The translations under genes and the position numbers were made by a program. The notes below the pieces were generated by a model, which saw only the letters and a list, made by a program, of their open reading frames with translations, searched no databases and was not told the origin of the DNA. Source: a virus. Taken from it: a stretch of DNA of 30,891 bases. Below, piece after piece: positions 1-30,891 of this stretch; within the stretch, counting starts at the first letter, position 1; each line of letters starts with the position of its first letter. Location of the stretch: IMG/VR virus record IMGVR_UViG_3300009537_000109, positions 1-30,891 of that record. The stretch is one strand, 5' to 3'.

Positions 1-341
1 TCGGCGTCTAATTGCTGTACGTGATTCTCCAGATCCTGGATTGCTCGCTCCCGGTCACCGGTCGAGTTAATACACGACGCGCCCGAGGGAAGCTCGTAGC
101 ACCAATCACCCCAGGGTTGGCGCCAAACAAAAGCCGTCCCGCCATGCTTTGTGGCACGGAGCCAGGGTTTACTATTTTCCGTGGCGAGCCGTGTCAATAT
201 TTGAGCAAGGGCGTCTTTAGCGTCGCGCTTGGTCTTACCAATCGCGGAAACCTCGCCGAGCGATGCTGTGTAGTGCACGACCCCGCCCGATAGGGTTTTT
301 TGCGTGGTGACGTTGATGTTGATGCGCAGTGTGTCGGTCAT
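1..341 (-). CDS. Unknown small phage protein, 3' end cut by window edge
   Basis: The leftward frame opens at ATG 341 and runs without a stop for 113 codons to the window edge, so the C-terminus is missing. A good Shine-Dalgarno (GGAGAGG) lies about 8 bases upstream. The protein begins MTDTLRININ and has an N-terminal alternating-hydrophobic strand pattern, then a helix (KRDAKDALAQIL), a Trp-rich middle and a second helix. This strand-strand-helix start recalls HicB-like folds, but that is an impression only and no function is assigned. It is expressed from the operator-rich promoter at 398-426, so it is probably a regulated early or lysogeny-linked gene. Confidence 0.7.
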   Translation of the reverse strand, partial: MTDTLRININVTTQKTLSGGVVHYTASLGEVSAIGKTKRDAKDALAQILTRLATENSKPWLRATKHGGTAFVWRQPWGDWCYELPSGASCINSTGDRERAIQDLENHVQQLDA

Positions 342-375
342 TTATAGTGCCTCTCCGTTTTCTGTTTCGTTACCC

Positions 376-416
376 GGTCACCGTGACCTTAGAATCTAGA
401 TTAGGTCACGGTACGA
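376..416. repeat. Palindromes in the leader of the leftward gene
   Basis: GGTCACCGTGACC at 376-388 is an odd-centred perfect palindrome. CCGTGACCT (381-389) and AGGTCACGG (403-411) are perfect 9-bp inverted arms separated by 13 bases. That spacer contains the palindrome AATCTAGATT (393-402). The right arm continues into the CACGGTACGA operator element. These look like extra binding sites of the same or a second dimeric repressor, placed over the transcription start and leader of the leftward gene. Confidence 0.5.
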
Positions 417-426
417 ACGGTGTCAA
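398..426 (-). promoter_or_regulatory. Leftward promoter with operator in its spacer
   Basis: Read leftward, TTGACA (426 to 421) is a perfect -35 and is followed after 17 bases by TAATCT (403 to 398), a weak -10. The spacer contains TTCGTACCGTG at exactly the same offset as in the promoter at 27591-27619. A start near 391 would give a leader of about 50 bases before the Shine-Dalgarno of the leftward gene. A protein bound at the spacer element would block RNA polymerase. The promoter assignment rests on sequence pattern only. Confidence 0.55.
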
Positions 427-446
427 CAGGAAATCGTACCGTAACC
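403..446. promoter_or_regulatory. Operator pair, inverted CACGGTACGA elements
   Basis: AGGTCACGGTACGA (403-416) and ATCGTACCGTAACC (433-446) are inverted copies differing at a few positions, with centres about 27 bp apart. The same pair, at 26-bp centre spacing, occurs at 27575-27610 around the other regulated promoter. One element lies between -35 and -10 and the other just upstream of -35. This suits binding of two dimers or a bridging repressor. Confidence 0.6.
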
Positions 447-454
447 AGATTTAT

Positions 455-784
455 TTATCCGTCGTAGGGATTGACGCGCCACAACTCCATGGGCGGGTTA
501 GCGGCTGCGCCTACTACGCCACGTCGCAGCAATAGGTCCAGGACCGCGCACTCCGGTATACGGTAATGGGCGCGCTGAGTTGTTCGCGGTCGGTCGTCTG
601 TATAGTGGCGCGAAGGGATTTGAAACGCGACTAGCTCGCCGCTCACTATCCAATAACGCACCGTACGTGGGGCCACGCCTAACCAGGATGCGAGCGCGGT
701 TACCGTGGTCCAGCGCTGGCGAGGGGGCGGGCTTAGGTGATGCGATTGGGATTTCACCTTGACGGGCGCGGGGAAAATAGGCAC
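455..784 (-). CDS. AlpA/excisionase-like helix-turn-helix protein
   Basis: This is a 109-residue leftward protein starting at GTG 784 behind a G-rich Shine-Dalgarno (GGGGGAT). Residues about 26-46 (TTVTALASWLGVAPRTVRYWI) form a clear winged-helix/MerR-type HTH, followed by SGELVAFQI, the usual wing start in excisionase (Xis/AlpA, HTH_17) proteins. A basic stretch with RPRTTQRAHYRI and a C-terminal helix follow. Such proteins bind DNA to direct recombination or act as transcription regulators. No integrase is visible in the window, so a regulatory role is equally possible. A GTG a few codons inside, at the VKVK stretch, is an alternative start. Confidence 0.65.
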   Translation of the reverse strand: MPIFPAPVKVKSQSHHLSPPPRQRWTTVTALASWLGVAPRTVRYWIVSGELVAFQIPSRHYTDDRPRTTQRAHYRIPECAVLDLLLRRGVVGAAANPPMELWRVNPYDG

Positions 785-863
785 CTATCCCCCGCCCCCG
801 CCACCATATCACCCTTCGAAGCCGGCCGTGCTAGGATCGATAAATCCAGGGGGACCCCCACCC

Positions 864-1517
864 GTGAAACACCCGGACACACCTCAGCTCACCGACGGAC
901 GCGGCAAGTCCGACGCACTCATCGGCCCGGGCGCGTCGACCGCGATTGATGCGGACGCAAGCCTGGCGCACTCCGACCCCGGCGCCTCGTCGAGCCCGGG
1001 CGCGGAGCCGGACGGAATCGTTGCCAGGGGGGCGCGCGCAGGGGTAGGGGTAGCCCCGGGGGGCGGGGGGTTTATTCGGCCCCAGGCTACCCCGTACGCA
1101 AAATTGCCCGTCCCACACCCCGGTCACACCCCGACTCCGGCAGAGCGGAGCATGGAGGTGATACGGCGCGCGGACGAGCGGGCGCAGCGACAGGCCACGA
1201 AGATCGTGGGCTACGCGGCCGACGGGGCGCGGTTAGATGACACTGGCACACCCGTTGACGGGACTCCCATGGGGGAGAACGGCCGGCCCGAGGGCTGGAG
1301 TGGCATACGGTACAACGTGGCGAGGGACGCGCGCCGCCCGTTGAAGCAACAGCCTGGATATTTGGCGATGATGTGCCGTGCGTACGAGAGCCACAAGAAA
1401 GCGGAGGCCGGGAGGATGACTGCGCCAGCGCTGGGCGCGGAAATCGTGGTGTACGTGCAGCAGAATAATATTTACAACTACCCCACCAAAGACGTTGACC
1501 ACGATCGCGAGAAATAG
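864..1517 (+). CDS. Unknown protein, candidate terminase small subunit
   Basis: The frame is open from 759, but the GTG at 864 has a suitable Shine-Dalgarno (AGGGGGA, 848-854), giving 217 residues. The N-terminal half is low-complexity and rich in Gly, Ala, Pro and Asp. The C-terminal half is ordered: a charged helix (PAERSMEVIRRADERAQRQ), then RDARRPLKQQPGYLAMMCRA and a beta-like VVYVQQNNIYNY tail. The order helix / PGY helix / Asn-Gln-rich strand resembles some small terminases, and the gene lies upstream of the large terminase. A leftward gene and about 1.8 kb separate the two, so this is a guess. The gene is divergent from the HTH gene at 455-784. Confidence 0.5.
   Translation: MKHPDTPQLTDGRGKSDALIGPGASTAIDADASLAHSDPGASSSPGAEPDGIVARGARAGVGVAPGGGGFIRPQATPYAKLPVPHPGHTPTPAERSMEVIRRADERAQRQATKIVGYAADGARLDDTGTPVDGTPMGENGRPEGWSGIRYNVARDARRPLKQQPGYLAMMCRAYESHKKAEAGRMTAPALGAEIVVYVQQNNIYNYPTKDVDHDREK
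1027..1070 (+). other. G-run cluster, possible G-quadruplex
   Basis: Five runs of at least four G lie within 44 bases (1027-1032, 1041-1044, 1047-1050, 1058-1063, 1065-1070), all on the coding strand inside the 864-1517 gene. The runs and short linkers satisfy the common G4 pattern for DNA and for the mRNA. They encode the glycine-rich segment GVGVAPGGGG, so codon and composition effects may be the whole explanation. Confidence 0.4.
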
Positions 1518-1758
1518 GCGTACTCTTTATCTCCAGGCGGCCGATGAATAGAAACAAGCACCCAGCGGTAAAGGGCCTGTCACCGGCTCACCGGGCGTTG
1601 GGGCTTGCGGAGGCTGCTGCCGTATAGTTCCCGCGTTGCGAAAGGGCACTGGTTAGGTAGCCGAATCCGGCAAGGGAGCGTGAATAGATAAGCAATACAC
1701 CCCTGGATTTCTCTTGCCGCCGAGAGGTCCGGGTAGGCGGGGGCTTGTGGGGGGCGGG
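1518..1758. other. Gap between convergent genes
   Basis: Genes on opposite strands end toward each other here. I see one possible 27-codon frame (1544-1627), a short hairpin GCCG-AATC-CGGC (1660-1671) and a TCACCGG direct repeat near 1578-1593. There is no U-tract terminator, no tRNA fold and no recognisable attachment core. Confidence 0.4.
1544..1627 (+). CDS. Possible 27-residue small protein
   Basis: ATG 1544 follows AGGCGG at a workable distance and reads MNRNKHPAVKGLSPAHRALGL to a TAG at 1625. It sits alone in the gap between convergent genes. The length and composition (basic start, Ala-rich helix at the end) allow a real micropeptide, but chance is a fair alternative. Confidence 0.2.
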   Translation: MNRNKHPAVKGLSPAHRALGLAEAAAV

Positions 1759-2196
1759 CTAGATTGCTACCAATGAAGGGGCGGCGACGGTGGGCTCGCC
1801 TCGGCCCAGGACGGCCAGGTAGGCAGGGGCTGGCATACGGAAAACCTCGTCGAGGCGCGCTTGCTTCGTCGGGTAGGAGCCGTCGGAGCTGGCCAGGGTG
1901 CGGTCTACGGAGATGCCGATCAGGTGCACGACGTAATCCAGGTGCCCATAGTCCAGGCTCGTTCCCTCGGCGATGACCTCAACGCCATCGTCGGGCCTTG
2001 TCCATGCCTCTCCGCTAACCAATACCTCGATGCTACCATCCTCGGCTCGGCGGATATTCTCTGGTGCCACCACCAGGATGTTCTGCCTTAGCGCGAACCC
2101 GCCCCGTAGCTGGACGTTGGTGTAGTCGACCCCCGGGGCAAAGCCGGGCAGCATGGCGCGTAAAATTGCGTTGCGGTTCGTCTTGTGTTCTCCCAT
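1759..2196 (-). CDS. Unknown 145-residue leftward protein
   Basis: The protein starts at ATG 2196 behind AGGGG and begins MGEHKTNRNAILRAMLPGF. It contains mixed strands and helices (FALRQNILVVAPENIRRAEDG, SIEVLVSGEAW, YVVHLIGISVDRTL) and no cysteine cluster or membrane segment. I do not recognise the family. It is the third leftward gene in the first 2.2 kb and diverges from the rightward genes that begin at about 2.28 kb, so the 2197-2278 interval probably holds control signals for both directions. Confidence 0.65.
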   Translation of the reverse strand: MGEHKTNRNAILRAMLPGFAPGVDYTNVQLRGGFALRQNILVVAPENIRRAEDGSIEVLVSGEAWTRPDDGVEVIAEGTSLDYGHLDYVVHLIGISVDRTLASSDGSYPTKQARLDEVFRMPAPAYLAVLGRGEPTVAAPSLVAI

Positions 2197-2212
2197 GTCA
2201 CACCCCTAGGCG

Positions 2213-2278
2213 ATTCGGTTGTATTTCTCAAGTACAAAGGTGACATTCGGTTCTATTTGTGTCTTCAATGACATTCGG
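2213..2278. repeat. Direct and inverted repeats in a divergent intergenic region
   Basis: ATTCGGTTGTATTT (2213-2226) recurs with one change at 2245-2258, exactly 32 bp on (about three helical turns). TGACATTCGG occurs at 2241-2250 and 2269-2278. TTGTATTTCTCAAGTACAA (2219-2237) is an imperfect 19-bp palindrome. The cluster lies between the leftward 1759-2196 gene and the rightward 2279-2455 gene and has the look of a regulator binding region. Confidence 0.45.
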
Positions 2279-2455
2279 GTGGTGACGCGGCAGCTAAAGC
2301 ATCGGAAGGCGCGGCGGGCGCTTGGGCTATGTGCCTATGAGGGGTGCGAGCAACGCACAGGCGATCGGTATCGGTGTGAGGAGCACGCCAATGCGCACAA
2401 TGCCCTGAAGAGAAAGCTGTACCGGGCCAGCCGGGAGCGGCGTATCGAGCCGTGA
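2279..2455 (+). CDS. Small zinc-finger-like basic protein
   Basis: Start options are two adjacent GTG codons (2279, 2282); the frame is also open upstream through the repeat region from a TTG at 2219. From GTG 2279 the protein has 58 residues. A CAYEGC pair and an RCEEH pair give a C-x4-C...C-x2-H zinc site, followed by a highly basic helix (NALKRKLYRASRERRIEP). Proteins of this plan (metal knuckle plus basic helix) are common small phage accessory proteins and may bind nucleic acid. The function is unknown. No strong Shine-Dalgarno is visible. Confidence 0.55.
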   Translation: MVTRQLKHRKARRALGLCAYEGCEQRTGDRYRCEEHANAHNALKRKLYRASRERRIEP

Positions 2456-2471
2456 GCGAAAGGATCGCAAT

Positions 2472-2849
2472 TTGAGCGAATTACGAGTTGGACAAACAGT
2501 GCGCCGAAATGGTGGCCCCGTCCGCGACGGACAACTCGGCCGCCTGGTCGTCATGGACAATGGCGAATTTGGGGTGAAGCTCGATCGCACGGAGGACCTG
2601 GTGGTTCCGTTTAATGAAAACGAGTGGCATCGCGAGGAGAAGAACAGGGTGCAGCCAATGCAACTGGCGCGGATCTGCTACGAAGCAGATCGGGCGCTTC
2701 GCTCGGCCAGGGGCGAATACGGAGTGGCGGAATGGATCGGGCTGTCAGACCGTGTGCGCGTAGGTTGGTGCCAGGGGGGCGTGCCGGCCGGCATGGACGC
2801 CGAGCGGCAGGGGCTGCTTCGGGCGATTCGTGGTCATTTTGCGGAGTAG
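2472..2849 (+). CDS. Unknown protein with SH3-like start and RyR-like end
   Basis: The TTG start at 2472 lies about 8 bases after AAAGGA, giving 125 residues. Residues 1-50 (VGQTVRRNGGPVRDGQLGRL, then a VMDNGEFGVKL strand pattern) suggest a small beta-barrel of SH3/KOW type. Residues about 58-125 (MQLARICYEADRALRSARGE, then WIGLSDRVRVG) resemble the short RyR-like domain of phage proteins, which normally reads ARVCHEANRA...W...PEWQR. The role is unknown. It precedes the terminase region and is probably co-transcribed with its neighbours. Confidence 0.6.
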   Translation: MSELRVGQTVRRNGGPVRDGQLGRLVVMDNGEFGVKLDRTEDLVVPFNENEWHREEKNRVQPMQLARICYEADRALRSARGEYGVAEWIGLSDRVRVGWCQGGVPAGMDAERQGLLRAIRGHFAE

Positions 2850-2894
2850 GCGGATGGAATACTTTACGGTGCGGCCCGGTAACTGGGCAAAAAC

Positions 2895-3371
2895 ATGAAG
2901 CTGTCGGTGCCCTCTGCTCTCTCGGAAAGGGCGATTACACAGGATGGACTGCTGTCCTGGATCAACGATGAGGCAGTCAGGGTTCTTCGACAGGTTCGTC
3001 AACTAGCTAACTACTTTTTTACTGAGCGCAAACAGGTAAATACCGCCGGCGACGGCGCATACACCCGGATCTGGACCTCTAGCGCTCTACCAACCGATGC
3101 ATGCTGGGTGCTGACCGCTGATGTTGCGGCGGTTTCTACGTCGGGCGCCGCACAGCGAGCTGCTTATGAAATCCGGGCAACAGTGGAATCCACATCAAGC
3201 GCAGTGGCGCAGGTTGGATCAACTACGTCAGTATCTGCGCATGAGTCGACGGCTTCCATAGACGCGCGCTTTGCCGTGGACGGTACTTTACGAGTGGTTT
3301 ATCTGGAGGGGCGGGACGACGCGACTAGTCCCATGCGCTTTACCGCTGTAATCAGGGTAAACGAGGCGTGA
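2895..3371 (+). CDS. Unknown beta-rich protein upstream of terminase
   Basis: This 158-residue protein starts at ATG 2895, with only a weak Shine-Dalgarno. The N-terminal 45 residues are helical (LSWINDEAVRVLRQVRQLANYFF). The rest alternates in short beta strands rich in Ser, Thr and Ala, as in virion or tail-associated beta-sandwiches. Its TGA overlaps the GTG of the large terminase by four bases, so the two are probably translationally coupled. I cannot assign a role. A structural protein is more likely than a DNA-binding small terminase, since the beta-rich body fits the latter poorly. Confidence 0.65.
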   Translation: MKLSVPSALSERAITQDGLLSWINDEAVRVLRQVRQLANYFFTERKQVNTAGDGAYTRIWTSSALPTDACWVLTADVAAVSTSGAAQRAAYEIRATVESTSSAVAQVGSTTSVSAHESTASIDARFAVDGTLRVVYLEGRDDATSPMRFTAVIRVNEA

Positions 3372-4813
3372 AATACTCTCCGTCAAAGTGGGGGGTGGAG
3401 TTTCATTCCCTGCCGGTGGATGAAGCATGCGGCGGCGGGTCGGCTGGCCCAGGTAAGTCACTGGTGTTGCTCTGCGATCCTTTCGATCAAATCGTGGTCG
3501 AGCACGAGCGCTGCAGAAAGGGCGAGTTGCGCTGGGGTCACTCGTCAGGATGGGCGCTGCATATCCGGAGGGAGTTTCCGCGCCTGGCACAGACCATTCA
3601 TCGCAGTAAGTTGCTTTTCCCGGCGCTCGATCCGGGGGCAAAGTACGATGAACAAGCCCATACGTGGCGCTGGTCATCGGGGTACAAGTACCAGTTTGGC
3701 CACCTTAAGGATAATGACTCGTTCCTGAACTATCGATCAAGCGAGCTGACCTGGCTGGGAATCGATGAGGTTGGTGAAATCGAGCAGGCGGATATCTATC
3801 ATGAGATGGAATCGCGCGTCCGTTCAACCGATCCGGTTTTGCGCAATATGAAGCGCACTCGCGTTGTAACCAATCCAACCGCTAACTGGGTGCGCGATTA
3901 CTTTGTAGATCCTGCTCCGGCGGGCAGGATTATCTTGCGCAAACTTATTCGCATGGAGGACGGGACGACCGAAGAGCGCACAAGAATGTTTTTGCCGGCG
4001 CGGCTGTCCGACAATCCCGATCCAGTCTTTCGCCGACAGTATGAATTAACCCTACGAGATAAGCCTGCGCACATTCGCGCAGCCCTGCTCGACGGCAATT
4101 GGTATGTCGTGGCAGGTGCTTTTTTTGCTGAGGAATGGGACCCGGATCGAGTGATCATCAAACCGTTTAGAATTCCGGCCGGATGGCGAAAGTTCCGCTC
4201 CGGCGATTGGGGCTACAAAGAAGAGTGTGTGATCCTATGGTGGGCCGTGGATCCCGAGGGAAACATGATCTGTTACCGGGAGCTAACGCTTAACGGCCGC
4301 AAGGCCAAGCGCCGCTATGACGCCGCAGAGGTTGCCGAAAAAATCAAAGAAATCGAACTGTCCGCCGGTGAGTGGAACACCATCAGGAATGTTTCCCGGC
4401 TCCAGGGCTGGATGGATACTCAGCTGTGGGAAGAGCGGGGCCACCGTGGCCCTACCATGGCCGATGACATGGCGAGGGTGGGCGTTGTTTGGCACAAGGC
4501 GACCAAGGGCCGACGGCAGTCTGCGCAGCAGTTCATTGCGCGTTTGAATGAGAGGGGCGCGAATGGTGAGCCGGGAATTATGTTTTTCGAGACTTGTCGC
4601 GGCTGCATTACCACGATACCGGCGCTTGGTACGGACAGAGAAGATCCAGAGAAGCCAGCCGATGGCGGCCCCGATCACTGGTGGAGCTCGGTCGCGTATG
4701 CCGTCGCCGCAAACCAACTGCCGACCGGCAAGGAGCATCTGACTCATATTGACCCAGATGATTTCGAAGATGAACCTAAGCGCAACTGGGGCCGCTACGG
4801 CTACGGATCATAA
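3368..4813 (+). CDS. terL: Terminase large subunit
   Basis: This is the 481-residue ATPase-nuclease that packages DNA into the prohead and cuts concatemers. Walker A is at residues 24-31 (GSAGPGKS), and a hydrophobic strand ending in Asp-Glu (TWLGIDEVGE, about 128-137) is Walker B with the catalytic Glu. The C-terminal RNase H-type nuclease shows the expected acids at SGDWGYKE (about 279), WMDTQ (about 350) and DGGPDHWWSSVAY (about 431-443). The length is normal for the family. The GTG start overlaps the upstream stop, and the portal gene follows 11 bases later behind a clear AAGGAG. Confidence 0.95.
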   Translation: MKYSPSKWGVEFHSLPVDEACGGGSAGPGKSLVLLCDPFDQIVVEHERCRKGELRWGHSSGWALHIRREFPRLAQTIHRSKLLFPALDPGAKYDEQAHTWRWSSGYKYQFGHLKDNDSFLNYRSSELTWLGIDEVGEIEQADIYHEMESRVRSTDPVLRNMKRTRVVTNPTANWVRDYFVDPAPAGRIILRKLIRMEDGTTEERTRMFLPARLSDNPDPVFRRQYELTLRDKPAHIRAALLDGNWYVVAGAFFAEEWDPDRVIIKPFRIPAGWRKFRSGDWGYKEECVILWWAVDPEGNMICYRELTLNGRKAKRRYDAAEVAEKIKEIELSAGEWNTIRNVSRLQGWMDTQLWEERGHRGPTMADDMARVGVVWHKATKGRRQSAQQFIARLNERGANGEPGIMFFETCRGCITTIPALGTDREDPEKPADGGPDHWWSSVAYAVAANQLPTGKEHLTHIDPDDFEDEPKRNWGRYGYGS

Positions 4814-4824
4814 GGAGACGACCC

Positions 4825-7062
4825 ATGCCCGATAACTATGAACAACCTGATCCTGGCAAGCCACCCATCGAGGTTGACCTGGACGACAACGGCCTGGTTG
4901 CTGAAGAAATTGGCGAATATGACCGCACAAGTAAAAACCTCGTCCCTGTTTTCATCAAATCGGAGAAGGGGCAGGAGTTTTTAAAAACCATCTCCCAGCA
5001 AGTCTGCGAAGACCATCAGCAGGCATGGGATGGTAGCGAAGAATGGCGGGAACGCGCTGCGGAAAATAGTCGCATTATTACCGGATGGCTGAAGAAGAAG
5101 ATTTTACCGTATGAAGGTTGCGCGAACGCCCATATGCCAGTGGCGCTAGAGCGCTTGCTGCGACTGGTATCGAATATGTTTGTAGAAATCTTCATGGAGC
5201 GAGACACCATTTTCGGTGTCAAGCCAACCGGCCCCGATGACTACAATACCGCCGAGATACTGACCATTCATGGCAACTGGCAGATCCAGAATGAACAAAC
5301 GGATTTCGTGCGCCAGCAGCACCGTGGGTTATGGGAATTCAACACCACGGGTTCGGTGTTCGCGCACTCCGGCCGGGATATCGTCAAGGGGCGTAATCGC
5401 CACGATGTTCTGACGTGCAATGATATTTTTCTGCCTTACGTCTGGACCACGGTAGAGACGGACCTGTCGGATGTCCCATACAAGGGGCGGATTATCCGCA
5501 AGTACCGGCATGAAATAGAAAGGCTGCGCGATACTGAGGATTGGGCCAACGTGGACGCCGTTATTGAAAAGGCGCCGCCCGCGTGGGATAGCGTCGATGG
5601 GGCCAGGGCGCGCGAGGAGGGCGGTAAGCGGGAGGGGATCATAGCGCCCGAGCGTGACAAAAAAGCCCCGTACGTGTTTTTTGAGTATCACGGCTGGTGC
5701 AAGATGCCCGGGGAGAAGAGTCTCAGCCCGGTCTGCGCGACCGTCGATAAGCAAACCAGGACGGTCGTAAACCTGTACGTGCGCGAGGAAGACGACTGGC
5801 AGGATCTCGCGCGTCGTGAATATCAGTTGGAGGAGCTGGCACGCTACCAGCAGGACACATCCGATTACCAGGGAGTAATGGCCAAGCAGCAAGAACTGCA
5901 GATGCTTTTACAGAACCCCGACATCCTACCCGAAGACGCGGCGGAGCTATCCGGTGCCCTCGATGCAGAGCCGCTGCAGCCACCGATTCCCCCGGTGTGG
6001 TTAGAAGAAAAGCTAGCACTGCCTCCGGAGATGCAACAGCCAGATCCGGTAAGGCGCGTACCTATCGAGCAATTCAGCCATGGCGTGTGTGTAGAAAACC
6101 CATTTGGCTCGCTAGGGTTGTCGTTCGGCAACGTACTGTGTGACCTAAACCGCCTAGTTAATGAGGCTTACAACCGCTTTTATGACGCTGCGGCTCTAGC
6201 AAACTGCTGGGCGATTATCACCCCGGAAAATTTAGATTTTGGTAGCACCAATATACCGCTCGGACCAGGGAAACAAATCCGGGTCAAGGGCGTATCCGGC
6301 GAGCAGCTAAGAAATCAAATCGTCGAGTTAAAACCAGCTCCGGCGAATACTCAGTTACTCGATATCGTGGGCATCGCACAGGCGGCTGCCGACAGTTCCG
6401 TGGCGGCGCCTGGCGTGTTATCCGGAGAGCCGGGTAAATCAGGTGAGACATTTCGCGGGCTAGCTACGCGGGTCGAGCGGGCTACGCGCCAGTTGTCGGC
6501 GGCCGGGATTAAGTATCTGGAGTTCCTGGGCAATATCCTAAAAAACAACGCCCGGCTCAATGCTTACTATATGCCGGAAGAGCAGGTTATCCAGCTTATG
6601 GATCACCTGGATCTGCCAGAGTTTCTTATGCAGGGCAGGCAACGCCCGTCATCAAGGAACATGCGAGAGATCAGGGTGGGCCGAGATATGTATCGGCGCA
6701 ACTACTCCGTTTCGTTCACTGCTGATGTTCGCTTTACTAGTCAGCAGCAGCGAATCACCGAGGCCGATGAACTCGTAGGAATGACTCAGTTGCCTCACAT
6801 GGCGGGTAACTTTGCGTTCGCCTACCAGGCAACGGCCAAGGCGCTGCGAGCACGAGGACAGCACGACATGATCGCCACGCTTGGGCCGCCCCCCGCCCCG
6901 CCGGAGCTTCCAATGGGCACGCCGGCTCCGATGCCCGATGTTATGCAGGGAAATAGCGAGGAGGGGCTTCCGCCCGACGCCACAACGGCCGACGCCGGTA
7001 TCCCGCTCCCCGAGGCGGCACCCGGTGGCATTCAGGGTCCGCGCCCGGGGGTTAGCGTGTGA
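4825..7062 (+). CDS. Portal protein, P22-like
   Basis: This 745-residue protein follows terminase directly and has the length and layout of the large podovirus (P22 gp1-like) portals, which form the dodecameric ring at the packaging vertex. An acidic N-terminus is followed by an alpha/beta wing region with YEGCANAHMPVALERLLRLV, then a stretch near FGSLGLSFGNVLCDLNRLVN and a stem/crown region with SGEPGKSGETFRGLATRVER. The C-terminal 60 residues are Pro-, Gly- and Ala-rich and probably disordered. The Shine-Dalgarno is AAGGAG, 5 bases before ATG is approached. GTGA overlap couples it to the next small gene. Confidence 0.9.
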   Translation: MPDNYEQPDPGKPPIEVDLDDNGLVAEEIGEYDRTSKNLVPVFIKSEKGQEFLKTISQQVCEDHQQAWDGSEEWRERAAENSRIITGWLKKKILPYEGCANAHMPVALERLLRLVSNMFVEIFMERDTIFGVKPTGPDDYNTAEILTIHGNWQIQNEQTDFVRQQHRGLWEFNTTGSVFAHSGRDIVKGRNRHDVLTCNDIFLPYVWTTVETDLSDVPYKGRIIRKYRHEIERLRDTEDWANVDAVIEKAPPAWDSVDGARAREEGGKREGIIAPERDKKAPYVFFEYHGWCKMPGEKSLSPVCATVDKQTRTVVNLYVREEDDWQDLARREYQLEELARYQQDTSDYQGVMAKQQELQMLLQNPDILPEDAAELSGALDAEPLQPPIPPVWLEEKLALPPEMQQPDPVRRVPIEQFSHGVCVENPFGSLGLSFGNVLCDLNRLVNEAYNRFYDAAALANCWAIITPENLDFGSTNIPLGPGKQIRVKGVSGEQLRNQIVELKPAPANTQLLDIVGIAQAAADSSVAAPGVLSGEPGKSGETFRGLATRVERATRQLSAAGIKYLEFLGNILKNNARLNAYYMPEEQVIQLMDHLDLPEFLMQGRQRPSSRNMREIRVGRDMYRRNYSVSFTADVRFTSQQQRITEADELVGMTQLPHMAGNFAFAYQATAKALRARGQHDMIATLGPPPAPPELPMGTPAPMPDVMQGNSEEGLPPDATTADAGIPLPEAAPGGIQGPRPGVSV

Positions 7063-7280
7063 TCGACAATGTATCAAGCGGAGAGTTGGATCGGTGGCGC
7101 GGCGATCCTGTTACCGCAGCGTTGGTGCGCCAGGTGGAGCGGACCCGGCTCGCACTGTCAAGGGAGTTGGCAAATGCTGCAATCGACAGTCCGCTCGATC
7201 GGGTTAGGTACGTGCGCGGTCAGTTAGAAGGGATCAGGTTGGTAAGCACGTTGATTAATACGAAGGGATCGGACGAGTGA
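7059..7280 (+). CDS. Small helical protein between portal and GroES-like gene
   Basis: This is a 73-residue, GTG-started protein overlapping the portal stop by four bases and the next gene's GTG by four. It is predicted almost entirely helical: TAALVRQVERTRLALSRELA and RVRYVRGQLEGIRLVSTLI would make a helical hairpin. Similar tiny helical proteins often sit between portal and scaffold genes of podoviruses, and their function is unknown. Tight coupling to the portal suggests a head-assembly role. Confidence 0.75.
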   Translation: MIDNVSSGELDRWRGDPVTAALVRQVERTRLALSRELANAAIDSPLDRVRYVRGQLEGIRLVSTLINTKGSDE

Positions 7281-7825
7281 ATAAGACTTCAAACGCATGG
7301 GATCGCCCGGGTACCGGCGCGCAATTTGATTACATGCTGCCGAGTGAACGCGCGGCGATGACACCGCTCCTGGCGCATCGGATTGCCCAGTTTGGGATTT
7401 CCTTACCAAAGACACGCCCGGTTTTTGATCGGATTTTCGTCTATCCGCTAGAGGGTAAGGAGGAGACTGAAACCTTCGAGGGCACTAGTATCGTCAAGCC
7501 CACGAAGTCTAAAGACCTCTATAGCGCGAGCAAGGGCATCTTGGTCAAGGCTGGCCTCGGAGCACTGGATATCCTCTGGAGCCACGGCATCGAGATTGGA
7601 CATATCGTGCTAGTCGCAAGGCTGTCTCCATGGGAGCGGAAGTACGAGGGGAAAAAGAGCATTCACAAGGTGCAGGTGCTACGGGCTTCCGAGGTCGTGG
7701 GTTCCGATGACTTGGAAGACGACGTTATCGACGGGGCGATTAAATTTGAATTTAACGAAGACATGCGACTCGCCATTGCCGATCGCGAACGCATCGATCC
7801 AGAAGAAACCGACGAGGGGATTTAA
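7277..7825 (+). CDS. GroES-like (Cpn10-type) protein in head module
   Basis: This is a 182-residue, GTG-started protein. Residues about 49-145 follow the GroES order: DRIFVYPLE (51-59, cf. DRVIV), TSIVKP (70-75, cf. GGIVLP), KGILVKAG (86-93, cf. GEVLAVG), a GIEIGHIVLVA strand (104-114, cf. VGDIVIF), and KVQVLRASEVVGSDD (131-145, cf. EVLIMSESDILA). A helical N-terminal extension of about 47 residues and an acidic tail are not part of GroES. Phage co-chaperonins such as T4 gp31 help fold the capsid protein, and the position just before the scaffold suits that role. The assignment is from pattern only; a GroES-like beta-barrel used structurally is the alternative. Confidence 0.55.
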   Translation: MNKTSNAWDRPGTGAQFDYMLPSERAAMTPLLAHRIAQFGISLPKTRPVFDRIFVYPLEGKEETETFEGTSIVKPTKSKDLYSASKGILVKAGLGALDILWSHGIEIGHIVLVARLSPWERKYEGKKSIHKVQVLRASEVVGSDDLEDDVIDGAIKFEFNEDMRLAIADRERIDPEETDEGI

Positions 7826-7837
7826 AAAGGAGCCACC

Positions 7838-8722
7838 ATGCCAGCCGCAGCCGAAGAAGAGATTCAAGAGAAAGACGAATCCGTTAAATCGCCCGCCGAA
7901 TCGACCGGCCTGCAGGTCGATCTAAGCGAAGATGAAGACGAGACAGTTGATGGTGAAAACAATGCGCCTGCTTCCGGCGGTGAATCGAAAAAGGGACGAC
8001 GGCAGAGCTTCCGCAAGCTGCGTGACACGCTAGAGGGCGAGCGAACAGCACGGGCATCGCTGGAGCGTGAAATAGCCGAGCTGCGTGGGCGAGTTGACGG
8101 CATCCGCAGCCAGGTGCCTGCGCCGGTTCAACAAGCTCAGGAAACCGATCCGATAGATCAGGAGATTGACGGCCTCTGGGATCAGCAGCAGTTTATCCTG
8201 GGCCAGCTTCGCGCCGAGGGTATTCCCGACGCCCATGCAAATCGCCTGCAGGAACAGTGGAGAAAGCTAGACCGCAAGCGTCGAACACTGGAAATTAAAC
8301 AGGCGGTAGGTGGCGAGATTCAGCAGCCACCAAGCCAGCAGGATTATGAAAACCGCATGCTGGCAGCGGAGTTTCCCGAGGTATTCGGCGATTCTATCAG
8401 GCTGCAAGAGGCGAAGACCGAGCTAATGAAGCTCGTGCGTCAGGGTAAGCCGCTCAACATCATTACAGCTCGCGCGGCGGCACAGGCCGTGCAGGGACGC
8501 TATGTGCGGAAACCCGCGCCGCTGTCCGACTCTGACAGAGCCAAGCATGCGTCTGTGTCGGGCAGGGCCGGGGCGCAGGGTAGCGGAGACAAGTTCACGC
8601 CAAGCTCTGGCCAACTGAGGACAGCGCGTGCATTTACCTCGCACCTGGAGGGTATTTCAGACGAGGAGCGAGTGCGCATCTGGGCGAAGAAGGTCGGAAA
8701 AAAGAATAACCTGATCGGGTAA
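7838..8722 (+). CDS. Scaffolding-like protein
   Basis: This 294-residue protein starts at ATG 7838 behind AAAAAGGAG. The N-terminus is strongly acidic (LSEDEDETVDGE). A long charged coiled coil spans about residues 50-90 (LRDTLEGERTARASLEREIA), more helices follow, and the C-terminus is basic (ERVRIWAKKVGKKNNLIG). Acidic start, central coiled coil and a small basic C-terminal helix are the plan of podovirus scaffolds, whose C-terminus binds the capsid shell. Its location between portal and major capsid protein agrees. It is followed by an unusual 184-bp intergenic region. Confidence 0.75.
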   Translation: MPAAAEEEIQEKDESVKSPAESTGLQVDLSEDEDETVDGENNAPASGGESKKGRRQSFRKLRDTLEGERTARASLEREIAELRGRVDGIRSQVPAPVQQAQETDPIDQEIDGLWDQQQFILGQLRAEGIPDAHANRLQEQWRKLDRKRRTLEIKQAVGGEIQQPPSQQDYENRMLAAEFPEVFGDSIRLQEAKTELMKLVRQGKPLNIITARAAAQAVQGRYVRKPAPLSDSDRAKHASVSGRAGAQGSGDKFTPSSGQLRTARAFTSHLEGISDEERVRIWAKKVGKKNNLIG

Positions 8723-8723
8723 T

Positions 8724-8744
8724 GTCATACTTCTAGTATTGACA
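8724..8744. repeat. Imperfect hairpin after scaffold gene with embedded TTGACA
   Basis: TGTCATACT and AGTATTGACA pair as an imperfect stem two bases after the scaffold stop. There is no following T-run, so a classical terminator is unlikely. TTGACA at 8739-8744 matches a -35, but no acceptable -10 sits 16-18 bases on. Confidence 0.35.
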
Positions 8745-8776
8745 TCATTGGCATTTGTAGTGACAAGATAAAACAT

Positions 8777-8868
8777 CGCCCCGGTGAGGGCGTCTCCGCT
8801 ACTACGGTAGGTCCGGAGAGAATTCACCGGCCACCTCGCCCCGCTGTGTACGCCTTATAGTGCGCGGG
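8777..8868 (+). ncRNA. Candidate structured RNA in the scaffold/head gene gap
   Basis: The following can pair: CCGGTGA (8781-8787) with TCACCGG (8824-8830), TCTCCG (8793-8798) with CGGAGA (8814-8819), and CTAC (8799-8802) with GTAG (8807-8810) around a TACG tetraloop closed by C-G. GGGCG (8788-8792) can pair with CGCCC downstream (8837-8841, making a pseudoknot) or with the identical CGCCC upstream (8777-8781, a competing hairpin). CCCGC (8840-8844) can also pair with GCGGG (8864-8868). The rest of the 8723-8906 gap holds no open frame that I can support, and GGAG at 8895 serves the next gene. Type and function are unknown. Confidence 0.45.
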
Positions 8869-8906
8869 CTCGGGTCAAACCAGGCGGAATCAACGGAGTT
8901 CTGCTG

Positions 8907-9335
8907 ATGGCGCGTAAACGCGTTGATCCGAAGTCTACGGCGGCCGATGGGCGACGTAACTATGAGGGCGTTAAAAACGCCGACCCGACCCGCGAATACA
9001 TCTGGGCGAACCCTAATGATGAGATGACGGGCGTTCCGTCATACGAGGGGCGCGGATTCGAGATCGAGCTACGGCGACCGGATGGTCCCGTCGCCGCGAT
9101 TGGTAAGACCCCTGGAGAGGGGCAGCCGATTATGTCTCTTGGCCAGGTGTTGATGTCGCGTCCTCGCGAAGAGGCGGATATTGAGCATCAGGCGGGTCAG
9201 TTGCTTGCTGATGCACTGGACAGACGAATTTTGAAAGATGGCAACATCGAGGATGGGCTGAGAGGCCAGGGCTTTCGGCTGGGCGTCGACCAGCGGGAAA
9301 CGAGTAAACCATTTGTGGAACTTGAAGGAGTGTAA
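8907..9335 (+). CDS. Conserved-looking phage head protein of unknown role
   Basis: This 142-residue protein starts at ATG 8907, with GGAG 8 bases upstream. It has a basic N-terminus (MARKRVDPKS), then EYIWANPNDEMTGVPSYEGR, a strand pair and a helical C-terminal part (REEADIEHQAGQLLADALDR). The WANPNDEMTGV...YEGRGFE segment looks like small phage proteins found between scaffold and capsid genes, which link residues of the pre-capsid locus. I infer only that it is a structural or assembly protein. The next gene starts two bases after its stop. Confidence 0.7.
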   Translation: MARKRVDPKSTAADGRRNYEGVKNADPTREYIWANPNDEMTGVPSYEGRGFEIELRRPDGPVAAIGKTPGEGQPIMSLGQVLMSRPREEADIEHQAGQLLADALDRRILKDGNIEDGLRGQGFRLGVDQRETSKPFVELEGV

Positions 9336-9337
9336 CC

Positions 9338-9943
9338 ATGGCCAACCGTCTATATAGCGGGGCGCGCTGGAAGGGGAGCTTTGTCGCCCCGGCATGCGTG
9401 ACTCCTCCGATCGAGATCCTTCCCATTGCCGATAACTATGGGACAGCCATTTACATTGGCGATTTCGTGAAGCTGGCATCGACCGGCTACATTCAGGCCG
9501 CGTCGGCCGGTGACACTATTTATGGTGTATTCGCTGGGTGCGACCAGTATTTCGATGGCACCGCCATTCGGAAGGGCGGCAAATATCCCGCCTCACAGGT
9601 GTATGGCACCAATTTTGAGCGTCAGACCAAGGCGCGGATTATCCCGGCATTCGGTCAGATTTTCGAATTAGACACCGACGACACGGCGGCCTCTTATGAC
9701 AGCTATGCCGAGTTCTTGGCGTTTATCGGAGAAAATTGCGAGTGGATAGCGGGCACTGCCATTGATGACACGTCGGGCACCTTGCTAGACATTTCCACGC
9801 ACGCAACTACCAACACGCTGAGCCTGCACTTGCGCGGTATCTCAAACGCTGTTGACCATGACTTCGCGGCGAAGGGCGTAAAGTTGCTCTGCACCGTTAA
9901 CCTGCTCCAACAGCCGACTGCCGGATCCACGACTGGAATCTAA
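9338..9943 (+). CDS. Probable head decoration or minor capsid protein
   Basis: This 201-residue beta-rich protein starts at ATG 9338 behind AAGGAG. Strand-rich stretches (AIYIGDFVKLASTGYIQAAS, IYGVFAGCDQYF, ARIIPAFGQIFELDTDD) and a Gly/Ser/Thr composition resemble capsid decoration or stabilisation proteins. It lies immediately upstream of the major capsid gene, the usual place for a decoration protein. No signal peptide or membrane segment is present. The specific family is not recognised. Confidence 0.65.
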   Translation: MANRLYSGARWKGSFVAPACVTPPIEILPIADNYGTAIYIGDFVKLASTGYIQAASAGDTIYGVFAGCDQYFDGTAIRKGGKYPASQVYGTNFERQTKARIIPAFGQIFELDTDDTAASYDSYAEFLAFIGENCEWIAGTAIDDTSGTLLDISTHATTNTLSLHLRGISNAVDHDFAAKGVKLLCTVNLLQQPTAGSTTGI

Positions 9944-9955
9944 GGAGTAATCGCC

Positions 9956-10861
9956 ATGAGTACGGTAACTACATCGATTGCGTTTTCGACCCTAAAGGCG
10001 ACCTTGGACGAGATCGTCACCGACGACAGCGACGGCTACGAGAAAAAGGCCGTCTACAAAAAGTATATGAAGGTCGAGGGCATGGAAGACAACTATGTCG
10101 ACGATCTGTCGAATGGCGGCCCGGGCCTCGCGACGGAAAAATCAGAGGGCCAGGCTCTCGACGTTTTGAGCCTGTCGAACGGATATCAGACTCGTTACAC
10201 CGCTCGAAAATTCGGCCTCATCATGGGAATCACCGAAGAGCTGGATGACGACGGGAAATATAACGATAAATATATCGATGCTTCCCGGCGAATGAAACGG
10301 GCGCTATTCAAAACTATGGACGTTGACTGCGCCCAAATCTTCAACCGTGCGGCTAACGCTGCATATGTCGGCGGCGACGGGCTGTCACTGGCAAACTCAG
10401 CCCACACCATCCCAGGTGGAGGCACGTTTTCCAACACGCTTGCGACGGCGTTTTCTCCGTCCCGCGCTGCCGTGATCGTGATGACCCAGAACATCATGCT
10501 GCTACCAGGCTGGGATGGCGTTACTGAGGGATACATGCCAACGGCGGTTATTCACCCAGTGTCGCAGTGGGGCGCATGGAAGGGCATCCTCGGGAGCGAC
10601 AAGGTTCCCGAGTCTGGCAATAACGAGATGAACGTTGCTGCTGACATGAACCTCAAGCAATGCCCGGTGCCGTTCTGGAGCGCCAGCACGACTAACTGGG
10701 GGATGCTTACAGACGCGGCCCGCCTTAAGCTGAAGGTCCGCAAGAAGCCCAAGAGCCGCACCTGGTATGACGAGCCTACCGAGGTTATTTATCACGGAAC
10801 GAGCTCCCGGTGGGCGCGCGGCTGGAGCGATCCACGGGCTTACTATCACTCTAACGCCTAA
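9956..10861 (+). CDS. Major capsid protein (HK97-fold candidate)
   Basis: This 301-residue protein follows the scaffold and decoration genes and has a strong AAGGAG before ATG 9956. An N-terminal helical arm (TLKATLDEIVTDDSDGYEKK) is followed by an acidic extended loop region, a long helix (YIDASRRMKRALFKTMDVDC), a GDGLSLANSAHTIPGG turn common in capsid proteins, and a C-terminal beta/alpha domain ending WSDPRAYYHSN. The DGLSLAN-HP/T pattern is typical of HK97-like capsid proteins. The length is on the small side for podoviruses. Confidence 0.85.
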   Translation: MSTVTTSIAFSTLKATLDEIVTDDSDGYEKKAVYKKYMKVEGMEDNYVDDLSNGGPGLATEKSEGQALDVLSLSNGYQTRYTARKFGLIMGITEELDDDGKYNDKYIDASRRMKRALFKTMDVDCAQIFNRAANAAYVGGDGLSLANSAHTIPGGGTFSNTLATAFSPSRAAVIVMTQNIMLLPGWDGVTEGYMPTAVIHPVSQWGAWKGILGSDKVPESGNNEMNVAADMNLKQCPVPFWSASTTNWGMLTDAARLKLKVRKKPKSRTWYDEPTEVIYHGTSSRWARGWSDPRAYYHSNA

Positions 10862-10877
10862 CGGGAGGGACTGACCA

Positions 10878-11822
10878 ATGTACGGTACTTTCAACTTCCC
10901 GCACTTGCCGCACCAGGCATACACGGCCGGGGTTCGCCTTGGGCCGATGACAGTGGTTCCCGGTGGGGCGAATGTTCACTATCTGCGTTCAACCGGAGCT
11001 GCTGACTTCGATCCGCCGGAACTGGCGGGCCGCATTCATACAACTCTCAATGCGGCGTGTGGCCAGTGCCGCTCGGGGCGTGGTGACACCATCATCGCAT
11101 TGGAAGGACACGCCGAGAACATCGCCAGTGCTGATCAGATATCTAATCTCGTCGCCGGCACTCAAATTATTGGGCGCGGATATGGGACCATGCGACCTAC
11201 GTTCACATGGACGACGGCAACATCTACGTTTCTGCTCGATGTGGCCAACACGTCGATCGAGAACTGCGTGTTGAACATGGATCCTGGGACCGGAACGACA
11301 AATGTAGCGGCTCCGATCACGATCTCGGCCGCCGGCTGCCGGATTATCGGCAACACGATCCGAATGGGAACCGATTCAAACAGCAAGGTCACCATTGGGA
11401 TCACGACCACCGCCGGTGCTGATGATTGCGAGATTTCAGGCAATCATATTTACGGAGCGACGGCGGCCGAGGCGACTACGTTTATTGAGCTTGTCGGGGC
11501 CGATCGTCTCAAGATGATTGGTAACTACATCGCCGGAGCTACGTCCTCGACTGGCGTTGGAATTGTTCGGCACGCCAATACGGCCAGTCTGGACATTTTC
11601 TTGGCATTCAACACGTATATTAATCGCAAGGCATCGTCGACGTGCGCCGTGACAGGGCTTGCAGCCGTGAGTGGTGTAAGCATCCGGGAAAACTTCCATT
11701 ACCTGGACGACTCATCAAAGACAATGTGGCTCACCTCGCCCGGGATCATGGCGTTTTTCGAGGCGTTTGTTGTGAATCTCGCGGGCGAAAACGCGGTAAT
11801 TGCGACCACCGTTTCGACCTAA
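10878..11822 (+). CDS. Beta-helix-like virion protein, paralogue 1
   Basis: This is a 314-residue protein, ATG 10878 behind GGGAGGG. After about 55 residues, short alternating strands with Asn/Gly turns (FLLDVANTSIENCVLNMDPG, AGCRIIGNTIRMG, CEISGNHIYG, KMIGNYIAG, LAFNTYINR) indicate a right-handed parallel beta-helix. It shares long colinear similarity with the next gene (AENIASADQISNLVAGT against AENVASADQMSNLVAGT) and the same C-terminus in Val-Ser-Thr. Its location right after the capsid gene suggests a capsid-surface fibre or decoration spike, possibly binding host or environmental polysaccharide. An enzymatic role cannot be excluded. Confidence 0.7.
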   Translation: MYGTFNFPHLPHQAYTAGVRLGPMTVVPGGANVHYLRSTGAADFDPPELAGRIHTTLNAACGQCRSGRGDTIIALEGHAENIASADQISNLVAGTQIIGRGYGTMRPTFTWTTATSTFLLDVANTSIENCVLNMDPGTGTTNVAAPITISAAGCRIIGNTIRMGTDSNSKVTIGITTTAGADDCEISGNHIYGATAAEATTFIELVGADRLKMIGNYIAGATSSTGVGIVRHANTASLDIFLAFNTYINRKASSTCAVTGLAAVSGVSIRENFHYLDDSSKTMWLTSPGIMAFFEAFVVNLAGENAVIATTVST

Positions 11823-11834
11823 GGAGCTGGACAC

Positions 11835-12776
11835 ATGGCATACGATGAGCTCTCAACGATATCGGCCTCGGACGCCGACGGCATACAGACCGATTTCGGC
11901 ACACTGCTAAACCCAGCGGGTCGAGCGTTCTATGTTCACCACACGGCGGGTGGTCGACCCCATGATCCCCCTGGAATCAGGAACCGTACATTTAGCACTC
12001 TTAACGATGCACTTAGACAATGCGCATCGGGCAATGGTGACACGGTGTTCCTGCTGCCGGGTTATGCGGAGAACGTCGCCAGCGCTGATCAGATGTCAAA
12101 CCTGGTCGCAGGGACAAATATCGTCGGCCTTGGAGCAGGGAACAATCGAGGAACGCTTACATGGACCTCGGCAACATCCTCGTTTTTGTTGGACGTGGCG
12201 AATGTCTCGATAAAAAACGTGATCCTGAATATGGACCCAGGGACTGGGACGACCACGGTAGCCGCGCCGATGACCATATCGGCGGCGGGGTGTTCGCTGG
12301 TCAACTGCAAGGTACGGACCGCGACCGACGCCAACAGTCTAACTACGGTGCCGTTGCTACTTACCGATGCGGCAGACGACTGCTCTCTTGTTAATTGTCG
12401 CTTTTTTGGGGCAACTGCCGGGGAGTGTACGACTCAGGTGGACATTGCCGGTGCCGATAATCTGCTGATCCAGGATTGCGTTTTTCACGCGGCGACCTCT
12501 TTGACTACGGTTGGCACCGTGCGCTTCAAGGCAACGGCGGCGACTAATATTTGTCTTCGTCGAAACGTATACATCAACAAGAAAGCCAGCAGCGCATGCG
12601 CCGTTACGGGCGTGGCCAGCGTGACCGGCTCATCGTATGACGAGCTGTTCTGCTACCTGGACAACACATCGACTACAATGTGGGTTACAAGCCCCGGGTT
12701 GATGCACTTCTTTAACCCGAGGACCAGCAACCTCGCGGGCGAGGCGGGCATGTTGTCGACGGTTGTTTCAACCTAA
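11835..12776 (+). CDS. Beta-helix-like virion protein, paralogue 2
   Basis: This is a 313-residue protein, ATG 11835 behind AAGGAG, and a clear tandem paralogue of the preceding gene. Conserved blocks include NPAGR/YVHH at the start, the AENVASADQ block, LLDVANVSIKNVILNMDPGT, MTISAAGCSLVNC, a Tyr-Ile-Asn/Lys-Ala-Ser-Ser block and MWVTSPGLMHFF. The N-terminal 30 residues differ from paralogue 1, so attachment specificity may differ. The beta-helix inference is from the strand-turn repeat. A stable hairpin follows the gene. Confidence 0.7.
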   Translation: MAYDELSTISASDADGIQTDFGTLLNPAGRAFYVHHTAGGRPHDPPGIRNRTFSTLNDALRQCASGNGDTVFLLPGYAENVASADQMSNLVAGTNIVGLGAGNNRGTLTWTSATSSFLLDVANVSIKNVILNMDPGTGTTTVAAPMTISAAGCSLVNCKVRTATDANSLTTVPLLLTDAADDCSLVNCRFFGATAGECTTQVDIAGADNLLIQDCVFHAATSLTTVGTVRFKATAATNICLRRNVYINKKASSACAVTGVASVTGSSYDELFCYLDNTSTTMWVTSPGLMHFFNPRTSNLAGEAGMLSTVVST

Positions 12777-12781
12777 TCTTA

Positions 12782-12809
12782 GGCCGGGTTAGCCTTGGCT
12801 GGCCCGGCC
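12782..12809 (+). terminator. Strong 12-bp RNA hairpin without U-tract
   Basis: GGCCGGGTTAGC (12782-12793), loop CTTG (12794-12797) and GCTGGCCCGGCC (12798-12809) form a fully paired 12-bp stem with two G-U wobbles. It starts five bases after a stop codon and sits before the third beta-helix-like gene. No run of T follows, so it is not a classical intrinsic terminator. It may stabilise the 3' end of the capsid-module mRNA, partially terminate, or mark RNA processing. Confidence 0.5.
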
Positions 12810-12831
12810 AGGATTTCACCGGAGGTTCACC

Positions 12832-13665
12832 TTGGCGTCGCCGCAAATTTACCAAACAGGGATCGGCGGGACGACCGGCGTAGCCCTAACTACCAGTGCC
12901 CCGCTCTATATGAGCGGAAACATTTGGTATGTTTCCTCAACCGCAACAGGGGCGGGCGATGCAGCGGCGCCTCGCGGGAAAGAGCGCATCCGACCGCTGG
13001 CCACACTGGCACAGGCGATCACTAACGCAGCGGCCAATGACATCATCGTCTGCCTTGCGTCGCACGCCGAAACGCTAACCGCGACTCAGGCCATTTCCAC
13101 CGCTGGGCTCACAATCATCGGAGAGGGCTCCGGTTCTTCGCGGCCTAACTTCACACGCAATATCGCCGGCAATGGTCAGCTTTTCGATATCACCGGGGCT
13201 AAGGTGGTGCTCAATAACCTGTATTTCCCCGCCACCGTGACCACGGCGTCAACCGGGGCGATGGTGCGAACTGCCGGAGCGGGTACAGAGATCATAAATT
13301 GCTATTTTAATGCATCCACGCTGGACGACGGCGCAAGCGTCGAGACGATCACAGGTGCGAGCAGCGTTCGGATAATCAACACCACGTTCATCTCCACCGC
13401 AACGCTTCCCAGCGATCAGCCTGGGAGTGCAATTACCATCACCAATGCACTAACCGATCTGGAGATGGATACGGTCACCATTAGCGGCGGAACCAGCGGA
13501 TGGGCTAATCCTTATGCATTTGTGGGCACGGGGGCAGTAACCCGCCTCCGAGGATCGCAGGTCCACCTGCTGCTTGACTCTGACGTAATCTTGGCGACGG
13601 GTACCACCGGATACATCAACCTAGGAAACACCAGTGGCTCGGCGCGGGTGGTGTGGACGGCATGA
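12832..13665 (+). CDS. Beta-helix-like virion protein, diverged paralogue 3
   Basis: The TTG start at 12832 follows GGAGG at normal distance, giving 277 residues. The layout repeats that of the two genes before it: a short N-terminal part with WYVSSTATGAGDAAAPRG, then NDIIVCLASHAETLTATQAI (matching GDTIIALEGHAENIASADQ of paralogue 1), TIIGEGSGSSRPNFT (matching IIGRGYGTMRPTFT) and further strand-turn units (ITGAKVVLNNLYFP, TEIINCYFN, VRIINTTFI). The similarity is remote but in order. It is probably a third surface beta-helix protein. It ends in an ATGA overlap with the zinc-ribbon gene. Confidence 0.65.
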   Translation: MASPQIYQTGIGGTTGVALTTSAPLYMSGNIWYVSSTATGAGDAAAPRGKERIRPLATLAQAITNAAANDIIVCLASHAETLTATQAISTAGLTIIGEGSGSSRPNFTRNIAGNGQLFDITGAKVVLNNLYFPATVTTASTGAMVRTAGAGTEIINCYFNASTLDDGASVETITGASSVRIINTTFISTATLPSDQPGSAITITNALTDLEMDTVTISGGTSGWANPYAFVGTGAVTRLRGSQVHLLLDSDVILATGTTGYINLGNTSGSARVVWTA

Positions 13666-13892
13666 GTCGGTCTATTCCGCGCAACTATTACGGCGAAGCG
13701 CCACCGGGAGAGCGGCAGGTAGATTGCGACTATTGCGGTATCAAGTGGTATCGCTCGGAATTGCGTCGAGACGCGTCCGGGCTTCTCACTTGTCCTGATG
13801 AGGGCGATGGGCGAGATACGGTTACACTGGACCGGCTAAACACTCAAAGCGCAGCGCGAGCGCATCGCAAGCGGCCGGGAGGGTTCGACTGA
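13662..13892 (+). CDS. Small zinc-ribbon-like phage protein
   Basis: ATG 13662 overlaps the preceding stop (ATGA), giving 76 residues; an in-frame GTG lies at 13653. The motif CDYCGIKWYRSELRRDASGL followed by LTCPDE matches small phage zinc-ribbon proteins that normally read CDRCG...SELR....G..VC..C. Here the last cysteine of the second pair is missing (CPDE), so the metal site may be incomplete or use Asp/Glu. The C-terminus is basic. Such proteins are common between capsid and head-completion genes, and their role is unknown. Confidence 0.7.
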   Translation: MSRSIPRNYYGEAPPGERQVDCDYCGIKWYRSELRRDASGLLTCPDEGDGRDTVTLDRLNTQSAARAHRKRPGGFD

Positions 13893-14581
13893 TGACGGTT
13901 AGCGCAACATCTGCCTTTGAGCTGACAGTGGCTCAGATTATCCGTCGGTCGTTTCAAATCGCCGGGTTGCTGGAGGCATCGCAGGAACCGCGCGACGATG
14001 ACGCCTTGCTGGCGCGTGACCTGCTTAACGTCGAGCTCGACGAATTGCAGGCCGAGGGCATCTTGACCGGGACCGTGGAGTTTTCCACCAAGAGCCTTTC
14101 TGATGGCACGGCGTCTTACACGCTAGATGCCGATGCGATTGATGTATTCGTAGGTCCTGACAACGTGTGCGGAACTATCTTGCAGGCGTCAGGGACAACC
14201 GAAAGGCGGGTGGCGTTTATTAGTCGTCACGAGTACGCCTCAAAGGTGGACAAAACACTAAAATCGGTTCCGACACAGGTCTACATCGAGCGTCTGGCGT
14301 CAGTGAAGGCGTATTTTTGGCCGGCTCCTGACGCATCGATGACCTTCAAATATCAGAAGGTTCGACTAGCTCGCGATACCAATCCAACTAGCTCTACGCC
14401 GGATACGACCAGGCGGCGTCAGAAAGCGCTTATCTGGGCACTGGCCTACGACCTGTCGATGGCCAAGTCTAAGGGACTAGATCGCTGTCGGGAACTAAAG
14501 GGCGAGCGTGACCGATTAAAATTCATTGCCAAGGGGGATGACGTAGAGCGAGGCCACGGCCAGTTCTACGTTTCATACTAA
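13892..14581 (+). CDS. Head completion protein, P22 gp4-like
   Basis: This 229-residue protein starts at ATG 13892, overlapping the previous TGA. Helical N-terminal segments (LTVAQIIRRSFQIAGLLEAS, LARDLLNVELDELQAEGI), a beta middle (ATVEFSTKSL-like strand and YTLDADAIDVFVG), FISRHEYASKVDKTLKSVPT, VYIERLASVKAYFWPAPD, and a C-terminal helix (ALIWALAYDLSMAKS) match the plan of the P22 gp4 tail-accessory family. Those proteins bind under the portal and seal the packaged head. The order here (gp4-like, tailspike, gp10-like) keeps the P22 head-completion module together, with the spike gene inserted. Confidence 0.75.
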   Translation: MTVSATSAFELTVAQIIRRSFQIAGLLEASQEPRDDDALLARDLLNVELDELQAEGILTGTVEFSTKSLSDGTASYTLDADAIDVFVGPDNVCGTILQASGTTERRVAFISRHEYASKVDKTLKSVPTQVYIERLASVKAYFWPAPDASMTFKYQKVRLARDTNPTSSTPDTTRRRQKALIWALAYDLSMAKSKGLDRCRELKGERDRLKFIAKGDDVERGHGQFYVSY

Positions 14582-16275
14582 TGGCGTCGCTGATTGCGCC
14601 GCTTTGCTCGGGCTTCGCGTCCGCACCGTCAGGCAGCGCACTGATCTATCGCCGCGGAACCACCGTCGCGTCGACGCTGGTCTATTCTGATCCCGATGTC
14701 ACCACAACCGTAACAACGCATACGCTGGACTCCTACGGCGCCGTTACTCGGTATGTTGCGGAATCCGTTGATATCGTATTGCGAGACGCGAGCGGGGCGA
14801 CGGTCAAGTCATTCACATGGGATGATCACGCCGCAGTCGTAGAGGTACGTAATACGGGCTTCACCGGCACGCTGGCCGGCGGGGGCCAGGGGGCGGGCGG
14901 GCGGACAAACGTTGACACTGCACTAAGCAGCTTCTACACCAGCACCGGCGCACTTGACGGAAAGGCACTGGTCAACGGCGAGACGGTCACGATCCAGGCC
15001 GCGCTAGCGGGCCAGCTCTACAACGTGAAGCACTTCGGCGCTACGGGGGACGGTTCGACCGATGATACGACGGCAATTCAAGATTGCATCGACAAGGTAA
15101 AAGCAGATGGAGGGGGATGGGTATTTTTCCCAAAGGGGACCTACAAGATCACGGCTGCGCTAAGCATTGATGCGGCTGGTGTAAATGTCTGTGGCTCGGG
15201 GCGCGGTGTTGCGGTTATCAAGAACTTTGCCACCGCAGACAATGCAATAACCGTCAACCTTGGCTCGGCGGTCGATTCAAAGATTACAGTCTGCGATATC
15301 TCTATAACCTGCAATACTACTTCCAATTCGGCCGGCATCACGATTGTCAACGGTGATCGGACCGTCATCAAGCGATGCAACGTAGCACTGCACCGCCGGG
15401 GAATTGATGTCAGTGCGATAGCTGCTGGAAAAGTGGAAGACTGTATAGTCGAGTCTACTGATGACAATACGGCGGCGATCGGGATTAAGGGCGGCGCCAG
15501 GTCGCGCATTGTTGATTGCGAGGTTATTAGCGGGACCGTCAACGGCACCGGGATTTCAATGGGTGGTAACGACGCGGAGGTTAGAGGCTGCTATACTAGT
15601 AAGTTTGTCACCGGCGTATCGCTAGGAGGCAATCGATCGCGGGCAATTCGATGTTGGGCCACTGCTGCGACAACCGGCTTCGGGCTTGCGGCGTCTAACA
15701 CGGAAGTAAGCGAGTGTCACTCCAGCGCCAACACAGATGGTTACGTCGTGTCGGCCAATAAGGATTCATGCCGCGTTTCGTGCTGCGACGCCGCCGACAA
15801 TACGGGCACGGCTATAACCGTGCCATCTACCGCAACGCTGTTTCATGAATTCGGAAACAACTGGACAGGCACCGTCACCAATACGGCAAGCACGCCGCTT
15901 TCGCTGCCCTTTCGTTTGAACGAATACCGCCCGGCCGCCGGTACCACCAATACCGAGACGTTTACTCCGCTCGTCACTGAGGGCAGGTACATGCAGGTCA
16001 TCGGACAGACTCATTCCGCCGGAAACGTGAGTCTTACCATCAATGCCACCGATACGGCGACGCTCGCCAAGGGTGACATGATGATATTGGTGATCTACAA
16101 AACCGGCGCCAATGCAATCAATCCTCTGACATGGAATGCGCAATATACCGAGGAAGATGGCGGTGTTTTAACAACGCCAACGTCCGTCAACAGTCAAATC
16201 GCAGTAACGCTGTTCTTCCGCTGGAATGGAACCGCATGGAGGCGCGCTCTCGTGAGCGTGGCGACGGCGCTTTAA
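14581..16275 (+). CDS. Tailspike with pectate-lyase-type beta-helix
   Basis: This 564-residue protein starts at ATG 14581, sharing one base with the previous stop (TAATG). Residues 1-145 form a head-binding or particle-binding domain rich in strands (LIYRRGTTVASTLVYSD, YVAESVDIVLRDASG). At about 146 the hallmark of the pectate lyase 3 / tailspike family appears (NVKHFGATGDGSTDD, AIQDCIDKV, GWVFFPKGTYKI), followed by about 15 beta-helix rungs with Cys- and Asn-rich turns to about residue 420. A C-terminal beta-sandwich of about 110 residues probably trimerises or binds glycan. It probably recognises or cleaves host surface polysaccharide. Confidence 0.85.
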   Translation: MASLIAPLCSGFASAPSGSALIYRRGTTVASTLVYSDPDVTTTVTTHTLDSYGAVTRYVAESVDIVLRDASGATVKSFTWDDHAAVVEVRNTGFTGTLAGGGQGAGGRTNVDTALSSFYTSTGALDGKALVNGETVTIQAALAGQLYNVKHFGATGDGSTDDTTAIQDCIDKVKADGGGWVFFPKGTYKITAALSIDAAGVNVCGSGRGVAVIKNFATADNAITVNLGSAVDSKITVCDISITCNTTSNSAGITIVNGDRTVIKRCNVALHRRGIDVSAIAAGKVEDCIVESTDDNTAAIGIKGGARSRIVDCEVISGTVNGTGISMGGNDAEVRGCYTSKFVTGVSLGGNRSRAIRCWATAATTGFGLAASNTEVSECHSSANTDGYVVSANKDSCRVSCCDAADNTGTAITVPSTATLFHEFGNNWTGTVTNTASTPLSLPFRLNEYRPAAGTTNTETFTPLVTEGRYMQVIGQTHSAGNVSLTINATDTATLAKGDMMILVIYKTGANAINPLTWNAQYTEEDGGVLTTPTSVNSQIAVTLFFRWNGTAWRRALVSVATAL

Positions 16276-17696
16276 TGCCAACGGCGCCGATCATATTTGG
16301 CGATGTTCAGGAATCCGGCGATCAGCAGCTTGCCGGGGCATCTCCACTAGCCGTCAACGTGCTGACCGACGGTAAGGGCGCGGTTCGTCGTCGTCCTGGA
16401 ATCTCAGCCTGGAGCGGCTTTCCGTCCACCGCACCGGAGGCGACTGATATCGAAGGCATTCACGCTTTCGAGGGTGATATCTATTACGTCACTGATACCC
16501 GCAAGGTCTATAAGATCGACCCTTCCCTTGCCGTGTCCACGGCGCTTAGCACTGCCGCCTTGAGCACGCGGCTTTCTGGATCAGGTCGCCCCACATTCGC
16601 CGCTTCTAAATTTCGACTCGTCATCGCGGGTGGCCTGGAACCCCAGAAAGTAGAGCCGGGCGCCACCGCTGCCGCGCGTCTCGGCGGCTCTCCGCCCTAT
16701 TCAAATCAGGTTGCCGCACTGAGCGCCAGGCTCTTTTCTGATGACAGGACATCCTCGGCGACCATCGGTCAGATTCGTTTTTCTGAAACCGGCACCGCCG
16801 GAGAGGAAACATGGGACGCGCTAAACTATGCCGAGGCAGAGGGAAGGCCGGATGGTGTAATAACTCTTCGGGAGAATGGTAATGAGCTGTGGGCATTCGG
16901 GGACAATACGCTGCAGATATTCAGCGCTGATCCCGTTGCGGTCATAGCACCCGGCCGCACACAGAACATTGGATGTGCAGCCGCATCATCGGTCATTTTG
17001 TTTGATGAGTCTTTCGCGTGGCTGGACAATCACCGGCGTTTTGTCGTTTCCGACGGGCGCGGGTATCAGGAGATCAGTGCGCCCATTGCAGGCACCATTG
17101 ACGCCATCGCCACGGCATCGGACTGCTTTGGATTTCGGGTAGACATCGATCAGTTTGATTGCCTGGTCTGGGTGTTTCCAACCGATGGTCGAGCGTTTTG
17201 CTATGCGGGCGGGGGCTGGTCGCAGTGGCAGGGATGGACAAATAACCAGGGCTACACGACGTTTCCCGCCAAATCGCACTATTTCTTTGATGCCAGCAAC
17301 CTGCACTTAGTTGGGCTGGCCAGTGGCAAGATCGCAAAGATCGATGTGGGCGCTACTGATGACATGGGCGACCTGCTTAAAGCCGAGGTGCGAACCGGCT
17401 TTGTCAATCGCGGGACCGACGCATGGAAGGATTGCCATGCCGTCCGCCTGATATGCAAACGCGGTGCTACAGCCATAACAGCGCCAATAATGCGACTCTC
17501 CTGGAGAGATGACCTTGGAGACTTTTGCAGCCCCATTAACGTATCCCTTGGAACGTCTGGACAATATGTTCATACGGAGGAGCTGCGCGGACTCGGAACG
17601 TATCGCAGCCGGCAATGGAAGGTTGAAATGACAGACGCTGCGGATTGGATATTGGCTCGCGTCGAAGAGGATTATGCGATTTCGGAGGGTAACTAA
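16275..17696 (+). CDS. Tail hub / DNA stabilisation protein, P22 gp10-like
   Basis: The open frame extends upstream to 16131, but ATG 16275 shares its first base with the tailspike stop (TAATG) and gives 473 residues starting MPTAPIIFGD. The body is a series of beta-propeller-like blades (IEGIHAFEGDIYYVTDTRKV, FRLVIAGGLEPQKV, GNELWAFGDNTLQIFSADP, FAWLDNHRRFVVSDGRGYQE, WVFPTDGRAFCYAGGGWSQW). This matches P22 gp10, which forms the hexameric ring below gp4 and holds the tailspikes. The length fits. Being next to the tailspike agrees with their physical contact. Confidence 0.8.
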   Translation: MPTAPIIFGDVQESGDQQLAGASPLAVNVLTDGKGAVRRRPGISAWSGFPSTAPEATDIEGIHAFEGDIYYVTDTRKVYKIDPSLAVSTALSTAALSTRLSGSGRPTFAASKFRLVIAGGLEPQKVEPGATAAARLGGSPPYSNQVAALSARLFSDDRTSSATIGQIRFSETGTAGEETWDALNYAEAEGRPDGVITLRENGNELWAFGDNTLQIFSADPVAVIAPGRTQNIGCAAASSVILFDESFAWLDNHRRFVVSDGRGYQEISAPIAGTIDAIATASDCFGFRVDIDQFDCLVWVFPTDGRAFCYAGGGWSQWQGWTNNQGYTTFPAKSHYFFDASNLHLVGLASGKIAKIDVGATDDMGDLLKAEVRTGFVNRGTDAWKDCHAVRLICKRGATAITAPIMRLSWRDDLGDFCSPINVSLGTSGQYVHTEELRGLGTYRSRQWKVEMTDAADWILARVEEDYAISEGN

Positions 17697-17698
17697 AT

Positions 17699-18070
17699 AT
17701 GGCCAGTGAATATTTTGCGCCCGTAGGAACTGGGGCACTCACGGGCGCGGGCACCGGCGCGGCTATCGGCAGCGTTGTTCCTGGCGTTGGCACGGCAGTT
17801 GGAGCTGGCCTGGGCGCCGTTATCGGCGGGCTTGGAGGGTATTTCACTGCCAAGGGCAATAAGGCGGCCAGCGGCGCCCTGGCGCAGTCTCGCGTCGATC
17901 TGCAAGCGCTCGCTCGCAGTCAACATGCCCAGCGCATGCGGGACCTGCAGCGCACCATGTCTTACTTTCAGCCAATTAACGACCGGCTGGCCAGGCTCTA
18001 TGGACAGGGGGCCGTGCCGCAGCCGCAGCAATTCTTTACACCTCCTCCGCTGCCGCCGGGGAGGCGCTGA
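17699..18070 (+). CDS. Glycine-zipper protein, candidate ejection pore component
   Basis: This 123-residue protein starts at ATG 17699 after GAGGG. Residues about 11-47 are an extended Gly/Ala zipper (GALTGAGTGAAIGSV, then GVGTAVGAGLGAVIGGLGG) of the sort that packs tightly in membranes. A basic helical region follows, and the tail ends in a Pro-rich stretch (FFTPPPLPPGRR). In a short-tailed phage a glycine-zipper protein beside the tail hub may be carried in the virion and enter the host envelope with the DNA. The last stop overlaps the next ATG (TGATGG). Confidence 0.65.
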   Translation: MASEYFAPVGTGALTGAGTGAAIGSVVPGVGTAVGAGLGAVIGGLGGYFTAKGNKAASGALAQSRVDLQALARSQHAQRMRDLQRTMSYFQPINDRLARLYGQGAVPQPQQFFTPPPLPPGRR

Positions 18071-19680
18071 TGGCGATAAACCTTAACACCGGGGCTGCTC
18101 CGGCACCGATCAATCCGGCAACGGGTAAGCCATATACTTACGTGGACCCGAAAACCGGCAAGGGCTACGTAATGGGAACTAATCCACAACCTCCGGTTAA
18201 CGTGGGCGGACCCCGGGGCGTGCCGCGCCCGAGTACTCCTGGATCTGGTCCTGCTCCAATAGCTGGTCCCGCGACCGCCGGCGCCGGGTCTCCCGATGGG
18301 CTCCTGAATGTACCAGGCACAGGCGAAAAGTGGTACGAGCAGAATAAGGGGCGTTTCGGACCAAGGCCAACGCGCGCATCGACCTACTGGGAAGGAATTC
18401 AGGGCTATTTTAATGAACCTCGCGACCTGAAACGCCGCGCGCCGCAGGGCACGCAATCAGCGTGGGGAGCGTCATTCCCGCAACTTAGCAACACTGGCGC
18501 GGGCGTTACTGGAGCGCGCCGGGCGTCCGATACGATGCAACGGGGTCCGGGTGCCGCCGAAAACAACTACTTCAACGCGCAGAGAAACCTGGCAGGCATC
18601 GACTACGGCAACCGCGCGATTACCGATGTCACCCAGCGCCTGGCCGGCGCCGGTAACACTCTTGACTATTTCAGGAGCGATCCCTTCCAGGGGACGATCA
18701 GAGACAATCCGGTCGACCAGGAATACGGCTATTTCTCGGAGGGGCTGCGTGGTCCTAGTTATTCCGAGCAGATTTACGAGACTGGCGCGGGCGGGTTGAT
18801 TGATCCCTATGCCCGAGCGCAAGAAAAGCAAACTCGCCAGATTCGGAACGCCGCGGCCGCGCGTGGGATGTTTAACACTGGAGCGTCGATGCGTCTCGAA
18901 GAGGAGCTCGCGGCAGACATCGGAGCGGCCGAGGCACGAGATCGCATCGCACTGGCCGATCAGGCCGATAGGCAACGCCTCGCCCGCACGGGGGCCGCTC
19001 AATCATTCATTGGCTCAGTTGCCGGCGAAGGACGAGCTCGCGCCGGGCTAGGACTGGAAGGTGCAAGGGCGTCCGACGAGTCGGAGCGACAAAATGCGCT
19101 TGCCGCGCTGCAGGCGTATCAACTGGCCAGCCAGGAGGGGCTGGGGAAGGTTGGGCTAGAAACATCGGCGGCCCAGATTGCCCAGCAGAATGAAATTGAT
19201 CGGCTGTTCAAGAGCGGCCAGCTTGGTCTGGACGCCGATCGGGGCGACCTGGCGCGCATCGATACGATGTTCCGGGGAGCGGGCCAGCTCGATGAGCGCG
19301 AGCGCTTGGCCGACTTGGAGGAAACCGACAGGCGTCGCGAACAAACCGAGCGGTTCCGCACGGGAGCTGATATCGGACTAAGTATTGATAAGGATGAACA
19401 GGAGCGCCTGCTTAATGAGGCGACCGCCGCATATCATCAGCAAAGTGTGTTTCAGGACCGTGAGCGGGGTGGGTTACAGGACATTCTTACCGCGATGCGA
19501 CCCCAGATTGATGCGGTTATGGCGGGACTGGACACGGCCAGCCGGGAGCAGTTGCAGATTAAACTGATGGAAATTCAGGCGTTAGTTTCAAGCGGCGCGT
19601 TGACGCAGATGCAGGCCAATCAGCAGATCGAAACTATCCTGACATCGTTCGCAACAATGATAAGGGCCAGGGGCGCGTGA
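18070..19680 (+). CDS. Probable internal virion / DNA-ejection protein
   Basis: This 536-residue protein starts at ATG 18070. The first 170 residues are Pro/Gly-rich and probably disordered (PVNVGGPRGVPRPSTPGSGP). From about 225 (EQIYETGAGGLIDPYARAQE) the rest is almost wholly helical and rich in Ala, Arg, Glu and Gln, with RNAAAARGMFNTGASMRLEE, a block frequent in tail-associated and ejection proteins of short-tailed phages. It is one of three consecutive large helical genes after the gp10-like gene, the position of P22 gp7/gp20/gp16. No lytic-transglycosylase motif is seen. The GTG of the next gene overlaps its stop. Confidence 0.65.
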   Translation: MAINLNTGAAPAPINPATGKPYTYVDPKTGKGYVMGTNPQPPVNVGGPRGVPRPSTPGSGPAPIAGPATAGAGSPDGLLNVPGTGEKWYEQNKGRFGPRPTRASTYWEGIQGYFNEPRDLKRRAPQGTQSAWGASFPQLSNTGAGVTGARRASDTMQRGPGAAENNYFNAQRNLAGIDYGNRAITDVTQRLAGAGNTLDYFRSDPFQGTIRDNPVDQEYGYFSEGLRGPSYSEQIYETGAGGLIDPYARAQEKQTRQIRNAAAARGMFNTGASMRLEEELAADIGAAEARDRIALADQADRQRLARTGAAQSFIGSVAGEGRARAGLGLEGARASDESERQNALAALQAYQLASQEGLGKVGLETSAAQIAQQNEIDRLFKSGQLGLDADRGDLARIDTMFRGAGQLDERERLADLEETDRRREQTERFRTGADIGLSIDKDEQERLLNEATAAYHQQSVFQDRERGGLQDILTAMRPQIDAVMAGLDTASREQLQIKLMEIQALVSSGALTQMQANQQIETILTSFATMIRARGA

Positions 19681-21038
19681 TCGACTACAGCGCATATTTC
19701 CAGCCAACGCCCCAAGGCGGGACGACCCGAGGGCTTACGACCCTGGGAGACGCGCTCGATGCGGTAATGATGCGTCGGCATGACATGGCAAAGCAGCAGG
19801 CGGCGAATGCTGCACGGCTGGAAGAACAGCGATTGCAGGGCGAAACCACACTGGCAGTCAACGCTGCCAATGCTGCCAGGGCACAGGCCGAGGCCAATAG
19901 GCGCGCTGAAGAAGCGAAGGAGAAGGCCGCGCGAGAATCTCTACCTGGTGTGTACGATGCCATTGAAGGCGGTAACGTTCTCAGGGCAGAAGGGCTAGCA
20001 AGCGCTGCCGGGATAGGACTAGGGCGCGTGCCGCGTGTGCCGGAGCCGGTTGGTGCCATTCCGGAGCCTACCGCTGAGTTTGGCACGCCGGATTATGCAA
20101 GTCAGGCAAATCAGCAGGACATGGAGCAACTACGCCGTGAAGAGAATCGCGGCGAGGCGGCGCGATGGGCTGATGTGCGAGATCCGATGTTTGCGATCAC
20201 CCTGCCAAGTGGAAGGAGAGTGACTTATGGCCGTGGGGCCGCGCGAGAAGCGGCGGCGGCGCAAGCCAGGGATATAGCATCGGATTGGGGTCGGGAATTT
20301 CAGGACGAGGCGAAAACGTCACCGCATGCGCAGAAGGCATACGACTACACCCTGCGCGCTGGACAAAGCGGCCAGCATGGCAAGGCCGATCTGACGAAGA
20401 TATTTAACGAACGACGGCAGTTTCTGGAGGGGGAGGAGGGGAGAAGCTCGCGGTACACGCCCCCCGGCGACAGCGGTCCGGTTGAAGACCGACTAGAGCG
20501 CCGCCTTGATATATCAACCGCAGCCGAGGCGCGCGGGTTGCTTTCGGCTATTCAGACTAAGGCGGATTACACGAATCAACTAAATTCCTATCGCGCGTCC
20601 GAAGCTATGCTTGCGGACCTGAAGTCAGATAACCCGGCTTCACAGCGAGCCGCGCTCGGCGTGTGGGCAAAGGAGAAAAGCGGACCCGGCGCTGTTCAGC
20701 AGACAGAGCGAAATGAGTTTGTCAACGTCATCGGCGGCTATGGCGAACAGTTCAAGAAATCAGCCATGGCCTGGCTTGCCGGCGGCAAGGTACCCGAGGG
20801 TCAGCTGAAATATTTTACCGATGCCATCGAGCAGATCGAATCGAAGCGTAAGCAACGCATATTGAAGTCTATTCAAAGGCAGGTTAGGGGTGCGTTTTCC
20901 AAGCACCCTGTACCCGCCATGAGAGACTATGCGGACTGGGCAATAAGTCAGATCGAACTGGGCGAAGATGAAGATGAAGCGGCGGCGTCGCTAGAGCGCG
21001 CCAGGGAGTTGCGGACGAAGAGGGCCGGTGCTCCATGA
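19677..21038 (+). CDS. Probable internal virion protein, coiled coil
   Basis: This is a 453-residue, GTG-started protein overlapping the previous stop by four bases. Residues about 36-87 form a strongly predicted coiled coil rich in Ala, Arg and Glu (AANAARLEEQRLQGETTLAV). The rest is helical with disordered Pro/Gly links, and the C-terminus is helical and charged (GEDEDEAAASLERARELRTK). By order and composition it is the second of the presumed ejection proteins. No catalytic motif is recognised. The following leftward gene breaks the rightward series. Confidence 0.6.
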   Translation: MIDYSAYFQPTPQGGTTRGLTTLGDALDAVMMRRHDMAKQQAANAARLEEQRLQGETTLAVNAANAARAQAEANRRAEEAKEKAARESLPGVYDAIEGGNVLRAEGLASAAGIGLGRVPRVPEPVGAIPEPTAEFGTPDYASQANQQDMEQLRREENRGEAARWADVRDPMFAITLPSGRRVTYGRGAAREAAAAQARDIASDWGREFQDEAKTSPHAQKAYDYTLRAGQSGQHGKADLTKIFNERRQFLEGEEGRSSRYTPPGDSGPVEDRLERRLDISTAAEARGLLSAIQTKADYTNQLNSYRASEAMLADLKSDNPASQRAALGVWAKEKSGPGAVQQTERNEFVNVIGGYGEQFKKSAMAWLAGGKVPEGQLKYFTDAIEQIESKRKQRILKSIQRQVRGAFSKHPVPAMRDYADWAISQIELGEDEDEAAASLERARELRTKRAGAP

Positions 21039-21042
21039 TCGT

Positions 21043-21252
21043 TCAGAACATCGGGTGCTCCCACGCCCACCGCGCAATACTAATCGCAAGCCAGGCCGCT
21101 GCAGCCGAGCATGTAACCACCATCACTGTTCCGGCGATGTACCACATCGGGCCTAGTTCACATGGCGCCTTCTTGGCATCTATCAGTGCCTGGACAGCGC
21201 CCATTAGATTAGCGTGCTCTTCATCGTCTACGGACAATCGCATGCTTCCCAT
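21043..21252 (-). CDS. Leftward small membrane protein, moron-like
   Basis: This 69-residue leftward protein starts at ATG 21252 (an internal ATG lies at 21243). A polar N-terminal half (MRLSVDDEEHANLMGAVQAL) precedes one strong membrane segment at about 40-61 (YIAGTVMVVTCSAAAAWLAI) and a short basic/aromatic tail ending in Met-Phe. It is the only leftward gene in about 28 kb of rightward genes. It lies between two presumed ejection-protein genes and stops five bases from the upstream rightward stop. I could not find a convincing promoter. The function is unknown, and superinfection exclusion or envelope modification would be typical of such inserts. Confidence 0.6.
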   Translation of the reverse strand: MGSMRLSVDDEEHANLMGAVQALIDAKKAPCELGPMWYIAGTVMVVTCSAAAAWLAISIARWAWEHPMF

Positions 21253-21268
21253 AGTGTCACATCCCGAA

Positions 21269-21286
21269 ACGGGGGGAAAGCCCCGT
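21269..21286. repeat. Short GC hairpin between divergent genes
   Basis: ACGGGG (21269-21274) and CCCCGT (21281-21286) pair around GGAAAG. It sits between the start of the leftward membrane gene and the start of the next rightward gene. There is no T-run on either side. It could be a weak terminator or a leader structure. Confidence 0.35.
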
Positions 21287-21305
21287 CAATGCGTTAGGGT
21301 GGTGT

Positions 21306-23024
21306 ATGGGCGCGCGTGACGAAGCAATAGCTCTATGGACCGAGTTTCTTAGCGATCCAGAGCATCGGCAACAGGCCGAGGTTGAGCTGCGCGCACTAGG
21401 TGCAAACGTGCCCAGGGCAGAGACGCCCGAGCCGTCCGCGTGGGAAAAAATCAAAGGTGGAGCCGAGAGTGCGACGCGCACCGTTGGCGGTTTCATGGAG
21501 GGCGTTAATCGCAAGGCCAGCATGGGCGCTATTCCGGCCATCGAGCGCGCGCTGGGCGTGCGTAAGTACAGTGAAGCGCTGGCTGCGGAGTCTCCGACTG
21601 CGAATGCGCTGGGCGAGGGGACGGGGTTGGGGCTCGCCGCTATCGCCACCAGGGGGGGGTCGCTCGCCGCCCCCGCGATTACGACCGCGCCCAAGATACT
21701 GCCGCAACTCTTCGCCTCTCCAGCCGGCGTCACCCAAAGGGCCGTGGACATGGCGGTACACAAAATGGCTCCGTGGCTCGCCAAGAAACTCGCCACGTCC
21801 GCGCCCGCGCGTGTCACAAGCGCCGCACTGACGAACGTAGGCGCGGGAGCGGCCACCGAGGGCATCGAAGCCCGCCTTATGGATCAACCGGTAGGCCCCG
21901 CTATGAAACGCGGGGCGACATGGGGCGGCTTGCTCGGCGGCGGCTCCTCTGCCGCAGGCGAATTGATGGAGGCTGTCGGCGGGCCAGTGGCGCGTAGTAT
22001 TCGCGGCTCCAACACGCCCACCGGGGAAGATATTAGGGTTCTTGAAGAAGTGGGCGCATCGCCGTCTCCGTTGCCCTTCCGGCCGGTGAGTAACGCGCCA
22101 TCAAAGCGTTTAGGCGTTCGCCCAACCTCGCGCGGGAGGGGCCGCGTCGCCGAAGAGGGGGCGCGACAACTCGAAGATGAGCTAATTATACGCGAACGCA
22201 TCAACAGCCAGCGCTTGCGCGAAGAGCTGCCGCGCGCCATCGAAAGACAAGGCGATCGGTTAGTCGACATGGATCCGCTAATCGCCCACGTTGACGCCGA
22301 GCTGGCCAGCCCCCGCAACCAAGCGCTTCCCAGCGTGATCAGTGGATTAACCCGTGTCCGCGATATGTTGACCAGTGGGCCGCGCAGCGCCGCCAGTCTC
22401 AACGCGATCCGGGATGCGATGGATGACATCAGCAAGATCGCTGCCGCCGGCACCGATATAAACATTAAAAACCTGCCGTTTCAGCGCCTTGCCAACGAGA
22501 TGCGCGCCACCGTGCGCAGCGAAGCTCCCGCAATTGGGCTCGCGAATCGTCGCTATTCAGCGGTCAGGGCTAAATCCGACCTGATGCGCGAACGGATGAA
22601 ATCTCCGGCAGACGAGGAAAACTTGGCAATGCAGATCGCTGGCTTGGGAGAAGAGGGCTCGAAGGTATCGGGCCGGAATGAGCCGCGCATGGAAGAGTTG
22701 CGGCGGCAGTTCCCGACTTCAGAGCGATTAAGAGCGGCGGACGTAAGCGCGGCATTTGACCGACCGCGGGCGCTACTTGCCGAGGAACGATTACAATTAA
22801 AGCGCCTTCCGCGCATTGGCGGCGGGGGCGGAGACGCGCTGAACTTCGCCGAGCCGCTTGTAGCTCGCGGCGTGTATCCCGCTGCAAGGGAGATGGAATT
22901 TGGAGGCGGTGTGCTTCGCGGCGTGTATCCCACCGCAGAGGGTGCGAGCGTCACGAGAAACCTACCGTGGTTCCTGTTCGCCGACCCGCTGGATGCACTA
23001 ACCTTTGGGCGTAAGGAGAAATGA
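21306..23024 (+). CDS. Large internal virion / ejection protein
   Basis: This 572-residue protein starts at ATG 21306 with AGGG upstream. The N-terminus is a helical repeat-like segment (ALWTEFLSDPEHRQQAEVEL). Residues about 90-230 hold several Ala/Gly-rich hydrophobic stretches (LGEGTGLGLAAIATRGGSLA, MKRGATWGGLLGGGSSAAGE) that could insert in membranes. The second half is helical and highly charged. A short repeat near the C-terminus (GVYPAAREMEFGGG, GVYPTAEG) is duplicated at DNA level. Membrane-inserting Gly/Ala segments plus a long helical body fit the third ejection protein. No peptidoglycan hydrolase motif is visible. Confidence 0.6.
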   Translation: MGARDEAIALWTEFLSDPEHRQQAEVELRALGANVPRAETPEPSAWEKIKGGAESATRTVGGFMEGVNRKASMGAIPAIERALGVRKYSEALAAESPTANALGEGTGLGLAAIATRGGSLAAPAITTAPKILPQLFASPAGVTQRAVDMAVHKMAPWLAKKLATSAPARVTSAALTNVGAGAATEGIEARLMDQPVGPAMKRGATWGGLLGGGSSAAGELMEAVGGPVARSIRGSNTPTGEDIRVLEEVGASPSPLPFRPVSNAPSKRLGVRPTSRGRGRVAEEGARQLEDELIIRERINSQRLREELPRAIERQGDRLVDMDPLIAHVDAELASPRNQALPSVISGLTRVRDMLTSGPRSAASLNAIRDAMDDISKIAAAGTDINIKNLPFQRLANEMRATVRSEAPAIGLANRRYSAVRAKSDLMRERMKSPADEENLAMQIAGLGEEGSKVSGRNEPRMEELRRQFPTSERLRAADVSAAFDRPRALLAEERLQLKRLPRIGGGGGDALNFAEPLVARGVYPAAREMEFGGGVLRGVYPTAEGASVTRNLPWFLFADPLDALTFGRKEK

Positions 23025-23443
23025 AAATGATCGGACCTACTCAAGAATCTATTCGCTGCGCGCCGCCCTCTGCTCCAGCATCCGGAGCTGCGGTTAACCT
23101 GTTCCATTCTATCAATGCGTTCGGCGCCAAGCAGATGCGAACCCTTGGCGTGGACATGATCGAGGTGACTTTTCTGAACATCAGTCACGCATCCGGCACC
23201 AGCGGCTTCAAAGCATATACGTCTACCGACGGATCCACCTGGGTTGAAAACGACATGAAGGACGACGGAGGCACGGCAACCATGCCCGTTACCGTCGGCG
23301 CCACGGAAGACCCAAAGACATTCCGATTCGTCACCTCTCCATTCGACGACTTCAAACTCGAATATACCAACAGCGCCGCCACGCTGACCGCCTGGAGTAT
23401 CACGGTTGTAGCCCACACCTATGCGTTGGCGGTGCAACGGTGA
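23021..23443 (+). CDS. Small beta-rich virion protein
   Basis: This 140-residue protein starts at ATG 23021, overlapping the previous TGA; a second in-frame ATG is at 23027. After a short polar start it reads as a beta-sandwich (VNLFHSINAFGAKQMRTLGV, MIEVTFLNISHASG, GFKAYTSTDGSTWVENDMKD, TFRFVTSPFDDFKLEYTNSA). The TSTDGSTW turn recalls carbohydrate-binding or fibre-tip modules. It overlaps the following tail-fibre gene by four bases (GTGA), so it is probably a fibre partner or adhesin. The family is not recognised. Confidence 0.65.
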   Translation: MKMIGPTQESIRCAPPSAPASGAAVNLFHSINAFGAKQMRTLGVDMIEVTFLNISHASGTSGFKAYTSTDGSTWVENDMKDDGGTATMPVTVGATEDPKTFRFVTSPFDDFKLEYTNSAATLTAWSITVVAHTYALAVQR

Positions 23444-25476
23444 GCCGATTTCCCCCGTTAAATACATTTCCCGATGTGACCATTACTGACGATCTGGTCG
23501 TCGGCGACGATGCAACCATCAACGATGACCTCCTGGTCAGCGGCGATCTCACCGTTACCGGGACAGCCACCGTGGGCGGGAGCGCCGTTGTAACCGCTGC
23601 AACTACCGCCGGCGGCGACCTCGGCGGCACGTATCCCAACCCTACCGTGGATCTGAACACCGGCAGGGCTGGCGGACAGACCATCAACGGTGGTGTCGCG
23701 GCGAGCGAAACCCTTGTCATACAAAGCACGGCGCACGCCACGCAGGGGGCCGTGACCATAAAGGCTTCGCAGGCGCTCATCGACGGGGCCGGGCTGGTAT
23801 CCGCGCCCGCAATTGCCTTTGCCTCAGATCCCGACACTGGAATTTATCTGCCCACCGGCGGCACGGGCCGAATAGGGCTTGCTTCCGACGGGGTGGAGAT
23901 ATTCCGCGTGATGGGCGGTGTCAACTGGGGCGTCGCATTCGGCGCACCGGACATATACGGTGCCACGGGCGTCACCGGAAGGACCGACGCATCGATCCTT
24001 ACCGTTCACGGCGGCTCCGTGGGGACGCTGCTGGGGATGCGCATCGTCGCCGACGATTCGTTTACGGCTACCTCGGGTAGCCAGGTTGGGTTACTGGTCG
24101 ATTACGACGCTGACCTTGGATCGGCTGCCCCGCGCGGGTTCGCGCCAACGTCAGGCACGGCGACGTTTCGCGCGTTTAACCTAAACTATCGAATCAACCA
24201 GACCGGCGGCGCGAACGGCAACGTCACGGGACTGTTTCTGAACGTAGTGGAAACCGCAGTCGGCGGTACGCACAATCTCGCAGACCTCCGCGTGGGCAAC
24301 ACGACCAAGTTCCTGGTCGGGTCCGCTGGAAACTTAGGACTCGGCACCGCCACGCCCAACATCGGCGGCAACGGGCTTGCTGCTACGATTAGCTCCGGCA
24401 CTGCCGGCGCGCTAAATCCCGCACGGCTTGAGCTACAAGGTTCCAGGGTCGCCGATGGAACGTTCGCGGTGGTCGACGGTTACCACCAGGCTAACCGCGT
24501 TGGTCGAGTTGCATTCCTTCGAGATGGCGCCGACAATAGCGGCTCACTCGCGCTGCTAACGGCGAATGCGGGCGCGCTTGGCCAGTGGGTTACGATTTCC
24601 GCCACCGGGGCAACAACGCTAGGCGGGCAGGTCGTGTCTGGCGACTCAATAAGTGCCGGTAACCTAACCCTGTCCAGCACCACGCACGCTACCAAGGGGA
24701 AGATTTTCCTCGGCAGCGCGGCAACATCGGCATTCGTCGAGACGACGGATGATCTTGGAGTCGGCACTGCCACGCCTAACATTGGCGGCGACGGACGAGC
24801 GATCACGCTATCCGTGGGCACGTCCGGACACCTAAATCCCGCCCGCCTGGAATTGCAGGGCTCGCGTACCTCGGCGGGCGCTTTTGCGGTATTCGACGCT
24901 TATCACCCCGTTTCTGCCGTGTTGACCCGCGTCGGCCGGATGGCATTTCGACGAGAAGACGCCGACAATTCCAGCTCGTGGGGCGTATTCGTCATGAACG
25001 CGGGCTCTTTAACCGAGCACGTCCGCCTACTAAAGACGGGCGACCTTGGCGTCGGCACGACCGCGCCGAATGCAACTGCTTGGGGTCGCGCGATAACAGT
25101 AAGCGCGGGCGTGGCTGGCGATGTGGACGCCGCGATTGAGGTACAGGGCGCGCGGACCACTAACGCGGCATTCGGGCATTTGGCTTTTCTTCACAAGGCC
25201 AACCTGGTTGCACGGATTACTGGACTCCGGGCGAATAGCTCGGACACGAGCGCGGACATGGCGTTCTTCACCGGCAACGCTGGAGCCCCTGTGGAGCACC
25301 TGCGATTGCTATATACCGGCGTCCTGAAGCTCGGGTCTGCAATGATCACCGCCAACTCAACCGGCACCGTGACCACCGGCAGTCTAGCGCCCGTAAACGT
25401 CGACGTAAAAGCCTGGCTCACAATGCAAGATAACAGCGGCAACACCCGATATCTGCCATTGTACGGTGCGGTATAG
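23440..25476 (+). CDS. Tail-fibre-like protein with three repeats
   Basis: This is a 678-residue, GTG-started protein coupled to the gene before it. The N-terminus (TFPDVTITDDLVVGDDATIN) is a repeated-strand shaft. GGDLGGTYPNPTV and SDPDTGIYLP are motifs common in phage fibres. Three repeats of about 95 residues start near 298, 437 and 534, each opening LG(L/V)GT(A/T)xPN and containing LELQGSR, Val-Gly-Arg/Phe-Leu-Arg and NAG blocks. No S74-type self-cleaving chaperone is evident at the C-terminus, which ends in NVDVKAWLTMQDNSGNTRYL. It is probably a host-binding fibre, alongside the separate tailspike. Confidence 0.8.
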   Translation: MSRFPPLNTFPDVTITDDLVVGDDATINDDLLVSGDLTVTGTATVGGSAVVTAATTAGGDLGGTYPNPTVDLNTGRAGGQTINGGVAASETLVIQSTAHATQGAVTIKASQALIDGAGLVSAPAIAFASDPDTGIYLPTGGTGRIGLASDGVEIFRVMGGVNWGVAFGAPDIYGATGVTGRTDASILTVHGGSVGTLLGMRIVADDSFTATSGSQVGLLVDYDADLGSAAPRGFAPTSGTATFRAFNLNYRINQTGGANGNVTGLFLNVVETAVGGTHNLADLRVGNTTKFLVGSAGNLGLGTATPNIGGNGLAATISSGTAGALNPARLELQGSRVADGTFAVVDGYHQANRVGRVAFLRDGADNSGSLALLTANAGALGQWVTISATGATTLGGQVVSGDSISAGNLTLSSTTHATKGKIFLGSAATSAFVETTDDLGVGTATPNIGGDGRAITLSVGTSGHLNPARLELQGSRTSAGAFAVFDAYHPVSAVLTRVGRMAFRREDADNSSSWGVFVMNAGSLTEHVRLLKTGDLGVGTTAPNATAWGRAITVSAGVAGDVDAAIEVQGARTTNAAFGHLAFLHKANLVARITGLRANSSDTSADMAFFTGNAGAPVEHLRLLYTGVLKLGSAMITANSTGTVTTGSLAPVNVDVKAWLTMQDNSGNTRYLPLYGAV

Positions 25477-25491
25477 TTAAGGAGAATTCAT

Positions 25492-25884
25492 ATGATCGCT
25501 CTAACAGCATCCGTCACTGTTCCCAACATCACTCGAATCAAACTCGCGCGATCACCGTCGTTCGCGGAAGGCGCTACGATTTTGGAGTTCGAGGTACTGT
25601 CAAGCGCCGCTAATAACCGCTCCAAGCGCTACACCGTGGTCGTCCGCAACGGCGGCGGCGATGGCGTCGAGCTGTCAGATACATTAATGGTGAATCCCGC
25701 GCCGCGCGGATTCGGCGACGGGCTCATGGTTTCCAGCGCTTCCCTTGATCTCAGCGGCGGGTCCGACCAGGTAGAGGCCGCATATCGGACGGGCGCCAGT
25801 CGAGGCGCTGCGGTTCGAGCGGTTGAGCAAAAATGCCTCGACCTGGGAATCCTACACAGCAGCCTGGCCGGGACGGTGAGCTAA
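25492..25884 (+). CDS. Unknown beta-rich protein after the fibre gene
   Basis: This 130-residue protein starts at ATG 25492 behind AAGGAG. The first 85 residues alternate in strands (LTASVTVPNITRIKLARSPS, ATILEFEVLS, KRYTVVVRNGGGDGVELSDT). The last 40 are helical (AVRAVEQKCLDLGILHSSLA). The beta-sandwich plan and place after the fibre suggest a fibre-associated or virion protein. It ends one base inside a possible upstream start of the next small gene. Confidence 0.65.
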   Translation: MIALTASVTVPNITRIKLARSPSFAEGATILEFEVLSSAANNRSKRYTVVVRNGGGDGVELSDTLMVNPAPRGFGDGLMVSSASLDLSGGSDQVEAAYRTGASRGAAVRAVEQKCLDLGILHSSLAGTVS

Positions 25885-25898
25885 TGGAGGAGTCGGAG

Positions 25899-26072
25899 AT
25901 GAGGACGGTTATCGACAACTGCACCGCGTGCAGCGACCGCTTGGCGGCAGGTGGCCGCGTGGTGGACGCGGGCGTGGTGTTGATGGCAGTGCAGGGCCTT
26001 AAGGCGCTGTGGACGAAGTTACACCCACCTCAGGCAGCGGAAACTCCGGCGACAACTACCACGGTGGAATGA
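25899..26072 (+). CDS. Small unknown protein at the head of the lysis cassette
   Basis: A frame opens at ATG 25884 (TAATG with the previous stop), but the strong GGAGGAG at 25887-25893 lies 5 bases before ATG 25899 and favours that start, giving 57 residues. The middle (VVDAGVVLMAVQGLKALW) is amphipathic to hydrophobic and may associate with membrane. The tail is Thr-rich. Its stop overlaps the next ATG by four bases. It may be an additional lysis or membrane factor; no family is recognised. Confidence 0.55.
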   Translation: MRTVIDNCTACSDRLAAGGRVVDAGVVLMAVQGLKALWTKLHPPQAAETPATTTTVE

Positions 26073-26335
26073 TGTCACGCACTGATGGCATTATCATTAA
26101 TGGCATCACCGCTGATGACATCAGCGAAATTCATCATCTCCGACGCGACGTAAACGAGCTGCGAGAGCGAGAGCGCGGCGCCGCGAAGCAGTTCGGCGAC
26201 CTGGCCTCCGACCTTCACTCGGTGCTCGCCGACCTGGCCGCCGTGAAGCAGTGGCAAGCCACTTGGGGGTTCATTCTCGGCGGAGGAATCCTCGCGGTGT
26301 TCGCGGCGGTGCTGTCACTGATCGTAAGGAGGTGA
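26069..26335 (+). CDS. XhlA-like coiled-coil/membrane protein, lysis
   Basis: ATG 26069 overlaps the preceding TGA, giving 88 residues. Residues about 18-60 are a charged coiled coil (SEIHHLRRDVNELRERERGA). One C-terminal membrane segment follows at about 64-86 (TWGFILGGGILAVFAAVLSL), ending in Arg-Arg. This is the plan of XhlA-type proteins and some class III holins, which sit in the inner membrane next to holin and endolysin. Its last codons and stop lie inside the 14-nt Shine-Dalgarno of the next gene, so translation of the two is closely linked. Confidence 0.65.
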   Translation: MMSRTDGIIINGITADDISEIHHLRRDVNELRERERGAAKQFGDLASDLHSVLADLAAVKQWQATWGFILGGGILAVFAAVLSLIVRR

Positions 26336-26338
26336 TCC
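26325..26338 (+). promoter_or_regulatory. Full-length anti-16S Shine-Dalgarno before holin
   Basis: TAAGGAGGTGATCC is the complete 14-base reverse complement of the conserved bacterial 16S rRNA 3' end (GGATCACCTCCTTA). Its core GGAGG is 6 bases from ATG 26339. It includes the last codons and the TGA of the upstream gene. Every other site in the window matches 4-7 bases. Confidence 0.85.
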
Positions 26339-26539
26339 ATGGAATGGAACGGTAAAACAATAGGGACCGTTGCATTGGGAATTCTATGCATCGTCGGCGG
26401 CGGCGCGGTTTCCAAGTACCTATCCATTGAAAGCGGCACTGCGCTAATCGGATTCGGCGGGTTCATCCTGGGCATGCTTCGCACGCCACCCGCGTTTTCG
26501 CAGCCCCCGGTGCTGAAAGACGACACGGGGCACAAGTGA
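26339..26539 (+). CDS. Holin candidate
   Basis: This 66-residue protein carries two hydrophobic segments, about residues 6-27 (TIGTVALGILCIVGGGAVSK) and 34-48 (TALIGFGGFILGMLR), joined by a short polar loop, with a basic/polar tail. Size, topology and position directly before the endolysin fit a class II holin, which opens the inner membrane at a set time. Its Shine-Dalgarno is the strongest in the window. The next gene's GTG overlaps its stop. Confidence 0.7.
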   Translation: MEWNGKTIGTVALGILCIVGGGAVSKYLSIESGTALIGFGGFILGMLRTPPAFSQPPVLKDDTGHK

Positions 26540-26970
26540 AAACCGCGCACTTCGCGGTCGATGAATGGGAGTCGAAGCACCCGCTCGCGAAACCCTACCC
26601 GGCCGAATGGATCGAAGACCGCTGGAGGCCACTGGCCGAGACGTTAGAGATAATCCGCGGTGCCGTCGGCGTGACCATCAGCGTGACCCCTAACGGCGGT
26701 TATCGTTCCCCCGCACATAACAAGGCTATCGGCGGGCGTCAGTTTTCGCAACACATGCAGGGACGCGCCGCCGATATCAAGGCCGGTGGCGCCGTCTCTG
26801 CCGAGAAATTACACGCGACGATTGCGCGGCTTTGGGCTAACGGTAAGTTGCCGCGCCTGGGTGGGCTGGGGCTCTATCCGACGTTCGTACACGTCGACGT
26901 GCGCGCGAATGCGATGGGAACAAAGCTGGCGCAGTGGAACGAAGCGAAAACATCAAAGCAGCTTGCGTGA
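26536..26970 (+). CDS. Endolysin, M15-type peptidase
   Basis: This 144-residue, GTG-started enzyme has its zinc motif at residues 71-80 (SQHMQGRAAD; ligands His73 and Asp80) and the third ligand in FVHVDVR (His119; Asp121 adjacent). GGYRSPAHN (55-62) is the conserved substrate loop of the peptidase M15_3 / D,D-carboxypeptidase family. It would cut the peptide stems of peptidoglycan. No signal peptide is present, so release depends on the holin encoded just upstream. Its stop overlaps the GTG of the small HExxH gene. Confidence 0.9.
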   Translation: MKTAHFAVDEWESKHPLAKPYPAEWIEDRWRPLAETLEIIRGAVGVTISVTPNGGYRSPAHNKAIGGRQFSQHMQGRAADIKAGGAVSAEKLHATIARLWANGKLPRLGGLGLYPTFVHVDVRANAMGTKLAQWNEAKTSKQLA

Positions 26971-27260
26971 AGCACTCCCGCGAAATTATGGTCCCCCGGT
27001 GGATCGCCCGCCCCTGGTCGTGGCTGTGGTCGAAAATCAGCGGCTATCGCGTCGACGCCATCACGATCGGATACTGGCGCTACTATCTCACGCCGAATCC
27101 GTCAGACGCCATTCGTCGCCACGAACTGGAACACGTCCACCAAGCCGTCGAGCTGGGCCTGCTGCGATACTGGTACGAGTACACGGTAGAATCGTTAACC
27201 GTCGGCGTGTGGGACAATCGATTCGAGAAGGCCGCGAGGAAAGCGTCGGGCCAGGACTAG
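26967..27260 (+). CDS. Small HExxH metallopeptidase-like protein
   Basis: The frame is open from 26934, but GTG 26967 overlaps the endolysin stop (GTGA), giving 97 residues; ATG 26988 is an alternative. Residues 52-59 read HELEHVHQ, a gluzincin-type HExxH with His52, Glu53 and His56. Glu87 in DNRFEKAAR is placed as the third ligand. The order TIGxW...RRHELEHVHQ...YEYTVE...FExxA resembles DUF4157-like minipeptidases that sit near phage lysis genes. Its substrate is unknown. It may process a cell-envelope or virion protein. Confidence 0.65.
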   Translation: MKHSREIMVPRWIARPWSWLWSKISGYRVDAITIGYWRYYLTPNPSDAIRRHELEHVHQAVELGLLRYWYEYTVESLTVGVWDNRFEKAARKASGQD

Positions 27261-27264
27261 GGCA

Positions 27265-27293
27265 TTGCCAGCGCGGTACATGTCGCGTACCAT
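27265..27293 (+). promoter_or_regulatory. Promoter for the HTH gene with GGTAC/GTACC operator
   Basis: TTGCCA (27265-27270), 17 bases, and TACCAT (27288-27293) make a plausible -35/-10. The spacer contains GGTACATGTCGCGTACC (27275-27291), an inverted repeat GGTAC-N7-GTACC sharing the core of the operators at 403-446 and 27575-27610. The predicted start lies within a few bases of ATG 27302, so the mRNA would be nearly leaderless. Binding by the downstream HTH protein would give autoregulation. Confidence 0.5.
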
Positions 27294-27301
27294 GCACAGG
27301 C

Positions 27302-27559
27302 ATGGACGCCGCCGCGAGATTATCCCGCAACCTTAAGATCGGACGCTTCCGGGTGGCAAATCACCCCCTGCCCAACGCTCTGTACGCGCGTGGGCTGACC
27401 GTTACCGCGTGGGCTAAGGCCAACGGTCTAACACGCGAAAAGGTCCGTTCCTGGTATCTCCTGGGGGCCGGCGGCCGGCGTATACCGGGACTGTGGGCCA
27501 CGCGCTTGTTGCGGGACATGCAGATACCTATGTCGGTCTGGCCCCACGGAGTCAAATAA
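27302..27559 (+). CDS. Small HTH regulator (Cro/CI-like), candidate operator-binding protein
   Basis: ATG 27302 gives 85 residues starting MDAAARLSRNLKIGRF. Residues about 32-53 (LTVTAWAKANGLTREKVRSW) form a Cro/C1-type helix-turn-helix, and the next helix is PGLWATRLLRDMQI. There is no Shine-Dalgarno, and the mRNA may be leaderless as for lambda cI. The gene is flanked on both sides by GGTAC-core operators, the classic arrangement of a phage switch regulator. The length fits a Cro-like protein better than a CI repressor with an oligomerisation domain. Confidence 0.65.
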   Translation: MDAAARLSRNLKIGRFRVANHPLPNALYARGLTVTAWAKANGLTREKVRSWYLLGAGGRRIPGLWATRLLRDMQIPMSVWPHGVK

Positions 27560-27571
27560 ACCGACCTCAGT

Positions 27572-27619
27572 GTTCACGGTACGATTTATCTTGACCAATT
27601 TCGTACCGTGGTCCATAAA
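27572..27619 (+). promoter_or_regulatory. Early rightward promoter with paired operators
   Basis: TTGACC (27591-27596), 17 bases, and CATAAA (27614-27619) form the promoter. CACGGTACGA (27575-27584) and TCGTACCGTG (27601-27610) are perfect 10-bp inverted elements, one upstream of the -35 and one in the spacer. Spacing and content match the leftward promoter at 398-446 element by element. The predicted start is near 27626, at or just before ATG 27628. Confidence 0.6.
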
Positions 27620-27621
27620 CG

Positions 27622-27879
27622 ATGAACATGACTAACACGCGGGAATGTCCGGAATGCGATGCGTTTGGGTGCTTGGACCAGGACACGATCTGCCGCAAGT
27701 GTCGCGGCAGTGGAATGGTAATTTGTGAGGCGTGCAGCGACCGCGACGTGCTGGCCACGTTTTTCGACGATGCGCATGATGCGGCCTGGTGCCTGGCCTG
27801 TGAAACAGCGGCGCGGAATGAGGATCGGGGGGCGCGGCCACTGACGGCGGGGGATGCGGACTGTACGGAGGCTGTATGA
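27622..27879 (+). CDS. DnaJ-type zinc-finger small protein
   Basis: ATG 27622 gives 85 residues; ATG 27628 coincides better with the predicted transcription start and would be leaderless. Four CxxC pairs (Cys9/12, 24/27, 35/38, 57/60) include CRKCRGSG and CPECDAFG, the CxxCxGxG type of DnaJ zinc-finger domains. It therefore probably binds two zinc ions. It is the first gene of the early operon behind the operator-controlled promoter. The exact role is unknown; such proteins can mediate protein contacts or small-scale chaperone activity. It ends in an ATGA overlap. Confidence 0.7.
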   Translation: MNMTNTRECPECDAFGCLDQDTICRKCRGSGMVICEACSDRDVLATFFDDAHDAAWCLACETAARNEDRGARPLTAGDADCTEAV

Positions 27880-28181
27880 CCTACGAAGAATTGCGCTCGT
27901 GGTGCCACGGAGAGATGCGCGCTGCGTGCGACACCGCCATCCACAAGCGAGCCGCCGCCATCCTGAAACTTCTCGACGTGGCGACAATGCCACCGTGGCT
28001 GGCCGATGCAGCCGAGGCCCTCGGCGAGGTTCGCCCGGAGGACGGCGCTCCGCTTGCGCTCAACTGGACGCAGGTAATCGCTGCCATCCACGATCTGCGG
28101 GAGGAGCGCGACGACTGGAAATTGCGGGCCGAGCAGGCCGCCTACCACCACGACTGCTGCCAGAACAGGAGCCACCCATGA
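27876..28181 (+). CDS. Unknown helical early protein
   Basis: ATG 27876 overlaps the preceding TGA, giving 101 residues. The protein is mostly helical (AIHKRAAAILKLLDVATMPP, WLADAAEALG, NWTQVIAAIHDLREERDDWK), with a final Cys/His-containing tail (AAYHHDCCQN). No domain is recognised. It belongs to the coupled early operon 27622-30631. Confidence 0.65.
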   Translation: MTYEELRSWCHGEMRAACDTAIHKRAAAILKLLDVATMPPWLADAAEALGEVRPEDGAPLALNWTQVIAAIHDLREERDDWKLRAEQAAYHHDCCQNRSHP

Positions 28182-28408
28182 ACCAAAACAGCAAACCAGC
28201 GATGAGCCCGCGTAGTAGCCGAATAACCCTGGCTGCGATCACGCTGATACGACGCGCCGGAAGATCCGATCTATGGGACTGGGCGATCCACTATAACGGT
28301 CAATACAGCCACGGAGAGGCCCCGACGCGCGCACTGGCCTGGCTGGAGGCAACGGGCGCAGCTCTCCCGGCGATGCGCTCGGAAGACGACGTGGAGGTAA
28401 CGCCATGA
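28178..28408 (+). CDS. Unknown small early protein
   Basis: ATG 28178 overlaps the preceding TGA and gives 76 residues; the longer open frame from 27854 lies over the previous gene and is not needed. It has a basic start (SPRSSRITLAAITLIRRAGR), a Trp/Tyr-containing strand pair (LWDWAIHYNGQYSHGE) and a helix (APTRALAWLEATGA). No family is recognised. The stop overlaps the next ATG. Confidence 0.6.
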   Translation: MNQNSKPAMSPRSSRITLAAITLIRRAGRSDLWDWAIHYNGQYSHGEAPTRALAWLEATGAALPAMRSEDDVEVTP

Positions 28409-28623
28409 CTCGCGCCGAGGTCGCCGCGTGCAAGTCATTAGTGTGGGCGCTGGAGCGGCTAACTGCCGATGACACGCATCGCATTCACACATACGCATCA
28501 GCCACGGCGCTGCCTCATTCGTGGTGTTCGCGGTGCTCGGCCGAGCTGGCCGGGGAGATCAATGTCTGCAACGGGTGCCGAAGAGAAATTTGTAACGACT
28601 GCCTGAGGGGAGAGCGACGATAA
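28405..28623 (+). CDS. Small three-CxxC zinc protein
   Basis: ATG 28405 gives 72 residues. Cys41/Cys44, Cys55/Cys58 and Cys63/Cys66 make three CxxC knuckles (CSRCSAEL, CNGCRREICNDC), enough for a zinc ribbon or a small treble-clef pair. The N-terminal half is helical. It is the second zinc protein of the early operon. The function is unknown. One base is shared with the next gene (TAATG). Confidence 0.65.
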   Translation: MTRAEVAACKSLVWALERLTADDTHRIHTYASATALPHSWCSRCSAELAGEINVCNGCRREICNDCLRGERR

Positions 28624-29018
28624 TGCCTGACTATAGATCGATGTTTGATTGCGACTGGGTGAGAGCGTGGGACCTCGGGGGCAAGCCCATCACCGTGACC
28701 ATTACGAAGGTTGAGGCGGGCGTCCTCGAAGATCCACGGCGAAAGAAAAAAGACAAGAAACCGATCGTCTGGTTCCAGGGCGCGAAAAAGCCGCTGGCAC
28801 TGAATCGCACCAACAGCAAAACGATCGCCACGCTGTACGGTAACAACACCGAGGCATGGATCGGCAAGGCCATTACGATCTATCCGACTCGGACACAGTT
28901 CGGGAGCGAGGAAGTAGATTGTGTAAGAATCAAGCCCGAGGTGCCGAAGGGCAAGGCGGTTGACATGCCTAACCCCGAGCCGCCCGTTGCGCCTGCTGAA
29001 CCGGGGGCGGCTGTCTAA
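28623..29018 (+). CDS. Conserved phage early protein, probably OB-like
   Basis: This is a 131-residue protein, ATG 28623 with GGGGAG upstream. The pattern YRSMFDCDWVRAWDLGGKPI, TVTITKVEAG, then a lysine-rich loop, VWFQGAKKPLALNRTNSKTI, LYGNNTEAWIGKAITIYPTR and CVRIKPEVP is one I recognise from phage early regions. It is often near recombination nucleases and usually annotated as hypothetical. The strand order suggests an OB-like barrel and perhaps a DNA-binding partner. The C-terminal 20 residues are Pro/Ala-rich. It lies two genes upstream of the RecE-like nuclease. Confidence 0.75.
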   Translation: MPDYRSMFDCDWVRAWDLGGKPITVTITKVEAGVLEDPRRKKKDKKPIVWFQGAKKPLALNRTNSKTIATLYGNNTEAWIGKAITIYPTRTQFGSEEVDCVRIKPEVPKGKAVDMPNPEPPVAPAEPGAAV

Positions 29019-29842
29019 TGCATGCTTATCCGTTTCACGCACTTGAGACCACGAAGCTCGGATGGTCCCACTTGCCCGAGTCAAGCATGAACACTGAAGC
29101 CTCTCCCCGAATGGTTGTGTGGTTTTCCTGTGGCGCGGCGTCCGCCGTGGCCGCGAAACTGGCAGTTGAGAAGTATGGCGACCGTTGCGAGGTTGTGTAC
29201 TGCGACACGATGGCGACGGAGCACCCTGACAACCAGCGATTCTTTAACGATGTTCAGATGTGGATAGGTTGCCCCATAAAAATGATCCGATCCGAGAAGT
29301 ACGGAACCATTGACGATGTGTTCGAGCGCGCGCGGTATATGTCTGGGATTGCAGGCGCTCGTTGCACGACTGAATTGAAAAAGCTGCCCCGTGTCGCCTA
29401 TCAACGCGAATCGGATACACACATTTTTGGATACACCTTGGGTGAAGAAAAGAGGGCGGCATCCTTTGAGGACAACAATCGGTCCCTGCACGTCGAGTGG
29501 ATTTTGATTGAACAAGGCGTCAGCAAAGACAAGTGCCTGGAACTGTTGTCCACCGCTGGGATCAATCTCCCGGCCATGTACGCTCTCGGGTTCGATCACA
29601 ACAACTGCCTTGGTTGTGTAAAGGCCACGAGTCCCGGCTACTGGAATCGTGTTCGCAGGCACTTCCCTGAAACGTTCGCCAAGCGAGCTATGCAGTCCAA
29701 GAATCTTGGGATACGGCTGGTGCGCATCAAAAACGTTCGCCGTTTCCTTGAAGAACTGCCACCCGACGCCGACGCGCCGGACGATGACATTGAATGTGGG
29801 CCTGTTTGTCAGACCCCTGCAACGGAATCGGAGGGAGCGTAA
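29018..29842 (+). CDS. PAPS-reductase-like PP-loop protein
   Basis: ATG 29018 shares a base with the preceding stop (TAATG), giving 274 residues; ATG 29088 is an alternative. The PP-loop reads SCGAAS at 37-42 behind a VVWF strand, where bacterial PAPS reductases have SGGxDS. Then YCDTMATEHPDNQRF (cf. DTG..FPET), GARCTTELKK, and NNCLGCVKATSPGYWNRVRR, a CxxC motif that could bind metal. The protein should bind adenosine nucleotide and activate or transfer a sulphur- or adenylate-linked group. The phage substrate is not known. It is coupled to the nuclease gene downstream. Confidence 0.8.
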   Translation: MHAYPFHALETTKLGWSHLPESSMNTEASPRMVVWFSCGAASAVAAKLAVEKYGDRCEVVYCDTMATEHPDNQRFFNDVQMWIGCPIKMIRSEKYGTIDDVFERARYMSGIAGARCTTELKKLPRVAYQRESDTHIFGYTLGEEKRAASFEDNNRSLHVEWILIEQGVSKDKCLELLSTAGINLPAMYALGFDHNNCLGCVKATSPGYWNRVRRHFPETFAKRAMQSKNLGIRLVRIKNVRRFLEELPPDADAPDDDIECGPVCQTPATESEGA

Positions 29843-30631
29843 ATGTCCACCGATCTCCCGTTTCCCAGGAGCCTCCCGGTGCGCTTTCATCATCTCAAGG
29901 CAATGGGCAGGTCCGCCGCGCACGCGCGCCTGGTTATGGATCGCGAGGAATCCGAGGCGCAGGAAGATCGGGTGCCAGTCCTTCAGCGTGGCACTGCCGT
30001 GCATTCGCTGGTGCTAGGCGTTGGTAAGCGAATCGTCGCTTATCCCGGTGCCGTTCGACGCGGCAAGAAATGGAATGCGTTCGCGGCGGCGAATAGCGAC
30101 GCGGAGATTCTGACCAGCACTGAATACGAGAAATCTAACCGCATGGCCGAGTCGGTGGCTGGTAACAAAATGGCCATGGAGGTGTTAAAGGGACAACGCG
30201 AGACTTCGATAACCTGGAAATTTCTACACCGTGACTGCCGCGCCACGCCCGACGTGGCCGATTACAGTGGTTACGTCACCGAGCTAAAAACGTGCGCGAC
30301 TTCCGAGCCGTTTCGTTTTACCGGACAGGCACTGCGCTACGGCTACCATGGACAACTGGCGTGGCAGATGGACGGCGTGATAGCATCTGGACTGGGTAAG
30401 CCCACCGCCGCTTTCATTGTCGCCGTCGAGTCATCCGCGCCATATCCGGTAACGGTCCTGCGCCTGACTGAGCGGGCACTCGAAAAGGGTAGGGGGCTTT
30501 ACTCCCTTTGGCTGGAGCGCTTGCTGACATGCGAGCGGGATAACCTGTGGCCGGGGTACTGCGAAAGCGTAGTTGAGATGGACGTTCCCGATGAGCTGGA
30601 ATTGACATTCGCGGAGGACGTAGAGACATGA
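29843..30631 (+). CDS. RecE-like PD-(D/E)XK exonuclease
   Basis: This is a 262-residue protein, ATG 29843 directly after the previous stop. The N-terminal helices (LPVRFHHLKAMGRSAAHARL, VLQRGTAVHSLVLG) and the nuclease core with Asp near 140 (PDVADYSGYVTELKTC, where Asp...ELK is the PD-(D/E)XK signature) match RecE / exodeoxyribonuclease VIII-like phage proteins. QLAWQMDGV is the later catalytic-helix region. It would degrade one strand of double-stranded ends for annealing-type recombination. A partner annealing protein is not seen upstream and may be beyond the window. Confidence 0.85.
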   Translation: MSTDLPFPRSLPVRFHHLKAMGRSAAHARLVMDREESEAQEDRVPVLQRGTAVHSLVLGVGKRIVAYPGAVRRGKKWNAFAAANSDAEILTSTEYEKSNRMAESVAGNKMAMEVLKGQRETSITWKFLHRDCRATPDVADYSGYVTELKTCATSEPFRFTGQALRYGYHGQLAWQMDGVIASGLGKPTAAFIVAVESSAPYPVTVLRLTERALEKGRGLYSLWLERLLTCERDNLWPGYCESVVEMDVPDELELTFAEDVET

Positions 30632-30891
30632 AAACGCGAACCAAGATTCAGCGTCTCTCAAAGGCAGAGCGTGGGCGCTTCGAGGAATGGAAACAGCGAT
30701 GGATCCGCATCGGCCTTTGCACCGACCCGGCCGATCGCCCGACGTTTGAGCGAGCAGTGGCTGATTGCTACCGCGCCGCCGGCCTGGAACCGCCGAAGCG
30801 TATCGTGTGGGTGCAATCGCCGATTGTAGCAACGCTGGCGGGTCCGATTGCGATGGCCATTATGGGCGCTGATGGCGCGCTTGGCGCGGTT
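30628..30891 (+). CDS. Unknown phage protein, cut by window edge
   Basis: ATG 30628 overlaps the previous TGA (ATGA), and 88 codons remain open to the end of the window. The visible part (LSKAERGRFEEWKQRWIRIG, DRPTFERAVADCYRAAGLEP, KRIVWVQSPIVATLAGPIAM) is like a phage and bacterial protein of unknown function, DUF6745-like, which begins with similar helices and a SP-x-VATL-AGP segment. I cannot give a role. It belongs to the same operon. Confidence 0.6.
   Translation, partial: MKTRTKIQRLSKAERGRFEEWKQRWIRIGLCTDPADRPTFERAVADCYRAAGLEPPKRIVWVQSPIVATLAGPIAMAIMGADGALGAV

Follow-up and report, generated by a model that had tools for sequence, protein, structure and literature searches.

The 184-bp gap upstream of the capsid genes of an environmental virus probably specifies a folded 5′ leader that acts in cis on the capsid-gene transcription unit and would gate translation of the head genes. 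This reading draws on position, fold and promoter together, and by sequence comparison the leader RNA is best read as an undescribed, lineage-restricted RNA family. In the mechanism that we propose, a promoter at the end of a scaffold-like gene, supplemented by read-through from upstream, would make the leader RNA. The transcript would then fold into a P1/P3 element, a P4 hairpin, a pseudoknot in which the P4 loop pairs with bases immediately 5′ of the Shine-Dalgarno (SD) sequence, and a short hairpin presenting the SD. Folding of the 3′ part against the SD would limit or time ribosome loading on the first gene, which encodes a 142-aa protein, and by coupling the decoration and capsid genes downstream would also be gated.

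Genomic context of the gap

The window analyzed here, a virus record from IMG/VR, spans 30,891 bases. An earlier note on this DNA had pointed to a gene-free 184-bp gap between scaffold and head genes, and the ORF list confirmed it: positions 8723–8906 are flanked by ORFs at 7838–8722 and 8907–9335 and contain no plus-strand ORF of at least 20 aa. The upstream plus-strand CDS (7838–8722, 294 aa) returned no Pfam or PHROGs match, and its scaffold-like function is presumed from its place in relatives, where a GroES-like gene lies on one side and head genes on the other. Further upstream, the ORF at 7277–7825 occupies the place of the GroES-like co-chaperonin annotated in distant named relatives and itself has no Pfam match.

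The first gene past the leader (8907–9335, plus strand) encodes a 142-aa head-block protein that is conserved in relatives and has no known domain in Pfam. Its AlphaFold model has a confident core (mean pLDDT 76) that resembles only uncharacterized phage proteins and nothing convincing in the PDB, so the fold search gives no hint of RNA binding. A decoration-like ORF follows, and then the major capsid protein (9956–10861, plus strand; Pfam PF25209 Phage_capsid_4, E 3.9e-7). The neighboring ORFs past the capsid gene (10878–11822, 11835–12776 and 12832–13665) have the look of tandem paralogues, judging by eye from shared motifs; two of the three were searched in Pfam and gave no match.

Relatives were gathered from IMG/VR by searches with the capsid, 142-aa and decoration-like proteins. 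The GTDB genome collections yielded no relatives and hence no clue to a host, and the capsid matches in named phages reach about 30% identity at most. Of the IMG/VR relatives checked, most keep the gene order and carry a gap of roughly 95–420 bp at the same place, giving the conserved position upstream of one gene start that is expected of a cis-acting leader. Eight distant named relatives (Caulobacter RW, Alcaligenes QDWS535, HTVC023P, DSL-LC04, Pag-Yong1 and three Manatee Spring genomes) have only 1–19 bp there on inspection. The gap is thus not a spacer kept by all and, being present in IMG/VR relatives but reduced to a few bases in named ones, the structured gap is by this comparison a trait of one clade.

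A covarying fold upstream of the head genes

All four stems claimed in the earlier note were found in the window. In P1, CCGGTGA (8781–8787) pairs with TCACCGG (8824–8830); in P2, GGGCG (8788–8792) is complementary to CGCCC (8837–8841); and P3 consists of an outer helix (TCTCCG, 8793–8798, with CGGAGA, 8814–8819) and an inner helix (CTAC, 8799–8802, with GTAG, 8807–8810) closed by a TACG loop. These and all leader strands described below lie on the plus strand. Dinucleotide shuffling produced a contiguous stem triple of this kind, with at least 18 nt pairing downstream, once in 1500 trials, and 2 of 2680 windows taken from the same genome contain one. For its composition, the whole gap has an unremarkable folding energy (z −1.05); stability by itself is therefore no proof, and the test had to come from the relatives.

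Laying the gaps of the window's own group side by side (type I, only 11–13 distinct sequences, with several helix tests using hand-set boundaries) revealed a common order. The 5′ half runs through P1, a P3 hairpin with a 3-nt G-N-C bulge, P1′, a GGCC-type strand F and UUG; the 3′ half continues with P4a, a lone C, P4b, a loop of the form (A)CGCCY, P4b′, GNGC, P4a′, strand P, RGGCG and the SD. Strand P pairs with F, and RGGCG pairs with the P4 loop.

P3 (8793–8819, with a 3-nt GUC bulge at 8811–8813) keeps its architecture, G-N-C bulge included, in relatives and clearly covaries by alignment. Across seven manually aligned sequences, 95% of cells are paired, and 12 cells are double-changed versus 3.4 on shuffling (0/2000). 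P1, whose 5′ strand is position-consistent around a GGUGA core, shows moderate covariation. Its swap test was not significant with a wider region, run first (p 0.16), and significant with a restricted one (p 0.0019), and we therefore grade it as suggestive. P1 is possibly shortened to 5 bp, since the F/P helix also uses its two final G residues. Because the spacing of P1 and P3 varied too much for the aligner, P3 was counted on the manual alignment instead of in a full-length covariance model.

The P4 hairpin (8839–8868), which the earlier note had missed, covaries strongly among the aligned relatives. P4a (8839–8841/8866–8868) and P4b (8843–8847/8857–8861) are separated by an internal loop of C8842 versus GCGC at 8862–8865. 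In an 11-sequence alignment, 98% of P4 cells are paired, seven of nine pairs changed on both sides, and the covariation score of 0.76 compares with 0.29 for shuffled and at most 0.16 for slid controls. Nearest-neighbor folding of the window by itself gives P4b a probability of 2–3% and P4a about 50% and prefers another P4b register; the predicted P4b is therefore based on comparison, not folding energy. In either P4b register the CGCCU loop remains available to the pseudoknot.

Strand F (GGCC, 8829–8832) overlaps the end of P1 and pairs with GGUC at 8873–8876, with double changes in relatives at three of the four pairs (shuffle p 0.001, swap p 0.10). In the pseudoknot, CGCCU of the P4 loop (8851–8855) pairs with AGGCG (8882–8886), directly 5′ of the SD hairpin, and a U-A pair is replaced by C-G in relatives. 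Taken together, P4, F/P and the pseudoknot have double changes at 11 of 18 pairs. The pseudoknot is in register in 7 of 11 rows, and the remaining four pair when shifted by 1–5 nt; because it lay outside the covariance model, its agreement was not fitted. Its helices score better than shuffled downstream sequence does (p 0.002); swapping among relatives shows no such advantage (p 0.15), a result of the strands being conserved.

A covariance model of F/P and P4, built from eight sequences, had a single strong match in the window (8829–8888, 60.9 bits). It recovered the held-out L002 with 34 bits (E 3e-4), and gave weaker matches, at the same gene position, in L033 (21.7 bits) and L049 (21.1 bits). 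Exceptions within type I are L008, with a short P4 variant only, and L035, which reached only 7 bits.

These comparisons recast the earlier proposal. Its central idea, a structured RNA with a pseudoknot that is plausibly a regulator, is supported, and the compensatory changes that it suggested seeking in relatives are present in P3, P4 and F/P with the pseudoknot. The particular GGGCG/CGCCC pseudoknot is not: equivalent positions in seven relatives show weak or no pairing (four pairs in L008, the others weak), and 8837–8841 includes the bases that make the 5′ side of the conserved P4a. Missing in relatives and occupying a strand of a conserved hairpin, this pairing is probably incidental. Of the two exclusive folds envisaged, the second CGCCC copy does exist (8777–8781), but its pairing was rejected: in a nested ensemble, which cannot represent a pseudoknot, P1 and P3 have probabilities near 1 while GGGCG/CGCCC and the upstream alternative are both near 0. 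P1 and P3 stand, within an element that is larger than the note had drawn it and reaches the start codon at 8907.

The Shine-Dalgarno region and a candidate promoter

A small hairpin, P5 (GAAU/GUUC, 8887–8901), holds the SD (GGAG, 8895–8898) in its loop and first pair, with ensemble pair probabilities of 0.62–0.86 and a swap test p of 0.0025 obtained with hand-set boundaries. Across type I the pseudoknot strand lies about 0–12 nt from the SD, except in L007, which has an extra stretch before the SD; no single helix sequesters the SD consistently in this group (p 0.035). Structure overlapping or abutting the SD takes the form of P5 and the pseudoknot in the window and most type I members, and of an SD-pairing helix in the second leader type described below. 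We infer that the leader fold controls translation, and our guess is that it responds either to a head protein of the phage or to how many ribosomes are free.

At the 5′ end of the gap, a perfect TTGACA (8739–8744, plus strand) is a candidate −35 element of an internal promoter. With CAAGAT (8764–8769, plus strand), a weak candidate −10 element at a spacer of 19, it forms the best promoter-like pair in the window gap, with p 0.13 when taken alone. TTGAC is enriched in relatives, occurring at most 75 nt past the scaffold stop in 7 of 13 type I members (0.99 expected) and 11 of 18 type II members (1.15 expected), and combined promoter scores gave p values of 2e-5 and 8e-8, respectively. Comparison among relatives thus demonstrates promoter-like enrichment along with the conserved position, the P3 and P4 hairpins and the pseudoknot, all as predicted from aligned sequences.

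An imperfect inverted repeat, TGTCATACTTCTAGTATTGACA (8723–8744), overlaps the −35 element and forms a stem in the MFE fold. Similar repeats overlap TTGAC in L049 (AGCCTGTCA...TGACAGGCT), L086 (ACTTGACAGTCAAGT), L121 (TTGACAGTCAA) and L109 (GACAACC...GGTTGTC). By their position, the inverted repeats over TTGAC are perhaps an operator.

A second leader type in more distant relatives

More distant members (L057, L070, L074, L083, L093, L094, L107, L121, L040, L032 and others) carry a different covarying leader at the same place, mostly 115–120 nt long to the start codon (L107, 2394–2511; L074, 1528–1645; L121, 2292–2409; and others). In this type II leader, swap tests gave p below 1/50000 for hairpin A, 4e-5 for pairing of a hairpin loop with a strand further on, and below 1/50000 for an H-type pseudoknot, all with hand-set segment boundaries that favor native pairs. 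A helix between the SD region and an upstream strand spans 8–11 bp in most members, with 0 of 20000 swaps as good in fixed windows. Type II thus combines two pseudoknots, an SD-sequestering helix, a conserved GCCA hairpin loop and two CUGA motifs.

The two types share their locus, phage family, a similar length (about 118 nt for type II versus 126 nt from P1 for the window), an upstream promoter and a pseudoknot before the SD. Type II differs in having other hairpins, the GCCA loop, a loop-to-strand pseudoknot and a long helix pairing with the SD. Type II is not a published family. On these sequence features, type II is a stronger riboswitch-like candidate than the window's own element.

Comparison with known RNAs and alternative explanations

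At the gathering threshold, Rfam returned no matches in the window and 32 related loci, and permissive searches of three gaps gave chance-level matches only. A description of the element was not found in the open-licence papers searched; it could have been described elsewhere. The rpsO (S15) leader is a cis-acting pseudoknot operator at a translation start and is under autogenous control. Ribosomal-protein leaders of the rpsO type resemble the window leader in being cis-acting pseudoknots at the translation start, autogenous control being a feature of rpsO; the window leader matches no Rfam leader.

The closest functional analogy is the gene 32 operator of phages T4 and T2, an mRNA-leader pseudoknot that controls translation (PMC3014915). 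A 2010 review considered T4 gene 32 perhaps the only viral pseudoknot in translational autoregulation (PMC3014915). Both are phage-gene leader pseudoknots upstream of a ribosome-binding site, with translational control established for gene 32 and proposed here. In the T4 operator, a simple pseudoknot located 67 nt upstream is bound by gp32, and an A+U-rich stretch without structure follows it (PMC3014915). In contrast, the fold of the window leader is GC-rich and larger, includes P4 and a bulged hairpin that covaries, adjoins the SD and precedes head genes.

A different role for the same fold, as an mRNA processing or stability element, is a possible though rather unlikely alternative. The structure would serve as a 5′ stabilizer or a nuclease site, separating a scaffold message that decays quickly from a capsid message that persists. 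An mRNA can be protected by a compact, pseudoknotted 5′ end, and such a role agrees with all comparative data; the fold also sits precisely at the border of the scaffold-like and capsid genes, whose products the phage requires in unequal quantities. Taken alone, however, it leaves unexplained why the pseudoknot and SD-pairing helices are placed against the SD in both leader types.

The promoter-like element directly upstream would also suit a free-standing or packaging-related RNA acting in trans. We regard this as very unlikely, because the fold extends into the next gene's SD, its position is tied to one gene start in relatives, and no terminator was found 3′ of the fold on the same strand. 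That the gap is only a promoter or operator, with the RNA fold a by-product of GC-rich sequence, would fit the ordinary folding energy and the promoter enrichment; this highly improbable reading is already disfavored by covariation, as compensatory changes in the alignments are far above shuffled and slid controls.

An HDV-like self-cleaving ribozyme is barely credible: the stems first noted do have the nested double-pseudoknot order P1-P2-P3-P3′-P1′-P2′ in the window, and minimal HDV-like ribozymes occur in phages (PMC10879173), but P2 is missing in seven relatives, P3′ is not adjacent to P1′, the first base of P1 is C8781, not the G1 found at the cleavage site of HDV-like ribozymes (PMC10879173), and Rfam gave no HDV match at the gathering threshold or at E≤10. 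The likeness to theta (minimal HDV-like) phage ribozymes (PMC10879173) is confined to the order of those three stems; P2 conservation, junctions, the first P1 base and P3 geometry all misfit. The segment 8831–8836 (CCACCU) does contain a C where a J4/2 catalytic cytosine would be sought, with no family alignment as anchor. The self-cleaving and packaging options raised earlier are thus without evidence, there being no Rfam ribozyme match and the defining HDV-like features being absent. A hammerhead was likewise rejected: the GUC bulge is present, but by eye no CUGANGA core lies opposite.

Implications for head-gene expression

The amounts of scaffold, minor head and capsid protein that tailed phages must make differ widely. 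To our knowledge, how the ratio of head proteins is set is known in few phages. With a covarying pseudoknotted leader at the scaffold/capsid boundary, RNA-level control of head stoichiometry becomes directly testable, and Rfam has no entry for a structured element that recurs throughout a clade of environmental phages. Beyond the translation-gating leader favored here, we entertain, as a speculative and rather doubtful extension, that a large uncultured clade of tailed phages has evolved, at one and the same site, two RNA solutions of differing structure in a new class of multi-pseudoknot leaders that sense head assembly and switch capsid-gene translation. Sensing might occur, for example, by binding of the leader to a free head protein. 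If true, dsDNA phages would have an RNA switch for shell stoichiometry.

One subgroup has a further gap of about 180–235 bp that separates the decoration-like and capsid genes (L074, about 2807–2988; also L081, L083, L084, L087, L091 and L096). This second gap before the capsid gene is possibly another leader or a promoter.
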